A stretch of DNA of 64,000 nucleotides from an uncultured Bacteroidia bacterium (GTDB lineage Bacteria > Bacteroidota > Bacteroidia > Bacteroidales > F082). The stretch's first letter is position 1. Every line of letters starts with the position of its first letter. The position numbers and the translations under genes were made by a program. The stretch lies in assembly GCA_902770835.1 (NCBI GenBank), contig CACXUM010000019.1:1-64000 (forward strand), given 5' to 3'. Shown piece after piece: positions 1 to 64,000 of this stretch. The notes under the pieces were generated by a model. It saw nothing but the letters and a program-made list of their open reading frames with translations. It was not told the DNA's origin and did no database searches.

Positions 1-472
1 GAACAAGTCAATCAAAACCATCATCGCCTTGACGGCGCTTTTCGTCATCGGATTCCTCGCTTTGGAGGGATGCAACAAGAAAGAGGCTCGACAGCCCAAG
101 GTTTCCGGCTTCTTCGTTTCGGGATGCAACGACATCGTTCTCCATCGCGACAATGAACTGAATGACACGATTTACGTTACTGCCGTTGACGACACGAAGT
201 TGAAAATCAGCACTACAAATACGCCATTCAGTTGCGGCGTTGACACCATCCGACCTGAAATCCAAACGCAAGAACAAAACATCTCCATCGAACTGCTCTA
301 CGAAGATTCGTGGGCCGATTGCTTGTGCGGTCGCCATTTGGACATCATCATCGAAAACCTGAAGTTGAGACAAACCTACTCCGTCAGCATCAAGAAGGAC
401 GAGCGCGACTATTTCCAATTCGAGGTCACTTTTGGGCATGACACGAATTTGATGTTCGTCCGCGAACATTGA
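1..472 (+). CDS. Putative lipoprotein, cut by the window edge
   Basis: The frame is open from the first base. Base 1 is g, which would be the third base of an ATG lying across the window edge. This gives a start M-N-K-S-I-K followed by a hydrophobic stretch and the lipobox L-E-G-C (Cys about residue 25), a typical lipoprotein signal. The first start codon inside the window (TTG at 29) would remove the charged n-region, so it is unlikely to be the real start. The mature part is about 130 residues, acidic, with no family I recognise. It is probably exported and lipid-anchored. Function unknown. Confidence 0.6.
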   Translation, partial: NKSIKTIIALTALFVIGFLALEGCNKKEARQPKVSGFFVSGCNDIVLHRDNELNDTIYVTAVDDTKLKISTTNTPFSCGVDTIRPEIQTQEQNISIELLYEDSWADCLCGRHLDIIIENLKLRQTYSVSIKKDERDYFQFEVTFGHDTNLMFVREH

Positions 473-561
473 CGGTTTGGCGCCAAATGGCCATAAAACC
501 TTGTGGCATGGGCGGCGGTAAGGAATAATTCCCTATTTTCGCAGCGCAAAACACATCGGAA

Positions 562-1647
562 ATGGAAAACAAATGGTCAAACGAAGCCTTCAAAGGCGAA
601 GTGCCCAACGACTTTCAGGGTAAAGTGGGTTGGCAGAGTCCGTCGAACATTGCCTTGGTGAAATATTGGGGCAAACATGGAAAACAACTCCCTCAAAATC
701 CGTCAATTAGTTTCACATTGTCGGAATGTCGCTCCGAGACATTCGTTGATTTTGAAAAAGCTGAAAAATTTGGTTTCCAATTCTTTTTCGAGGGCAAGGA
801 AAACCCCGCTTTTGGCGCGAAAATCGAGAAGTTTCTACTTGAGAATCAGGCGTTTTTCCCATTCATCAACCAACTGAATCTGAAAGTTGAGAGCCGCAAT
901 ACTTTCCCGCACTCTTCGGGCATCGCTTCTTCGGCTTCTTCGATGAGTGCATTCCTGATGTGTTTGTTGGAAATTGAGAGGTCTCTGAGCCTGTCGAAGG
1001 GCCGACCCATAGACATGGTTTTACGAAAAGCCTCGTACTTCTCCCGATTGGCCTCGGGCAGTGCGGCGCGCTCGGTGTTTCCGAAAATGGCACTTTGGGG
1101 CGCAACGCCTTATTATAAAGGCAGTTCCGACGAATATGCCGTTTCGTTGGCCGATGACATCCATCTCATTTTCAAGACTTATCACGACAGCATTTTGATT
1201 GTCAGCGGCGAGACCAAGTCCGTTTCGAGTCGTGCCGGTCATGCCTTGATGGAAGGAAACCTTTACGCCCCAGCGCGTTATGCACAGGCAAACGAAAACA
1301 TCAAAAACCTGCTTGCGGCTTTGAAATCAGGCGACTTGGACACCTTTATTAATATCACCGAGTCAGAAGCCCTGCAACTTCACGCCCTGATGATGTGCTC
1401 CAATCCGTCTTTTATTTTAATGAAACCCAACACTTTGCGCATCATCGAGGAAGTCAGGACTTTCCGAAATGAAACCCAAATCTCGCTCTGTTTCACTTTG
1501 GATGCGGGTCCAAATGTGCATCTGCTTTATCCTGACAGCGAGGCGGAGAAAGTGGAAAACTTTATCAAGAGCGAATTGCTAAAGTATTGTAACCAAGGCC
1601 GTTGGATTGCCGACCATGTAGGCGACGGTCCGAAAAAAATGCAGTGA
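562..1647 (+). CDS. mvaD: Diphosphomevalonate decarboxylase
   Basis: The 361-residue product matches diphosphomevalonate decarboxylase (EC 4.1.1.33), which uses ATP to convert mevalonate diphosphate into isopentenyl diphosphate in the cytosol. Visible motifs are S-P-S-N-I-A-L-V-K-Y-W-G-K at about 26-38, the GHMP serine/glycine loop H-S-S-G-I-A-S-S-A-S-S at about 117-127, S-G-S-A-A-R-S-V-F at about 165-173, and the C-terminal T-L-D-A-G-P-N that carries the catalytic Asp. The next gene starts on its stop codon (TGATG), so the two are probably translationally coupled. Odd feature: residues about 141-149 (S-L-S-L-S-K-G-R-P) are encoded by a dispersed repeat inserted in frame (985-1003). A weak -7 box (TATTTTCG) lies at 534-541. 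Confidence 0.93.
   Translation: MENKWSNEAFKGEVPNDFQGKVGWQSPSNIALVKYWGKHGKQLPQNPSISFTLSECRSETFVDFEKAEKFGFQFFFEGKENPAFGAKIEKFLLENQAFFPFINQLNLKVESRNTFPHSSGIASSASSMSAFLMCLLEIERSLSLSKGRPIDMVLRKASYFSRLASGSAARSVFPKMALWGATPYYKGSSDEYAVSLADDIHLIFKTYHDSILIVSGETKSVSSRAGHALMEGNLYAPARYAQANENIKNLLAALKSGDLDTFINITESEALQLHALMMCSNPSFILMKPNTLRIIEEVRTFRNETQISLCFTLDAGPNVHLLYPDSEAEKVENFIKSELLKYCNQGRWIADHVGDGPKKMQ
985..1003 (+). repeat. Dispersed CTGAGCCTGTCGAAG repeat inside mvaD
   Basis: The 19-base sequence CTGAGCCTGTCGAAGGGCC lies in frame in mvaD. The same core recurs at 45666-45689, in a variant at 33341-33355, and on the opposite strand at 54314-54334 and 59381-59397. It looks like a short mobile or REP-like unit tolerated inside a coding region. 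Confidence 0.75.
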
Positions 1648-2531
1648 TGAGAGACCGATACTATAGCAAAGTCATCCTTTTCGGTGAGTATTCGATGATT
1701 TTCGATGCCACCGCGCTGATGATTCCGCTGAAACGCTTTTCGGCGCAATGGCAGTTTCCGCAAAGTCGGAATCTCGCTTCATCGCTTCCCTCCAACCATA
1801 GTTTGAAGCAGTTTTGCAAATATCTTTCTGAAAATCAAGAATTATCGAATCTCTTTGACTTTCAATCTTTTAATAAAGACTTGAACGAAGGTTTGTTCCT
1901 CGCTTCCAATGTGCCTTCGGGCTATGGTTTGGGCAGTTCGGGGACATTGGTGGCCGCCGTTTACGACCGTTACGCCATTCAAAAAAACAATGACTACCTG
2001 CAACTAAAATCGCTTTTCGGCCTGATGGAGAGCCATTTCCACGGAAGCAGCAGCGGCATCGACCCGTTGCAATGCTACCTTGGTAAGCCATTCAAAATCA
2101 CGCCTGAAGGAGTACAAATCCTTCCCGACGACTTTTTGAAAAAAGGTATCCATATCTGCCTGATTGACACGAAGATAAAGAGCAACACCAAGCCATTGGT
2201 CGAGCATTTCAAGGCGCAGCGCGAAAATCCTGATTTCTTGAATCGTTTCCAAACGATATATTTGCCCTGCGTCAAAACCTGCATTGAAGCGATGATTTCA
2301 GGCGATAATGTTATGTTTTTCAATTCGTTGAAACAACTTGCCCAAGGCCAATTGCAGTTCCTCCGCCCGATGATAACTGAAAACACGCTCGACCTTTTCA
2401 CGACCGATTTTGACTTTAATTTCGGTGTAAAAATCTCAGGCTCAGGCGGTGGCGGCTATGTTTTGGGCTTCACGGATGATGTGAAGAAAGCCACTGAATT
2501 GCTCAAGGATTTTGAGGTGATTTGGATTTGA
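1647..2531 (+). CDS. mvk: GHMP kinase, probable mevalonate kinase
   Basis: The 294-residue product is a GHMP-family small-molecule kinase. Its motifs are K-V-I-L-F-G-E-Y at about 8-15, the ATP-binding P-S-G-Y-G-L-G-S-S at about 90-98, S-S-G-I-D-P at about 135-140 (catalytic Asp region), and a C-terminal I-S-G-S-G-G-G-G near 269. The ATG at 1647 overlaps the mvaD stop by one base, and a longer reading from 1602 would run through mvaD, so 1647 is chosen. Pairing with mvaD points to mevalonate kinase (mevalonate to 5-phosphomevalonate). Phosphomevalonate kinase is the alternative, because GHMP paralogs are hard to separate by eye. Confidence 0.8.
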   Translation: MRDRYYSKVILFGEYSMIFDATALMIPLKRFSAQWQFPQSRNLASSLPSNHSLKQFCKYLSENQELSNLFDFQSFNKDLNEGLFLASNVPSGYGLGSSGTLVAAVYDRYAIQKNNDYLQLKSLFGLMESHFHGSSSGIDPLQCYLGKPFKITPEGVQILPDDFLKKGIHICLIDTKIKSNTKPLVEHFKAQRENPDFLNRFQTIYLPCVKTCIEAMISGDNVMFFNSLKQLAQGQLQFLRPMITENTLDLFTTDFDFNFGVKISGSGGGGYVLGFTDDVKKATELLKDFEVIWI

Positions 2532-2540
2532 TTTTGGTTT

Positions 2541-2648
2541 ATATTCAGCCGAATCAAGGTATTCTTATGCAATTGCGGCCAAATAAATACCTATATATTC
2601 AGCCGCATCGAAAAGTTTTTATATCTTTGCGGCCAAATATAGGACAAA
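2541..2648 (+). repeat. Two imperfect 54-bp tandem units over the ATPase promoter
   Basis: ATATTCAGCCG begins at 2541 and again at 2595, and TTGCGGCCAAATA begins at 2573 and again at 2627, an exact 54-base offset both times. The second unit carries the -7 box of the following gene. It looks like a duplicated promoter/operator segment. Confidence 0.75.
2622..2629 (+). promoter_or_regulatory. -7 box (TATCTTTG) of the ATPase gene
   Basis: TATCTTTG fits the Bacteroidota TAnnTTTG consensus, 22 bases before the ATG at 2652. It sits in the second 54-bp unit. No clear -33 box was seen. Confidence 0.6.
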
Positions 2649-2651
2649 AAA

Positions 2652-4094
2652 ATGTACAGAATCATTGGACGGAAGCAAGAAATTGAAGAACTTAACAATC
2701 TCTATAACAGTGGGAAAGCAGAGTTTGTCGCCGTTTATGGCCGTCGTCGTGTGGGCAAGACCTATCTCGTGAAAGAACTCTTTCAAAACAAAATGGCCTT
2801 TTATCACAGTGGGCTGTCGCCTTTCGACAAGGAACGCAAGATTGATATGCAAGACCAACTTGAGGCGTTTTATTCCAGTTTGACGCAACACGGTATGGCC
2901 GAGAGCAGTTGCCCGCAGTCGTGGATGGAGGCTTTCAGGATGTTGGGACGACTGCTTGACGAACTCGATGACGGCGGACGGCAAGTCATCTTTATCGACG
3001 AGTTGCCTTGGATGGATTCGCCCCGCTCCAAATTCTTGGTGGCTTTCGAGCATTTTTGGAACACATGGGGTGCGTGGCGCGACCGTGTGATGCTCATTGT
3101 TTGTGGCAGCGCAACTTCGTGGATGCTCGACAACCTCATTAATAACAAAGGTGGCCTCTACGACCGCCTGACTTGGCAAATCAAGTTGTCGCCGTTCACG
3201 TTGGCCGAGTGCAAGACATTTTTCAAGCGAAAAGGTATCGCCATGTCGGACTATGACATAGTGGAGGCATACATGATTTTCGGCGGCATACCTTACTATC
3301 TCAACTATTTCCAAAAAGGAAAAAGCCTTGCACAAAACGTTGATTTATTGTTGTTTGAAAGAAACGCGAAACTCGACATGGAGTTTCAACGGCTGTTTGG
3401 CTCGCTCTTTGTCAATCCAGAGGCGTATATGGCGGCGGTTAGGTTGCTCGCAAAAAAACACATCGGTTTCACGCGCATTGAGTTGGCCAAAAGTCTCGGC
3501 GTCAATCCGGGTGGAACGTTTAGCAAGATGCTCGAAACGCTTGCGGCCAGCGACTTCATCGAAAGTTATCACCCTTTCGGCCAAAGCAAAAAGGAAATCC
3601 GCTACAAACTCATTGACCCATTCTGCCGTTTTTATCTTAATTTCATTGATAACCAAAATATTACAGACCGCGCCTTTTGGCAACACAACCAAAACAAGCC
3701 ATCACTCAATGCTTGGCGAGGCATTACTTTCGAGCAAGTCTGCTTCGAACATGTCGGCCAAATCAAGCGTGCGTTGGGAGTTGAAAACGTGGCCTCGAAA
3801 GAATCGGCTTGGATTGTGCGCGGCGACAACGACCACAGCGGGACGCAAATCGACATGCTCATCGTGCGCGACGACCGCGTAGTCAACCTGTGCGAAATGA
3901 AGTTCCTCTCGAAAGAATACGAGCCGACTGCCGACGATGAGATGAAACTTCGAGCGAGAATCGCCACTTTGCAAGAGCAATTGTCGTTCAAGCAAGTCGT
4001 ACACCTGACTTTGGTGACAACGGTAAACCTGAAACACAACGCCCACAGCGGCGTGATTCAGCAAGTGGTGACTTTAGGCGCGTTATTCGCTTGA
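2652..4094 (+). CDS. STAND-type ATPase with C-terminal DUF234/PD-(D/E)XK-like domain
   Basis: 480 residues. The N-terminal half is a P-loop ATPase with Walker A G-R-R-R-V-G-K-T at about 30-37 and Walker B Q-V-I-F-I-D-E-L-P-W-M-D at about 111-122. A winged-helix-like middle follows. The C-terminal part has I-D-M-L-I-V-R-D-D-R-V then C-E-M-K-F (about 400-418), a D...ExK pattern like the nuclease-fold DUF234 domain. Such archaeal-type ATPases are common and mostly uncharacterised in Bacteroidota, and a role in stress or defence is inference. It is monocistronic, with a duplicated promoter segment upstream. It is one of four related ATPases in the window. Confidence 0.85.
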   Translation: MYRIIGRKQEIEELNNLYNSGKAEFVAVYGRRRVGKTYLVKELFQNKMAFYHSGLSPFDKERKIDMQDQLEAFYSSLTQHGMAESSCPQSWMEAFRMLGRLLDELDDGGRQVIFIDELPWMDSPRSKFLVAFEHFWNTWGAWRDRVMLIVCGSATSWMLDNLINNKGGLYDRLTWQIKLSPFTLAECKTFFKRKGIAMSDYDIVEAYMIFGGIPYYLNYFQKGKSLAQNVDLLLFERNAKLDMEFQRLFGSLFVNPEAYMAAVRLLAKKHIGFTRIELAKSLGVNPGGTFSKMLETLAASDFIESYHPFGQSKKEIRYKLIDPFCRFYLNFIDNQNITDRAFWQHNQNKPSLNAWRGITFEQVCFEHVGQIKRALGVENVASKESAWIVRGDNDHSGTQIDMLIVRDDRVVNLCEMKFLSKEYEPTADDEMKLRARIATLQEQLSFKQVVHLTLVTTVNLKHNAHSGVIQQVVTLGALFA

Positions 4095-4120
4095 CCGATG
4101 CCACAAACCCGAAAATTCCT

Positions 4121-4128
4121 TATTTTTG
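4121..4128 (+). promoter_or_regulatory. -7 box (TATTTTTG) of the GtrA gene
   Basis: TATTTTTG lies 17 bases before ATG 4146 and decides that start, because an alternative ATG at 4098 would lie upstream of the promoter box. Confidence 0.6.
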
Positions 4129-4145
4129 CCGCTTCAAAAAACGTC

Positions 4146-4649
4146 ATGTCAGCCCTGAAAAACATAGAACTTTGGATTGAACGCACCTTGATCTCGGTCA
4201 TCGACTTTTTCTATCCGCCTTTCCGCAAGGTGATGAGCCTTGAACTGTTCCGTTACGCGGCTTGCGGCGGAATGAATCTTGTGTTGGAGTGGGTGCTGTA
4301 CTATGTTTTCTATCATTTCATCTTCAAAGGTCAAGTCTTTGACCTCGGTTTCATCGCATTCACGCCCCACATCGCGGCCTTCGTGTTCAAGTTCCCCATT
4401 ACTTTCCTGACGGGTTTTTGGATGGCGCGCCACATCAGTTTTTCGGGTTCCACATTGCGCGGTAGAACGCAGATTGTCAGGTATTTTCTCGTTACTGTCG
4501 GCAACATCCTCATCAACTATTTTGGCCTGAAACTTTTCGTCGAAGTGTTCCAATGGTGGCCGACCGTTTCCTACGTCATCATCTCCGTCATCTGCGTGAC
4601 GTTCAGCTATTTGACGAACAAGTTTTATTCGTTTAGGAAAGAGAAATGA
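4146..4649 (+). CDS. GtrA family membrane protein
   Basis: About 167 residues from ATG 4146. It has the GtrA layout: a short N-terminal amphipathic stretch, then about four hydrophobic membrane segments, with F-R-Y-A-A-C-G-G before the first and a basic tail N-K-F-Y-S-F-R-K-E-K. GtrA proteins are small inner-membrane proteins tied to polysaccharide or lipid-linked sugar translocation, often the flipping of polyprenyl-phosphate sugars. No glycosyltransferase is adjacent, so the substrate is unknown. The start is chosen downstream of the -7 box at 4121-4128. Confidence 0.85.
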   Translation: MSALKNIELWIERTLISVIDFFYPPFRKVMSLELFRYAACGGMNLVLEWVLYYVFYHFIFKGQVFDLGFIAFTPHIAAFVFKFPITFLTGFWMARHISFSGSTLRGRTQIVRYFLVTVGNILINYFGLKLFVEVFQWWPTVSYVIISVICVTFSYLTNKFYSFRKEK

Positions 4650-4716
4650 GGTTTCATGCTGAATCTACCAAACACATTCTAAGTGTCGCTTCACACTTCT
4701 TATGGTCTTGCGTTTC

Positions 4717-5658
4717 TTATTGAAGTTTACCGATATTCGTTCCAATCTCATCCTTGTATTTTTCCTTCATTTCTGTTGGGAGGAAACTGGAATCAATGAA
4801 GTCATACCACTTTGGGGCAACATCCGTGAATTTTCTGAAGATTTTTTCTATGACTTTCTCCCCAAGTCCCGATGATGCCATTGCCCGCATAAAGTTCTGC
4901 TTGGTGATGTGCTTTTTCTTTCCGTCCAACATCAAGGCTAATTCCTCGTCGTCTTCGGGAAATATCAAATGCACATTGACTAAGTCGTAGGCCTGCGAAA
5001 GCACATAATGGCCCGGTGTTCTGCTGATGAGCGAGAAGTTCTTCAGGTGCATATCGGAGTTTCCTGTAATCCACGAAAACACAACCACTTCCCAGAAATT
5101 GACCAAATCCAGCATAGGCGCAGAGGAATGGAGTTTGATCAGTTTTGCTGCCTTCTCGTATGACGACTTGTATTTGTCGAGAGTGATGCGCTCGCTGATT
5201 TGGCAGAGGTCTTCCATCAAGTATTTTGTGCCGTTTCGGTCGCGGTCAATCCTTTTTGTCATATAGGCCATTTCGCCGTCATTGAAGCGAATCAGCGTGT
5301 GCGGCACCACGTCAATCTTCGCGATTTCGGCAAGGTGCATAGTCAGGTCCTCCACTTCGGGCAACCAAGGGAATTCTTTCGACTTCGGCTTCAGGATGTA
5401 TTTGCCCCAAAGTCCGACAATGGTCAGTCGGTCGGGCTCGTCCTTTCCGCCCTTGTTCACATCCATCGAAAGTTTCGACTGGACTCCCGTGACAGCAATC
5501 CTGCTTAAGACCGATTCCTTCGCCAAGTCGTTGATGTTATCTCTTGAATAGGGAAGCACGGGTGCTTCGGCCTTGCCAAAGAACCTTTTGGCACATGCGG
5601 GGTGAAAGTCCTTCAGTTCGTTCTCCAGCTCCTGATAACAATATAGGCATTTGCTCAT
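4717..5658 (-). CDS. hipT: HipT-like serine/threonine kinase toxin (HipA C-terminal domain)
   Basis: 313 residues matching the HipA kinase core without the N-terminal subdomain. Visible are T-G-V-Q-S-K-L-S-M at about 57-65 (the HipA loop that in relatives carries the autophosphorylated Ser), G-K-Y-I-L-K-P near 85-91, the catalytic loop G-N-S-D-M-H-L-K-N at about 199-207, and Y-D-L-V-N at about 224-228. The N-terminus has Cys4, Cys7, His19 and Cys22, a possible small zinc site. Known HipA and HipT toxins phosphorylate aminoacyl-tRNA synthetases (GltX or TrpS); the target here is unknown. The start overlaps the upstream hipS-like gene by four bases, giving the order hipB-hipS-hipT. Confidence 0.85.
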   Translation of the reverse strand: MSKCLYCYQELENELKDFHPACAKRFFGKAEAPVLPYSRDNINDLAKESVLSRIAVTGVQSKLSMDVNKGGKDEPDRLTIVGLWGKYILKPKSKEFPWLPEVEDLTMHLAEIAKIDVVPHTLIRFNDGEMAYMTKRIDRDRNGTKYLMEDLCQISERITLDKYKSSYEKAAKLIKLHSSAPMLDLVNFWEVVVFSWITGNSDMHLKNFSLISRTPGHYVLSQAYDLVNVHLIFPEDDEELALMLDGKKKHITKQNFMRAMASSGLGEKVIEKIFRKFTDVAPKWYDFIDSSFLPTEMKEKYKDEIGTNIGKLQ

Positions 5659-5984
5659 GGCTCGTCCTCCTCCAATCCTATTACGCCGACCGCGCCGATG
5701 CAGTCCTTGCAGCAGGTCATCAGCAATCCCATTCGGTCGTTTGGGTTGAGTTTCCAGTTCCTTGCGGCGATGTCGAGCAGCCAGCCTTCGGGGATGAGTC
5801 CATCGAAAAACGGGAACATGGTAGACGAGCGGTAAGGAAGGCTCGTCAGAGGAAGGGTCAAACTGATGGGCTCGGCAATTTCAGAGGCCAAATACGCTGT
5901 GTCATAACAAAATAGATACCCGTTCTCGTCTTCGGTAAGCAGTCCTGCCTTCTTGTCGCGGTAATATACTTCTGCTTTTCTCAT
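5655..5984 (-). CDS. hipS: HipS-like small protein (HipA N-terminal subdomain)
   Basis: 109 residues corresponding to the HipA N-terminal subdomain, with S-S-T-M-F-P-F-F-D-G-L-I-P-E-G-W-L in the middle. In the E. coli O127 HipBST system this separate piece acts as the antitoxin against HipT, while in two-gene HipBA it is fused to the kinase. Its ATG overlaps the hipB stop by four bases and its own stop overlaps the hipT start by four bases, so the three are a tightly coupled operon. The antitoxin role here is inferred from family and gene order. Confidence 0.8.
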   Translation of the reverse strand: MRKAEVYYRDKKAGLLTEDENGYLFCYDTAYLASEIAEPISLTLPLTSLPYRSSTMFPFFDGLIPEGWLLDIAARNWKLNPNDRMGLLMTCCKDCIGAVGVIGLEEDEP

Positions 5985-6205
5985 AACTCATCGCCTCCTC
6001 TCTCTTGTTCAACAACGCCTAACTCTTTCCCAAAAAGTGCCAAAACGGTGTTTACCTTGTCCATCCTCAAGGTCTTTTTCCCCTGCTCCATATCCCTGAC
6101 AAAACGAAGTCCCACCCCAGATTTGTAGGACAAATCCTCCTGTGTCAACCCATATTGTTTCCGAAGGAGTTTTACTTGTTGTGATAACTTGGTTTTTTCT
6201 GCCAT
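5981..6205 (-). CDS. hipB: HipB-like XRE-family HTH regulator
   Basis: 74 residues forming one Cro/C1-type helix-turn-helix: K-L-L-R-K-Q-Y-G-L-T-Q-E-D-L-S, then G-V-G-L-R-F-V-R-D-M-E-Q-G-K. It is the first gene of the hipB-hipS-hipT operon and probably represses it by binding the inverted repeats just upstream. In HipBST systems HipB strengthens neutralisation by HipS. The start at 6205 is the first ATG after the -7 box at 6227-6234. Confidence 0.88.
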   Translation of the reverse strand: MAEKTKLSQQVKLLRKQYGLTQEDLSYKSGVGLRFVRDMEQGKKTLRMDKVNTVLALFGKELGVVEQERGGDEL

Positions 6206-6212
6206 AATGGAT

Positions 6213-6299
6213 ATAATTTTGGCGCAAAAATAGAGAAATTCTCTTATTATTACATCTTTTCGGGTATAATTTTATAAAAACTATATAATTTTATACCCG
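6213..6299 (-). promoter_or_regulatory. hipBST promoter and operator repeats
   Basis: On the minus strand a -7 box TATTTTTG occupies 6227-6234. Upstream of it, 6261-6299 is an imperfect inverted repeat whose outer arms are CGGGTATAA and TTATACCCG. The core TATAATTTT appears near 6214, in both halves of the repeat, and again near 6349. This is the likely HipB operator. Confidence 0.65.
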
Positions 6300-6353
6300 A
6301 TAGAATATAAAAATGTTTAATCAACTATAAATTACATCCGTTCTGATATAATT

Positions 6354-8459
6354 TTACCCAATCTGGCTCCAATCAAAAGTCTGCGCAAACAACTCCTTGT
6401 AATGCTCGCGTAACATTCGGTTTTCGGGTTTGATGAGTTTCGGGTCGTCGGCCAAAAGGCGGATGGCGGCTTCGCGGACTTGCGGGATTAGTGCGCCGTC
6501 TTTTTGCAAGTCGCCGATGAGCATTTCGATTTGTCCGGATTGGCGTGTGCCGCCTGTTTCGCCGGGACCGCGCAGTTCCAAATCGACTTCGGCGATTTCG
6601 AAGCCGTCGTTGGTGCTACACATGGTTTTAATGCGGGTCTTGCCGTCGGCGGTCAGCTTGTGGTCGGTGACGAGGATGCAATACGACTGGTCGGCGCCGC
6701 GCCCCACACGACCACGCAATTGATGCAGTTGCGACAATCCGAAGCGGTTGGCGTTTTCGATAATCATCACCGTGGCGTTGGGGATGTTGACGCCCACCTC
6801 GATAACCGTCGTTGCCACCATGATTTGTGCGTTCCTATTAATAAAACGCTGCATCTCGAAGTCCTTGTCCTCCGCGCTCAACCTGCCGTGGCAGACGCAA
6901 ATCTTGTAATGCGGCTCAGGGAAATCGTGCAGCAAAGCCTCATAGCCCTCCTGAAGCGCAATCATATCCGTGTTTTCCGATTCCTTGATGCAGGGATAGA
7001 CCACATAAATCTGCCGCTCGAGCGCGATCTGCTGTTTCATGAACATCATAATGCGGTAGCGGTCGTCGCTGTAGATATGATAAGTCTGAACGGGTTTGCG
7101 TCCGGGCGGCAACTCATCGATTTTCGACACGTCTAAGTCGCCGTATTGCGTCATGGCAAGGGTGCGTGGGATGGGCGTGGCGGTCATTACCAAAGTGTGG
7201 GGTGGAATATCGGTTTTTTCATAGAATTTCGCCCTTTGCTCCACCCCGAAGCGATGCTGCTCGTCGATGATGGCCAAGCCCAAGTTCTTGAAAACCACCT
7301 TGCTTTCAATCAGCGCGTGAGTGCCGACCACGATTTGCATTGTGCCGTCGGCCAAGCCGGCATAAACCTTCCTTCGCTCCGCGATTTTGGTGGAACCCGT
7401 CAGCAAGGCAAAGTTCACGTTCATTTCTTTCAGTTGTTCTTGCAAAGTGGCAAAATGCTGTGTGGCAAGGATTTCCGTGGGTGCCATCAGGCAGGCTTGG
7501 AAGCCGTTGTCCAAGGCCAAGAGCATCACCATCAGCGCGACGATGGTCTTGCCGCTGCCCACGTCGCCTTGCAGCAGGCGGTTCATCTGGTGTCCCGAAC
7601 CCAAATCCTTGCGTATTTCCTTGATGACGCGCTTTTGTGCATTAGTGAGCGGAAAAGGCAGGTGGTTGTTGTAAAAACCGTTGAAATAATCGCCTACTAC
7701 GCTGAAAACGTGACCTTTAACCGTTTGCTCGCGGTGCATTTTGTTGCGCAACAGCTTGAGTTGGAAGAAGAAATGTTCCTCGTATTTCAGTCGGCGCGTG
7801 GCCTGCTGGATTTCGATGTTGTTTGCGGGCAGGTGGATTTGGTAATAGGCGTAACGGCGCTGTATAAGTTGTTCTTTTTCAATCAGTTCTCTCGGTAGCG
7901 TTTCGGGAATGTATTCAAACACCTGCTGCAAAATCAGTTTCTGCAATTTGGCAATGGTGCGTGTGCCCAAGCCGTTGTCTTTCAAGCGCTCCGTGGTGTT
8001 GTAAACGCCTTGCAAACCCTCGCCGATGAGCGGGTCCTTGGGGTCGTATTCCTCGATTTCGGGGTGGACGAAGTTGTAGTTGTGGTTGAACTCGCTGGCC
8101 TTGCCGAAAAGCACATATTTCACGCCCGGCTTGAAGCGGTTCTTGAGCCATTTCAATCCTCGGAACCACACCACTTCGATGCTGCCGCTATCGTCGGTGA
8201 AAACGCCCGTGGCGCGTGTAGCCCTCGGTGCGCCTATCATCTTGATGTTTGAAATCGTTCCAACCAACTGATAATAAACGCTTTCGTCGTTGATATAAGC
8301 CACCTTTTGGATTTGGCTGCGGTCGATGTAGCGGAACGGAAACTGGTTGAGCATGTCCTGATAAGTGAACACGCCCAACTCCTTCTTCAAGACTTCGGCC
8401 TTCTTTGGCCCGACGCCCTTCAGATAAGCGATATTCGTTTGCAGGAGGTTCTGTTCCAT
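6354..8459 (-). CDS. recG: ATP-dependent DNA helicase RecG
   Basis: 701 residues, normal length for RecG, which unwinds branched DNA such as Holliday junctions and stalled forks. The N-terminal wedge region begins L-K-G-V-G-P-K-K-A. Walker A (G-D-V-G-S-G-K-T) lies near residue 297 and the Walker B/DEQH box (I-I-D-E-Q-H-R-F-G) near 400. M-T-A-T-P-I-P-R-T-L-A and Q-L-R-G-R-V-G-R-G are further superfamily 2 motifs. It starts 15 bases after the DUF2442 gene and may be cotranscribed with it. Intact and confidently assigned. Confidence 0.97.
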   Translation of the reverse strand: MEQNLLQTNIAYLKGVGPKKAEVLKKELGVFTYQDMLNQFPFRYIDRSQIQKVAYINDESVYYQLVGTISNIKMIGAPRATRATGVFTDDSGSIEVVWFRGLKWLKNRFKPGVKYVLFGKASEFNHNYNFVHPEIEEYDPKDPLIGEGLQGVYNTTERLKDNGLGTRTIAKLQKLILQQVFEYIPETLPRELIEKEQLIQRRYAYYQIHLPANNIEIQQATRRLKYEEHFFFQLKLLRNKMHREQTVKGHVFSVVGDYFNGFYNNHLPFPLTNAQKRVIKEIRKDLGSGHQMNRLLQGDVGSGKTIVALMVMLLALDNGFQACLMAPTEILATQHFATLQEQLKEMNVNFALLTGSTKIAERRKVYAGLADGTMQIVVGTHALIESKVVFKNLGLAIIDEQHRFGVEQRAKFYEKTDIPPHTLVMTATPIPRTLAMTQYGDLDVSKIDELPPGRKPVQTYHIYSDDRYRIMMFMKQQIALERQIYVVYPCIKESENTDMIALQEGYEALLHDFPEPHYKICVCHGRLSAEDKDFEMQRFINRNAQIMVATTVIEVGVNIPNATVMIIENANRFGLSQLHQLRGRVGRGADQSYCILVTDHKLTADGKTRIKTMCSTNDGFEIAEVDLELRGPGETGGTRQSGQIEMLIGDLQKDGALIPQVREAAIRLLADDPKLIKPENRMLREHYKELFAQTFDWSQIG

Positions 8460-8474
8460 ACAACCCCAACCTGT

Positions 8475-8711
8475 TTATACACTTATCGAGTCCAAATACA
8501 AAGTATCGGGGCAAAGGTCGGCACCGTTGGGCCATTGGATGCTTCCCAAGAAAACAGTTACCTTACGGAAAAACGATTCGTCGGAAAGAGGGGCAAAAAC
8601 TCCCTTTCCAATATATGGGGAAACATCAAAACGCTTCTTTTCGCCGTTGGCAAATTCCAACAACAAGTTATGATCGTTTTCCGCTTTCACTGATTTTACA
8701 CGAGGGTTCAT
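8475..8711 (-). CDS. DUF2442 family protein
   Basis: 78 residues beginning N-P-R-V-K-S-V-K, with G-E-K-K-R-F-D-V-S-P-Y and a C-terminal W-P-N-G-A-D-L-C-P-D-T-L-Y, the usual DUF2442 pattern. This small family is often paired with DUF4160, as here (six-base gap). Such pairs are sometimes suggested to be toxin-antitoxin-like, but the function is unproven. Confidence 0.8.
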   Translation of the reverse strand: MNPRVKSVKAENDHNLLLEFANGEKKRFDVSPYIGKGVFAPLSDESFFRKVTVFLGSIQWPNGADLCPDTLYLDSISV

Positions 8712-8717
8712 CTCCGC

Positions 8718-8987
8718 TTACTTTAAAGGTTCAATTTGGAATACATTTGTTCCATTTGAGGCCAAATCCCAATCCGCCATCAGTTCATCCTTATGGATTT
8801 CCAACCATGCCTGTACCAGCTTGTTCTTTCCTGTTGGCAATTCACCTTCAATAATCTCACCTTCGGGAATTCTTATCACCGCTTCCTTGTCCTGACATTT
8901 GACATGAATATGAGGAAAATGATGCTGACGGTTGTCGTAATAATACATGGAAATAATGATTCCATAAAACATTGTCAATACGGCCAT
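8718..8987 (-). CDS. DUF4160 family protein
   Basis: 89 residues with the DUF4160 signature H-F-P-H-I-H-V-K near residues 23-30 and I-P-E-G-E-I-I-E-G. It is the first gene of a small minus-strand operon with DUF2442 and probably recG. A -7 box read on the minus strand lies at 9004-9011. The conserved His residues suggest a small nuclease- or metal-binding-like fold, but no activity can be stated. Confidence 0.8.
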   Translation of the reverse strand: MAVLTMFYGIIISMYYYDNRQHHFPHIHVKCQDKEAVIRIPEGEIIEGELPTGKNKLVQAWLEIHKDELMADWDLASNGTNVFQIEPLK

Positions 8988-9003
8988 AGTTGGATTTTTT
9001 TTG

Positions 9004-9050
9004 CAAAAGTAGTAATTTTTCTTGAAAAGACCATAGTTTTCCTAAATTTG
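9004..9050. promoter_or_regulatory. Divergent promoters for DUF4160 and tatD
   Basis: CAAAAGTA at 9004-9011 is TACTTTTG on the minus strand, before the DUF4160 gene. TAAATTTG at 9043-9050 with a TTG at 9022-9024 serves tatD on the plus strand. The tatD box ends only seven bases before its ATG, so its leader is very short. Confidence 0.6.
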
Positions 9051-9057
9051 CATCGTT

Positions 9058-9735
9058 ATGAAAAAGTTCATCGACATACACACTCACACAGCCAAATCTG
9101 GTGACAACCTGATTCAAATCGTCAATCTCGACTTGGGGCAAGTTTGTCCCGAGCAAGGCTATTATAGTTACGGCATCCATCCGTGGGCATTGGATAATGC
9201 TGATTTTCAAGTTGATGAAGCCTTAATCAAACTGAAAGAGAACTTGCAACGACCTCAGGTCATTGCCCTTGGCGAAGCAGGTTTGGACAAGTTCCATGCT
9301 GACTTTGAGCAGCAAATCAGGCTTTTCGAGCGACAGATTGTTTTGTCGGAGAACATGAAAAAGCCGATGATTCTGCACGATGTGAAAAGCCACAACGAAA
9401 TCATCGCCCTGCGGAAAAAGCATAAGGCGAAGCAGCCATGGATTGTGCACGGTTTCAACGGGACGGAGCAAGACGTGCGACAACTCATCGGGCAAGGGGT
9501 TTTCCTTTCTATTGGAGAAAGCCTTCTGCACCCCGACAGAAAAATTTATAAGTCATTAAAATTCATTGATTTGGATTACCTGTTTATCGAGACCGACATG
9601 ACGAAAATCGAAATTGAAACGATTTATGAAGCAGCAGCAAATTTGTTGGAAATGGATATTGTTTCATTACAAAAACAAATCTTTACTAATTTTGCAGCCC
9701 TATGGAACACTGGCAAGACAGAACCCGCCTATTAA
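9058..9735 (+). CDS. tatD: TatD family metal-dependent hydrolase
   Basis: 225 residues, TIM-barrel amidohydrolase fold. Visible metal-site motifs are F-I-D-I-H-T-H-T near 4-11, A-L-G-E-A-G-L-D-K near 72-80, M-I-L-H-D near 100-104 and I-E-T-D-M near 180-184. TatD proteins are 3'-5' exonuclease/DNase-like enzymes linked to DNA repair and quality control. At 225 residues it is somewhat shorter than E. coli TatD (about 260), as in many Bacteroidota relatives. Its 3' end overlaps tcdA by 34 bases. Confidence 0.88.
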   Translation: MKKFIDIHTHTAKSGDNLIQIVNLDLGQVCPEQGYYSYGIHPWALDNADFQVDEALIKLKENLQRPQVIALGEAGLDKFHADFEQQIRLFERQIVLSENMKKPMILHDVKSHNEIIALRKKHKAKQPWIVHGFNGTEQDVRQLIGQGVFLSIGESLLHPDRKIYKSLKFIDLDYLFIETDMTKIEIETIYEAAANLLEMDIVSLQKQIFTNFAALWNTGKTEPAY

Positions 9736-10421
9736 TCGGCGACGAAGGCATCAACCTATTGAAATCCAAGCATGTGCTTGTGGTCGGCTTGGGTGGCGTG
9801 GGTGGCTACGCCGCCGAGCAATTGGCCCGCTCGGGCATCGGCAAAATGACCCTCGTGGACGGCGATGTAGTGAACATCACCAACCGCAACCGCCAACTTT
9901 TGGCCTTGGAAAGCACCCTTGGCCGCCCCAAAGCCGAGGTGATGGCCGACCGCCTCCGCGACATCAACCCCGAAATCGAATTGACCGTCCTCAACCAATA
10001 CCTGAAAGACCAAGCCATCATCGACCTGATGGCGCAACCCTTTGACTATGTGGTGGATGCCATTGACACTGTGGCACCCAAGGTGTTTCTGCTCTATTAT
10101 GCCAAGCAGAACAACCAGCGCATCGTGAGCAGCATGGGCGCAGGTGGAAAGTTCCATCCCGAAAGGGTTGAGATTTGCGATATCTCGAAGTCAAACCATT
10201 GCCGTTTGGCGTTTTATATTCGAAAACGACTGCACCGTTTGGGCGTGTTCGATGGCATCAAGGTCGTCTTTTCGCCCGAGCCAGTCGATGCCTCGGCCAT
10301 CATCACCGAGGGCGTTGATGAACAAAACAAGGTTTCCAACGTCGGCACGATTTCCTACCTGCCCGCCACTTTCGGCATCTTTTGCGCCTCAGTCGTCATT
10401 AATGACCTGCTTGGAAAATAA
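9702..10421 (+). CDS. tcdA: tRNA threonylcarbamoyladenosine dehydratase
   Basis: 239 residues of the ThiF/E1-like superfamily. The nucleotide-binding loop is V-V-G-L-G-G-V-G-G-Y at about 28-37, followed by V-D-G-D-V-V-N and N-R-N-R-Q-L. TcdA uses ATP to cyclise t6A37 of ANN-decoding tRNAs to ct6A. The length and the R-T-R-L-L-I-G-D-E-G start agree with TcdA rather than ThiF or MoeB. The start lies inside the tatD 3' end. Confidence 0.9.
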   Translation: MEHWQDRTRLLIGDEGINLLKSKHVLVVGLGGVGGYAAEQLARSGIGKMTLVDGDVVNITNRNRQLLALESTLGRPKAEVMADRLRDINPEIELTVLNQYLKDQAIIDLMAQPFDYVVDAIDTVAPKVFLLYYAKQNNQRIVSSMGAGGKFHPERVEICDISKSNHCRLAFYIRKRLHRLGVFDGIKVVFSPEPVDASAIITEGVDEQNKVSNVGTISYLPATFGIFCASVVINDLLGK

Positions 10422-10455
10422 CAATTCAACATTTCAACAATCAACAATTCAACAT
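10422..10455 (+). repeat. Leader repeat CAATTCAACAT before the phosphatase
   Basis: CAATTCAACAT occurs at 10422-10432 and 10445-10455, the second copy running into the ATG at 10454. This kind of low-complexity leader is often seen in Bacteroidota intergenic DNA. Confidence 0.5.
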
Positions 10456-10909
10456 GATAAAAGTCCTCTTCATCTGCCACGGCAACATCTGCCGCAGTCC
10501 CATGGCGGAGTTTGTAATGAAGAAACTCGTCGCCGAAGCAGGCTTGAGCGAGCAATTTGAAATCGCCTCGGCAGCCACCTCGACCGAAGAAATCGGCAAT
10601 CCCGTTTATCCTCCAGCGCGGCGCAAATTGGCCGAGCACGGCATTGGCTGCGAGGGCAAGACCGCCCGCCAAATGACACGACAGGACTATGCCTATTACG
10701 ACTACATCATCGCCATGGACCGCAACAACCTCCGCAACCTGAAACGGATGTTCGGCGAGGATACCGAACATAAAATCAGCCTCTTGATGGACTACACCCA
10801 CCGCCCGAGCGATGTGGCCGACCCGTGGTACACAGGCGATTTTGAGGCCACTTGGCAGGATGTTTCGGAAGGGTGTCGAGGATTGTTGACGTATATAAAG
10901 AAGCAATAA
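10454..10909 (+). CDS. Low-molecular-weight protein tyrosine phosphatase
   Basis: 151 residues. The active-site loop C-H-G-N-I-C-R-S sits at residues 8-15 (Cys8 nucleophile, Arg14), with the general acid in A-D-P-W-Y near residue 117. It hydrolyses phosphotyrosine. In bacteria the partner is often a BY-kinase that controls exopolysaccharide export, but none is encoded nearby. It lies 32 bases after tcdA and may be cotranscribed with it. Confidence 0.93.
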   Translation: MIKVLFICHGNICRSPMAEFVMKKLVAEAGLSEQFEIASAATSTEEIGNPVYPPARRKLAEHGIGCEGKTARQMTRQDYAYYDYIIAMDRNNLRNLKRMFGEDTEHKISLLMDYTHRPSDVADPWYTGDFEATWQDVSEGCRGLLTYIKKQ

Positions 10910-10931
10910 TACCTCTTTTTGTTGTCTTCGT

Positions 10932-12137
10932 TCAATAAGTCATTCCAAACATCCACAAGGGAATGCGGTTGCTAAAACCCACCTCGGTTTCGTCAACGGC
11001 AAGAAAACTGTCGGGAATGTCTTTGATTTGGTCGAAAGTCTTGTTCTTGCCGCCAACCTCAAACAGATAACGATCGTTGACCAAAAAGTCGCCTTTTTGC
11101 GGAAACTTCACTTCGTGTGCAACGCTCATTTGGCTGTTGAAAAACGTTTCCCGCTCGTTCCCGATTTCCACCGTGGGACACAACGTATGCATCAAATTGG
11201 GATTGTTGAGGAAAATCTTGTCGGGCTTGCTGAGGTATTTGTAACTTTTGGTCTTGGAAGTGAGCAGCGAAAGAATCTGCGCTTTGTCCAAAGAATATAG
11301 CATGCGAAGCCCTAATTCATTGTTGGTCGATAGTTGTTTCCACAATTCCGACATGTTAGGCTCGAAAGGCACATGCTCACTGATAATCATTAGCAAACGC
11401 TTGACTTTCAGAATGGTTTCGTAAGAAATGTTCTCCACAGCGGGCAGGTCGTTTTCGATGACCAAGGAAACGATTTCGCGCAAACGTATGGGAAAATCAT
11501 CGCCCACCTCGCGGTAAAACGGATAATAGCCGTGCTTCAAGTAAGCCTCGAACAAGGGAGCTACTTTGAGGTTCTTCGTGATTTTCATGGCCTGTTTGAC
11601 ATGGTCGCGAAGCAATGTCTCTATCGGGATGGGGCTGATATGGGCAACATCTTCAAAGTCAAGAAATTCGCGGAACGAAAGCCCGTAAAGCGTGTAAGGC
11701 GTTTGGCGGCGCGAAAGGTCAACCTTGGCATTGTCTATGGCAAGAAGCGAACTGCTGGTGTAAACGATGCCCATGTCGGGATAGTTGTCGTAGATGTTTT
11801 TCAGCGTTTCCGACCACGATTTGTAGCGGTGTACCTCATCAAGATAAAGTCTGCTGATGCCATGGCGGTCAGCCCAATCGACCAATTCCATCAAATTGTG
11901 CGAAGCAAACCAAAGGTCGTCGAGCGACACATATAGCGTTTGGTCAATATCTTCGTAGTTGTCAAGGATATGTTGCAACAACATGGTGGTTTTGCCAACA
12001 CCTCGCGCCCCTTTGATGCCAATCATCCGAGCCTTCCAGTTGATTTGGGAATAAAGATAGCGCTTGAATTTTAGGTCAACCTTGGCGATTTTGCGGTGAT
12101 AGTTGTCGAAAAGCGGTTGCACTTCAATGGTTTCCAT
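10932..12137 (-). CDS. AAA_14/DUF4143 ATPase
   Basis: About 401 residues: an AAA_14 P-loop domain with Walker A G-A-R-G-V-G-K-T and Walker B R-L-Y-L-D-E-V-H in the first third, T-S-S-S-L-L-A-I-D as a sensor region, and a C-terminal DUF4143 region. The ATG at 12137 is chosen because the upstream GTG at 12161 precedes the expected transcription start from the -7 box at 12164-12171. It is a paralog of the gene at 59706-60875 (same layout and similar ends, P-L-W-M-F-G against P-I-W-A-F-G). Function unknown. A DNA- or stress-related role is inference. Confidence 0.85.
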   Translation of the reverse strand: METIEVQPLFDNYHRKIAKVDLKFKRYLYSQINWKARMIGIKGARGVGKTTMLLQHILDNYEDIDQTLYVSLDDLWFASHNLMELVDWADRHGISRLYLDEVHRYKSWSETLKNIYDNYPDMGIVYTSSSLLAIDNAKVDLSRRQTPYTLYGLSFREFLDFEDVAHISPIPIETLLRDHVKQAMKITKNLKVAPLFEAYLKHGYYPFYREVGDDFPIRLREIVSLVIENDLPAVENISYETILKVKRLLMIISEHVPFEPNMSELWKQLSTNNELGLRMLYSLDKAQILSLLTSKTKSYKYLSKPDKIFLNNPNLMHTLCPTVEIGNERETFFNSQMSVAHEVKFPQKGDFLVNDRYLFEVGGKNKTFDQIKDIPDSFLAVDETEVGFSNRIPLWMFGMTY

Positions 12138-12159
12138 ACGCAATATAGTTTGATTTGAC

Positions 12160-12263
12160 ACTGCAAAAATACATATTTTTACATTTTAAACTGCAAAATT
12201 GTGCGAATTTTTATATTTTCAACTATAAAAATTAATCTTGTTTTTGCATTTCGAACCGTAAAA
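12160..12263 (-). repeat. Four degenerate ~31-bp units on the ATPase promoter
   Basis: ACTGCAAAA starts at 12160 and 12190, ACTATAAAA at 12222 and ACCGTAAAA at 12255 (spacing 30, 32, 33). The first unit includes the -7 box at 12164-12171 (TATTTTTG on the minus strand). The others look like decayed copies of the same box. Confidence 0.6.
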
Positions 12264-12268
12264 TTCGA

Positions 12269-13462
12269 CTATTTTTGTCTGAATGGCTCCATCACCCTAT
12301 CGAAAATGCCATTCATGTAAGCCAAGGCCATGCCGTAGTTGCTAATCGGAATGTCTTGATTCACAAAGAGATTGGTTCGGTTGAGCAATTGCTTGCGCGT
12401 GCTCATGCAGCCGCCGCATTGGATGGCCATGGCGTATTTCTCAGGATTGCTGATAGGCGACAAGCCAGCCACATATTCAAAATTGATGGCCTTGCCCGTG
12501 AATTTCATAATCATACGAGGCAACTTCACCCGCCCGATGTCCTCGCAGGTGCTGTGGTGGGTACACGATTCGAGAAGCAGCACCGTGTCGCCGTCCTTCA
12601 GTTCGGAAAGGCGCGGTGTGCCTTTAACATAGTTGTCGAAATCGCCGCGCAAACGAGCCATGACAATACTGAAACTGGTCAAAGGGATTTCAGGTGGAAC
12701 GATTTTGCTCACAAAGCCAAACACTTGACTGTCAGTGACAATCAAAGCAGGTTTGGGCATTGTTTCCAAATATTGCTTCAGGTGGGTTTCCTTCAGTACG
12801 ACGCAGATACATTCGTTGTCGAGTACATCACGGATGGCCATCACTTGGGGCAAAATCAAACGTCCTTCAGGGGCTTCGGCATCCACGGGGCAAACCAAAA
12901 CCACCACTTCATTAGGCTTGATAATGCCGCCAAGCAGCGACACTTTCTGGTAGGCACTTTCGGGAATCGTTTTCTTCAAAATCTCAACCAAAGGAGCAAT
13001 ATCATCCTTTCTTTGAACGCTGAAATCCAGTATTTTAGCACCATAATTTTGCTCAACCATAGCCTTCACGACGGCAAGAAGCGGCTCTTGGTCGGCCTTG
13101 TTGTGGACGACGAAGAACGGCACGGACAATGCTTTCATGCGGGCAATGAGTTGTTTTTCAGGCTCTTCAAAGTTGTTCCCCGTGATGACCAAAACGGCGC
13201 AGTCGATTTCCTCCAAAACCTTCATGGTTTTGTCGATGCGCTGTCGGCCCAAATCGCCAACATCGTCGATGCCCGCCGTGTCGATGAGTACGCAAGGCCC
13301 GATGCCAAAGATTTCTATGCTTTTCTTGACGGGGTCGGTGGTGGTACCCGCCGTGTCGCTCACTATGGCGATGTCTTGTCCCGTGAGGAGATTGATGAGG
13401 CTGCTCTTGCCGCAGTTCCTGCGACCAAAGATGCCGATATGGGGTTTCAAATCTTTTGCCAT
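12269..13462 (-). CDS. hydF: [FeFe]-hydrogenase H-cluster maturation GTPase HydF
   Basis: 397 residues. An N-terminal Ras-like GTPase has P-loop G-R-R-N-C-G-K-S-S at 13-21 and D-T-A-G at 60-63. The C-terminal iron-sulfur ligands are C300-T-H302 and C349-G-G-C352, the HydF CxH...CxxC pattern. HydF is the scaffold on which the 2Fe subcluster is built before transfer to the hydrogenase. HydE, HydG and the hydrogenase are not in the window. The ATG at 13462 is chosen because a longer frame to 13561 would pass through the -7 box at 13488-13495. Its presence implies anaerobic hydrogen metabolism. Confidence 0.95.
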   Translation of the reverse strand: MAKDLKPHIGIFGRRNCGKSSLINLLTGQDIAIVSDTAGTTTDPVKKSIEIFGIGPCVLIDTAGIDDVGDLGRQRIDKTMKVLEEIDCAVLVITGNNFEEPEKQLIARMKALSVPFFVVHNKADQEPLLAVVKAMVEQNYGAKILDFSVQRKDDIAPLVEILKKTIPESAYQKVSLLGGIIKPNEVVVLVCPVDAEAPEGRLILPQVMAIRDVLDNECICVVLKETHLKQYLETMPKPALIVTDSQVFGFVSKIVPPEIPLTSFSIVMARLRGDFDNYVKGTPRLSELKDGDTVLLLESCTHHSTCEDIGRVKLPRMIMKFTGKAINFEYVAGLSPISNPEKYAMAIQCGGCMSTRKQLLNRTNLFVNQDIPISNYGMALAYMNGIFDRVMEPFRQK

Positions 13463-13487
13463 TTGCTGTTTGTCTTGTTTTTCATTG

Positions 13488-13495
13488 CAAAAGTA
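13488..13495 (-). promoter_or_regulatory. -7 box of hydF
   Basis: CAAAAGTA reads TACTTTTG on the minus strand, 25 bases before the hydF ATG at 13462. Confidence 0.6.
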
Positions 13496-13552
13496 TGAAA
13501 AAAAACTTATCAGATGACAAAAACGTAAACTTTTGACAATAAGCGATATATC

Positions 13553-13584
13553 CGACAGCAAACGACAACAAACGACTGCTGTCG
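13553..13584. repeat. Inverted repeat between hydF and ssb
   Basis: Arms CGACAGCA (13553-13560) and TGCTGTCG (13577-13584), with CAAACGAC repeated in and beside the loop. It lies between divergent genes, so it is more likely an operator or structural element than a terminator. Confidence 0.4.
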
Positions 13585-13679
13585 ACTACAAACGTTTAAT
13601 CAACGGCTTTATCTTGACAAGTGTCGTTACTTTGCACCGTCAAATCAAACCTATTACTAACCCTCAAACAAACACAATT

Positions 13680-14015
13680 ATGAGTACATTAAGAAATTCG
13701 GTCACTTTGGTTGGCCGCCCGGGTGCTGACCCTGAAATCAGAACCTTCAACAAAAGCAAGATGGCGCGTTTCCGCATGGCCGTGAACGAGCGTCGCAAGA
13801 ACGCCAACGGCGAATGGATCGACAACACGCAGTGGTTTCCCATCGTGGCATGGGGCAGCGTGGCCGAGCGCGTTGAGAAAAATGTGTCGAAAGGCATACT
13901 AATCGCCATCGACGGAAGCCTGCGCAACAACGAATGGACCGACGACAAAGGTCAACGCCATTCCACCACGGAGATTTGGATTAGCGACATGATTCCATTA
14001 ATTGCAAACAATTAA
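13680..14015 (+). CDS. ssb: Single-stranded DNA-binding protein, short form
   Basis: 111 residues of one OB fold: S-V-T-L-V-G-R-P-G-A-D-P-E near the start, W-F-P-I-V-A-W-G in the middle and T-T-E-I-W-I-S-D-M at the end. It binds single-stranded DNA in replication and repair. It stops right after the OB fold and lacks the acidic D-D-x-P-F tail that recruits partner proteins, so it may be a secondary SSB. The start is the ATG at 13680; the frame is open further upstream but without similarity. Confidence 0.88.
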   Translation: MSTLRNSVTLVGRPGADPEIRTFNKSKMARFRMAVNERRKNANGEWIDNTQWFPIVAWGSVAERVEKNVSKGILIAIDGSLRNNEWTDDKGQRHSTTEIWISDMIPLIANN

Positions 14016-14061
14016 TTGACAATTCACAATTTTGGTGTAACTTTGCCGCCATAAATTCACT

Positions 14062-14973
14062 ATGGCTATGTTTCACCACAGTTTATTCCGCAAAACAATA
14101 GTGACTTCGCTTCTTGCCTTGTCATTATGGGCAAGTCCGCCCAAAGCCAACGCTCAATCCACCAAGCCTGGGTTGGACATCTTCTCAGGCTTGGACTTCA
14201 ATTTCAAGGACATGGATTTTGAAACCCAATACAAGTTCTTGATTCGCCTCACGCCCGGCCTCAAGTGGGACATGGGCAACCATTGGCAACTGGCCGGACA
14301 ATTACAGATTCCGATTGTGAACCAATATGGCATTGATTACAGTTTTGTTGAGCTGAGAGCGTTCAATGTCAGTAAAGAGTTCAACATCAAGAGTTTGTAT
14401 CTCAAGGCTTCATTGGGAGCCTTCAGTCAAAACCGTTATGGCTTGGATTTGAAGGCATTCCTGCCCGTGTGTGACTGGTTCGCGTTTGAAGGCCAGGCGG
14501 GTTATGTCGGTTCGGTTTTCCTGTTTCCTTACTGGGAAATTGTCGCGCCCAACCGTTTCGTTGGCACCATCGGAGGCGACATCTATCTGCCGCGATGGAA
14601 CACCCAATTTCGAGGTGTCGTAGGAAAGTATTTGTACGACGACATCGGCGTTGAGGGTGAGGCCATGCGACATTTCAACCACACTACTATCTCGGTGTAT
14701 GCCAGATGGAGCAACAAGTTCAGTTTCGACGGCGGTTTCAAGGTCGTCATCATGCTTCCCCCCTATCGCCGCACCCACAGAGCCGTGAACATTCGTCCTG
14801 CCTCAAATTTTCGTATGGCTTATACGGTGATGTATAGGCAATTAAACAATAGGATGTACTTCACCGACCCCGAGCAAAACGAGCGCGACGGATGGTTCAG
14901 TCGCGATTTGCTGCACTGGGGCAGCCACAACATGGAACCCGATTTCATCATCAAAGAAAAAACGAAAAAATGA
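14062..14973 (+). CDS. Exported protein, probable outer-membrane beta-barrel
   Basis: 303 residues with a cleavable signal peptide ending A-N-A-Q-S. The mature part has alternating aromatic and polar strands (L-K-W-D-M-G-N-H-W-Q-L-A-G-Q-L, F-A-F-E-G-Q-A-G-Y-V-G-S-V) typical of an outer-membrane beta-barrel. I do not recognise the family with certainty. The next gene overlaps by four bases and also encodes a barrel, so the two probably act together, possibly in export of a surface polymer (compare YjbH-type proteins). ATG 14068 is an alternative start. Confidence 0.65.
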   Translation: MAMFHHSLFRKTIVTSLLALSLWASPPKANAQSTKPGLDIFSGLDFNFKDMDFETQYKFLIRLTPGLKWDMGNHWQLAGQLQIPIVNQYGIDYSFVELRAFNVSKEFNIKSLYLKASLGAFSQNRYGLDLKAFLPVCDWFAFEGQAGYVGSVFLFPYWEIVAPNRFVGTIGGDIYLPRWNTQFRGVVGKYLYDDIGVEGEAMRHFNHTTISVYARWSNKFSFDGGFKVVIMLPPYRRTHRAVNIRPASNFRMAYTVMYRQLNNRMYFTDPEQNERDGWFSRDLLHWGSHNMEPDFIIKEKTKK

Positions 14974-15737
14974 AACACCTTTATATCATAGCCGCATTAA
15001 TGCTTTTGTGGTGGTTGCCACAAACGACTCAAGCCCAACAATATACGGGCATTTCAGGACTCGTTCATGTTCCTACAGGCGAAACGAACCACGAGGGCGA
15101 TGCCTTCATCGGGGCGCATTTCCTCAATAAGAACATGATGCCTGACACAGGTTTCCTCTATCAAGGCGAAAAATACCACACCTTTGATTATTATGTCGCA
15201 CTTACACCCTTCAGTTGGCTGGAAATGAGTTATGTATGTACCGAGCGCATCTATCGTAAGGATGACCAAGGCAACATCATCAACTGGAGCAAGGATAGAT
15301 ATGCCTCGGTGAAAATCCGACCTTTGAAAGAAGGCAAATACCATCCAGCCGTGGCCATCGGCTGCAACGATGTTTGGACTTCGGCCTTCTTCCCCAACCA
15401 ACACAATGTGCAACTCTATTTCCAGAATTGGTATATTGCGGCCACCAAGCACTTCGAATTCAAGGGCAATGAGTTGAGTTTGACCCTCGCCTATCGTTAT
15501 TTCTATCGCGGTTACAATTCCAAATGGAACGGCGTGGTGGGCGGCATCACTTTCAGGCCGGCGTTTTTCCCGCAATGGAGGCTGATGGCTGAGTACACGG
15601 GCAATGAGTTCATTCTTGGTACGGATATGTTGCTTTGGCAGCATCTGCGCCTGCAAGCCAGTGTGAAGAATTTCAAGTATTTGTATGGCGGCATTTGTCT
15701 GCAATTCAACTTGCTTGGAAAAAAATATGACTATTAA
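14970..15737 (+). CDS. YjbH-like outer-membrane beta-barrel protein
   Basis: 255 residues. The signal peptide ends T-Q-A-Q-Q, and the mature protein opens Y-T-G-I-S-G-L-V-H-V-P-T-G-E, like the start of YjbH-domain (exopolysaccharide-associated) barrels, then has many amphipathic strands. The ATG at 14970 overlaps the previous stop in an ATGA junction. The role is probably in the outer membrane with the upstream gene. The YjbH assignment rests on the N-terminal motif and is tentative. The 194 bases downstream (15738-15931) are AT-rich with no gene seen. Confidence 0.6.
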   Translation: MKHLYIIAALMLLWWLPQTTQAQQYTGISGLVHVPTGETNHEGDAFIGAHFLNKNMMPDTGFLYQGEKYHTFDYYVALTPFSWLEMSYVCTERIYRKDDQGNIINWSKDRYASVKIRPLKEGKYHPAVAIGCNDVWTSAFFPNQHNVQLYFQNWYIAATKHFEFKGNELSLTLAYRYFYRGYNSKWNGVVGGITFRPAFFPQWRLMAEYTGNEFILGTDMLLWQHLRLQASVKNFKYLYGGICLQFNLLGKKYDY

Positions 15738-15931
15738 ACACGAATCATCAACAGTTTATCACGAATGATACAGAAATCAATTTTTGGCAAATTCGTGATT
15801 GATTCAAGGAAATTAATGGAAAAAGAAAGAAAAAAATGAAAAAAATGTTGCGGGCATGAAAAATATCCTTAATTTTGCGGCGTGAATTAATGGACAAGCA
15901 ACTGAATATTGAATAATAAAAACACACAACT

Positions 15932-16360
15932 ATGAAGAAATTTATAATGACTTTTTTGGTGGCCGGCCTGATGATTACATCGGCTTTGAGCCTCAGTTCG
16001 TGCAAGAAAACGGACACAAATGCTGGTGCAAAGGAGGAATGGGTACCTATGGTTTATACCTTTATCAACACTAATGAGGGAGAAGGTTATTTAAGACAGG
16101 GAGCCCCTAAAATCCCTTGCTACTATTGCAATGATTCTATTGTTAAATGCGAAGATGAATTAATATGGGAAAACAAAGCGTTTTATTGCGAAGAGCACTC
16201 ACATGTTCATTGTTTTGAAGCAGATCAAGATTGCACTGCCCCTAATCAAATAACTGAATGTGAGTTTAAAAATCATCGCAGACATTATCATATCCTTACT
16301 TATACTCCGGGTTATTATTGGCATGGTTGGCATGTCGGTGGTGGTAGTTGCCCCTTCTAA
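15932..16360 (+). CDS. Cys/His-rich lipoprotein
   Basis: 142 residues. The lipoprotein signal ends with lipobox L-S-S-C (about residue 24). The mature part is unusually rich in Cys and His: C-Y-Y-C, then Y-C-E-E-H-S-H-V-H-C, and a tail H-R-R-H-Y-H-I-L... Y-Y-W-H-G-W-H. The spacing suggests a zinc or iron site or several disulfides, which is inference. No known family was recognised. It is monocistronic, AT-richer than its neighbours, and followed by a hairpin terminator. Confidence 0.7.
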   Translation: MKKFIMTFLVAGLMITSALSLSSCKKTDTNAGAKEEWVPMVYTFINTNEGEGYLRQGAPKIPCYYCNDSIVKCEDELIWENKAFYCEEHSHVHCFEADQDCTAPNQITECEFKNHRRHYHILTYTPGYYWHGWHVGGGSCPF

Positions 16361-16380
16361 CCCCAACGGAAACACAAAAT

Positions 16381-16412
16381 AAAACGAGGACAGCAAAACT
16401 GCCCTCGTTTTT
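16381..16412. terminator. Bidirectional hairpin terminator
   Basis: Stem ACGAGGACAG / CTGCCCTCGT (one mismatch) around the loop CAAAA, flanked by A and T runs on both sides. It lies between the convergent genes ending at 16360 and 16416. Confidence 0.8.
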
Positions 16413-16415
16413 GTT

Positions 16416-17156
16416 TTATCCCGAAACCATAAACACCCGAGCGTCTTTCCATTTCGCGTGGCGGAGCATTTCGTTAGTGAAGTAAGTGCGGCTGCCCGTT
16501 TGCTCAAGCAGTTCCTTCACCTTGTCGAATTGGCGCAACTCGCGATAGATTTCAGGCAATTCAAGGTCAATTTGTTCCTCGGGGTGCTTTTCGAGCAGGG
16601 CCAAAAGACGTTTTAGGTTGTCGGTGAAGCCCTTGTAGTTCTTGATGAACAGTTTTTCGCCCTCAAGAATCATCTTGCGGTTGCAATGCCACACGCCGAA
16701 ACTCATGAAACCGTTGAGGAGGTATTTCAGGCGCACATGCTGGTGGTTGCGGTGCAGGTCGTTGTAGGCCCACCAAAGGAAACGGCGCAAATAAATCTCG
16801 TTTCGCGGCTCGTAGTGGCTTTTCTTCAGGAAAGTCTTGTAGTGATTAATCAGGGCCAACTTGCCCTTGTTGTCTGAAAAACTGATGCCGAAAAAGCGCC
16901 AAGTGTTCCACGAATAGACCTCTGCATCGGGTTTTTCGTATGTAATCAACGGCTCAACGGGATGCTCAATCCAAAAGACATGTCCGCACGAGGGACAAAG
17001 AATCATCTTCTGCGGCGTGGTGATATAGTTGTCGTTCAGCACCTTACCATCTGAATACAAGATAGCCTGATTCACCATCTCGGCCTTCAGGTTGCGACCT
17101 TCGAGCCAAGCCTCGCAATGCGGACATTGGAAATAAAATGAATCGAACTTTAGCAT
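16416..17156 (-). CDS. Zinc-ribbon protein of unknown function
   Basis: 246 residues. The N-terminal zinc ribbon has C-P-H-C at about 11-14 and C-P-S-C at about 54-57, spacing typical of a single zinc knuckle pair. The rest is helical, with tryptophan- and leucine-rich repeats that resemble TPR-type packing (Y-R-E-L-R-Q-F-D-K-V-K-E-L-L-E-Q). Probably cytosolic. It is the last of a minus-strand group with rnhA and comB upstream; no function is inferred from that. Confidence 0.7.
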   Translation of the reverse strand: MLKFDSFYFQCPHCEAWLEGRNLKAEMVNQAILYSDGKVLNDNYITTPQKMILCPSCGHVFWIEHPVEPLITYEKPDAEVYSWNTWRFFGISFSDNKGKLALINHYKTFLKKSHYEPRNEIYLRRFLWWAYNDLHRNHQHVRLKYLLNGFMSFGVWHCNRKMILEGEKLFIKNYKGFTDNLKRLLALLEKHPEEQIDLELPEIYRELRQFDKVKELLEQTGSRTYFTNEMLRHAKWKDARVFMVSG

Positions 17157-17195
17157 TTTCTATCTTGTTTTCGGGCGGTAAAAGTAGTATTATTT

Positions 17196-17837
17196 TCATT
17201 TCCTACCGTAATCGGCGGGAATTTCACCCCAAATTTCCGTTTTCCATTTCAAAATCGGCACCTCGATGGCGTTATTGTTTAGCCAATTCTCGGCACGCTC
17301 AACGAGTTGGAAAAGGTAGTCGTTTTTGGCGTTGCGTTGCAGTTTGGTCTTGCATTTCTTCTGCCGAATCCAAAGTTGTGCATTGACCGAATCGCTGTAA
17401 ATCGGGTATTTCCAGCCGTGTTTCTTCTGTAGGGCAAGCGCATGGACGAGGGCCAAAAACTCCCCGATATTGTTGGTGCCATTAGGGAAGACTTGACTTT
17501 TGAACAAGTTCGAGGTTGTCGGTGGTTGCGTGCCGAAATCCACAAAAACGCCTTGATACTCCATCTTGCCCGGATTGCCAGCGCAGGCCGCATCCACAGC
17601 AATGGTTGGACTGATGGGCTTCTCATTGACGGTCGAAAGGTCAATCAAAGAAGCCACATCCTTGCCCCAATATTTGTCTGGACCCTCCCTGAAAGCCGTT
17701 TCCGCACTCAAGCGGTCGGGGAAACCCTTGTATTTGGCATCCTTGCAGCCGTCAATCTCCTTTTTGCAGGTTTCCCAATCGCCATAGATTCCAGGGTTAC
17801 GACCGCTCCAAACAACGTAGTATTTATTCTTTGCCAT
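17196..17837 (-). CDS. rnhA: Ribonuclease H with N-terminal viroplasmin-like domain
   Basis: 213 residues. The first about 45 (K-Y-Y-V-V-W-S-G-R-N-P-G-I-Y, then F-P-D-R-L-S-A-E-T-A) are the viroplasmin/Cauli_VI domain that binds RNA-DNA hybrids. The rest is an RNase H fold with acidic residues in I-A-V-D-A-A-C, N-I-G-E-F-L-A and I-Y-S-D-S. It degrades RNA in hybrids such as R-loops and primers. It starts one base after comB ends, suggesting a shared transcript. Confidence 0.9.
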   Translation of the reverse strand: MAKNKYYVVWSGRNPGIYGDWETCKKEIDGCKDAKYKGFPDRLSAETAFREGPDKYWGKDVASLIDLSTVNEKPISPTIAVDAACAGNPGKMEYQGVFVDFGTQPPTTSNLFKSQVFPNGTNNIGEFLALVHALALQKKHGWKYPIYSDSVNAQLWIRQKKCKTKLQRNAKNDYLFQLVERAENWLNNNAIEVPILKWKTEIWGEIPADYGRK

Positions 17838-17838
17838 G

Positions 17839-18567
17839 CTATTTCCTCACGATTTTGCCGTCTTTTAAAACAGGTACAGTCTGTACGCAATTCGTTTCCA
17901 AACAGAATTTGATGTCATCGTAAAATCCCATTGTAAACAGTCGTTTCAGATGATAACAACCTGAAAGTGCGCCAAATAGATTGTCTTTGCTTTCGTTGTA
18001 GAATCGGTGCAGTAACAAGCCTAAATCGTCCGTTTCAACTTCGGTTTGCTGTTTCAGCAATTCGATAATCATTCCGGCGCAAAGGCCGTCGTCCAAGGAA
18101 AAATGGCTTTCGGTGCCTGCGCAGACTATTGCAATATCGCGACTGCCACGGTGTGACAGTCCTACAATGTGTTCCACCACCGCTGCTACGTTCCTGAAAC
18201 AGGCCAAAACCACCTCGTCCGCACCTATTATATTATTAATGGCGTTGGTGCCGTTGGTGGTAGTCAGGATAAGGGTCTTGCCTTCAACCACCTTTTTTTT
18301 GTATTCCAAAGGTGAGTTGGAAAGGTCGAAGCCCTCGATTTTCAAGGCGTTGCGCTCGCCGCCACGAAGGGTTTTGGCCGTGTCGCATTGCGCATAAAGG
18401 TTTTGCGCCTCCTCGACGGTTTTCACGGGAATAACCTCTCGCGCCCCGTTTTCCAAGGCTGTTGTAATGACGCTCGTCGCCCGCAAGACATCAATCACAA
18501 CGGCGGTTTGGCAGCTGAAATTGATGCTTTGGGCTTGTTGGGCAGTGGGGATGACACTAATGTACAT
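17839..18567 (-). CDS. comB: 2-phosphosulfolactate phosphatase-like protein
   Basis: 242 residues. The ComB signature V-V-I-D-V-L-R-A-T-S is near the N-terminus, T-T-T-N-G-T-N-A near 100, and C-A-G-T-E near 150. ComB removes phosphate from 2-phosphosulfolactate to give sulfolactate, a step toward coenzyme M in methanogens. Orphan comB genes also occur in bacteria, and ComA and ComC are not seen here, so the true substrate may be another sulfonate or phosphate ester. Upstream lies a strong inverted repeat at 18582-18633. Confidence 0.85.
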   Translation of the reverse strand: MYISVIPTAQQAQSINFSCQTAVVIDVLRATSVITTALENGAREVIPVKTVEEAQNLYAQCDTAKTLRGGERNALKIEGFDLSNSPLEYKKKVVEGKTLILTTTNGTNAINNIIGADEVVLACFRNVAAVVEHIVGLSHRGSRDIAIVCAGTESHFSLDDGLCAGMIIELLKQQTEVETDDLGLLLHRFYNESKDNLFGALSGCYHLKRLFTMGFYDDIKFCLETNCVQTVPVLKDGKIVRK

Positions 18568-18581
18568 TATGCGACATTTTT

Positions 18582-18633
18582 AACTACGAATTACACGAAT
18601 AAAACATCAGTTAAACTCGTGTAATTCGTAGTT
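18582..18633 (-). terminator. Perfect 17-bp inverted repeat after pfkA
   Basis: AACTACGAATTACACGA (18582-18598) is exactly complementary to 18617-18633, with an 18-base loop. It lies just past the pfkA stop and probably ends that transcript. The sequence also resembles a common Bacteroidota extragenic repeat. Confidence 0.7.
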
Positions 18634-18639
18634 TCTTTA

Positions 18640-19734
18640 TCAGATTCCCAAAGAAATATTCAATCCTTGCGCAGTGCGAACCAAGTCGCTGTCGAGAGTG
18701 ACGAGGTTAGGCTGGGCGACGACTTCCTTGAGCGAAACGGCCACAATGTCAGGATGATGATAAGACACCATCTGGCCGAACTGTCCATTGAGCACCATCT
18801 CGAAAGCCTTCACACCAAACTCAGCCGACAAAACGCGGTCGTAGGCAATCGGCACGCCGCCGCGCTGCAAGTGGCCAAGGGTGGTTTCGCGCATGTCGTG
18901 GGTGAAGCCCGCCGCTTTCATTTCCTCGATGAAACGCCGACCGATGCCGCCCAATTTCTTGTTTTCGTAGCCCACCTCTTTGCTGATTTCAAACACCTGC
19001 TGGCCGTCTTTCGGGCGAGCGCCTTCCGATGCCACCACTACGGCAAAGCCACGGTCGTGGTTGAAGCGTTGCTCCAATCGGGCCTTCACTACATTGATGT
19101 CGTAAGGAAATTCGGGCAGGAGGCACACCTCGGCACCTCCAGCAATGGCGGAGTGCAAAGCAATCCAACCCGCATCGCGCCCCATCACTTCAAGGACGAA
19201 AACACGGTTATGGCTGGCTGCTGTCGTCACTAATTTATCGACAGCCTCAGTTGCAATCTGCACGGCGGTTTGGAAGCCGAAAGTACATTCCGTCGAAGAG
19301 AGGTCGTTGTCGATGGTCTTGGGCACACCGATGATGTTCAAACCCTTTTCGTAGAGTTTCTGCGAGATACGCTGCGAGCCGTCGCCGCCGATGCTGATGA
19401 CCGCGTCGATGCCCATGTATTGCAGTTTGCGGAGCATTTCGTCCGAGCGGTCTACGGTACTCCAAGTGCCGTCGGCATTTTTGATCGGCCAGTTGAACGG
19501 ACCGCCTTTGTTGGTGGTTTCGATGATGGTGCCGCCACGGAAGTGGATGCCGCGCACGGACTCAGGCGTCAACCTGACGACTTCGGTAGGCTCCCAAAGG
19601 ATGCCATTGTAGGCTTGGATGCTGCCTAAAACCTCCCAATCTTTTTCTTGGGCGGCTCTCTTGACGATGGCGCGGAGCACGGCGTTGAGGCCTGGGCAAT
19701 CGCCGCCACCGGTTAAGACTAATAATCGTTTCAT
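18640..19734 (-). CDS. pfkA: 6-phosphofructokinase
   Basis: 364 residues. G-G-D-C-P-G-L-N lies at about 10-17, I-G-G-D-G-S at 115-120, P-K-T-I-D-N-D at 138-144 (catalytic Asp), and M-G-R-D-A-G-W-I-A near 186-194. It phosphorylates fructose 6-phosphate in glycolysis. The residue after Asp in GGDGS is Gly, as in ATP-dependent enzymes, while the residue before T-I-D-N-D is Lys, as in PPi-dependent and group III enzymes, so donor preference is not certain. It appears monocistronic. Confidence 0.93.
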   Translation of the reverse strand: MKRLLVLTGGGDCPGLNAVLRAIVKRAAQEKDWEVLGSIQAYNGILWEPTEVVRLTPESVRGIHFRGGTIIETTNKGGPFNWPIKNADGTWSTVDRSDEMLRKLQYMGIDAVISIGGDGSQRISQKLYEKGLNIIGVPKTIDNDLSSTECTFGFQTAVQIATEAVDKLVTTAASHNRVFVLEVMGRDAGWIALHSAIAGGAEVCLLPEFPYDINVVKARLEQRFNHDRGFAVVVASEGARPKDGQQVFEISKEVGYENKKLGGIGRRFIEEMKAAGFTHDMRETTLGHLQRGGVPIAYDRVLSAEFGVKAFEMVLNGQFGQMVSYHHPDIVAVSLKEVVAQPNLVTLDSDLVRTAQGLNISLGI

Positions 19735-19812
19735 ATTCTGTTATTTAAGATTCATAATTTAAAGATTTGAAACTCGCGTATCGAATTTGCAAACCTGTCA
19801 AAACGAGAACTT

Positions 19813-20265
19813 TCATCTCCAAACGGAAGCAATGCGGCCAGCCAATTTCCTGATGGCACGGTCTACATCCCTTTGACGCGTCCATGCACTACGGCTTGAG
19901 GAGCGGCACGAGGCCACCACCTTGCCCGTCATGTAATCCTCAAAACTGACGCTGAGCACAGATTGTTTTCCAGTAGAGGTGGCGGAATACTTCACCAAAA
20001 CGAGTTTCCCTTTTTGGTCGCTCGTCAGGTCGTCGATGCGGCGGTCGCCTACCATTTGCAGGCGTGTGGCTTCGATGGCATCATAAATGCCTGGCTCGAT
20101 TTCGATGTCGGTCGTTGTGCCGAAACCGTTTTTGGTTTGGGTAAGCGAGGCATACTCATACTTTTTGAGATTTACGCCTTTGGCAATCATAGTCTTGTCC
20201 GTTGAGCAGGAGCTTAAAACGAGTGCTCCCAAGAGGACGATGAGGTAGGTTTTTAATGTTTTCAT
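19813..20265 (-). CDS. Putative lipoprotein
   Basis: 150 residues with a lipoprotein signal (lipobox L-S-S-C, Cys about 20). The mature part has Y-A-S-L-T-Q-T near the start and a C-terminal Arg-rich helix D-V-D-R-A-I-R-K-L-A-G-R-I. It resembles small Bacteroidota lipoproteins whose function is unknown. It stands between pfkA and a YoeB-like toxin pair on the same strand. Confidence 0.65.
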   Translation of the reverse strand: MKTLKTYLIVLLGALVLSSCSTDKTMIAKGVNLKKYEYASLTQTKNGFGTTTDIEIEPGIYDAIEATRLQMVGDRRIDDLTSDQKGKLVLVKYSATSTGKQSVLSVSFEDYMTGKVVASCRSSSRSAWTRQRDVDRAIRKLAGRIASVWR

Positions 20266-20302
20266 TGTGTTGATTGTTTGTTATTTGTGTTGTTATTCTA
20301 AA

Positions 20303-20572
20303 TTATTTCTTGTAATGGTATTTGAGAGAAAGAATGTAAACAATTCCTTCTGTAAAATCAATCTCATAAACAATACGATGTTCATCTGTTATACGCCTAC
20401 TCCAATAGCCAGCCAAATCACCATGCAATAATTCAGGCTTTCCCTTGCCTGTAGTAGGATGGGCAGCAATATCATTTACAAGTTCGGAAATGCGTTTTTG
20501 TACCTGTTTGTTTCCCGACTTCTTCCAAAACTCAATATGCTCTATCGCAGTAGGCGAGTAAATCAATTCCAT
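20303..20572 (-). CDS. yoeB: Txe/YoeB family mRNA interferase toxin
   Basis: 89 residues in the YoeB/RelE fold: H-I-E-F-W-K-K-S-G-N-K near the start, G-K-G-K-P-E-L-L-H-G-D-L-A-G-Y-W-S-R-R-I near 42-61, and the C-terminal H-R-I-V-Y...Y-H-Y motif. YoeB toxins bind the ribosomal A site and cleave mRNA. The start overlaps the upstream antitoxin by ten bases, the usual antitoxin-toxin order. Confidence 0.88.
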   Translation of the reverse strand: MELIYSPTAIEHIEFWKKSGNKQVQKRISELVNDIAAHPTTGKGKPELLHGDLAGYWSRRITDEHRIVYEIDFTEGIVYILSLKYHYKK

Positions 20573-20772
20573 AGGTCTTCTGTCTTTATGGCCTTGCCCT
20601 TCCCTGCTTTGATTTCATCATGGCTTTTCTTAATCATAGCCACAAACTCAGGGTCATACTCCTCCGTTTCTGCTTTTTGTTCAATGATATGCCCTCCTAA
20701 TGTCAAGAACAGCTGCATCACTTGTTGCAACGCAGCATTATGCTTATCGAACTGTATGGTCATTGTTTCCAT
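20563..20772 (-). CDS. Cognate antitoxin of YoeB
   Basis: 69 residues, N-terminal M-E-T-M-T-I-Q-F-D-K-H-N and an acidic, Lys-rich C-terminal tail (Y-D-P-E-F-V-A-M-I-K-K-S-H-D-E). It matches the small DUF2683-like antitoxins that precede YoeB in Bacteroidota more than the classical YefM fold. It probably neutralises YoeB and represses the operon. Confidence 0.75.
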   Translation of the reverse strand: METMTIQFDKHNAALQQVMQLFLTLGGHIIEQKAETEEYDPEFVAMIKKSHDEIKAGKGKAIKTEDLWN

Positions 20773-20815
20773 AGCGATTATATTTTATTTTGATGTAGCA
20801 AAAATACTAAAAAGT

Positions 20816-20962
20816 TTAAATACCGCAATAATTAGAGGAATTGCAAATCCACAATTGTAGCACGTCTTTATTTCGCGCCTCGGCAATAAGTTTGGCCATA
20901 CGGTCAGAAAGAGCATCTATTCGATTGCCTTCCATATGTGTTATTTCTTTGTTTTCGTCCAT
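20816..20962 (-). CDS. Possible 48-residue small protein
   Basis: A short frame of 48 codons reads M-D-E-N-K-E-I-T-H-M-E-G-N-R-I-D-A-L-S-D-R-M-A to ...S-S-N-Y-C-G-I. Codon use looks coding-like in the first two thirds. It could be a small protein or the 5' remnant of a longer gene. No family was recognised, and it may not be expressed. Confidence 0.35.
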   Translation of the reverse strand: MDENKEITHMEGNRIDALSDRMAKLIAEARNKDVLQLWICNSSNYCGI

Positions 20963-21024
20963 AGTGTTACAATAATCCAATTTGTCATTTGTAGTGAATT
21001 GTATATCTGCCGTAACGAAAAAAA

Positions 21025-21834
21025 TTATATTTCTTGTTGTTCTAACTTTTCTTCTAGTTTCTTTTTCTCTTGACTTCTTTTAATGGAATCTTGACGGGCT
21101 TCTGCTGCTGCTTGCTTACTCTTTTCTAATAGTTCATAAACGACTTCTTTTCGTTTTTGATTATAATCTTTATAATAAATTGTAAACTTATCAAATGTAG
21201 TTGAATATCTTACTCCATACCTATTTTGTGGAGCTCGTTTAGAAGCATCTTTTACATAATTCTCTCGTCTTTCAGTAGCAAATGTTGTTATTCGAACAGA
21301 TTGGTTCTTATATTTCCATTCAAAAGATTCATCATACTCTTTTTCAGCATTGTGCTCGCCCCAGGGCTCTTCATTTTTTTCTGCAATTGCATATTTTGTG
21401 TTATACTTATTCTCGTACAACCTATATAGTTTTTGATATTGGTCATAAGAAGTAGTAGAAATTTCAATACTTGTAATAGTATCTTCGAAAGAATTTACTT
21501 GAACTCTAACTTCCTCTGGTACATTACTATCATCAATATACAAATCAACAGAGCAATATGCAATTTTTAATGCTCCTTTGTTAGGAGTGATTTTTACATC
21601 GTATATCCTTTTTTCTTTTTTTGCTTTCGCAATGGTACTGCTAAAAGGGTGATTAAGTCTAATTCCATTTAATGAAAGTTCAACGGTAGAATCTGCAATG
21701 ATTTCTTGCGGACTTGGTTTAGAATCAATATTTTGATTAATTTGCTGTTGAACATTTTGTTTTGGTGTTTCAGTACAACTATAAAACAACAAACAAAGTA
21801 TTACAGAGTAAAGGATGTTTTTATTTATATTCAT
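21025..21834 (-). CDS. AT-rich putative lipoprotein
   Basis: 269 residues. The lipoprotein signal ends L-L-F-Y-S-C (Cys about 20). A Gln/Asn-rich linker follows (Q-Q-Q-I-N-Q-N), and the C-terminus is a charged helix (K-K-K-L-E-E-K-L-E-Q-Q-E). Base composition is much more AT-rich than the flanking pfkA and aspS genes, as is the next gene. Function unknown. The composition suggests a recent or foreign acquisition. Confidence 0.65.
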   Translation of the reverse strand: MNINKNILYSVILCLLFYSCTETPKQNVQQQINQNIDSKPSPQEIIADSTVELSLNGIRLNHPFSSTIAKAKKEKRIYDVKITPNKGALKIAYCSVDLYIDDSNVPEEVRVQVNSFEDTITSIEISTTSYDQYQKLYRLYENKYNTKYAIAEKNEEPWGEHNAEKEYDESFEWKYKNQSVRITTFATERRENYVKDASKRAPQNRYGVRYSTTFDKFTIYYKDYNQKRKEVVYELLEKSKQAAAEARQDSIKRSQEKKKLEEKLEQQEI

Positions 21835-21844
21835 ATAATTTAAC

Positions 21845-22156
21845 TTATTTGATTAAAGTTAATATCAAAGTTATAATAGAAATAACAGAAGCAATAATGG
21901 ACAAAATGAAACTCTTATCTTGAAAAAATGAAGGATTTTTCAATTTTGGATTGTCTAAAAAATAAATTTTCCCTTTATTCGTTAGACTCGGAATTAATAA
22001 TTGACCATACTCCGATTCTACACATTCAACAAGTCCTTCATAAATGAGTTTTCTCATTGATAAATAATCGTCTTTTTTTACTTCGTGTGGATAGTTGGAA
22101 TTCTGAATATCTATTAGAATTTGCTTCTCTGATTTACTGAGTTTTAGTCTTTCCAT
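21845..22156 (-). CDS. Small protein with a C-terminal membrane anchor
   Basis: 103 residues from ATG 22156. The N-terminal K-L-S-K-S-E-K-Q-I-L-I-D-I-Q and the following G-L-V-E-C...T-N-K-G-K look like a winged-helix or DNA-binding-type domain. The C-terminus is one hydrophobic helix (I-L-S-I-I-A-S-V-I-S-I-I-T-L-I). It is AT-rich like its downstream neighbour, ten bases away, so the two may be one unit. The start at 22156 avoids the hairpin at 22176-22202. Function unknown. Confidence 0.6.
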   Translation of the reverse strand: MERLKLSKSEKQILIDIQNSNYPHEVKKDDYLSMRKLIYEGLVECVESEYGQLLIPSLTNKGKIYFLDNPKLKNPSFFQDKSFILSIIASVISIITLILTLIK

Positions 22157-22175
22157 AGTGTATACTTTAAATTTG

Positions 22176-22202
22176 TAGGGCTGCCATACTATGACAGCCC
22201 TA
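22176..22202. terminator. Near-perfect hairpin after aspS
   Basis: Outer arms TAGGGCTG and CAGCCCTA, inner CATA and TATG. It lies just downstream of the aspS stop on the minus strand. The arm GTAGGGCTG also forms the ends of the hairpin at 59635-59703. Confidence 0.7.
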
Positions 22203-22212
22203 TAATTCATTT

Positions 22213-23967
22213 TCACTTCAAATTCAAAGCAATCTGCAATTCATCCAACTGCTCTTGGGCAATCGGGGCAGGCGAGCCGCTCATCACGTCGCGACCGGCG
22301 TTGTTCTTCGGGAAGGCGATGAAGTCGCGGATGCTGTCTGCACCACCGAAGAGCGAGCAAAGACGGTCGAAGCCGAAGGCCAAACCAGCGTGAGGCGGTG
22401 CGCCATACTCGAAGGCACCCATCAGGAAGCCGAACTGCTCCTGTGCCTTCTCGTCGGTAAAGCCGAGTGTGTGGAACATCTTGTTCTGCAAAGTGCGGTC
22501 GTGAATACGGATGGAGCCGCCGCCGACTTCCACACCGTTCATCACGATGTCGTAGGCATTGGCGCGGATGTCGCCCCACTTTGTCGGGTCGTCAAGCAAG
22601 GCCTCATCTTCGGGTTTCGGTGCGGTGAAGGGATGGTGCATCGCATAATAGCGTTGCGTCTCCTCATCCCATTCCAAAAGCGGGAAGTCGATGACCCACA
22701 GCGGTGCGTATTCATCGGGCTTGCGCAGGCCGAGTTGGTTGCCCATCTCAAGACGCAAAGCGTTGAGTTGTGTGCGGGTCTTCATAGCCTCGCCGCAGAG
22801 GATGAGCATCAGGTCGCCGGGCTTGGCACCGAACTTGTCGGCGATAACTTTCAAGTCTTCAGGGGTGTAGAACTTATCTACTGACGACTTGAACGTGCCA
22901 TCGGCGTTGTATTTGATATACACCATACCACCAGCACCCACCTGTGGACGCTTCACGAACTCGGTAAGGGCATCAAGTTGCTTGCGGGTGTATTCCGAAC
23001 AACCCTCGGCGTTGATGCCGACCACCAAATCAGCATTGTCGAAGAGGCCGAAACCCTTGCCTTTCACCACGTCGTTGAGTTCCACGAACTTCATCCCAAA
23101 GCGGATGTCGGGTTTGTCGGAGCCGTAGTATTTCATGGCATCGTGCCAAGTCATGCGCGGGAATTGGTCAAACTCGAGCCCTTTCATTTCCTTGAAAAGG
23201 TGCTTGGCCAAGCCCTCAAAAGTGTTCAGCACATCCTCTTGCTCCACAAACGACATCTCGCAGTCGATTTGCGTGAACTCGGGCTGACGGTCGGCGCGGA
23301 GGTCCTCATCGCGGAAGCAACGCACAATTTGGAAGTAGCGGTCCATACCGGCCACCATCAGCAGTTGCTTGTATTGCTGCGGGCTTTGTGGCAGGGCGTA
23401 AAACTCGCCAGGATTCATACGGCTTGGCACCACGAAGTCGCGGGCACCTTCGGGCGTGCTCTTGATGAGCATCGGGGTCTCGATTTCGAGGAAATTGAGG
23501 TTACTCAAATAGTTGCGCACGAGCATAGCCATACGATGTCGCAATTCAAGATTTTGGCGCACAGGGTTGCGGCGAATGTCCAAATAGCGGTATTTCATAC
23601 GAAGATCATCGCCGCCGTCGCTGACGTCTTCAATGGTGAAGGGCGGGGTCTTGCTGCCGTTGAGCAGTGTGAACTCGCTGACTTTCAGTTCAATTTCTCC
23701 CGTCGGCATATTCGGGTTTTTCGATTCGCGCTCGATGACGGTGCCTTTGGCCTGAATCACAAACTCGCGCCCGAAGGAGCGGGCTTGTTCAAGAAGTTTC
23801 GGGTCGCTGCTGCCATCCAAGAAGAGTTGGGTGATGCCGTAACGGTCGCGGAGGTCAATCCAAACGAGGGAGCCTTTGTCGCGGGTGCGCTGCACCCAGC
23901 CGGCCAATGTCACTTGCTTGCCGGCGTCGGCAAGACGAAGTTCGCCACAAGTATGCGTTCTGTACAT
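22213..23967 (-). CDS. aspS: Aspartate-tRNA ligase
   Basis: 584 residues, normal bacterial length. An N-terminal OB anticodon-binding domain is followed by the class II core. Motif 2 is [18 protein letters not shown] near residues 217-234, and motif 3 is G-L-A-F-G-F-D-R-L near 537-545. It charges tRNA-Asp with aspartate. The upstream leader (about 23985-24015) repeats TTTAAAGATTT. Monocistronic, ended by the hairpin at 22176-22202. Confidence 0.97.
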
Positions 23968-24057
23968 ATTCTCTGATTTAAAGATTTATTATTTCAAGAT
24001 TTAAAGATTTGTCTAATGAACGGAACTGCAAAAGTAGTAAAAAAACAATCCTAATTT

Positions 24058-24393
24058 TCAAACTACGGCTTGCATAAGACTTTCTTTCACAAAAGCGTTG
24101 AGCGAAATGCCTTCTTCTTGGGCTTTGGCTGCAACTTTTGCGTGGAGTTCAATGGGAATGCGGATGTTGAAACTGCCTGTGTATGATTTATGTAGGGGAA
24201 GTCCCTTCTCTTTGCAGAAAGCGATATAGTCTTCCACGGCATTGATGAAGTCTTTCTTCAATTCGGCGAGTGTGCTGCCTTCGTAGGTCACCAAAGTTCC
24301 CTTGTCCAAACCGAGCACTTTTCCATAGAGGGTGTCGCTATCGAGTTCGGCCTCTATGCTTCCAATGAATCCTTTGTATTTTAGTGTATCCAT
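24058..24393 (-). CDS. hicB: HicB family antitoxin
   Basis: 111 residues: an N-terminal HicB partial RNase H-like domain (Y-K-G-F-I-G-S-I-E, then T-Y-E-G-S-T-L-A-E-L) and a C-terminal ribbon-helix-helix-like DNA-binding part (S-F-N-I-R-I-P-I-E-L-H-A-K). It neutralises HicA and probably represses the operon. It follows hicA by two bases. Confidence 0.9.
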   Translation of the reverse strand: MDTLKYKGFIGSIEAELDSDTLYGKVLGLDKGTLVTYEGSTLAELKKDFINAVEDYIAFCKEKGLPLHKSYTGSFNIRIPIELHAKVAAKAQEEGISLNAFVKESLMQAVV

Positions 24394-24395
24394 TT

Positions 24396-24653
24396 TTATA
24401 TGAGTTTGTTTTCTGTCAGATAGTTCACGATGTCTTTCAAGGCTTTTTCCTTGACGATGTTGGCAGGATGAGGTTTGTGTGCCAAATATTGTAATTGCTT
24501 ATCTTTGTTATAGAACCTCACTCTCGAGCCTGATGTTTTTCCTTTGTCATCTTTCTCAAAACCAAGTTGAAGAAGGACGGTTTCCAATTCGGCGAAAGTG
24601 AAGTCCTTGGGCAGGCGGCACATCCTCTCTATCAGTTTTTCCTTTTTGGTCAT
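24396..24653 (-). CDS. hicA: HicA family mRNA interferase toxin
   Basis: 85 residues from ATG 24653 (M-T-K-K-E-K-L-I). It has the HicA double-stranded RNA-binding-like fold with the catalytic His region Y-L-A-H-K-P-H-P-A-N. HicA cleaves mRNA when not bound by HicB. The gene order hicA-hicB, with the toxin first, is normal for HicAB. Confidence 0.88.
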   Translation of the reverse strand: MTKKEKLIERMCRLPKDFTFAELETVLLQLGFEKDDKGKTSGSRVRFYNKDKQLQYLAHKPHPANIVKEKALKDIVNYLTENKLI

Positions 24654-24726
24654 TGTGCAACTGTTTTTCGGTTGCAAAGGTAATAACTATTTCTGGAACA
24701 CAACAGAATCACACTGATTATTTCAT

Positions 24727-24734
24727 TATTTTTG
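24727..24734 (+). promoter_or_regulatory. -7 box (TATTTTTG) of a secreted-protein gene
   Basis: TATTTTTG ends 30 bases before ATG 24765 and shows that the earlier in-frame start at 24732 is not used. Confidence 0.55.
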
Positions 24735-24764
24735 CCGCATAATCTTCTAAACAATCATTCAATT

Positions 24765-26456
24765 ATGAAGAAAATCATCTTTGTTTTCATTATGGCTTTT
24801 GCGACAATCACATTGATGGCGCAACAAACAGCCGAACTTACAGAAGCCTTGGACAGCCTTGTCGTTACTGATATTGACGGTGGTTTTGTAAGGGCTAAAT
24901 TCAACTATGGTTACGACAGCAACAAACGCCTGAACCAAGTCATTTTCTCGAAAGTGGAAGAGTTCTCCACCGACTTGCATTATTCCGAAAAATGGCACTA
25001 CGACTACGATGACAACAATCGCTGCCTTTCCTTTTCCTACTGGAATTGGGAAAACAACGACTGGTTTCTCCATCAGAAGACGGACAGCGTTTTCGACAAT
25101 GCGGGCAACTGCGTTTTCGTATCGGAATTTCGGTGCGCTGAAATCGGAGCAGGACATTCTTATAACCGATTGGAATATGATTATGAAAACAACAAGTGCG
25201 TTGAGTATAGAGCATACAGCCGTAGTGAGTCTGACACGACTTGGGTACCTTGCGAACGATTGAGATGGGAATATGACGAACTGGGCTGTTTGACGATAGA
25301 ATTCCGTGACTTTACCGAGGGCAACAACTGGAAGCCCTTTAGCAAACTGGTTTACACCTACGACGACCAGCACCGATTGGTTTTGGAGGAATATTTCCTT
25401 TGGAACGCCAACACGGGCAGTTGGGATTCGGGAGAGAGCACTTCCGAATATGAATACAACACGGACGGCTTGCTGTTGAGGAAATTTGAATTTTCAAACA
25501 CAAACGGCATAGAAACCGAGACCGAAACAAAATATCTTTATGATGAGCACAACAATCCCATTTGGTATTATTACCGCCGTATCACGCTTCCTGATTTCAT
25601 CTGGGAGCAAGACACCATCGAATTTGCTTATAATGAACACGACAGCCTCGTTTGGAAATTGGAGAACTTCACCCATCACAATGGCGCCGCGATAGACCAT
25701 CCTGTGCTATACGAATATGAGCGTGACGAGCAAGACCGCATCGTTGCAGAAACCTGTTACGACAATTGGGCGAGTGGACAACAGCCTCGCTTCAGGTACG
25801 AAAACACTTATGACGAACAAGGCCGCGTTGCTATGAAGCGCTGCAAAAGATACAGTATGATCGATGGGGCGTTGTTGGGCGATTCCTATGTGGAATATGA
25901 GTTTGACGACCAAGGAAACTTGGTTTCAGAATGGGAAGTTTATCAGGACTATTATTTTCAGAACTATTTGGATTTCTATTTCAGACAGGGTTTTGACTAT
26001 AACACACCGTCTGACAACATATTAGGACTGGAAAGGGCTTGGAACGATTTCATTGGTTTTATGACCGACCACGAATTCCGTATGGTACTCGACGGCAATC
26101 CTTATTATTGGACAAACGACCATTTCCCGATTCATCACAAATGGGAATCAGGGGTTTGGAGGTTCAGCGACCCCAATTTGCCCGACATCATCTCGCCTGT
26201 TAATGCAGACGTGGCATTGTATTATTCCAAGCATTATGAAAACCTTCCCGAAGCATCCAGTTCCCCCGCTCGTGTTTTCAACATCGAAGGCGGTTTGGCC
26301 GTCGAATGTGATGAGCCTGCTGATATTGTGGTCTACGATATGCTCGGTCGTGCTGTGGCACAAAAGAGGCAGGTTTTGCATAGCGAGTTTTGCCTCAAAT
26401 CAGGCCTATATGTGGTGAAGGTGGGCGAAAGGGCAATGAAGGCGGTGGTGAAATGA
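24765..26456 (+). CDS. Secreted protein with YD-like repeats and T9SS sorting domain
   Basis: 563 residues. The signal peptide is M-K-K-I-I-F-V-F-I to L-M-A-Q-Q. The body contains about ten short repeats of the Y-D-x-x-x-R-L type (for example Y-D-D-Q-H-R-L, Y-D-E-Q-G-R-V), resembling degenerate YD/RHS repeats. The C-terminus (A-D-I-V-V-Y-D-M-L-G-R then S-G-L-Y-V-V-K-V-G) is a T9SS type A sorting domain, so the protein is probably exported and cell-surface bound. Same architecture class as the gene at 55932. Function unknown. Confidence 0.75.
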   Translation: MKKIIFVFIMAFATITLMAQQTAELTEALDSLVVTDIDGGFVRAKFNYGYDSNKRLNQVIFSKVEEFSTDLHYSEKWHYDYDDNNRCLSFSYWNWENNDWFLHQKTDSVFDNAGNCVFVSEFRCAEIGAGHSYNRLEYDYENNKCVEYRAYSRSESDTTWVPCERLRWEYDELGCLTIEFRDFTEGNNWKPFSKLVYTYDDQHRLVLEEYFLWNANTGSWDSGESTSEYEYNTDGLLLRKFEFSNTNGIETETETKYLYDEHNNPIWYYYRRITLPDFIWEQDTIEFAYNEHDSLVWKLENFTHHNGAAIDHPVLYEYERDEQDRIVAETCYDNWASGQQPRFRYENTYDEQGRVAMKRCKRYSMIDGALLGDSYVEYEFDDQGNLVSEWEVYQDYYFQNYLDFYFRQGFDYNTPSDNILGLERAWNDFIGFMTDHEFRMVLDGNPYYWTNDHFPIHHKWESGVWRFSDPNLPDIISPVNADVALYYSKHYENLPEASSSPARVFNIEGGLAVECDEPADIVVYDMLGRAVAQKRQVLHSEFCLKSGLYVVKVGERAMKAVVK

Positions 26457-26529
26457 TTTGCAAGAATTGATAATCCTTTTGGATTGTCGTAAAGGAGTGT
26501 TTTTTTGTAAACACTTGAGCAAATTGAGT

Positions 26530-26718
26530 TTACATATTATCAACATCGAAAAACCCAGAAAACTCGGAAATACATTTTTCGTCTCTTCCGTTTCTTCCGA
26601 TGTCAATAATATATGTCCCGTTTAAAAATGTAGTTCGTGATCCGTTACTTATCTCGCCGAAATAAAATTGAAAATCTTGGGAATTTTTCGATGAACAATT
26701 AAAAATCCGAACAATCAA
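26530..26718 (-). other. Gene-poor stretch with a weak reading frame
   Basis: The 284 bases 26457-26740 lie between the secreted-protein gene and the Ig-like lipoprotein. A 62-codon minus-strand frame is open here, but it has no recognisable motif and may be chance or a remnant. A small stem (AGTGTTT/AAACACT) near 26492-26512 may end the upstream transcript. Confidence 0.25.
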
Positions 26719-26727
26719 ACAATTTCT

Positions 26728-26735
26728 TACCTTTG
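26728..26735 (+). promoter_or_regulatory. -7 box (TACCTTTG) close to a GTG start
   Basis: TACCTTTG ends only five bases before the GTG at 26741, so the transcript would be leaderless or nearly so. Confidence 0.5.
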
Positions 26736-26740
26736 CAGCC

Positions 26741-28612
26741 GTGATTCGGAAACTGAAATATCTGCTTTTTTACCTCGCAATGTTGCTGACGGCCTTCTTA
26801 GCCCAGCGTTGCGCCAATGCGGTGGCACCCACGGGCGGGCCGAAAGACGAAACACCGCCCAAGGTGGTGGCAACCGTGCCCGAAAACCATAGCGTCAATT
26901 TCATCGGGAAGAAAATCGAAATCACTTTCGACGAGTATGTCTCCCTCGAAAACGCCAACCAGAACGTGATGATTTCGCCACCACTGAGCGAGAAACCCGA
27001 CATCAAACTGAAGAACAAGACCGTAATCATAAAGTTCAAGGAAACCTTGGCGGCCAACACGACCTACACCATCAACTTCGGCGCGGCCATCAAGGACTTG
27101 CACGAAGGCAACCAATTCAAGGATTATGTGTACAGCTTTTCGACTGGCGACCACATCGACACGCTCCAAATTGCAGGAAAACTGCTCACCGCCGAGGACA
27201 AGCGGCCCGTTGAAGGTGCTTACGTTTCGCTCTATGCCGCCGACCGCGACAACCTTGATTCGTTGCCCTTGAACACCAAGCCTAACTACATCACCAAGAC
27301 CGACAAGGAAGGCCATTTCCGCCTCAATGGATTGGCCGACAAGAGGTATCTGGTTTTCGCCCTCAAGGATGTGAACTCCAACCTTTTCTTCGACTTGCCG
27401 AATGAAGAAGTGGCGTTTTTGGATTCGTTGGTACCTGCCTCCTATCCGCAAACTTCGAGGCCGCAAGTGGTGGATACGATGGCAACGGACAGCACTTTGT
27501 TCGTCAATGACACTTTGATGATGGCCAATGGCACATTGGCAAAGGACACATTGCAGATGAATGACACCTTGTTGATGAACGATACCATCGGGATGAGGCC
27601 CGATTCCGCCATCATCGTTCAGAAAGACACTGTGCCCCAACGCATTTTCGACCAAAAAGCCTTGAACCTCACGCTTTATATGTTCACGGAGGTTGACTCT
27701 ACGCAGGTGCTTTTGGAGAAGAAGCTCGTCGAAGAAGGATTGCTGCGATTCGTGTTCCGCCATCCCGCCAAGGAAGCCGTCGTGATGACCCCCGAAATGC
27801 TGCCCGACACTTTCAATCTCGTCTCGTTGCATTCGCCCGACCATGACACGATCAGATGGTATTTCACGCCCAATGTGAAAGACAGCCTTTGGGTGCATGT
27901 GAAACACGACACATTGATCAACGATTCCTCGCGCTACAGCTTGAAATTCAAGGAGTCGGGGGGAAACAGAAGACGGAAACGCGAGCCCGAAAAACTGAAA
28001 GTCAGCAACAACACCATCATTCATGGCGGACTCAAGCCCGGCGATGATTTCATCCTGAAATTCTCCGAACCTATCGTCAAATACCAGATGCGCGACTCGG
28101 CAGTTTTCAAACGAGACACAATTGTTTCCTACAACGAACTTGTCTTTGAGCAAGCCGACGAATTTGGTTTGGAATACAAACTGATGGCCGACCTTGAGGA
28201 CGAAATCAACTACACTATCGAGATTCCCGACTCGGTCTTTTTCGGCATCCGTGGCCGCACGCACGAGCCTATCAAGGCCGAATTTCATCGCCTGAAGGAT
28301 GACGAATATGGCAACATCTACATCACCGTGATTCCGCCCGAGGGCATGAAACAAGTGGTCGTGCAACTCACAGACGAGAACGGGAAAGTGCTTAAGCAAC
28401 AGACGATTACAAAGAAAGAAGAGGTGATGTTTGAGCATCTCGCTCCTGCGAAATACAAGCTCCGCACCATCCTCGATGCCGACGGCAACGGCAAGTGGAG
28501 CACGGGCAACTACCACCGCCGTACCCTGCCCGAAACCGTCATCGAATATAAAGACCCCCTTGACCTGAAGGCCGGCTGGGACATTGACTTGGACGAACCT
28601 TGGGAATTGTAA
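26741..28612 (+). CDS. Ig-like domain lipoprotein
   Basis: 623 residues. A lipoprotein signal (V/M-I-R-K-L-K-Y-L-L-F to L-A-Q-R-C) is followed by P-T-G-G-P-K-D-E-T-P-P, a hallmark of a widely conserved Bacteroidota lipoprotein with an SbsA-type Ig-like domain (about residues 35-135). A carboxypeptidase-like or prealbumin-like domain follows (P-V-E-G-A-Y-V-S-L-Y-A). A Thr/Asp/Met-rich segment near 250-285 repeats the motif N-D-T-L-x-M. The start is GTG at 26741; the next ATG would leave no charged n-region. Probably surface or periplasmic. Function unknown. Confidence 0.75.
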   Translation: MIRKLKYLLFYLAMLLTAFLAQRCANAVAPTGGPKDETPPKVVATVPENHSVNFIGKKIEITFDEYVSLENANQNVMISPPLSEKPDIKLKNKTVIIKFKETLAANTTYTINFGAAIKDLHEGNQFKDYVYSFSTGDHIDTLQIAGKLLTAEDKRPVEGAYVSLYAADRDNLDSLPLNTKPNYITKTDKEGHFRLNGLADKRYLVFALKDVNSNLFFDLPNEEVAFLDSLVPASYPQTSRPQVVDTMATDSTLFVNDTLMMANGTLAKDTLQMNDTLLMNDTIGMRPDSAIIVQKDTVPQRIFDQKALNLTLYMFTEVDSTQVLLEKKLVEEGLLRFVFRHPAKEAVVMTPEMLPDTFNLVSLHSPDHDTIRWYFTPNVKDSLWVHVKHDTLINDSSRYSLKFKESGGNRRRKREPEKLKVSNNTIIHGGLKPGDDFILKFSEPIVKYQMRDSAVFKRDTIVSYNELVFEQADEFGLEYKLMADLEDEINYTIEIPDSVFFGIRGRTHEPIKAEFHRLKDDEYGNIYITVIPPEGMKQVVVQLTDENGKVLKQQTITKKEEVMFEHLAPAKYKLRTILDADGNGKWSTGNYHRRTLPETVIEYKDPLDLKAGWDIDLDEPWEL

Positions 28613-28623
28613 AAACCACCGCC

Positions 28624-30222
28624 ATGAAGCCCCGAACCGATAACAACCCCTTCGGCCTACTGACCGCCTTTTTGATGATTGTCATCGCGGGATTGTTCAT
28701 CCAAAAAGACTACATGGACGAATACCCCAACCACATCCACGCATGGGCCGAGCAAGACCATTATGCGCTCGCTATCGGGTTCATTAACAATGGTTTCGAC
28801 CTGTTTCACCCCGAAACGATGATTTACAACAAGCAATTCCCTGACTGGTGGAAAACTGCCTCTGAAACAACTATCACTGCCGCCGACTTCCCCATCCATG
28901 AGTATTGCGCCGCCCTGCTGATGCGTATTTTTGGCACCACCTCACCTTGGGTGTTCCGCCTTTGGACCATGCTTTGGGGCTTCGTCGGGCTGCTTTTTCT
29001 CTATCGAATCGCTTTGCGGCTCACTGATGACTGGCTGAAATCCATCCTTGTCACCACCATCGCCCTGACTTCACCCGTCTATGCCTATTTCCTCAATGGC
29101 TTTCTACCCAGTATTCCTGCTTTGTCATTGGGAATCATTGGGTTATGGTTTTATCTGAAGTATTACGACGGCCACACCAAAAGGCATTTCAACCTCGGCA
29201 TGGTCTTCCTCACCTTGGCCATGCTCATGCGCACCACTTTTGCCATTGAGCTTATTGCCATCCTTTGTTTTGAGGCGTTGCGCATTTTCCGAAAGGAAAG
29301 CACTTGGCCCGACAAACTGCCTGCTGTCCTCGTTTCGGCATTGGTTTTCATGGCTTATTTCCTATGGAACAGGCACTTACGCAATCTTTACGGCACCATT
29401 TTCCTGAACCAATTGCTGCCGCCCGAAGATTGGCAAGATGCCAAGGAACTCATCGCCAAGGCCTACGACAATTGGGGTTTCCATTATTTCCAGAAGTTCC
29501 AATACCTTGTTTTTCTGCTGATTGCGCTCATCGCCATCGGCATTGCCATTTATCAATCAACAAGGAAGGAAGCGGTCGTTTCTTCTACGCGAAAACCGCT
29601 TTCTCTTTGGTGGCTCCCCCTGATTGAAGTTTTCGGTTGCCTGCTGTTCAGCGTGGCAATGATGCAGCAGATGCCCCATCACGATTATTATCTCATCGAC
29701 ACCTTCTTCCTTCCAGTTCTCATCATCATTGCATTGTTGCTCAATGTATTGCCTAAGAACCTCAATTCCAATGGGATGGCATGTTCTTTTGTAGGCATTG
29801 TTTGCACCATAATGGTGTTCAACGCCACAAAAATGCAAACCGAAAGGCGGGATGACAACGACCTGAGCCACATCAGTTACATTAATTATAAGGATGCCGA
29901 TGTGTTTTTGGACTCGCTCGGCATACCTCGTGACGCCAAAATCGTTTGTCTTTACGGCTTCCCTCAAAACGGGCCGTTCCTGCAAATGCAGCGCATGGGC
30001 TTTACTGCGATGTGGGAAAAAAACCGCCTGCCCGATGCCATCGAAAACTGGGAATTCGACTACATCGTCATAGAGGATTACCAATTCGTTTCACATTTCG
30101 AGGAAAGGAAAGCCCTGCTCACGCGGCTGAAAAAGATAGGCAACAACGGCAAAATCTCCGTGTGTACCCTCGCCGACCGCCCCTTGCGAAACGATGCTTG
30201 GGAGTTTTTCTATTACAATTAG
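28624..30222 (+). CDS. Polytopic glycosyltransferase-like membrane protein (GT39/ArnT-like)
   Basis: About 532 residues from ATG 28624 with roughly 11 hydrophobic segments. The first extracytoplasmic loop contains Q-K-D-Y-M-D-E-Y, as in PMT/ArnT-type glycosyltransferases, which use polyprenyl-phosphate sugars outside the membrane. A soluble C-terminal part follows (S-H-I-S-Y-I-N-Y-K-D-A). It lies 11 bases after the Ig-like lipoprotein gene, so co-transcription is likely. The acceptor is unknown. Its stop overlaps the convergent next gene by four bases. Confidence 0.7.
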   Translation: MKPRTDNNPFGLLTAFLMIVIAGLFIQKDYMDEYPNHIHAWAEQDHYALAIGFINNGFDLFHPETMIYNKQFPDWWKTASETTITAADFPIHEYCAALLMRIFGTTSPWVFRLWTMLWGFVGLLFLYRIALRLTDDWLKSILVTTIALTSPVYAYFLNGFLPSIPALSLGIIGLWFYLKYYDGHTKRHFNLGMVFLTLAMLMRTTFAIELIAILCFEALRIFRKESTWPDKLPAVLVSALVFMAYFLWNRHLRNLYGTIFLNQLLPPEDWQDAKELIAKAYDNWGFHYFQKFQYLVFLLIALIAIGIAIYQSTRKEAVVSSTRKPLSLWWLPLIEVFGCLLFSVAMMQQMPHHDYYLIDTFFLPVLIIIALLLNVLPKNLNSNGMACSFVGIVCTIMVFNATKMQTERRDDNDLSHISYINYKDADVFLDSLGIPRDAKIVCLYGFPQNGPFLQMQRMGFTAMWEKNRLPDAIENWEFDYIVIEDYQFVSHFEERKALLTRLKKIGNNGKISVCTLADRPLRNDAWEFFYYN

Positions 30223-30848
30223 TTTTCGTCGGCCAAAATCACAACTCGCATCCCGACAAAAGCATACTTGGCTTTCAGTTCGTCCAAGTCGTTGTTTCTC
30301 AATCGGATGCAACCTTCGCTACCGCGACCCGGCACCGAACTTTCGTTGTTGGTGCTGCCATGAATGCCGATGCCCGAATGGCCAGGCGTTTTCAGGCGCA
30401 TGAACCAGTTGCCGTAGGACAAAATCGAGCCGCGACCGTCGCCGAAGTCGTGCGTCCATTTGGAGGCATCCACAATTTCAGTGATGGTAAAGGGATTTTC
30501 AGCGGTACATTCAGGGGTCTTCATGTCGCCTTTCCTTTGCTTTTGGCCTTTCGCAAGTCCCACACAGACAGGATAATGCACACGCTTGACCGTGTCGCCG
30601 TTGACCACTTCGCAAACATACAGCCGATACTCGGGTTTGGAGATGATGATGAAGCAGTTTTTCTTGTTGACTACCTCGGAATAATATGTCGCTGTATCGG
30701 CAGGAATGGCCACAATGGTATCTTGCGTGGCGGTTTCCAAGGGTGCAACCACTTTTGTTTCAGCAGTTTGGCCTCCCGAAGAAGAACCGCATGACGGCAT
30801 GGCGAACAACGCCACCAACAGACCGAAAAGCAAGGTCATATTCTTCAT
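30219..30848 (-). CDS. L,D-transpeptidase (YkuD) lipoprotein
   Basis: 209 residues. The lipoprotein signal has lipobox A-M-P-S-C (Cys about 20), and the YkuD catalytic domain follows. Motifs are G-I-G-I-H-G-S-T near 162-169 and G-S-E-G-C-I-R-L near 178-185, with the nucleophile Cys. These enzymes form or cut peptidoglycan cross-links or attach lipoproteins. The classical S-H-G-C is S-E-G-C here, so the usual His next to the catalytic Cys is Glu. Confidence 0.85.
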   Translation of the reverse strand: MKNMTLLFGLLVALFAMPSCGSSSGGQTAETKVVAPLETATQDTIVAIPADTATYYSEVVNKKNCFIIISKPEYRLYVCEVVNGDTVKRVHYPVCVGLAKGQKQRKGDMKTPECTAENPFTITEIVDASKWTHDFGDGRGSILSYGNWFMRLKTPGHSGIGIHGSTNNESSVPGRGSEGCIRLRNNDLDELKAKYAFVGMRVVILADEN

Positions 30849-30851
30849 CGT

Positions 30852-32528
30852 TTATTCAATATCACGCACGAGACGCACCGCACAACCAAATTGGAGATTT
30901 GTTGCTGTATTGTCAACAACGTCAGTAATATCAAACCCTATATACTTGTGAAAACTTATCGTAGAGGTCCAATAATAGCCCTTGCTACCAGCATCATTTA
31001 CATTAATAGTAGTTGTGGTTATAGTTGTAGGAGGTTCGCCCTCTGTCGTAGTTTCAGTTGTAACAGTACGATTGCCCGCTGCTGGCATGAATACTGCACC
31101 ATAATCCGCCAAAGTATTCCATTCATCAGCACTATAATTATTGCCCGTATAAGGTGCGCCGGGCACATTGATGTTGGTAGGAGTAGTCACTTCAAGAGGT
31201 TGAGAATAATTATCTGAAAACACTATGAGTCCCGCAACATTGTTTACCATAGCCTTTGCATAACGAGCATTGGGTACATTATTAACTTTATTGGCATCAC
31301 GTTCTTTTAAAAGATAATCCCATTCATTTAGTGATAATGTGCGCCAGTCATTATGGTTGTCAAGCGTATTAGTAAATTCACTCCAAGTATAATCTTCAAG
31401 GTCTGTTGAAACATTGAGAGGATTGCCGTTGCTGCCCCATGTGCCCCAACCGAAAAGGTCCATCCAACCTGTATAACCTTCTACTCCACTTTGTGCATTG
31501 TCACTACCATCAACGGTTCCATGTCCCGTTTGACCTTGTGGATGAGTACCCACATAATCCCATTGGTTTTCGGCAAAACGCCAAGTGGGAGTAGGAGATG
31601 CCTGATATTGCAAATTACCTTTCGAGAACATGACTTTTTTTATTGTTTCTGTTTCATTTGAATTATCAACAGAAACAGAAAACTCTGGATGGTTATCAAT
31701 GGTGATTCCAGAATTTATATAATTGTTAATCCCTAAAACAGGCACGCTTACTCCATAAGTATAGGTTTCAGTTCCGATTGTAACAAAAGTGTTGTTAACT
31801 ATATTTGTTGGAAGCAAAATAGCCCATTTTTCTTTCCCGTTTTGAGAATAAAGAGTGATATTGTTTGTTTCACTATTCTCAGCCGCAGTGATTGGATCTA
31901 AACCTTCGGATGGATTTGATGGGTTACTAAGATTAAAATTAATAGACGCTTGAGTCTTAATGTTACTATTACTCATCAGTTTGACAACATTTGAAGTACT
32001 GTAATTAAGCCCGACCTTTACCAAACCACACTTGTTTTCGAGCATACAAGTGTATGATGTAGCATCCTTGGCATAAGGGGCATTTCCGTATGACAGCACT
32101 GGCAAATTGCTGCTTTGGTCACTGATGTCAACATTAAAAGTGGTAGTTGATCCTTTTGTCAGAGTACCTGTTTCAAGGCCACCCACAAAATAGAAGTGAA
32201 GCGTTTCGGAACTAGGCGAGAGAATAGTGCCTTCAAAATGCGAACTTGTTCCCCCTGTGCTGCCCGTGTTGGTCAGCGTGCCGATGTATTTCGAGCCATC
32301 GCCCACATAAATCTTGTCGCCGAATGAGTAATTCACTACTGCAGTATTTGTACCCGGAATCACTACATGCCTGCTTCCATCTTCTACATCAAGGGTAATG
32401 TGAATTCCTTCCTCTGTTTCTTCAGGAGTCGGAGGAGTGATCGGGGTTTCCTGTTTCTTGCACTGGCTCAGTCCGAGCAGCAGAGCCGCTGCCAAACATA
32501 ATGAAAGCGCATTGGCTTTTCTCTTCAT
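30852..32528 (-). CDS. Lipoprotein with fimbrillin-like N-terminus and C-terminal Fib_succ_major-type domain
   Basis: 558 residues from ATG 32528 (ATG 32540 is possible). The lipoprotein signal has lipobox G-L-S-Q-C. The N-terminal half (I-Y-V-G-D-G-S-K-Y-I-G-T-L, L-H-F-Y-F-V-G-G, S-S-N-L-P-V-L-S-Y-G, E-K-W-A-I-L-L-P) is shared with the product of 33539-35119. The C-terminal half (F-S-K-G-N-L-Q-Y, W-R-T-L-S-L-N-E-W, Y-Y-W-T-S-T, G-C-A-V-R-L-V-R) fits a Fibrobacter-type FISUMP/DUF1566 surface domain. Probably cell-surface. Confidence 0.7.
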   Translation of the reverse strand: MKRKANALSLCLAAALLLGLSQCKKQETPITPPTPEETEEGIHITLDVEDGSRHVVIPGTNTAVVNYSFGDKIYVGDGSKYIGTLTNTGSTGGTSSHFEGTILSPSSETLHFYFVGGLETGTLTKGSTTTFNVDISDQSSNLPVLSYGNAPYAKDATSYTCMLENKCGLVKVGLNYSTSNVVKLMSNSNIKTQASINFNLSNPSNPSEGLDPITAAENSETNNITLYSQNGKEKWAILLPTNIVNNTFVTIGTETYTYGVSVPVLGINNYINSGITIDNHPEFSVSVDNSNETETIKKVMFSKGNLQYQASPTPTWRFAENQWDYVGTHPQGQTGHGTVDGSDNAQSGVEGYTGWMDLFGWGTWGSNGNPLNVSTDLEDYTWSEFTNTLDNHNDWRTLSLNEWDYLLKERDANKVNNVPNARYAKAMVNNVAGLIVFSDNYSQPLEVTTPTNINVPGAPYTGNNYSADEWNTLADYGAVFMPAAGNRTVTTETTTEGEPPTTITTTTINVNDAGSKGYYWTSTISFHKYIGFDITDVVDNTATNLQFGCAVRLVRDIE

Positions 32529-32651
32529 AATTCTATTCATCTTCTATCGTATTTGGAGGTGCAAAAATAAACAAATTTCCGCAATTGCAAAGAAAACAGG
32601 AACAAATCATGCGGAAATCTCTCAATCAAGGATTAATTCCCTATTTTTGCC

Positions 32652-32736
32652 GCATGGAAAAACAGATACTTTTAGGCAAGACCCCCGCCGAGATACAAGA
32701 GGTGGTCGAGAAAATGGAACTGCCCAAGTTCACGGG
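32652..32736 (+). pseudogene. Truncated copy of the 5' end of rlmN
   Basis: 85 bases are identical to 35842-35926: the rlmN start codon and first 27 codons (M-E-K-Q-I-L-L-G-K-T). After 32736 the sequence diverges into unrelated DNA and the frame stops at about 32806. A -7-like box TATTTTTG (32642-32649) precedes it, as in rlmN. Not functional as RlmN. Confidence 0.9.
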
Positions 32737-32985
32737 TTTCCCCAGCACCGCCCCATCCCTTGGAACGGCATACCAGTTAGCAGGCGACATCACTCACAGC
32801 GTATGACCATACGGCTGCCGCAAATAGTGAGATTCGACGACGTGAAACGTGGCAGACGCCCACCAACACATCGGCAGGAGTTCACACCGCCTGCCTGCAT
32901 TGCCGTCACCCCGTCGGGGTTCACCGCGTGCCCAAACAAAGTCACGGAGTGACGGTGGATATTAGGCAGGGGTGGAATGTAATGC

Positions 32986-33060
32986 AACCCCTGCCGAAAA
33001 AAAACGAAACCCTGTCGACAAAAAACACAACCCCTACCGAAAACAAACACATCCCTACCG
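32986..33060 (+). repeat. Four tandem ~22-bp repeats
   Basis: AACCCCTGCCGAAAA, AACCCTGTCGACAAA, AACCCCTACCGAAAA and ATCCCTACCG start at 32986, 33008, 33029 and 33051 (spacing 22, 21, 22). Confidence 0.7.
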
Positions 33061-33070
33061 ATTATCGTTC

Positions 33071-33101
33071 ATTCCCGCATTGCAAATGCTGATATTCACG
33101 G
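33071..33101 (+). repeat. Direct repeat, second copy at 33449-33478
   Basis: The core GCATTGCAAATGCTGATA and its flanks, 27 identical bases ending TTCACGG, recur 378 bases later, where GAACGGGAG also follows (as at 33107). Confidence 0.75.
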
Positions 33102-33115
33102 TTTATGAACGGGAG

Positions 33116-33137
33116 ATTGCGGGTCTTCGCCCGCAAT
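33116..33137. repeat. Hairpin palindrome
   Basis: Perfect arms ATTGCGGG and CCCGCAAT around TCTTCG, a stable tetraloop-like turn. Confidence 0.65.
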
Positions 33138-33193
33138 GAGGGTTCCGCTTTCATTGGATGAGGGGCGACCCCAACGGGGTCATACTCCATTAA

Positions 33194-33213
33194 CCGTAGG
33201 TCGCGACCTACGG
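33194..33213. repeat. Perfect 20-bp palindrome
   Basis: CCGTAGGTCGCGACCTACGG is a perfect palindrome. Confidence 0.7.
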
Positions 33214-33388
33214 CAGCACCCCGACAGGCAGCACCCCGATAGGCATACGGACATCTTACGCGGCTGCCGCAATACGATCATTCGGCTGCCGCAGTGCGAC
33301 AGCCCTACAAACCCAACCCTATATGGCTGTCGCATGGTTGCTGAGCCTGCCGAAGCAACGTGGCAGACGCAACACGCCAAAACAAAAA

Positions 33389-33418
33389 AAGACGGCCCTC
33401 AAAAATGAAGGCCGCCTT
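33389..33418 (-). terminator. Hairpin downstream of the 33539 gene
   Basis: Arms AAGACGGCC and GGCCGCCTT (one mismatch), with an A-run on the left that becomes a T-run on the minus strand. It probably terminates the minus-strand lipoprotein transcript. Confidence 0.65.
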
Positions 33419-33478
33419 CCATAGGTTTGATTAGGTTTATTTTATATCATTCCGCATTGCAAATGCTGATATTCACGG

Positions 33479-33501
33479 CTTCCGCATTGCAAATGCGGAA
33501 G
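33479..33501. repeat. 23-base palindrome
   Basis: Arms CTTCCGCATT and AATGCGGAAG around GCA, abutting the direct repeat at 33449-33478. Confidence 0.65.
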
Positions 33502-33538
33502 AACGGGAGCCGCCTTGCGTAATTGGTTTTCAATAAAT

Positions 33539-35119
33539 TTAATGCTGGATAGTACGGGTTTTTCCGCCTTCTCCGGTGTCGCTTAGGTCAGCGGCAACAG
33601 AAACTGTAACTGTATTTGAACTACCTTGGCTCTTTCCTATGCATTCTGATTTGGGGTTACTTTCCATACCATATTGATCCCTCTTGGCTGTAACCTTAGT
33701 AATTCCATATCCGATAGTGATAATGCCGCATGTGCCATCCTTACCTTCACCAATGCCAGCACCATTATATAGGGATTCAGCAGTAACAGTGCCTCCGCTG
33801 ATAGTGATGTCGCCGCAACTACCGAAAGGGCCTCCGCCTATGCCAGCGCCACCGGTTGCTCCATTGGAAGTAATGGTACCGCCCTCAATGCTTATGTTAC
33901 CGCAATTGCTACGTTTTGCTCCACCGATGCCAGCACATCCTACACCAGCCCCTAGTGCTGTGATGTTACCACTCTTGATAACTATGTTGCCACAACTTCC
34001 GGCACCTTCATCGCCATCGCCTGCACCAATACCAGCGCCACCGTAGCCATTTGTAGTAAGAGAACCATCGCCGCGAATGGTGAGAGTGCAGTCAGAGGCA
34101 ATAAAGACACCAGGATAGCCGTAATTAGATCCTCTTGTTTTATTTGTACCATCCAAGATAATGGTGGCATCGCCAAAGCATGTGATGCCAGCATGGTTGC
34201 CATCATCCCAAGTGTCATCTCCGTTAATGTCGACATTTTTCAACATCACGGTAGCACCAGCAGCGATGGAAATCTTGTGGTTTTCGGAAAGCGTGCCTGT
34301 CAAAATAGTATTGTTCTGAGCCACATAGTCATCAGCAACTTCACCAAGATTAACGATAGTAGCATTCACGACCTCAATACCGCCATTAATATAGCCATTG
34401 TTGGTAATGGAATAGGAACCCGAAACAGTGTATGACTTGCTTCCAATATTGACAGTAAAACTGCTAATGGCTTCATCTTGCGGCAGCAGGATGGCCCATT
34501 TTTCGGTCTCGCTCTCCGAATAGAGGGTCATAGTGCCAGTGGTTGCCGTTGGAGTAATGCCCGGAGTTGCAAAGTCTATGGTAGCCTCGGTCAGCATGCC
34601 TGACACAGTAACAGCATCGTTTGTAGCCATGACAAGATCAAACTTCACCAAGGCGCACTTGTTCCTCAATGTGGTGGTATAAGAGGATGCACCATAAAAC
34701 TCAGTAGAACGGCCATATGCCAGAATGGGCAGATTGCTGCTTTGGTTGGCAATATTGATGGTGAAATCGGTGGTGTTTGTAGTAGGTGCAGATGCGGGTT
34801 CTTTACCACCTAAAAAATAGAAGTGAAGGTAGTCGGTTGAGACGGGGCTATCGATAGTGCCACTGAAAGTGCCGTTGCTATAGGTCAGAGTGCCGACATA
34901 ATGGCCGTCGTTGCCCACATAGAGGGCGTCGCCATTGGTGAAGACATACGCTCCCACGCTGGGTTCAATATGATGACGACCGCCGCCGTTATCCACGTTC
35001 ACGGTGATGTATACCATTCCGTCATTGGCGTTGGACGTGGTGGGTGTTTCCTGTTTCTTGCACTGGGCCATTCCGAGCACGAGTGCCATTGCGATGATGA
35101 TTGCGCTAAGTTTTTTCAT
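33539..35119 (-). CDS. Lipoprotein with fimbrillin-like N-terminus and Gly-rich beta-helix-like repeats
   Basis: 526 residues. Lipoprotein signal with lipobox G-M-A-Q-C-K-K-Q-E-T. The first about 230 residues resemble the product of 30852-32528 (L-Y-V-G-N-D-G, L-H-F-Y-F-L-G-G, S-S-N-L-P-I-L-A-Y-G, E-K-W-A-I-L-L-P). The C-terminal half has at least four repeats of the type G-A-G-I-G-x-G with C-G-N/D-I-x-I, typical of a right-handed beta-helix. Probably a cell-surface binding protein. The ligand cannot be read from the sequence. Confidence 0.7.
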   Translation of the reverse strand: MKKLSAIIIAMALVLGMAQCKKQETPTTSNANDGMVYITVNVDNGGGRHHIEPSVGAYVFTNGDALYVGNDGHYVGTLTYSNGTFSGTIDSPVSTDYLHFYFLGGKEPASAPTTNTTDFTINIANQSSNLPILAYGRSTEFYGASSYTTTLRNKCALVKFDLVMATNDAVTVSGMLTEATIDFATPGITPTATTGTMTLYSESETEKWAILLPQDEAISSFTVNIGSKSYTVSGSYSITNNGYINGGIEVVNATIVNLGEVADDYVAQNNTILTGTLSENHKISIAAGATVMLKNVDINGDDTWDDGNHAGITCFGDATIILDGTNKTRGSNYGYPGVFIASDCTLTIRGDGSLTTNGYGGAGIGAGDGDEGAGSCGNIVIKSGNITALGAGVGCAGIGGAKRSNCGNISIEGGTITSNGATGGAGIGGGPFGSCGDITISGGTVTAESLYNGAGIGEGKDGTCGIITIGYGITKVTAKRDQYGMESNPKSECIGKSQGSSNTVTVSVAADLSDTGEGGKTRTIQH

Positions 35120-35134
35120 TTTGATAGTGTTTTT

Positions 35135-35467
35135 TTACTTGTTCATTTTCCGTTTTTTAAATGCGTATGCAGCGCCAGCCGCTGCCATGATGAATAGACC
35201 GCCGCCAAGCGGGGCGTCGTTTCCGAATTGCTCGGTGCCAATGTTGTAGGCACCGCTTGTGCCGCTGCCAAACTGTTCGGTCGCGACGCTGTAGCCGCCT
35301 TGCGAGCGTGCCCGCAACATTCCTCCTTGGTCGCTTTGCTCCTTGTAAGGATTCTTCAGCAGCCCGTGGTTGATGACTTGGGCGTTCACGGGAGCGGCCT
35401 GAAGCATCAGCGCTGCCAGCCCAAGCGAAAACATCAACGATTTCTTCAAATGTTTGAATTTCTTCAT
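35135..35467 (-). CDS. Small exported protein with C-terminal anchor
   Basis: 110 residues. The signal peptide ends P-V-N-A-Q-V. A short middle part has the repeat T-E-Q-F-G-S/N. The C-terminus is A-P-L-G-G-G-L-F-I-M-A-A-A-G-A-A-Y-A-F then K-K-R-K: a Gly-rich turn, one hydrophobic helix and a basic tail. That layout resembles sorting or anchor tails of small Bacteroidota surface proteins. It lies just upstream of the beta-helix lipoprotein on the same strand and may be cotranscribed. Confidence 0.65.
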   Translation of the reverse strand: MKKFKHLKKSLMFSLGLAALMLQAAPVNAQVINHGLLKNPYKEQSDQGGMLRARSQGGYSVATEQFGSGTSGAYNIGTEQFGNDAPLGGGLFIMAAAGAAYAFKKRKMNK

Positions 35468-35843
35468 TTTAATTGTTGTTATAGGGATTTCTAATTATCA
35501 AGAATTTGAGAATTTAAGAATTTTCTAATTTGTTGATTATATGAATTTTATTGAATTTAAGATAAAAATTGCAGGCAATTTATAGAAATGCCCTTATGTT
35601 GTTTTGAAAAATGATTCAAGGCACAAGCCCATAAGGCATCCGGCTTTTGGCCAAATGCCCGTATGTTGTGCAATAAAAATCGTAACTTGTTGATTATCAG
35701 ATATATTGATGGGGGGGATTATATTTCAAGCAAATACAATTCATACCCCTTTTGAAACAGGGCGCAAAAATACGAAAAATCCAATTCACGCAAGAATTTT
35801 TTTTAAAAAACCCCAATAATGAATAATTTCCTACTTTTGCGGC
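35468..35843. other. AT-rich intergenic region before rlmN
   Basis: 376 bases without a gene. AAATGCCCTTATGTTGT (near 35586) recurs as AAATGCCCGTATGTTGT (near 35653), separated by AAGGCATCCGGC. A run of seven G lies at 35711-35717. The rlmN -7 box TACTTTTG is at 35832-35839, only four bases before the ATG. Confidence 0.55.
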
Positions 35844-39191
<3,348 letters not shown>

Positions 39192-39224
39192 TTATGCGTT
39201 AAATTGTGAAACTATTAATCGAGT

Positions 39225-39869
39225 TTATGCCGTTTTGTTCCAAATTATGTCATTTGCAAAGACTTGACTCAAAACCTCGTCTTTTTTGATAATCCAATAC
39301 TTGAAGCCCAGCATTTCTTTATCAATCGACAATTCTTCCCTAACGGCTTCTTCGGTAAACTTGGATGGATTGTATCTGTATGCATCAATTAACTGATTGA
39401 ACCTATTCATAACAGCCTCAATTTCTTCAAAGAATTTTTCTTCCCGAACTCTTTTTAGTACACCACCGCCATTGAATATTGTTTCAAGTAGGGATATGGT
39501 TTCCTGAACTTCTTGCGATTCTTCATTGCTTTTGAAAACTACTGCTTTCGAAGCATAATTAATTCTTTGCTCGATAATGTCCTCAATATCATTGTCTATC
39601 GGATTCAGGATGCCGTCAAATCTATTCCCTTTCTTTGGGTTGCAGTAACTGCACGACAGCAGAAGATTTGTCCATTCGGTTTTTGACTCGGGATGATTCT
39701 GCTTGCTTTTCAAATGGTCGATTTGGAAATCGGTGGAAACCTTGCGCTCACAAAGATAACACTTGCATTGTTGGTCCAATAGCAGTTGTCTTTTCACGTC
39801 CTCACCATCATAGGCATTGGTCGCGGTCAACGACAAAGGCTTGTTGTCTGACTTTGCTATTCGTATCAT
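39225..39869 (-). CDS. HNH nuclease, PtuB-like
   Basis: 214 residues. An HNH/zinc-finger core has C-Y-L-C near 37-40, I-D-H-L near 50-53, N-L-L-L-S-C-S-Y-C near 67-75, and a helical C-terminal half. Its start overlaps the ATPase 39866-41065 by four bases. An ATPase followed by an HNH protein is the layout of the Septu system (PtuA/PtuB, anti-phage). The Septu name is a family and context inference. Confidence 0.75.
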   Translation of the reverse strand: MIRIAKSDNKPLSLTATNAYDGEDVKRQLLLDQQCKCYLCERKVSTDFQIDHLKSKQNHPESKTEWTNLLLSCSYCNPKKGNRFDGILNPIDNDIEDIIEQRINYASKAVVFKSNEESQEVQETISLLETIFNGGGVLKRVREEKFFEEIEAVMNRFNQLIDAYRYNPSKFTEEAVREELSIDKEMLGFKYWIIKKDEVLSQVFANDIIWNKTA

Positions 39870-41065
39870 AGTTCCAAAATGGGTTTGATCTTGTCAGCAT
39901 ATTTCACTCTCATTTGCAAATATTCGCCCACGATGGATGGCGAAACCGCTTCAGGGATTTTGTCGAAGTCCTCGACAAGCAGCCTAATGCTCATCTGTTC
40001 GGATGAAGAAAGGCTGTCCTTTGACAACAGATCTTTCAATTCATCCAATCTCATACGGACGCTGCTCGATTCTGAACGGACACCGAAATACCCTTCAGCA
40101 AGTGATGAATAGGAGTAGTCAGTCAAATCTTCAATGGACTTTCGGTTTTCCAAATCAAATGCCACCACGTTCCTTATTGAGTTTAATACAAAAGGTGAGT
40201 GAGTAGTAACAATGAACTGAATATTCGGGAATGTTTTTGTCAAAAAAGACATAATAATTCGTTGTAATTCAAGATGCAAGTGTGTTTCAATTTCGTCAAT
40301 CAGAACAATGCCTTCTTTATTATATGCTTCTGAAAGTTTTCCGCCATGCTGCATCTTCAGAATCAAATCAGTAACAATATTGATGGCGGCCTTAAATCCG
40401 TCAGACATCTCATTAAACCCGAACTTCTGTTCTCCAAATGAAATCTTGAAGGAATACTTTTTTTCTTGATCAAAATCCAGCCTCAAGTCTTCCTTCAAAA
40501 AGATTCTTTTTAATAATGATTCAAAACCCTCGAACCAAGATTTTATTGATTGTTCTCGCTCCTTTTGCTTGTTGCTAATGGCTAATAATTCCTGAAATTT
40601 CAAATCAACAAGAAACTTGATAAACTGGTCGGAAACTGTTTCGCGAACAAGCCCCTCGTCCTCAAGTATCGGTTTTTGAGGAGAATCGGGCTCTATCATT
40701 CTTACCTGACGATCAGCCTGATAAAATGCCATGATAAAATCGCCATTTTGATACCTGTCAAGGATATACAAAGGGCTAATAATATCACATCTAATCCTAC
40801 TATCTTTCAGCTTGTAATCTGTCGAATTATCTATATTGTATTTGTAATCACCTTGATGAAATCTACTATGTAGCATTGCAAGAAAGTTATCTTCGCTCTT
40901 CATTTGTTCCAACAGATCTGCAATCGCATTCAAAAGCACCGTCTTTCCGCTTCCATTCTTTCCCGTGATGATAAGATGCGGATATTTCTCATTCGCTATC
41001 GGGATGTCAATGTTCTCCAAATGGAACAACTTATTGATGTGGATGTTTTTGATGAAATAATTCAT
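39866..41065 (-). CDS. SMC/ABC-type ATPase, PtuA-like
   Basis: 399 residues. Walker A I-T-G-K-N-G-S-G-K-T-V-L near 32-43, signature-like M-S-D-G-F-K near 229-234, Walker B V-L-I-D-E-I-E-T-H-L-H near 261-271, and H-loop T-T-H-S-P near 297-301. It fits the ATPase partner of an HNH nuclease in Septu systems, which sense phage and activate the nuclease. It lies 51 bases after the 41117-41722 gene and probably shares its transcript. AT-rich. Confidence 0.75.
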   Translation of the reverse strand: MNYFIKNIHINKLFHLENIDIPIANEKYPHLIITGKNGSGKTVLLNAIADLLEQMKSEDNFLAMLHSRFHQGDYKYNIDNSTDYKLKDSRIRCDIISPLYILDRYQNGDFIMAFYQADRQVRMIEPDSPQKPILEDEGLVRETVSDQFIKFLVDLKFQELLAISNKQKEREQSIKSWFEGFESLLKRIFLKEDLRLDFDQEKKYSFKISFGEQKFGFNEMSDGFKAAINIVTDLILKMQHGGKLSEAYNKEGIVLIDEIETHLHLELQRIIMSFLTKTFPNIQFIVTTHSPFVLNSIRNVVAFDLENRKSIEDLTDYSYSSLAEGYFGVRSESSSVRMRLDELKDLLSKDSLSSSEQMSIRLLVEDFDKIPEAVSPSIVGEYLQMRVKYADKIKPILEL

Positions 41066-41116
41066 AATATGTCAGTTTAGTATTAATTTCAATAACAAAG
41101 TCTATTATGGTGAAAT

Positions 41117-41722
41117 TTAGGACTTGTAAAATTCAAGTTGAGAATCGCTTTTTATAGTTATTTCATTAGTAGGCACAAAATGTATTCCGTGTTCCTTATA
41201 AAATGTCTTGTATTCAATGGGGTCGCTAACAATCATTTCATTGAAAACCGTTTTCTTTCTTGGAAAGGATGCTACTCCATACACTTTATTGTTTAGAAGA
41301 ATTCCTTTCCTTCGGAACTCTCCAACATTCAGTATCAGTTTGTCTTTAACCTCTTGCTTATATTTGAATACTCTGCTCCCTTTGCAATCTTTAATCTCAA
41401 TGAATAAAGTCCAACTTTTTTCATCATTTTTATTCGGAAACATGCAGCATTCTCCATGCTTCATGTCTTCGTCTTCCTCATTTTTGAATTGATTGTCGCG
41501 AAACACATTGTAGTCTATTTGAAGCGCTGATTCATTAGCGATGGCACAACAATCCATTTCAACGGTCTCATCATTGGGATCGTTGGGCAGAACCTCATGA
41601 ATTTCTACACCACGCACACTTTTGGTGCGTTCTGTGAAATCTGCAACAAATATTTGTTGGGAATTCGTGGTACCAAACTCCGATTCCGGGTATGCCGCCA
41701 AAATCCTATTCTTCATCCTCAA
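41117..41722 (-). CDS. Possible effector partnered with an AAA ATPase
   Basis: 201 residues, no family recognised with confidence. The middle contains T-L-F-I-E-I-K-D-C-K-G, an E-x-K pattern preceded by acidic residues, which could be a PD-(D/E)XK nuclease core but is only suggestive. The start overlaps the upstream ATPase by 17 bases, so the two are a coupled pair. Probably a toxic or nuclease effector controlled by the ATPase. Confidence in the role is low. Confidence 0.55.
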   Translation of the reverse strand: MRMKNRILAAYPESEFGTTNSQQIFVADFTERTKSVRGVEIHEVLPNDPNDETVEMDCCAIANESALQIDYNVFRDNQFKNEEDEDMKHGECCMFPNKNDEKSWTLFIEIKDCKGSRVFKYKQEVKDKLILNVGEFRRKGILLNNKVYGVASFPRKKTVFNEMIVSDPIEYKTFYKEHGIHFVPTNEITIKSDSQLEFYKS

Positions 41723-42980
41723 AGTAGTTTAGAAGTGAAAGATATTCAGCCGAATTCTCCTTGTACGCCTTGTTCAGATAGTTGTCCTCAATGATGCCAT
41801 CCTCGTCTTGGATGGTTTGCAAAGAACCGTCGTGGATTTCGTATATGGAAACCTTTTTCGGGTCAATCCAAGCGGTTTGCGAGACAAAAGAATGTCTTTC
41901 TTTTTCAGGAATGTTGTCTTTGACCAAACCACCCATCATGCAGTTGTTGAGGGCAAACAATATGTATGGACTATGCGTTGTCAAAACCAATGAATTTGAC
42001 CTGCCCTTATTCGCTTGAATCAACGACAACAGCCAATACACCAATTTCTGTTGCGTTGAAGGGAAAAGATTTTGCTCCGGCTCTTCAATAAACAACTGTG
42101 TATAATGATAATCATACCTATCTGAAAACGACCTTTGCAAATCTTCCAACATTTGTTTCATTGCATCACACGACTTTATCTTCGTGTTTATTCCCCATTG
42201 CCCCAATTGTTTCTTTACGGTTTCAACATCCGAATAATTTCTTACCAAATCCGAAATCATCTTATCCGTTTCATGGTTCAAATATGTAATTGATTGCTTC
42301 TGCTCATACGACAAAGGACGTTTCTGGCCATATATGGTTTCCAATGAATAATACAGCACCAAATACAATGGTATCAACGATTGGACTCCACTCGAAGCAT
42401 TTGCCAATAATAATTCACTGCCGTTATCAATAATATAATCATTCTCGTTCCTATATTTATAGGATAATTGATGATTAATCAACTTATCAAATGTTTGCTC
42501 ACGAATCTCATCGCGAGAGGTAAACCAATCATACATAAAATACAGAATGACATCATTACTGTCATTGTATTTTTTCAAATTGGGAATAGTAGCAACAATA
42601 TTTCTCTCAGATGGAATATATGATAATTTGGGGTATTTGTACTTTTTGCCATTTATTGATATTGTCGGATGCTCTTTCTGATGAGCATATTTTATCGTAA
42701 CAAAATCCCCTCTGTATTCTATAAAACTCTTATCGTTAAAATAACCTTCCAAGCGATGGTATTCAGCCAACGAATCATAAAATGTCCTGTCTTTCTCATA
42801 GAATTTTTTAGTATACTCAATGTCCGAAAAGCATTGCTTCTCAACCCACTGGCAATGACATAGTATCTTCGCAATAGTGCTCTTGCCGCTGCTTTGAGGA
42901 CCCATGAACACATTGATTTTGTTCAAGTCAAGTTCCACATTCTTGATGGGGCCGACATTCTTTATTAGAATATGAGTCAT
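41706..42980 (-). CDS. AAA_15/21-type ATPase (SMC-like)
   Basis: 424 residues from ATG 42980. Walker A G-P-Q-S-S-G-K-S-T near 26-34, Walker B-like L-F-I-E-E-P-E-Q-N near 310-318, and L-T-T-H-S-P-Y near 346-352. This class of overcoming-lysogenisation/RecF-like ATPase is common as the sensor subunit of two-gene defence systems. Together with the 201-residue downstream protein it forms such a pair. ATG 43028 is a longer alternative, but the ATPase fold begins at 42980. AT-rich relative to the flanking GH97 and carboxyltransferase genes. Confidence 0.75.
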   Translation of the reverse strand: MTHILIKNVGPIKNVELDLNKINVFMGPQSSGKSTIAKILCHCQWVEKQCFSDIEYTKKFYEKDRTFYDSLAEYHRLEGYFNDKSFIEYRGDFVTIKYAHQKEHPTISINGKKYKYPKLSYIPSERNIVATIPNLKKYNDSNDVILYFMYDWFTSRDEIREQTFDKLINHQLSYKYRNENDYIIDNGSELLLANASSGVQSLIPLYLVLYYSLETIYGQKRPLSYEQKQSITYLNHETDKMISDLVRNYSDVETVKKQLGQWGINTKIKSCDAMKQMLEDLQRSFSDRYDYHYTQLFIEEPEQNLFPSTQQKLVYWLLSLIQANKGRSNSLVLTTHSPYILFALNNCMMGGLVKDNIPEKERHSFVSQTAWIDPKKVSIYEIHDGSLQTIQDEDGIIEDNYLNKAYKENSAEYLSLLNYFEDEE

Positions 42981-43046
42981 AATTCCTAGTTTTTTCAAAT
43001 AGCAAATTCTGTTCGATTCATTTTTCAAATTCCTTTAGCCCCCAAC

Positions 43047-44654
43047 CTACATCCTGAACACCCCAAACTGCTGCGGCGGGAAGGGCTGGTTCAAGGAGGC
43101 GGCGATGCCCAAGGCGAGGATTTTGCGTGTGTCGACGGGGTCGATGATGCCGTCGTCCCAGAGGCGGGCGGTACTGTAGAAGGCCGAGCCTTCGTAGTCG
43201 TATTTGGCCAAGATTTCCTTCTTCAGCTGCGCGATTTCGTCCTTCGGCACTTCAAGGCCTTTGTATTTGTATTGGTCTTCCTTCACCGTGGCAAGGACGC
43301 TGGCCGCCTGCTCGCCGCCCATGACGGAGATTTTGGCGTTGGGCCACATGAAAAGCAGCCTCGGACTGTAGGCGCGACCCGCCATGCCGTAGTTGCCCGC
43401 ACCAAACGAGCCTCCGAAGATGACGGTGAACTTCGGCACGTTGGCATTGCTCACCGCGTGTACCATCTTGGCACCGTCCTTGGCGATGCCGCCCTGCTCG
43501 TACTGCTTGCCCACCATAAAGCCCGTGATGTTCTGCAAAAACACCAACGGGATGTTCCTTTGGCAGCATAGCTCGATAAAGTGCGTGGCTTTTAGTGCTG
43601 ATTCTGAGAATAATACGCCAAAGTTGGCAAGGATGCCCACGGGGAAGCCCATCAAATGCGCGAAACCGCAAACAAGCGTGGTGGCATACCTCGACTTGAA
43701 CTCCTGGAAACGGCTGCCGTCCACGATTCTGGCGATAATCTCACGAGGGTCGACCAACTTGTGGAAATCGATGGGCGCGAGGCCGTAGAGGTCGTGCGGG
43801 TCGTAGAGAGGTGCCTCAACGGGCAACATGTCCAGTTTTTGCCGATGGCTTTTCTCCAAGGTCTTGAAGATGTTGCGGCAGATCTGTAAAGCGTGTTGGT
43901 CGTTTTCGGCCAAGTGGTCTGCGACGCCTGAAATCGAGGTGTGCATCTCGCCGCCGCCCAATTCCTCTGCTGTTACCACCTCACCCGTGGCGGCCTTCAC
44001 CAAGGGAGGTCCGCCGAGGTAAATCGTGCCTTGGTTGCGCACGATGATGGTCTCATCGCTCATGGCTGGAACGTAGGCACCGCCCGCCGTACACATACCC
44101 ATCACGATGGCGATTTGCGGGATGCCCAAGGCCGACATGCGGGCTTGGTTGTAGAAAAACCGCCCGAAGTGGTCGCGGTCGGGGAAGACCGTGTCTTGCT
44201 CGGGAAGGAAGGCGCCGCCGCTGTCGACCATATAGACGCAAGGCAAGTGGTTTTCCATCGCAATCTCTTGGGCGCGAAGGTGTTTCTTCACGGTGTATTG
44301 CATATAGGTACCGCCTTTCACGGTGGCGTCGTTGGCCACAATGACCGCCTCCCTACCTTGAATCACGCCGATGCCGGTGATGATTCCCGCCGAGGGGAAG
44401 TCATTGTTATAGGTATCGTAAGCCGCCATCGGCGAAAGTTCGAGGAACGGCGTGTTCGGGTCGATGAGCAGGTCGATGCGCTCGCGGGCAAGGAGTTTGT
44501 TGCGTTTCTTATGCTTGGCCACAGCACTTTCGCCGCCACCTTGCATCGAGGCCGACATCGCCTCGCGGTATTGCGCCATCAGCGCGAGCATGTTTTTCTC
44601 GTTCTGCTTGAACTCTTCGGAGTCGGTGCGTATGTTGGATTTCAGGACTTGCAT
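43047..44654 (-). CDS. Acyl-CoA carboxylase carboxyltransferase (methylcrotonoyl-CoA carboxylase beta-like)
   Basis: 535 residues, two crotonase-like halves: [11 protein letters not shown] near 115, M-V-D-S-G-G-A near 142-148, [12 protein letters not shown] near 186-197, and [11 protein letters not shown] near 416-426. The length and [16 protein letters not shown] fit the beta subunit of methylcrotonoyl-CoA or related acyl-CoA carboxylases. It transfers CO2 from carboxybiotin to the acyl-CoA. The biotin-carboxylase and carrier subunits are not adjacent, so the substrate is uncertain. The -7 box lies at 44675-44682. Confidence 0.88.
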
Positions 44655-44674
44655 GGTATTATAGATTGAAAGCA

Positions 44675-44682
44675 CAAAAATA
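44675..44682 (-). promoter_or_regulatory. -7 box of the carboxyltransferase gene
   Basis: CAAAAATA reads TATTTTTG on the minus strand, 20 bases before ATG 44654. It argues against the longer start at 44675. Confidence 0.55.
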
Positions 44683-44773
44683 GTGAAAAAAACGAAAGCA
44701 AAAAGTAGGATTGAAATATTTCCCTTATCTTTGCCGTTTTAAATATCGTTGTTGCGAAAAACGAAGCAAGAAA

Positions 44774-45652
44774 ATGTCCGAAAAGAGTTCAAGCAAAAGC
44801 CGCGTGGCAGGGTCCTATTTCATGTCGCTGATGAGTATCACGCTGGTACTCTTTCTGTTAGGCGTGTTTGCCCTGCTGATGATGCATGCGCAGATACTCT
44901 CCAACCACCTCAAGGAAAACATCGGCTTCGAAATCGTGATGAACAGCAACGTAAAGGAAGCCAAGATTCTGCAACTGCAACAGGAACTCGATGCCATGCC
45001 CGCCGTGAAATCCACCGAATACATCACCAAGGAGGAGGCTATCCGCCGCCTGAGCGAAGACCTCGGCGAAGACTTCCTGCAATGGCTCGGCAACGAGGAA
45101 AACCCGCTCCTTCCTTCCCTCGATGTGCGCTTCAACGCGGCCTACGCCAACAGCGACAGCCTCAGCGTCATCCAAGCCCAACTGCTGAAAAACAAGGACG
45201 TCAAGGAGGTTTACTACCAAAAATCGCTCGTCAACCTGATTAATCAGAATGTCAGTCGCATAGGACTCGCCCTTATGGTGGCCAGCCTCATCATGCTCAT
45301 CATCGCCATCACATTGATACGCAACACGATACGGCTCTCGATTTACTCGAAGCGTTTCCTTGTGCGCAGTATGCAGTTGGTGGGTGCCACGCCAGCGTTC
45401 ATCCGCCGGCCTTTCATCAAGAGCGGCATTTCGCAGGGCTTCTTTGGGGCTTTGTTGGCCGACATTTTCTTGGCCTTGCTGCTTTACGGACTTATGAAAC
45501 GCCTTCCCGAACTGACACTAATTCAAGACTATACCATCATCATCGGCATTTTTGCCGGCATCATCGTTTTGGGCATCCTGCTCGGCGGACTCTCCACCCG
45601 ACTCGCCCTCCGGAAATACCTCAACGCCGATGTCGATCGACTATACGCATAA
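44774..45652 (+). CDS. ftsX: Cell division protein FtsX
   Basis: 292 residues from ATG 44774. Four membrane segments in FtsX order (one near 25-45, then three in the C-terminal half) with a periplasmic loop between the first two. FtsX with the FtsE ATPase activates peptidoglycan hydrolases at the septum. ftsE is not adjacent here, as is common in Bacteroidota. It starts the run ftsX - DUF3098 - uppP - truB - queA. Confidence 0.9.
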   Translation: MSEKSSSKSRVAGSYFMSLMSITLVLFLLGVFALLMMHAQILSNHLKENIGFEIVMNSNVKEAKILQLQQELDAMPAVKSTEYITKEEAIRRLSEDLGEDFLQWLGNEENPLLPSLDVRFNAAYANSDSLSVIQAQLLKNKDVKEVYYQKSLVNLINQNVSRIGLALMVASLIMLIIAITLIRNTIRLSIYSKRFLVRSMQLVGATPAFIRRPFIKSGISQGFFGALLADIFLALLLYGLMKRLPELTLIQDYTIIIGIFAGIIVLGILLGGLSTRLALRKYLNADVDRLYA

Positions 45653-45665
45653 AAGTTAAGGGGGT

Positions 45666-45689
45666 CTGAGCCTGTCGAAGAGCCCGAAC
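45666..45689 (+). repeat. Dispersed CTGAGCCTGTCGAAG repeat, intergenic copy
   Basis: CTGAGCCTGTCGAAGAGCCC in the gap between ftsX and the DUF3098 gene. Same core as the copy inside mvaD (985-1003). Confidence 0.75.
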
Positions 45690-45720
45690 AATCAAACGAT
45701 AAACCATTAAACAACATAAC

Positions 45721-45993
45721 ATGGCAAAAGAAACAACAAAGAAAGAAGCGGTCGAAAACCTTGACGACCAGAAAGTCATGCCCTTTGGCAGACAAAACTA
45801 CATCATCGTGCTCATCGGCCTCGCCCTCATCGCATTGGGGTTCATCCTGATGATTGGCGGCGGCTCCACCGACCCTGATGTGTTCAACGAGAAAATGTTT
45901 AACTTCCAGCGACTTACCCTTGCCCCGATTTTGGTCTTGGCTGGCTTTGTCGTTGAAATCGTCGCAATATTCTGGAAAGGGAAAAACAAATGA
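45721..45993 (+). CDS. DUF3098 membrane protein
   Basis: 90 residues with two membrane helices ([13 protein letters not shown] and [12 protein letters not shown]) joined by S-T-D-P-D-V-F-N. This layout is typical of DUF3098, a conserved Bacteroidota protein usually found next to ftsX and uppP. The function is unknown but the context suggests envelope biology. It overlaps uppP by four bases. Confidence 0.88.
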
Positions 45994-46811
45994 ACTGGTT
46001 ACAAGCATTATTACTCGGTATTATTCAAGGCTTGACGGAATACCTTCCCGTCAGCAGCAGCGGCCATTTGGCCATCGGTCAAGCACTCTTTGGTCTCGAA
46101 GACGGCGAATCGAACCTCACTTTCACGGTCTTGCTCCATGTGGCCACCGTGCTCAGCACCTTGGTCATCCTCTGGAAGGAAATCGTGTGGATTATCAAGG
46201 ATTTGTTCACCAAACAATCTTGGAATGGTTACCAAAACCTGAACGGCGGCACGAAATACGCCATCAACATCCTCATTTCCATGATTCCCGTGGCATTGGT
46301 AGGCTTCTTACTCAAAGATAAGGTGGAGGAAGTTTTCGGCTCAGGTCTGCTCATCGTGGGCATCATGCTCTTGGTAACGGCCTCATTATTAGCCTTCTCC
46401 TATTTCGCTAAACCAAGACAAAAGGAAAACATCAGCCCCTTGCACGCTTTCATTATCGGTATCGCCCAAGCCTGCGCCGTCATGCCGGGTTTGTCGCGCT
46501 CAGGCTCAACGATTGCCACAGGTTTGCTCCTCGGCAACAAAAAGGAAAAACTGGCCCAATTCTCCTTCCTGATGGTCATTCCGCCCATCTTGGGTGAGGC
46601 ACTTTTGGACATCAAGGACATCTTCGAGGTCGGTTTCAGCGAGGCCATGAGCGGCATTTCGCCCGTGGCGGCCATCGTCGGGTTCTTGGCTGCGTTCATC
46701 TTCGGCTGCATCGCCTGCAAGTGGATGATCAACATCGTGAAGAAGGGCAAACTGATTTGGTTTGCAGTGTATTGTGCCATCGTCGGCATCGTCGCCATAA
46801 TCTTCGCCTGA
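45990..46811 (+). CDS. uppP: Undecaprenyl-diphosphatase
   Basis: 273 residues, about eight membrane helices. It has the UppP/BacA motifs [13 protein letters not shown] near 11-23 and P-G-L-S-R-S-G-S-T near 167-175. It dephosphorylates undecaprenyl diphosphate so the lipid carrier for peptidoglycan and other polymers is recycled. Its stop is joined to the truB start (TGATG). Confidence 0.95.
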
Positions 46812-47554
46812 TGTTCGACTTTGAAAGCGGCGAGGTCATCCTCATCGACAAGCCCTTGGACTGGACGTCATTCGACACGGTCAACTTCATCCGGTCGTTG
46901 GTCAACCGTTGCTATGGCATCCGCAAACTGAAGGTCGGCCATGCGGGCACTTTGGACCCTTTGGCGACGGGCTTGCTCATCATCTGCACTGGAAAGATGA
47001 CCAAGCAAATCGACACCTACCAAGCGCAGGTGAAGACTTACACTGGAACGATTCTTTTAGGACAAACCACTCCGACTTTCGACTTGGAGAGCGAGCCTAA
47101 TGCCTTCTTCCCTACTGACGGCATCACGCCAGAACAAATCGAAGCCGCACGAGTGCAGTTCATCGGCGACATCAAACAGTATCCGCCGAAGTATTCCGCC
47201 ATCAAAATCAAGGGGAAACGCGCCTTCGACTACGCCCGCTCCGACGAGGAAATCGAACTGAAAGCCCGCGACATCCATATTGACGACTTCAAACTCAGCC
47301 TCGACCGCTTCCCCGAACTCGACTTCGAGGTCACTTGCAGCAAAGGCACCTACATCCGCAGCCTCGCCAACGACTTCGGCAAGGCCTTGGGCAATGGCGC
47401 CTGCCTCACCTCGCTGCGCCGCACCCGCATCGGCGATTTCCGCGTGGAAGACGCTTGGCCTTTGGAGAAGTTCAGGCAGCATATCGTTGAAACTGGAGAA
47501 GCGTTTAAGGAGTGGAAGAGGGAACAAGAGGAAAAGCAGCAAAAACAAGGCTGA
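46811..47554 (+). CDS. truB: tRNA pseudouridine(55) synthase
   Basis: 247 residues from ATG 46811. The catalytic motif K-V-G-H-A-G-T-L-D-P-L-A-T-G sits at about residues 39-52 (Asp in G-T-L-D-P), with K-P-L-D-W-T-S-F near the start and the C-terminal G-T-Y-I-R-S-L-A. It makes pseudouridine 55 in the T-loop of tRNAs. It overlaps uppP by one base. Confidence 0.95.
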   Translation: MFDFESGEVILIDKPLDWTSFDTVNFIRSLVNRCYGIRKLKVGHAGTLDPLATGLLIICTGKMTKQIDTYQAQVKTYTGTILLGQTTPTFDLESEPNAFFPTDGITPEQIEAARVQFIGDIKQYPPKYSAIKIKGKRAFDYARSDEEIELKARDIHIDDFKLSLDRFPELDFEVTCSKGTYIRSLANDFGKALGNGACLTSLRRTRIGDFRVEDAWPLEKFRQHIVETGEAFKEWKREQEEKQQKQG

Positions 47555-47579
47555 AAATCAACATTTTATCAAAAATCAC

Positions 47580-47610
47580 TTGACAAAATTTCGTTTTTGT
47601 CGTATCTTTG
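47580..47610 (+). promoter_or_regulatory. Promoter of queA
   Basis: -33 TTG at 47580-47582, then 20 bases, then the -7 box TATCTTTG at 47603-47610, which closely fits the Bacteroidota consensus. The ATG lies 39 bases later. Confidence 0.7.
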
Positions 47611-47649
47611 TAGTTTGTTTCGGACAAAAAGCAACAAAAACAGCATACA

Positions 47650-48699
47650 ATGAAACTATCACAGTTTAAATTCAACCTGCCCAGCGAACTGATTGCGCTG
47701 CAACCCACGCAAAACCGCGATGAGGCCCGAATGATGGTCGTCGACCGCAAGACCGGAAAGATTGAGCACCGTATCTTCAAGGACTTGGTGGACTATGTGA
47801 AGGATGGCGACGTGTTCGTCATTAATAATACTAAGGTGTTCCCCGCCAAACTCTACGGCGAGAAAGAAAAGACCGGTGCCAAGATTGAAGTGCTGCTGCT
47901 CCGCGAACTGGACCATGAGAGCCGCCTTTGGGACGTGCTCGTCGACCCGGCACGCAAAATCCGCATCGGCAACAAATTGTATTTCGGCGAAGGCGACGAG
48001 TTGGTGGCCGAGGTCATTGATAACACCACCTCGCGTGGGCGCACGCTGCGTTTCCTTTACGATGGTACATACGACGAGTTCAAGAAAACCCTTTCGGGAC
48101 TTGGCCACACGCCCATCCCGAAGGAACTCAACCGCGAGGAACGTCCCGAGGATGCCGAGGACTTCCAAACCATCTACGCCAAGGTGGAAGGTGCCGTTTC
48201 GGCCCCAACCGCAGGAATGCACTTCAGCAAAATCCTGATGAAACGCCTCGAAATCATTGGTGCCTCCTTCGCCGAACTGACCCTGCACCCCGGTATGGGC
48301 AACTTCCGCGACATCGAAGTGGAAGACCTCACCAAGCACAAGCCCGACTCGGAGGAAATGTACATCGACGAGGAATGTTGCACTTTGGTCAACGAGGCCA
48401 ACGAGCGCCACAACAACGTATTTGCCGTGGGCACCACTTCTTTGAAAGCCCTCGAAACAGCCATGACCATCGGCGGAAAAATCAAGCCCTACAAAGGCTG
48501 GACGAACAAATTTATCTTCCCGCCCTACAACTTCACGGTGGCCAACTGCATGATTACCAACTTCCACCTGCCCAAGTCGCCGATGATGATGGAGGTGGCC
48601 GCCTTTGCCGGCTACGATGTGCTGATGAAGGCCTACAAGGAAGCCGTCGCCGAGAAGTACCGTTTCTTCACATACGGGGACGCGATGCTGATAATTTAA
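47650..48699 (+). CDS. queA: S-adenosylmethionine:tRNA ribosyltransferase-isomerase
   Basis: 349 residues with QueA motifs: F-N-L-P-S-E-L-I-A near the start, [15 protein letters not shown] near 50-64, A-P-T-A-G-M-H-F near 188-195, and N-F-H-L-P-K-S near 300. It adds the epoxycyclopentanediol group of queuosine to tRNA. It has its own promoter, 39 bases upstream, but continues the truB block. Downstream is glyS. Confidence 0.95.
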
Positions 48700-48786
48700 G
48701 TACAAATAGTTCCAAAATGGAAATAGTTGAAATGCCAATTTGGCATTTCAAGTCAACTATAATAAAATACAGAAAATCAACAAATT

Positions 48787-50310
48787 ATGAATCAAGAAGA
48801 CTTTTTCAAAAAAATAACCGCTCATGCGAAGGAATACGGTTTCATTTTCCCTTCGAGCGAGATTTATGACGGACTATCAGCCGTTTACGACTATGGACAA
48901 AACGGTGTGGAACTGAAGAAAAACATCCGCGAATACTGGTGGAAGGCGATGGTGCAGATGCACGAAAACATCGTCGGAATCGACGCGGCCATCTTCATGC
49001 ACCCCACCACTTGGAAGGCTTCGGGACACGTCGATGCCTTCAACGACCCCCTCATCGACAACCGCGACTCGAAGAAACGCTACCGCGCCGATGTCTTAGT
49101 CGAGGACTATATGGCCAAGATTGAGGAAAAGATTAATAAAGAGGTGGAGAAAGCCCGCAAACGCTTTGGCGATGCCTTCAACGAAGAGCAATTCGTGACC
49201 ACCAACCCGCGCGTGCTCGAACACAAGGCCAAAATCGAGGAAATTAGCCACCGCCTCTATGGTGCTATGGAGAAAAACGACCTTGACGCCATCAAGCAAC
49301 TGATTCTTGACCTCGAAATTGTCTGCCCCATCAGCGGCACCCGCAACTGGACCGACGTGCGCCAGTTCAACCTGATGTTTGCGACCAAGATGGGCAGTGT
49401 GGCCGACGGCTCCGACACCATCTACCTGCGCCCTGAAACAGCACAAGGCATTTTCGTCAACTACCTCAACGTGCAGAAAACCGGCCGCATGAAGATTCCG
49501 TTTGGCATCGCCCAAACCGGAAAAGCCTTCCGCAATGAGATTGTGGCGCGCCAGTTCATCTTCCGTATGCGCGAGTTTGAGCAGATGGAGATGCAATTCT
49601 TCGTGCGCCCCGGCACGGAACTCGAATGGTTCCAGCACTGGAAGCAAGAACGCCTCAACTGGCACCTCTCATTAGGCTTGCCCGCAGAGAAATACCGCTT
49701 CCACGACCACGAGAAATTGGCTCACTACGCTAATGCCGCCACCGACATCGAGTTTGACTTCCCCTTCGGTTTCAAGGAACTCGAAGGCATCCACAGCCGC
49801 ACCGACTTCGACCTCTCGGCCCACGCCAAATACTCAGGCAAGAAACTCCAGTACTTCGACCCCGACACCAACGAGAGCTACACGCCTTACGTCATCGAGA
49901 CCTCCATCGGCCTCGACCGCATGTTCCTCGCCATGTTCAGCAACGCCTTCACCGAGGAGAAGCTGGAAGACGGCTCGGAGCGCGTGGTGCTGAAGCTGCC
50001 GGCCATCCTCGCCCCTTACAAGGTCGCCGTGCTGCCGTTGGTCAAGAAAGACGGTCTGCCGGAGAAGGCCCGCGAGATCATCGATTCGCTGAAGGCCGAT
50101 TTCATGTGCCAATACGAAGAGAAAGACTCCATCGGCAAACGCTACCGCAGACAAGATGCCATCGGCACGCCGATGTGCGTGACAGTCGACAATGACACCT
50201 TGGTCGACAACACCGTCACCGTGCGCGACCGCGACACGATGCAGCAGGTGCGCGTCCCGATAGATAACCTTCGCACGATGATATTCGACGAATTGAAGCC
50301 GAAGAAGTAA
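48787..50310 (+). CDS. glyS: Glycine-tRNA ligase (single-subunit type)
   Basis: 507 residues, alpha2-type class II synthetase. N-terminal F-I-F-P-S-S-E-I-Y near 19-27; the motif 2 region R-P-E-T-A-Q-G-I-F-V near 217-226 and Q-T-G-K-A-F-R-N-E; motif 3 G-L-D-R-M-F near 376-381; and the C-terminal anticodon-binding domain. It charges tRNA-Gly. A hairpin terminator follows at 50354-50388. Confidence 0.96.
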   Translation: MNQEDFFKKITAHAKEYGFIFPSSEIYDGLSAVYDYGQNGVELKKNIREYWWKAMVQMHENIVGIDAAIFMHPTTWKASGHVDAFNDPLIDNRDSKKRYRADVLVEDYMAKIEEKINKEVEKARKRFGDAFNEEQFVTTNPRVLEHKAKIEEISHRLYGAMEKNDLDAIKQLILDLEIVCPISGTRNWTDVRQFNLMFATKMGSVADGSDTIYLRPETAQGIFVNYLNVQKTGRMKIPFGIAQTGKAFRNEIVARQFIFRMREFEQMEMQFFVRPGTELEWFQHWKQERLNWHLSLGLPAEKYRFHDHEKLAHYANAATDIEFDFPFGFKELEGIHSRTDFDLSAHAKYSGKKLQYFDPDTNESYTPYVIETSIGLDRMFLAMFSNAFTEEKLEDGSERVVLKLPAILAPYKVAVLPLVKKDGLPEKAREIIDSLKADFMCQYEEKDSIGKRYRRQDAIGTPMCVTVDNDTLVDNTVTVRDRDTMQQVRVPIDNLRTMIFDELKPKK

Positions 50311-50353
50311 TGGGATGCCCTAAAGGGCAGAAATTGATCAAAAATCTTGTTTT

Positions 50354-50388
50354 AAAATCTCTCAAAAATTATTTTTGGGAGATTTTTT
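50354..50388 (+). terminator. Terminator after glyS
   Basis: 16-base arms AAAATCTCTCAAAAAT and ATTTTTGGGAGATTTT (one mismatch), followed by a T-run. Confidence 0.75.
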
Positions 50389-50403
50389 CTGCGTATTCGT
50401 ATC

Positions 50404-50464
50404 ATCATTTTATTTTTATGATGAAATTTTTATCATTTTTTTAGCATGATAACAATAAAATGAT
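50404..50464 (+). repeat. Five ATSAT elements at exact 14-base spacing
   Basis: ATCAT or ATGAT begins at 50404, 50418, 50432, 50446 and 50460, every 14 bases (with an extra ATCAT at 50401). The array ends at the -7 box 50465-50472. Inverted arms TCATTTTATT and AATAAAATGA span most of it. Confidence 0.75.
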
Positions 50465-50472
50465 TATCTTTG
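50465..50472 (+). promoter_or_regulatory. -7 box of the ATPase gene
   Basis: TATCTTTG, 17 bases before ATG 50490. The ATG at 50460 is upstream of it and is rejected as the start. Confidence 0.6.
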
Positions 50473-50489
50473 CCGAAAATTTGAACGCC

Positions 50490-51608
50490 ATGATTTACAA
50501 TCCTTTCATCACATCGGGTTATGTTTCGCCCGAATACTTTTGCGACCGCGAAAACGAAACACGACAGTTGGTTCAAAACATACAGGGACACAGCCACACG
50601 GTGCTTATCTCGCCGCGCCGCATGGGCAAGACAGGCCTCATCGAGCATTGCTTCAACCAAGAAGTCATCAAAAACGATTACCACACGTTTTTCCTCGACA
50701 TCTACTCCACCATGAACCTCAATGATTTCGTGTTTCTGTTGGGCAACCGAATTTGCAGAAGTTTGAAAACCAAAGACAAGCAATTGATGGAAATGTTTGT
50801 CAAAGTGGTGAAATCCATCCAATTCACTATCGGTTTTGACGAGGCTGGGATGATGAACGGTTCTTTCGGCCTCGGCGACATCAAGGATTCACAAAAGTCG
50901 TTGGAAGAGATTTTCCAATATTTGGAGGAAGCCAAACGGCCTTGCGTGGTGGCCATCGACGAGTTCCAGCAGATTGAAAAATACCCGGAAAAGAACGTGG
51001 AGGCCCTGCTGCGCACTTATATCCAGCATTGCAACAATGCCACTTTCATCTTTGCGGGCAGTCAGCGGCATATCATCCAAAACATGTTTGCTTCGGCATC
51101 CAAACCATTCTACAACAGTTCGAACATGATGAGCCTCGCCCCTATCGCAAAGGAAAAATATGTCGAGTTTGCCGTGCGAATGTTCGCCATTTTTGGAAAA
51201 GTGTGTGCTCCAGAATATATTGACAATCTGTATGATACCTTGGAAGGCCACACTTGGTATATGCAGGCGGTGCTATATTTGGCATTTTACATGACAGACA
51301 AAAAATGTTCACCAACCATAATTAATGAGGCGTTGATAAAGCGAGTCACCGACAATGAGGATGTCTTTGAATCCATGTATTACGGGTTGAGCGAAAGGCA
51401 ACGCTCGACACTGAAAGCCGTTGCCGCCGAAGGCAAGGCCAAACAAACGCAGTCGGTGGCGTTCATCAAGAAATACGGCCTGACCTCAGCAAGTTCGGTG
51501 CAGTCGGCCATTCGCCAGCTGATGGACAAGGATTTGGTGACGACAGAGAAAGGTTCCTATCGTGTTGACGACCGTTTCTTCGGGTTTTGGCTGAAGAATC
51601 AACTGTAA
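50490..51608 (+). CDS. AAA/STAND ATPase
   Basis: 372 residues. Walker A S-P-R-R-M-G-K-T near 41-48, Walker B V-V-A-I-D-E-F-Q-Q near 153-161, G-S-Q-R-H sensor near 190-194, and a winged-helix C-terminus (R-Q-R-S-T-L-K-A-V-A, then S-S-V-Q-S-A-I-R-Q-L). It belongs to the archaeal-type AAA ATPase group related to AAA_14 and DUF234 proteins. Monocistronic between two hairpin terminators. No partner gene is visible, so its function is unknown. Confidence 0.82.
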   Translation: MIYNPFITSGYVSPEYFCDRENETRQLVQNIQGHSHTVLISPRRMGKTGLIEHCFNQEVIKNDYHTFFLDIYSTMNLNDFVFLLGNRICRSLKTKDKQLMEMFVKVVKSIQFTIGFDEAGMMNGSFGLGDIKDSQKSLEEIFQYLEEAKRPCVVAIDEFQQIEKYPEKNVEALLRTYIQHCNNATFIFAGSQRHIIQNMFASASKPFYNSSNMMSLAPIAKEKYVEFAVRMFAIFGKVCAPEYIDNLYDTLEGHTWYMQAVLYLAFYMTDKKCSPTIINEALIKRVTDNEDVFESMYYGLSERQRSTLKAVAAEGKAKQTQSVAFIKKYGLTSASSVQSAIRQLMDKDLVTTEKGSYRVDDRFFGFWLKNQL

Positions 51609-51630
51609 CAACATAGACAACCACATAGAC

Positions 51631-51674
51631 AACAGTTGGATTTCAATTTTGTAACAAATTGAAGTCCAACTGTT
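51631..51674 (+). terminator. Terminator after the ATPase gene
   Basis: 19-base arms beginning AACAGTTGGATTTC and ending AAGTCCAACTGTT, one mismatch, six-base loop, then TTTAGTTTTTC. No gene was seen in the 238 bases 51609-51846; a -7 box TACTTTTG is at 51755-51762. Confidence 0.8.
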
Positions 51675-51846
51675 TAGTTTTTCAAACTTTTGCGAATTGA
51701 TAGACAAGGCCTCCAAAGGGCTTGACAAGTTGTTTTTCGTTTGGAGAAATGCCATACTTTTGCGTTGCGAACATCAAGACGATGAATGCGAAAGTTCTTG
51801 AACAGTTAAACAAAGGAATTATCAACAATAAAAAACATCAACAACT

Positions 51847-54573
51847 ATGAAAAAGTTATTTGCTACACTACTTCTAATGGCAATGGCAATGAGCGCCTCT
51901 GCCTATGATTTTTCTGCCGTGTGCGAAACAGGACAGACCTTGTATTACAACATTCTCAACGACCATGAAGTGGAAATAACCTATCCGAATAATGCAAATG
52001 GTGGTTGTTGGCTTGGCTATAATACACCTGCGGGCAATCTCAGCATCCCCGCAACAGTTGTGAATGAAGGTATCTCTTATGTTGTGGTGTCTGTTGGAAA
52101 TCGTGCGTTTTATCAATGCTTTGACCTTACTGGCGTGGAAATTCCAAATACTATCATTTCCCTTCAGGAACAAGCATTTGCAGGCGCAGGACTTACTTCA
52201 TTGGAAATTCCTAATTCCGTGACATCAATTGACGGATGGGCTTTTAATGCTTGTACTAATCTCTTGTCCCTCACCATTGGAGCTTCGGTTTCCACCATTG
52301 GATCAGGAGCTTTCGCAAGTTGCTGGAACTTGCAAAACATCCATTGCAATACACCAACACCGCCCAGTTATGCCTTTTTCTATGGTTTTGGAGGTCTTTT
52401 TAACGAAAATATATTTAGAGGTGTCCATAGTTACATCCCTGTTTATGTCAATTGTCTTTCTCTCAACCAATTCCAGTCAAATCCTCAATGGAAGCAGTTT
52501 ACCAATTTAATAGGTATGTTTGTTGGAGTTCCTGAGCTGAATGTGTGTTGCAATATTTCAGGATTTGGGACTACCGAGATAGTCTCACTTCCAGAAGATT
52601 GTGACCATTACACCGCTACGGTACGAGCCATCCCGAATCCAGGGCATGAATTCAGTTATTGGAAAAAGGGTATTGAAATGGTCTCCTTTTCACCGGAATA
52701 CACCTTTGCTTTAGATCAAAACACGACTCTCGTTGCCTGTTTCGACAATGCCCCTATTGTCTATGACTCCATTGCCTTCCCCGACCATGTCATCGGACGC
52801 ATTTTTGATACTACCAGTCAAGTTTCCCATGAGCGTCCCTCCAACTTCATCTATGACACATTCGGGCAACTGATAAAGTATGATCTTCCAGGGGTTATTG
52901 TAAGCGACTATGTTTTTGTCGAAAACCCCACTTTGCCCAACGGCATCCAAACAACTCGTTTCTACTACCCTGACATAGAAGAGCCTGAGTGGTTTTTCTA
53001 CACATACGATAACAATAGGATAAAGCATAGTGAGAAATTTGCTGAGGGTATGGCCAGAGTGTTTGCATACGATTATTACTATGATGAGAATTGGCACATC
53101 ATTAAAAAAGACAGGATTAATATTGATGGACGAATAATTGAACAAAACCTTTTTGAATATGCAGATAACTACAGGACCAAGATAGATTCATATTACGACT
53201 TATTTCACTTATACCCAAACGAGTTACTAAAAATGCAGACAACGAGCCATTATAATGAACGGCTGCAAATATTATCTTCACAAGTCGATACATACGACGA
53301 AGCAGGTGACATCACTTCCAAAGTATTGGATACTTATTCATACGCCTCAAACAATAAGACAGAAAGCATCATCACCCAAACCTTCACCGAAGAAGAATGG
53401 GTCAACACGAAAATTGTCCGTTTTGTTTATGATGACAAGAACCGAGTTGTCGAATACAAAACAGGAATATGGTCGCCTGAAAACCAAGATTGGAATATCA
53501 CCAGAAAAACCGTTTATGACTTCAACGACGAAGAGCAAAAACTCATTGTGTCGTTCTTTCAGAAAAGCGGTGACGAATGGGTATGGCATCATTATACAGG
53601 CCAGCAACCCATCTTCTTTGAACCAGGCTTGGATGAATGGGAAAAGGCAATTTATAGTTATCATGGTTTTGGAATCAACCAATTTGAAATCACCCTGCAT
53701 TATATGACGAAAGAAAAAGAAGAGGTGTTCCCGAGTCAATCGGAATGGTACTACGAAATCCAAAACGACGATGGCAGCATCACCTACCAGCACCTTGAAT
53801 ATGTTGCCGACACGGTGTTTGAAGGCGGGAACCGCCCAAAAATCATCGTGCGCAGCAACACACATTACGACCGCGACACAACTATGGAAGTAACTCACGA
53901 ATATATCTACGAAGAAGGCGGCAAAGTGTATTGGTGGAACAAAGACCTTGAAGAGTTTACGATTCTCTACGATTATGCCGCCGAAGTTGGCGACGAATGG
54001 GAAATCAAGGTGGGAACGGAAAGTATCACGGTTCATGTTGACGAAGTGGATGTTTTCGAATATGATGGCGATACCCGTAAACGATTGCATATTAGCGATA
54101 TAGGAGATGTGTTTGGCGGTGACATCGTGGTAGGTTTCGGCCACATGACCAATTTCTTCCCCGAAAAACTGATGAACCAAGGCAAAGGCTACCGCGTGGA
54201 AGGCTTACGTTGCTATTGGGTAGAAGACGCACTGCTCTACCACAACGGCGACGGCGATTGCGATGCAATTTATGACGAATTGCATGGCATTGAGGAAGAT
54301 GACCCCTCGGCTTCTTCGACAGGCTCAGGAACCGAAGGCTCAGGGGCCTTAACGGTCTATCCCAATCCGGCAAACAATGTTTTGTTTTTAGAGACGCGGC
54401 GCGCCACGTCTCTACCAGCGGAACAGGAATACCGCATCACCAACCTCATGGGACAAACCTTGCTGCAAGGCACAATCACCGCTGAAAACCAGCAGATTAA
54501 TATTGAAAAATTGCCTGCGGGGATGTATTTCTTTAGCGTAGATGGTGAAACAGTGAAATTTGTGGTGAAATGA
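51847..54573 (+). CDS. BspA-type LRR surface protein with T9SS sorting domain
   Basis: 908 residues. Signal peptide (M-K-K-L-F-A to M-S-A-S-A). BspA/LRR_5 repeats near 65-180 (for example L-T-S-L-E-I-P-N-S-V-T-S-I). An InlB-like beta-repeat region follows near 225-300, then Tyr-rich YD-like repeats, then a module W-Y-Y-E-I-Q-N-D-D-G-S-I-T-Y-Q-H (about 635-800) shared with 57318-59627, and a T9SS type A domain. Probably secreted to the surface for adhesion or matrix binding. Two palindromic repeats lie in frame before the sorting domain (54314-54334, 54390-54413). Confidence 0.75.
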   Translation: MKKLFATLLLMAMAMSASAYDFSAVCETGQTLYYNILNDHEVEITYPNNANGGCWLGYNTPAGNLSIPATVVNEGISYVVVSVGNRAFYQCFDLTGVEIPNTIISLQEQAFAGAGLTSLEIPNSVTSIDGWAFNACTNLLSLTIGASVSTIGSGAFASCWNLQNIHCNTPTPPSYAFFYGFGGLFNENIFRGVHSYIPVYVNCLSLNQFQSNPQWKQFTNLIGMFVGVPELNVCCNISGFGTTEIVSLPEDCDHYTATVRAIPNPGHEFSYWKKGIEMVSFSPEYTFALDQNTTLVACFDNAPIVYDSIAFPDHVIGRIFDTTSQVSHERPSNFIYDTFGQLIKYDLPGVIVSDYVFVENPTLPNGIQTTRFYYPDIEEPEWFFYTYDNNRIKHSEKFAEGMARVFAYDYYYDENWHIIKKDRINIDGRIIEQNLFEYADNYRTKIDSYYDLFHLYPNELLKMQTTSHYNERLQILSSQVDTYDEAGDITSKVLDTYSYASNNKTESIITQTFTEEEWVNTKIVRFVYDDKNRVVEYKTGIWSPENQDWNITRKTVYDFNDEEQKLIVSFFQKSGDEWVWHHYTGQQPIFFEPGLDEWEKAIYSYHGFGINQFEITLHYMTKEKEEVFPSQSEWYYEIQNDDGSITYQHLEYVADTVFEGGNRPKIIVRSNTHYDRDTTMEVTHEYIYEEGGKVYWWNKDLEEFTILYDYAAEVGDEWEIKVGTESITVHVDEVDVFEYDGDTRKRLHISDIGDVFGGDIVVGFGHMTNFFPEKLMNQGKGYRVEGLRCYWVEDALLYHNGDGDCDAIYDELHGIEEDDPSASSTGSGTEGSGALTVYPNPANNVLFLETRRATSLPAEQEYRITNLMGQTLLQGTITAENQQINIEKLPAGMYFFSVDGETVKFVVK
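54314..54334 (-). repeat. In-frame CTTCGACAGGCTCAG repeat
   Basis: Minus-strand copy of the CTGAGCCTGTCGAAG element, encoding part of S-S-T-G-S-G in the T9SS protein. Confidence 0.75.
54390..54413. repeat. In-frame palindrome of the AGAGACG...CGTCTCT type
   Basis: 24 bases with arms AGAGACG and CGTCTCT around GGCGCGCC, encoding part of E-T-R-R-A-T-S-L. It matches 59442-59469. Confidence 0.8.
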
Positions 54574-55913
54574 AAACTCGATGTATTATAATTGCGTTCT
54601 TTGTGATGGCAGGTCTGACAGCCTGCCACCACGAAGCACGCTACCTCAAAGAGGCTGAAACGCTTTATCAGCAAGGCCTTGAACAACGCGCCGCCAAACA
54701 GAGCGAAGCCGCCGCCGAGTCGTTCAGCCAAGCCTTGCTCGCCCTTGAGCAATGCAAGCCCGACAAACCCGAAACGAAACGGATGAAAGCCCAAATCGAG
54801 GACAACCTCGGCTTCTGCTACTGGAAGCACGAACTGTTTGAGGAAGCCCTGCCGCTGCACGAAGATGCCGCAAAGATAGCCCGCGAACTCGGCGACTCCA
54901 CCCTGTTGATGAACGCCCTGCGCAACTGCGGTAGGGCGGCGGCCTCATTGGGCGACATCGACGCGGCAGAACAACATTACGACGAAGCCCTCATCCTCGC
55001 CAAAGCCTTGAACAACAAAACAATGCAAAACGAAATCCTTTTGGAATCAAGTCGTGATGTGCTGTTGGTGACGGAAGATTTTAAGCAAGTGATTGAGCGC
55101 GTCAGTCAAGCCTTGGCCGACGGTGCTTCTGGCGATGGTCCACTGACTTTGGGCTTGGCCTACTATTATTTGGAGCAAGACAGCCTCGCCATCGTCCACC
55201 TCACCGAAGCCACCCGAAACGAGATGGCTGGCGTGCGCATGTCGGCCTACCAAGCCCTTTGTTACTTGCATCAAATGCAAGGCGATTATGCGCAAGCCCT
55301 TGAATGTCACGAACTTTTCAACGAAAACATGATGCAGGCCGACCGCGAGCATCGCAGCGAACAGGTGCAGCGCATCAAGGCGGAATACGACCTGCAAATG
55401 CAGAAAAACAGCCTTGAAGCCGACCAAAAACTGCGAAGCCTTTACCTCTACCTCATCCTTGGCGGCTTGGTCGTGGCCTTGGCCGTTGTGCTATTGCTTT
55501 TGCGACAGAAAACGTTGAACGCCAAACTGAAAGCCGAGGAAATGAAGAACCAATTGGAAACGGCGTTGAAGAAAAACAAGGTGTATGTGACCGCCCTTGC
55601 CCTCACCGAACAAATCACCGCCTCGACCCTCGACTTCGACCTGAAAGAAACAGAATGGGACGACTTCGTGACGCTCATCGACAAGGTTTACAGCGACTTC
55701 ACCAAAAGGCTGATGGAAAAGTACCCCACCCTCACCAAGAGCGACCTGCAAATCTGCTGCCTCACCAAGCAAGGCTTCAGCAACCAAGTCATTTCCATAC
55801 TGATGAACCTGCAAACCAACAGCTACGCCCGCCGCAAGTCGCGCATCAAGCAAGAAAAGATGAACGGCTTGGAGGACGAGCGGAGTTTTGAAGAGATTAT
55901 CAACGGAATATAA
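54570..55913 (+). CDS. Membrane TPR protein with C-terminal HTH
   Basis: 447 residues. Lipoprotein-like signal (G-L-T-A-C-H-H, Cys about 19), tetratricopeptide repeats near 25-275 (for example A-A-E-Q-H-Y-D-E-A-L-I-L-A-K-A-L), a transmembrane helix near 292-312 (L-Y-L-I-L-G-G-L-V-V-A-L-A-V-V-L-L-L), a coiled-coil, and a C-terminal LuxR-like HTH region (T-K-S-D-L-Q-I-C-C-L-T-K-Q-G-F-S-N-Q). It starts inside the stop of the preceding surface-protein gene (ATGA). It may sense the envelope and regulate the adjacent surface genes; this is inference. Confidence 0.78.
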   Translation: MKTRCIIIAFFVMAGLTACHHEARYLKEAETLYQQGLEQRAAKQSEAAAESFSQALLALEQCKPDKPETKRMKAQIEDNLGFCYWKHELFEEALPLHEDAAKIARELGDSTLLMNALRNCGRAAASLGDIDAAEQHYDEALILAKALNNKTMQNEILLESSRDVLLVTEDFKQVIERVSQALADGASGDGPLTLGLAYYYLEQDSLAIVHLTEATRNEMAGVRMSAYQALCYLHQMQGDYAQALECHELFNENMMQADREHRSEQVQRIKAEYDLQMQKNSLEADQKLRSLYLYLILGGLVVALAVVLLLLRQKTLNAKLKAEEMKNQLETALKKNKVYVTALALTEQITASTLDFDLKETEWDDFVTLIDKVYSDFTKRLMEKYPTLTKSDLQICCLTKQGFSNQVISILMNLQTNSYARRKSRIKQEKMNGLEDERSFEEIINGI

Positions 55914-55931
55914 ATCATAAAAATATATACC

Positions 55932-57305
55932 ATGAAAAAGTTATTCACAATCATAGTTTTAATGGCTTGGGTGATGAGCAGCATCGCTCAGGAAATCATT
56001 TGGCAACCTTCCTCCATCAACCTTCATTGGTTGGGTGGCGACGGACAGGAAAATGCCTTCTACGACCACGTGACACTCCAATACGACTCATGCGGCCACA
56101 TCTCCCAGTTGAAACACTCCATCAACTATCCTTATCCTCAAATCCAGGAGACAAGCTACGAGTACGATTCCGTCGGAAACCTTTCATACAAGTCTTACAG
56201 TTTTATACAAGGATCCAGTTGGGGTGGCAATTACTATTATTACACCTACGACCAACAATCCAATCTCACCGAACTGTATGTGGAAGAATGGGGGAGATTG
56301 TTTAATCACCGCCCCGTGAGCAAACGTGTCTATGAATATACGGACAACACGCCGACTAAAATGTACTATTACTATTTTGACTTGTGGGAAGGCGTGTTGG
56401 TTTTGTCCTACCACATAGACCATGTTTACTCGAGCGATGGGAAAACGAAAACAGAAACCAAGATTGCGGCCAACGACCTGCCTATGGAACGCAACACCTA
56501 CATCTATTCCGACAACAACGAACTGATGAACCAACTGCATGAAACCGTTGATTCGTTGAATCAGTTTGTGAATCAATACCTTATCAACTATGAATACAAC
56601 AATGACGAACTCATATCGAAAACTGAGATGGCTTGGTCTAAGGCGTTGTCAGCTTGGGTCGACTCGACCTACACGGAATTCCGTTACGAGAACGGTCTTC
56701 TCGTTGAAAAGGATTTCACTCGCTGGGCTGCAGACACGCTAAACACTCGAACCCAAGAGCAGCGCACCTACGACGATTATGGAAACTGCATCCTCATTTT
56801 ATATAAGGATTTGGTAAACGGAGCTTTAACTGAAACAAACAGAGCCTTTTATGCTTATGATGAAAACAACCTTTGCATTGCAGCCTTGGCACAAACCTAT
56901 TCCGATTCCGCTTGGGTGAAAGGCTTGTTCTCACATTCCGAGCAACTGTTTCTGAATGTTGGTTTCGACCATATCAACAAGGAATTGGGAACGCTCCAAA
57001 ACAGATTCAGAGCCGAAGTCGCTGGGTATGTATCCACGCCAAATCCCTATTTCGCAGTGACCGAAATACCCACAATCCACTGCACTACATTCCCTAATCC
57101 AGGGAACGGCGTCATGAAAGTGTCGTGCGATCTCGACAACGCCTCCATCCACATTTTTGACATGCACGGAAGGTGGGTTAAGTCGCAACGCATCAACAAT
57201 GGTATCACTCCCGTTGTGATGGATGACGCGCCCTCGGGTCTATACATTTGGCAAGTCTGGTCAGACGGAACCATGAAAACGTCAGGAAAATGGATTAACA
57301 ATTAA
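55932..57305 (+). CDS. Secreted protein with YD-like repeats and T9SS-type C-terminus
   Basis: 457 residues. Signal peptide (M-K-K-L-F-T-I to S-S-I-A-Q-E), Tyr/Asp-rich degenerate repeats through the middle (Y-D-S-C-G-H-I, Y-D-E-N-N-L-C), then a C-terminal I-H-I-F-D-M-H-G-R and S-G-L-Y-I-W-Q-V-W that fit a T9SS sorting domain. Same architecture as the gene at 24765 but without BspA repeats. It starts 18 bases after the TPR-HTH gene. Probably exported. Function unknown. Confidence 0.7.
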   Translation: MKKLFTIIVLMAWVMSSIAQEIIWQPSSINLHWLGGDGQENAFYDHVTLQYDSCGHISQLKHSINYPYPQIQETSYEYDSVGNLSYKSYSFIQGSSWGGNYYYYTYDQQSNLTELYVEEWGRLFNHRPVSKRVYEYTDNTPTKMYYYYFDLWEGVLVLSYHIDHVYSSDGKTKTETKIAANDLPMERNTYIYSDNNELMNQLHETVDSLNQFVNQYLINYEYNNDELISKTEMAWSKALSAWVDSTYTEFRYENGLLVEKDFTRWAADTLNTRTQEQRTYDDYGNCILILYKDLVNGALTETNRAFYAYDENNLCIAALAQTYSDSAWVKGLFSHSEQLFLNVGFDHINKELGTLQNRFRAEVAGYVSTPNPYFAVTEIPTIHCTTFPNPGNGVMKVSCDLDNASIHIFDMHGRWVKSQRINNGITPVVMDDAPSGLYIWQVWSDGTMKTSGKWINN

Positions 57306-57317
57306 AACTTTATGGTC

Positions 57318-59627
57318 ATGAAAAAACTCATTTTACTATCAGTCATTATGTGCCTTTCCCTAATTGGCACATCCCAAGAGAGCTATTTCGACTTTTCGGC
57401 TGCTAACGAGTCGGGGCAGATGCTGTATTACAACATCCTTGATTCCGTAGCCCACACTGTGGAATTCACCTGCCCGGGGCAAGTCGTAGACTATCAAAAT
57501 GGCTGGGAAGGCTATCAACAACCTACGGGTCAATTGATTCTGCCCTCCACCGTAAGCCACAACGGGCAAGACTACATAGTGGTCGCCGTAGGCGATAATG
57601 CATTCTATCGATGCGATGGGATCAGAGGCAACCTAAGCATCCCCTCTTCTGTAACACGTCTTGGAAAACGCTGCTTAGAATGGTTTAATGCTAACACGGA
57701 TACCTTGTTCCTTTCCGAAGGACTCATTGAAGCAGATGAGGAAGCTTGCGCTGGCACTCGTTTTTATATTGGCCATTTGCCCAGTACAATGGAAAAAATT
57801 GGCTTCGCGGCTTTTGCCGAAAAAGATTTCCCACGCCACCTCGTTCTTCCACAATCATTACGGATTATGGGAGCTGCCGCCTTTTCGGAGTGTTTTACCA
57901 TCAAAGAAGTGACCATCCCAGAAAATGTGGACAGCATCGGAGGAAACGCTTTCTATTTCAATACCCAATTGCAGCAAGTCAATTTCAATGCGAGGAATTG
58001 TGCCTACATCCACTCAAACGCTTTCCAAGACAGTAGCATCAAGCGTCTTGTGATAGGCGAGCAAGTGCAGTCTCTCGAATGTTGGATATATATCCCCGGT
58101 GTGTCTACGGTCACCTTCAAGGGACAAAACCCACCTGCCATCAACGAGAACTCCTTTGCATACTACAATGCCAACTTTTATGTCCCAAAAGGTTGTTGGG
58201 AAAGATACCACAACGCGCCGCATTGGGCCAATATCACCAAATTATTTGAGCTGCCAGGAAGCTTCGCATCTGAAGGCGCCGAATGGTATTTCAACAAGCT
58301 CTCAACGCAATCCATCCTAAACGACTATCATCGCATGGAGGTGTTGGGCAAAGACACAATAATCGTGAACGGTGAAGCGACGGAAGTTTCAGTCATCAGC
58401 AACCCGTTACATTCCGACACGTTACAATTAGTGTATGAAAAGGACGATGTTGTATATTGGTACAACCCCGTAAAACATTCTTTTACGACCTTATATGACT
58501 ATAATGCAAGGGTTGGCGATTCGTGGACTGTTTCTATCGACACCGTCGATTATGACATTTTGGTGATTGCCATCCAAAACGTCATCTACAATCACCGCTC
58601 CTACCAAATCCAATGGGTTCGCAACATAAGCCCCGGAATGAGTTTCGACGGCAGAATCATCAAGGGAATAGGTTATGAACACGGCATATTCCCATTTGCC
58701 ATGCAACCAGATTCCCAAGACACGACTTATATCAATGGCATTAGATGCTATCTGGAAAACGACACCATCATGTACCACAATGGTTATTTGGATTGTGACC
58801 AAGTTGTCGGCTGGAATGGTTTTGAATGGTACTACGAAATCCAAAACGATGATGGGAGCACTACCTACCAACACTTGGAATACACGTCTGACACCACCAT
58901 CAACGGCAAACGCCCGAAAATCATCGTGCGCAGCAACACGCACTACGACCGCGATACTGTCACAGAAGTGACGCACGAATACATCTATGAGGAAAACGGG
59001 AAGGTGTATTGGTGGAACAAACAACTGCAACAGTTCACCACATTGTATAATTATGCAGCTGAGATAGGCGACGAATGGGAAGTCTTGGTGGGTACGGAAA
59101 GACTGTCCATGCATGTTGACACCGTGGAAAATATCGAACACGAAGGAAACCCGTACACCTTGCTGCGGGTAAGCGACGCAGACGGCCTCTTCAGCGGCGA
59201 CATCGTGTGTGGCATCGGCCACATGACGAGTTTCTTCCCTGAGCGACTAATGAACCGAGACAAAAACTACCGCGTGGAAGGCATGAGGTGTTATTGGGTG
59301 GATGGAGAATTGGTCTTCAAACTCGGCGACAAGGACTGCGACGAGGTGTATGAACAACTGCACAACGGCGTAGAGGACAGCCCTTCGGCAGGCTCAGATA
59401 CCTTCACGGTCTATCCCAATCCAGCAAACAATGTTTTGTTTGTAGAGACGCGGCACGCCACGTCTCTACCAGCGGAACAGAAATACCGAATCACCAACCT
59501 CATGGGACAAACCTTGCTGCAAGGCTGCATCGATGCCGAAATCCAGCAGATTAATATTGAAAAACTGCCTGCGGGGATGTATTTCGTCAGCGTGGATGGA
59601 CAAACTTTGAAATTTGTGGTGAAATAA
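57318..59627 (+). CDS. BspA-type LRR surface protein with T9SS sorting domain (paralog of 51847)
   Basis: About 769 residues from ATG 57318 (57312 is possible). Signal peptide, then BspA-type LRR repeats near 85-235 (F-R-G-N-L-S-I-P-S-S-V-T-R-L-type units). After that, near 505-670, it shares the module W-Y-Y-E-I-Q-N-D-D-G-S with 51847-54573, and it ends in a T9SS type A domain with the same palindromic repeats in frame (59381-59397, 59442-59469). Probably a surface adhesin-like protein. The InlB-like repeat block of the paralog is absent. Confidence 0.75.
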   Translation: MKKLILLSVIMCLSLIGTSQESYFDFSAANESGQMLYYNILDSVAHTVEFTCPGQVVDYQNGWEGYQQPTGQLILPSTVSHNGQDYIVVAVGDNAFYRCDGIRGNLSIPSSVTRLGKRCLEWFNANTDTLFLSEGLIEADEEACAGTRFYIGHLPSTMEKIGFAAFAEKDFPRHLVLPQSLRIMGAAAFSECFTIKEVTIPENVDSIGGNAFYFNTQLQQVNFNARNCAYIHSNAFQDSSIKRLVIGEQVQSLECWIYIPGVSTVTFKGQNPPAINENSFAYYNANFYVPKGCWERYHNAPHWANITKLFELPGSFASEGAEWYFNKLSTQSILNDYHRMEVLGKDTIIVNGEATEVSVISNPLHSDTLQLVYEKDDVVYWYNPVKHSFTTLYDYNARVGDSWTVSIDTVDYDILVIAIQNVIYNHRSYQIQWVRNISPGMSFDGRIIKGIGYEHGIFPFAMQPDSQDTTYINGIRCYLENDTIMYHNGYLDCDQVVGWNGFEWYYEIQNDDGSTTYQHLEYTSDTTINGKRPKIIVRSNTHYDRDTVTEVTHEYIYEENGKVYWWNKQLQQFTTLYNYAAEIGDEWEVLVGTERLSMHVDTVENIEHEGNPYTLLRVSDADGLFSGDIVCGIGHMTSFFPERLMNRDKNYRVEGMRCYWVDGELVFKLGDKDCDEVYEQLHNGVEDSPSAGSDTFTVYPNPANNVLFVETRHATSLPAEQKYRITNLMGQTLLQGCIDAEIQQINIEKLPAGMYFVSVDGQTLKFVVK
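59381..59397 (-). repeat. In-frame CTTCGGCAGGCTCAG repeat
   Basis: Variant of the dispersed CTGAGCCTGTCGAAG element, encoding S-P-S-A-G-S in the T9SS protein. Confidence 0.7.
59442..59469. repeat. In-frame GTAGAGACG...CGTCTCTAC palindrome
   Basis: 28 bases with arms GTAGAGACG and CGTCTCTAC, encoding E-T-R-H-A-T-S-L. Same position in the protein as the copy at 54390-54413. Confidence 0.8.
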
Positions 59628-59634
59628 CACGGAA

Positions 59635-59703
59635 CTTGTAGGGCTGTCGTACCACGGCAGCCGTCTGAAAAAAACGGCTGCCACGATGTGACAGTCCTAC
59701 AAG
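59635..59703. terminator. Large imperfect hairpin between convergent genes
   Basis: 30-base arms beginning CTTGTAGG and ending CCTACAAG, with inner GGCAGCCGT and ACGGCTGCC and about seven mismatches. It closes both the 57318 gene and the 59706 gene. Related to the hairpin at 22176-22202. Confidence 0.7.
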
Positions 59704-59705
59704 CA

Positions 59706-60875
59706 TCAATAATTCAGCCCGAAAGCCCAAATGGGAATCACATTGCCGTAGCCATATTCGATGTCGTCCTTCACTACATAGCCTTCCCTTGCATCGGTAA
59801 TCTGTTTCTTTCCCTTGCTCTTCCCGCCCACCTCAAAAGTCTTACCCTGAACCTCAAAATCGGAAATGGGCGACGACACAACTTTATGATTTACACGCAT
59901 TTGGTTGAGGAAAAAAGTTTCCCGCAGCGTTCCCGCATCTTCCTGGCCTTCACCTAAATTGTACATCAGATTCGTGTTGTCCAAATACACTTTCTCCACT
60001 TTTCCGAGCTCGCCCAAGCCACCTGTCCCGTCGCGCAATTGGGCCAACAAGCCCGCTTTTTCCATATAAACAAGGTAATCCTCCACATTGTTTCTGCTGG
60101 CCTGAATCTGGCTTCCCAAACTTGACATATTGGGCTTGTAAGGCACCAATCCGGCAATAATCGCCATCAGTTTTTTCAGTTTTCTTGCCGTACCGATGTT
60201 CATGCCTGCAAACTGCGGAATGTCGACTTCAATCGTTCTTGTAATCACCTGACTCAACTCTGTTTCAAAGTCAAGGTCTTGACTGAAAGGGTAATAGCCT
60301 TCTTTCAAATACTGCTTGAAATACACCAAAGGATGGCTTACACCCGGAATTTTCGCTTCATGGTTCAAGATTTGCTCCATGCTTAAAACGGGCGTTTCAA
60401 TGTGGTGCCGAATGGCCAAAAATTCACGGAACGACAAACCTTGCATCATGTATTTCGGTGCCCGCCGACTCAGGTCGGCCTCGCCTTTCTCGATGTCGAG
60501 GATGGACGAACCCGTGAAATAAACATGCAAGTCGGGAAACGAATCGTACATCAGTTTCAGTTCCTGCGACCAATTGGCATATTTGTGTACCTCATCGATA
60601 AACAAAAACTTTCCGCCGTTTTTATTGAAACTTTCCGCCATTTCATACAAGCTGTAGGTCGAAAAATACAGGTGATCCGCCGTCACATACAACGTGTCGT
60701 GAAGTGAATGGCACTTTTTGATGTGCTGAAGAAACAGCGTCGTTTTGCCCACGCCTCTTGGTCCGACCAAGCCCAACATGCGGTTATTCCATTGAATGTC
60801 AGCATACTTGTAACGGACAAACTCGCTCGTTGTCGTGTCAAGTTGCTTCTGCATAAACTCATACAACTTTTCCAT
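59706..60875 (-). CDS. AAA_14/DUF4143 ATPase (paralog of 10932-12137)
   Basis: 389 residues. Walker A G-P-R-G-V-G-K-T near 37-44, Walker B F-L-F-I-D-E-V-H-K near 88-96, sensor-like T-G-S-S-I-L-D-I near 117-124, then a DUF4143 C-terminal region with E-G-Y-Y-P-F-S. It shares length and layout with the ATPase at 10932, so the two are paralogs. Function unknown. The -7 box (TAATTTTG on the minus strand) is at 60896-60903, directly below the iterated repeats at 60910-60992. Confidence 0.85.
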   Translation of the reverse strand: MEKLYEFMQKQLDTTTSEFVRYKYADIQWNNRMLGLVGPRGVGKTTLFLQHIKKCHSLHDTLYVTADHLYFSTYSLYEMAESFNKNGGKFLFIDEVHKYANWSQELKLMYDSFPDLHVYFTGSSILDIEKGEADLSRRAPKYMMQGLSFREFLAIRHHIETPVLSMEQILNHEAKIPGVSHPLVYFKQYLKEGYYPFSQDLDFETELSQVITRTIEVDIPQFAGMNIGTARKLKKLMAIIAGLVPYKPNMSSLGSQIQASRNNVEDYLVYMEKAGLLAQLRDGTGGLGELGKVEKVYLDNTNLMYNLGEGQEDAGTLRETFFLNQMRVNHKVVSSPISDFEVQGKTFEVGGKSKGKKQITDAREGYVVKDDIEYGYGNVIPIWAFGLNY

Positions 60876-60909
60876 TTTGCATTAATTTGACACCGCAAAA
60901 TTACTAAAA

Positions 60910-60992
60910 TTGCACTGTGTGAGTGCAATTTTCTCAATTTTTTGCACTATGAGAGTGCATTTTCTCAGCTTTTTTGCACTATGAGAGTGCAA
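60910..60992 (-). repeat. Three 32-bp iterated palindromic repeats
   Basis: TTGCACT-N5-AGTGCA(A/T) begins at 60910, 60942 and 60974, exactly 32 bases apart. Two of the three cores are perfect palindromes (arms TTGCACT and AGTGCAA). The array lies just upstream of the -7 box of the ATPase gene. A strong candidate operator or iteron set. Confidence 0.8.
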
Positions 60993-60995
60993 TTT

Positions 60996-61442
60996 TTACG
61001 ATAATTCCGCTTTCACTTCGGTATTTGATAAGGCTCTCGCGATGATTTGTGCATGGTCGAAGGCCAAATCGGGCAGACGGTTGAGGGCAAACCATTGCGC
61101 CTTGGCTGCATCGTCGCCGCCAACGGCTTTTTGTTGGGTGTCGTCAACACCCCAATAGGCCACGCTGACGGTGCGGTGACGCGGATCGCGGTCGATGGCA
61201 CCGAAAGCGTACAATTGGTGCAATTCGATGCCCGTCAGACCCGTTTCTTCTTGCAGTTCACGCGCCGCACAGGTGTCCAAGTCCTCTTCCATCTCCAAAA
61301 AACCGCCCGGCAAAGCCCAACAACCCTTGAAAGGCTCTTTGCCCCGCTCGATGAGGAGCAAATGCCAAACACATTCTATCTTCTTGAAAATCAAACAATC
61401 AGTTGTAACACACGGACGCGGATAATTGTAAGTGAAACTCAT
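60996..61442 (-). CDS. NUDIX hydrolase
   Basis: 148 residues with a complete Nudix box G-G-F-L-E-M-E-E-D-L then A-A-R-E-L-Q-E-E-T-G-L at about 46-69. Such proteins hydrolyse nucleoside diphosphate derivatives. The best match in the family is the ADP-ribose/NAD-type branch often annotated in Bacteroidota, but the substrate is not certain. It lies just upstream of the repeat array and shares its strand with the ATPase. Confidence 0.88.
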   Translation of the reverse strand: MSFTYNYPRPCVTTDCLIFKKIECVWHLLLIERGKEPFKGCWALPGGFLEMEEDLDTCAARELQEETGLTGIELHQLYAFGAIDRDPRHRTVSVAYWGVDDTQQKAVGGDDAAKAQWFALNRLPDLAFDHAQIIARALSNTEVKAELS

Positions 61443-61507
61443 AATGACCTATTTTTCGGCAAAAGTAAGATTATTTCTCTATTTTTGCGTCAATTATTCA
61501 TCGAATC

Positions 61508-62302
61508 ATGCAAAACCTTAACATCGCCTACATCCAAGCCGACCTCAAATGGGAGGACAAAACGGCCAATTTGCAACATTTCAGCCAATTATTAGAACAA
61601 GTGCAGCCCGAAACCGACCTGATTCTCCTGCCCGAGACCTTCACCACGGCTTTCCCCGTCGACCCGAAATTCTTCGCCGAAACCGAAGACGGCCCGACGA
61701 TGCAATGGCTTCAATATCAAGCTAAAGCGAAAAACGCTGTCATCGCTACCACTTTCCCGTTGGAAAAAGACGGGCTTTATTACAACAGCCTCGTTTGGAT
61801 GCGCCCCGATGGGAGTTATGAACTCTATTTCAAGCGGCACACTTTCACGATGGGCGGCGAGGACAAGTTGGTGGAACGCGGTGACCGTCAATTGATTGTG
61901 GAACTGAAAGGCTGGCGCATCCGCCCGATGGTGTGCTACGACATCCGTTTCCCCGTGTGGGCGAGAAACCGCTACCAAAACGGACAATACGAGTACGATT
62001 TGGCTTTCTATTTGGCCAACTTCCCCGATTCGCGAATGGTGGTTTGGAACACGCTCCTTGTGGCCCGCGCCATCGAGAACCAAGCCTATTGGATTGGCGT
62101 AAACCGCGTAGGCGAGGATGCCAACGATTTGCATTATAGTGGTGAATCTCAGGTGATTAATTCACGCGGCGAGGTCATTTCCAAAGCCGAACCTTACCAA
62201 GAAGCTGTGCTGCATTGCACTTTGGATGGTGAAAAACTGGAACGTTTCCGGCAGAAATTCCCTTTGGGACCGGATTGGGATGGGTTTGAAATCAAAATGT
62301 AA
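61508..62302 (+). CDS. Nitrilase-superfamily amidase, omega-amidase-like
   Basis: 264 residues of the nitrilase fold with the Glu-Lys-Cys triad: L-P-E-T-F (Glu43), Y-F-K-R-H (Lys109) and M-V-C-Y-D-I-R (Cys143). The pattern matches the YafV/omega-amidase branch that hydrolyses alpha-ketoglutaramate and similar amides as a clean-up enzyme. It begins 65 bases after the divergent Nudix gene start. Confidence 0.9.
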   Translation: MQNLNIAYIQADLKWEDKTANLQHFSQLLEQVQPETDLILLPETFTTAFPVDPKFFAETEDGPTMQWLQYQAKAKNAVIATTFPLEKDGLYYNSLVWMRPDGSYELYFKRHTFTMGGEDKLVERGDRQLIVELKGWRIRPMVCYDIRFPVWARNRYQNGQYEYDLAFYLANFPDSRMVVWNTLLVARAIENQAYWIGVNRVGEDANDLHYSGESQVINSRGEVISKAEPYQEAVLHCTLDGEKLERFRQKFPLGPDWDGFEIKM

Positions 62303-62307
62303 TTGAC

Positions 62308-63147
62308 ATGCAGCAAACCGGCGAAATCATATTATACCAGCCTAATGAAAACGTGCAACTTGAAGTGCGTTTGGAGGAGGAAACCGTTTGGCTTACTCAG
62401 GCGCAGATGGCGGAATTGTTTCAAAAGGACAGAACCGTCGTAACAAGACACATTAATAATGTGTTTGCGGAAGGAGAACTTGACCAAGAAAGCAATGTGC
62501 ATTTTTTGCACATTCCTTTTTCTGACCGTCCTGTGAAACTTTACAGCCTTGATGTCATCATATCGGTAGGCTATCGCGTCAAATCGCAACGCGGTATCCA
62601 ATTTCGCCAATGGGCAAACAAAGTCCTAAAAGACTATTTATTAAAAGGTTATGCCCTAAACCAACGGCTCTTGAAAATCGAAAACCAATTGGAAAGCCAA
62701 CAAAATCTGCTTGCTGAACATTCCGAAAAGATAGACTTTTTCGTCCGCACCTCGCTCCCTCCTGCTGAAGGCATTTTTTTTGAAGGTCAAGTGTTTGATG
62801 CCCATGTTTTTGTCAGCGACTTGGTTCGAAGTGCAAAAAAAAGTATTGTCCTCATTGACAATTACTTGGATGATACCGTGCTGAAACTGCTTGACAAACG
62901 CGCCCCAAATGTCAAAGCCACTGCTTATACCCGTCAGATAAGCCCTTCCCTACAAAACGACATCAACCTGCACAATGCACAATATGAACCAATTGATGTC
63001 GTTGAATTTGCCAATTCCCATGACCGTTTCCTGATGATTGACGAAACCGTTTATCATATCGGTGCATCGATGAAAGACTTGGGCAAGAAATGGTTCGCTT
63101 TCAGCAAGATGGAAATCACTTCGAGCCAACTTCTATCCAAAATGTAA
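62308..63147 (+). CDS. RhuM/ORF6N-type protein with PLD-like C-terminal half
   Basis: 279 residues. The N-terminal half (W-L-T-Q-A-Q-M-A-E-L-F, R-T-V-V-T-R-H-I-N-N-V, D-V-I-I-S-V-G-Y-R-V) is the RhuM-type DNA-binding region. The C-terminal half has S-I-V-L-I-D-N-Y and H-D-R-F-L-M-I-D, a phospholipase-D-like fold with one HxR-like site rather than the usual HxK. Such proteins occur near defence genes and may act as nucleases or phage-responsive regulators. It follows the amidase by five bases and precedes tadA by four. Confidence 0.72.
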   Translation: MQQTGEIILYQPNENVQLEVRLEEETVWLTQAQMAELFQKDRTVVTRHINNVFAEGELDQESNVHFLHIPFSDRPVKLYSLDVIISVGYRVKSQRGIQFRQWANKVLKDYLLKGYALNQRLLKIENQLESQQNLLAEHSEKIDFFVRTSLPPAEGIFFEGQVFDAHVFVSDLVRSAKKSIVLIDNYLDDTVLKLLDKRAPNVKATAYTRQISPSLQNDINLHNAQYEPIDVVEFANSHDRFLMIDETVYHIGASMKDLGKKWFAFSKMEITSSQLLSKM

Positions 63148-63151
63148 AACC

Positions 63152-63598
63152 ATGACTTTTAGCGTTTTCTCCGACGAATATTATATGAAACAAGCCTACC
63201 AAGAGGCTGAAATGGCTCTCGAAGCCGACGAAATTCCGATTGGTGCCGTTGTGGTGTGCAACAACAAAATCATCGCCCGCGCTCACAACCAAACCGAAAC
63301 CCTCAACGACGTGACCGCCCACGCCGAAATGCTCGCCATTACCGCTGCCGCCAATGCTTTGGGAGCCAAATATTTGGATGAATGTACGCTTTATGTCACT
63401 TTGGAGCCGTGCCCCATGTGCGCCGGTGCCTTGTGCCATGCCCACATAGGGAAAATCGTTTGGGCCGCCGACGACCCCAAGAATGGTTTTTCGCGTTTCG
63501 GCAAGATGCTACATTCCAAGACGAAAACCGAAACGGGCATCCTGCGTGATGATTGCTTGGCATTGCTGACGGAGTTTTTCAAGAATAAAAGGATATGA
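63152..63598 (+). CDS. tadA: tRNA(adenine34) deaminase
   Basis: 148 residues with the CDA-fold zinc motifs H-A-E (His57, Glu59) and P-C-P-M-C (Cys87, Cys90). It deaminates A34 of tRNA-Arg(ICG) to inosine. ATG 63152 is used; ATG 63185 is an alternative. A hairpin follows the stop. Confidence 0.93.
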   Translation: MTFSVFSDEYYMKQAYQEAEMALEADEIPIGAVVVCNNKIIARAHNQTETLNDVTAHAEMLAITAAANALGAKYLDECTLYVTLEPCPMCAGALCHAHIGKIVWAADDPKNGFSRFGKMLHSKTKTETGILRDDCLALLTEFFKNKRI

Positions 63599-63618
63599 AT
63601 AATTGGGCTGAAAATGAA

Positions 63619-63650
63619 GAAGGTCACACCGCGTTTGCGATGCGACCTTC
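63619..63650. terminator. Hairpin after tadA
   Basis: Arms GAAGGTC and GACCTTC with a 19-base loop. It lies between convergent tadA and the partial minus-strand gene. Confidence 0.6.
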
Positions 63651-63674
63651 CATGTTTAGGTTTGAATTAAGGGT

Positions 63675-64000
63675 TTACATCTTTTCGGGCGAAAGCACCT
63701 TAGGCAAATAGGTCTTGCCCGTGCCTTGCATACCCTTGCCACCGATTTCAAAGGTGCAGGTGGGTTCAAGATTGCTCAGACTGCTTCCTGTACTGGGTGC
63801 ACCTACAGGGAATGTGCCAGTAACCGTGTTCAACACACGACCATTGTAACGCACAGTCAGAACATAGTTCGTGGCAACCGACTCGTCGCAATTGCTGTAC
63901 ATCACGACGTATGCCTTGTACGTACCAGCCTCAACAGTGGCATCATCTTCGTAATAGATGTTCTCGTTGTTGATGTTGTCGATGCCGCAACCCGCATTGG
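63675..64000 (-). CDS. Partial secreted or surface protein (C-terminal end)
   Basis: The minus-strand frame runs off the right edge of the window. The visible 108 residues include N-A-G-C-G-I-D-N-I-N-N, A-G-T-Y-K-A-Y-V-V-M-Y and T-C-T-F-E-I-G-G-K-G-M-Q-G-T-G, resembling the beta-sandwich ends of exported Bacteroidota proteins. No start is in the window. Family not identified. Confidence 0.55.
   Translation of the reverse strand, partial: NAGCGIDNINNENIYYEDDATVEAGTYKAYVVMYSNCDESVATNYVLTVRYNGRVLNTVTGTFPVGAPSTGSSLSNLEPTCTFEIGGKGMQGTGKTYLPKVLSPEKM

Follow-up and report, generated by a model that had tools for sequence, protein, structure and literature searches.

The locus considered here raises the question of what an array of short palindromes is doing in front of a single ATPase gene, and which protein reads it. 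It lies in a 64,000-nucleotide stretch of contig CACXUM010000019.1 (hereafter the window) from an uncultured Bacteroidia bacterium. Three unstranded palindromes of the form TTGCACT-N5-AGTGCA begin at positions 60910, 60942 and 60974, at spacings of 32 and 32 exactly as a preliminary description of this DNA had reported: one unit closest to the promoter (60910-60928, TTGCACT-GTGTG-AGTGCAA), a second 32 nt further on (60942-60959, TTGCACT-ATGAG-AGTGCA) and a third after another 32 nt (60974-60992, TTGCACT-ATGAG-AGTGCAA). A -7 box had been placed at 60896-60903, and TAATTTTG indeed stands there on the minus strand; it is a -7 box of the Bacteroidetes type, the motif of which is TAnnTTTG. The array takes up the interval between the start of the ATPase gene (60875) and the upstream NUDIX open reading frame on the same strand (ending at 60996), receives the highest Tandem Repeats Finder score of the 41 repeats in the window (139) and reaches a z of 18.9 against dinucleotide shuffles in our upstream self-similarity score. 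The exact core TGCACT-N5-AGTGCA has three sites in the 3.26-Mb assembly, which is 85.8% complete, and all three are within this array. The gene itself (59706-60875, minus strand; characterized with Pfam, PADLOC, AlphaFold2 and Foldseek) encodes a 389-residue AAA_14 ATPase with a sub-threshold DUF4143 match and a match to PADLOC system PDC-S01. Directly 3' of it, at 59637-59705, is a REP-like element, a palindrome of the GTAGGACTGTCAC/GTACGACAGCCCTAC type with many matches in congeners. Elsewhere in the window, at 32985-33061, there is a separate tandem repeat of 21-22 nt (about 3.4 copies) without such an ATPase gene beside it.

Iterated promoters had also been proposed for the three other ATPase genes of the window, with periods of 54, about 31 and 14 nt, and the first two of these were recovered. 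The gene at 2652-4094 (plus strand; Pfam, PADLOC), which encodes an ATPase_2-type ATPase of 480 residues matching PADLOC PDC-S27 over its full length, is preceded at 2540-2639 by two 46-nt units 54 nt apart (z 12.8), the second of which contains a -7 box, TATCTTTG, at 2622-2629. The gene at 10932-12137 (minus strand; Pfam, PADLOC PDC-S01), encoding an AAA_14 ATPase of 401 residues, is preceded at 12145-12263 by four imperfect 24-nt units with spacings of 30, 32 and 33 (z 5.5), and its -7 box was placed by sequence at 12164-12171 on the minus strand. The fourth gene (50490-51608, plus strand) encodes an outlying ATPase_2 protein in Pfam with a partial AAA_14 match, and here the proposed direct array of period 14 found no support. 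Scored from 50490, the upstream region gives a direct z of 1.9, with a best distance of 28, and an inverted z of 4.4, so that an inverted repeat is supported and the direct array is not; the imperfect inverted repeat spans the promoter at 50401-50467, with arms at 50401-50423 and 50445-50467. From the in-frame ATG at 50460, the direct and inverted values are 0.5 and 3.0.

How general such arrays are was determined across the source genome. An AAA_14 profile matched 92 genes, 85 of them above the family cut-off, and because the 92 include ATPases from outside the family, such as MgsA, we put the family at about 85 genes. For each of the 92, the 190 nt 5' of the gene were scored for self-similarity against dinucleotide shuffles; 129 genes served as controls, and 18 of these that share an upstream region with an ATPase gene were set aside to leave 111 clean controls. 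Repeats at z > 3 lie upstream of 81 of the 92 matches (median z 8.4) and of 78 of the 85 genes above the cut-off, compared with 30 of the 129 controls and 17 of the 111 clean ones (clean median 1.2). When classes are taken by rank order in the AAA_14 search, and not by per-gene domain calls, the fractions at z > 3 are 46/50 for numbers 0-49 (the AAA_14/DUF4143 class), 7/7 for 50-56, 25/28 for 57-84 and 3/7 for 85-91. Family members often adjoin one another (in genome G000, at C14:46899/47649/48992, C75:371/1216, C1:41226/42043 and C26:27549/28571), several of them head to head over one intergenic region.

The units are largely private to the genes that they precede. Of the matches given by 533 repeated 12-mers from 47 genes, 1,463 fall in the genes' own regions and 69 in DNA flanking other AAA_14 genes; a further 90 are scattered elsewhere over 0.49 Mb, a length in which chance alone would yield about 31. 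The units differ between genes, though not absolutely. The housekeeping gene MgsA/RarA (L154:8678-9961, minus strand; G000 C5:17538) carries two TTTCTGCTTTCCAAAGCATAAA-type units of the unlinked ATPase gene C13:51147, and its array may be a relic or a sign of cross-regulation. Upstream of gene C4:50722 (locus L007), the array reaches to about 700 nt with many ATTCCCCAA-type copies, much further than the others seen. Strong promoter repeats were also seen at a gene that reads by sequence as AbiEi-antitoxin-like (L121:330-479; direct z 13.8, inverted z 6.2).

Within the AAA_14 class, and likewise in other phyla, the pitch of the repeats is conserved and the sequence of the unit is not. Of the 50 AAA_14/DUF4143-class genes, 37 have a best period of 31-34 nt, compared with 3 of the 111 clean controls and 60 of 920 shuffles, and distances of exactly 32 (15 genes) and 33 (23 genes), together with their doubles at 64-66, dominate this class, whereas exact distances of 32 or 33 nt average 0.0 in shuffles. 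Thus, the assertion that ordinary genes are free of arrays is correct on average and wrong as an absolute, given the clean controls that exceed z > 3 and the three with this period; likewise, a period of 32-33 is a feature of the AAA_14 class but not of the ATPase_2 class, where a period of 31-34 occurs in 4 of 28 genes and a few genes are at 53-54. It occurs in none of the 7 genes of a group of 430-residue proteins. In the family of the 59706 gene, represented by the window gene and 66 of 70 homologous loci in other genomes (some near-identical; L069, L088 and L104 were dropped, as was L075 for missing upstream DNA), 49 of 67 members have a best period of 31-34, and 46 of 67 exceed z > 3, a level reached by 19 of 108 control genes from the neighbourhood; 21 of the 67 are without repeats at that threshold. 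Among 30 loci from other phyla, drawn from five genomes (Adlercreutzia, two Deltaproteobacteria, a Binatia and 'Bacterium BMS3Abin15'), the best period is 32-34 in 15, some of these without a significant z, and z > 3 is reached in 16 and not in the other 14; three of these loci, L232, L236 and L241, are also among the 70 homologous loci, and two of them are counted in the 67. A Bacteroidota-wide sample gave z > 3 in 15 of 28 loci and not in 13, and plasmid examples, hand-picked for breadth as 15 of 60 listed, gave it in 8 and not in 7. Among the latter, a period of 32 with different units was found in the Treponema, Methanosphaera and Methanomethylovorans examples and was not seen in the two haloarchaeal examples. 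The 2652-type plasmid genes of Butyrivibrio (Bacillota, L210) and Emticicia (Bacteroidota, L224) have a common TTGGCGGAAT...ATTCCGCCAA inverted repeat upstream. A Rayleigh value for helical phase was also computed; as it ignores the relatedness of the genes, it is not taken as proof.

Gene and array travel and change together. Close homologs of the 59706 gene retain the TGCACT...AGTGCA array amid differing surrounding DNA, and a homolog in Adlercreutzia (Actinomycetota), at 63% protein identity, retains the same unit. In pairs with 55-90% protein identity, the proximal upstream region has a median score of 16-28, compared with 8-11 for downstream and further upstream DNA. Where both flanks differ (111 homolog pairs), similarity stops close to the stop codon, at -4 to +6 nt from it, in 91 pairs; at the other end, it starts inside the gene in 58 pairs and extends 5' of the ATG in 53, ending in 47 of these 53 at 67-153 nt before the ATG, in the array region. 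Across 66 proteins, protein similarity correlates with array similarity (Mantel rho 0.45, p 0.001), against control values of 0.10 for downstream and 0.06 for far-upstream DNA; among 89 paralogs of the source genome, the protein-operator correlation, though significant, is weak (rho 0.12, p 0.0005). The period is kept, and the units are unrelated and change as the proteins diverge, a pattern that fits the earlier suggestion, made from the sequence, of a shared but diversified mode of self-regulation or of a DNA target for each ATPase. Two outcomes had been named as speaking against that suggestion, arrays of equal frequency before unrelated genes and a lack of conservation in close relatives; in fact, control promoters lie far below the family, and the arrays are conserved in relatives with unrelated flanks. 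Within the protein, the stretch of the putative recognition helix ranks 16-35 of 371 windows, across settings, for association with operator change, and window 261-279 ranks first among 35 non-redundant members. AAA+ stretches at about 19-48 and 114-150 score equally or higher in several settings, and since the recognition helix is high but not alone in the ranking, specificity at the level of residues is suggestive only.

What kind of protein stands behind these arrays? Pfam assigns AAA_14 with DUF4143, or ATPase_2, with DUF234 added in one tested case, and NCBIfam has no family for the four window proteins. PADLOC was run on the window genes and a 20-gene sample: PDC-S01 matches the 59706 gene (E 3e-27), the 10932 gene (E 9e-23) and, weakly, the 50490 gene (E 3e-6), and PDC-S27 matches residues 1-479 of the 2652 product (E 4e-193). 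All 10 genes sampled from numbers 0-49 match PDC-S01, all 6 sampled ATPase_2-class genes match PDC-S27, and over the whole sample the two models match 19 of 20 AAA_14-matching genes strongly, the miss being MgsA. According to the available passages of PMC12988326, PDC-S01 and PDC-S27 are phage-defence candidates in which an ATPase is fused to PD-(D/E)XK, PDC-S01 ranking fourth in frequency among prokaryotic defence systems and validation being pending for most such candidates; in the accessible part of a rumen survey, PDC-S01 is the most frequent individual locus (PMC13356809). The AlphaFold2 model of the 59706 protein (pLDDT 90) has an AAA+ domain and a C-terminal mixed PD-(D/E)XK-like domain, and from the order of helices and sheets in that model we read a putative winged helix at about residues 227-299; residues 264-317 weakly match an ORC4 profile (E 7e-4). 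In sequence-profile searches of the PDB, the top matches of this protein are RecA P-loops, and a PDB sequence search with the 2652 protein returned no match at E 0.01. Foldseek places SSO1545 (2fna) first at a TM of 0.46, followed by RuvB and a chain of an ORC-Cdc6 complex, with the apoptosome and Avs4 (rank 24, TM 0.39) lower; the other matches listed have TM values of 0.24-0.39, and all are partial. A nuclease motif that we assign as E-D-E-K is present in most of the family: each residue is conserved at 1.00 in 26 aligned ATPase_2-class proteins, and in 48 aligned AAA_14-class proteins the values are E 1.00, D 1.00, E 0.90 and K 0.73. In the 59706 subfamily, the motif is altered to E-V-G-G-x-x-K, with K354 invariant in 48 sequences and the ExK lysine not found at its canonical place in them, and nuclease activity is uncertain for this subfamily.

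Together, these data make it probable that each array is a private operator bound by the ATPase of its own gene, with cognate autorepression as the outcome. Of 41 genes scored, 35 have units that overlap the core promoter; coverage by units is about 0.7-0.8 at -60 to -20 relative to the -7 box and lowest, at 0.24, over the box itself, and in the AAA_14 class the units extend across the -33 region as far as the -7 box, so that the predicted binding would shut off RNA polymerase. The protein, with its AAA+, putative winged-helix and PD-(D/E)XK-like domains, would oligomerize on the repeated units of its own gene along a single face of the DNA, an arrangement suggested by the helical phasing: in the AAA_14/DUF4143 class, the bound sites would be 32-33 bp, or three helical turns, apart. 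Autorepression would keep a nuclease-type ATPase low until a presumed trigger calls for it, with the nuclease as the probable effector and a role in defence suggested. As protein and operator diversify together, dozens of paralogs could coexist with little cross-talk. Against the operator reading, repeats at z > 3 are absent in many relatives, few genes of the ATPase_2 class have the 31-34 period, the protein-operator correlation among the paralogs of the source genome is weak and the fold matches are partial; against autorepression in particular, there are units downstream of genes that have no obvious role there.

These downstream units deserve attention, because they occur at many genes and regulation at the promoter alone is therefore an insufficient explanation. 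Of 90 genes (2 of the 92 were without enough flank), 28 have their own upstream unit again within 180 nt past the stop codon, where mismatched pairs predict 0.76. By class, this holds for 17/28 of the ATPase_2/DUF234 class, 11/48 of the AAA_14 class and 0/7 of each of two other groups, one of them the group of 430-residue proteins. In congener G022, the own unit recurs downstream in 14 of 20 genes, picked from low-scoring matches, against 7 of 380 mismatched pairs; in the 15 plasmid examples from other groups, none has it beyond shuffles. A broader but tentative possibility, to which we give considerably less weight than to the operator itself, is that each gene is a self-addressed unit, one protein with private phased sites that it alone recognises, flanking it on one or both sides and spreading between species and phyla; the sites would then be both operator and element ends, or a mark of self and non-self for the nuclease, and a single genome could hold dozens of such genes, every address being orthogonal.

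The main rival, which is also a possible extension of the operator reading, is narrower and in our estimation somewhat less likely still: the genes would be single-gene mobile elements whose private units are terminal sites bound and cut by their own AAA+/PD-(D/E)XK protein, with promoter control as a by-product. Iterons and transposon ends are analogues. Besides the downstream units and the intact E-D-E-K motif of all 26 aligned ATPase_2-class proteins, this reading draws on presence and absence among six congeners. The element at C14:73394 is present in G018 and missing, together with both arrays, from G019, G021 and G022, and the 50490 gene is absent in G019 and G021 and present in G018 and G022. 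At the C14:73394 site, G016 and G014 hold other DNA; in G014 (L194, C448, about 1850-3690), this intergenic site is occupied by an acyltransferase-like gene, which marks the place as a possible hotspot of gene gain. G022 contains a relative of element C27:25730 (94% identical in protein) whose left flank is unrelated, and the strong similarity starts and stops within palindromic units; a weaker colinear match on the right (66.5%) means, however, that the right neighbour may be the same. Comparison with G022 covered five near-identical or close pairs, and in two of them (C13:65682 and C54:3297) the left flank alone differs. Reading the sequences at the empty sites of two elements revealed neither a target-site duplication nor exact ends; a 4-5 nt duplication that BLAST coordinates had suggested was absent from these sequences and was rejected. 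Active transposition should leave a set of copies with the same unit inside the genome, and there is none: the core is confined to one locus and the 12-mers are largely private. In the 59706 family, moreover, the shared block normally reaches no further than the stop codon, with no distal array beyond it, and the downstream unit is missing from the plasmid examples and the 430-residue group. Viral contigs number five for the 59706 family, and none was found for the 2652 protein. The downstream units and the presence or absence of genes could thus fit a mobile cassette without proving one.

Three further explanations were considered. That other host proteins or regulators bind them, the ATPase being merely the regulated gene, is improbable, although the foreign units before MgsA/RarA demonstrate that an array can precede a gene not encoding its reader; the units change with the ATPase protein, gene and array are kept together in an actinobacterium, and, as most examined genes have their own unit, dozens of dedicated regulators would be needed. 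Still harder to maintain is an action in RNA, through hairpins or attenuation in 5' leaders: many units are palindromic and 9 of the 41 scored genes have units in the interval from the -7 box to the ATG, but most coverage is upstream of the -7 box and hence outside the expected transcript, and many other units are direct and non-palindromic and are kept at 32-33 bp, which fits DNA. Neutral tandem repeats that slippage during replication would leave in A+T-rich DNA between genes, for which the clean controls at z > 3 might speak, have next to no probability and were rejected, as the 32-33 pitch is missing from controls and shuffles and recurs in other phyla, and units persist where the flanks are gone.

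The reading of the arrays as private operators has several partial precedents. Initiators that bind iterons or ORB elements (plasmid Rep proteins and archaeal Orc1/Cdc6) combine AAA+ and winged-helix domains and have phased iterated sites beside their own gene; the present family resembles them in predicted domain make-up, in phased sites and in a partial fold similarity of the ATPase to ORC/Cdc6 and SSO1545, but it adds a PD-(D/E)XK domain and its unit sequence varies by paralog. In the type IV toxin-antitoxin system AbiE, the antitoxin represses through inverted repeats, which likewise places such repeats at the promoter of a defence-type gene; AbiE, however, has two genes, no ATPase and no diversified arrays. 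STAND NTPases such as Avs4 share a related NTPase fold, whereas the present ATPases lack large sensor repeats and are single proteins of 390-480 residues with private DNA sites. Plasmid RepA proteins 'specifically autorepress individual repABC operons', according to the part of PMC4492784 available, and thus also offer several related regulators per genome, each on its own operon; they belong to the ParA family and serve plasmids, unlike the about 85 single genes described here, which are mostly on contigs not known to be plasmids and have predicted winged-helix and nuclease-type domains. As for PDC-S01 and PDC-S27, three of the four window genes match them strongly and the make-up of ATPase and PD-(D/E)XK is the same; the available passages of PMC12988326 contain no mention of private arrays. 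In the portions of the open-access literature covered, we found no description of such arrays. Autoregulatory operators and iterons are already known; what is new, to our knowledge, is a bacterial and archaeal family in which most tested members combine a sequence of their own with a fixed pitch.

For most paralogs of this genome, the arrays predict from the genome alone the DNA that each protein should bind, and with the target predicted, regulation, specificity and activation become testable at once. From the pitch of 32-33 bp, which recurs across several bacterial phyla and in two of the plasmid examples from archaea, one would expect a defined oligomer on the DNA. The family would also supply a natural set of DNA-binding regulators that are largely orthogonal to one another.
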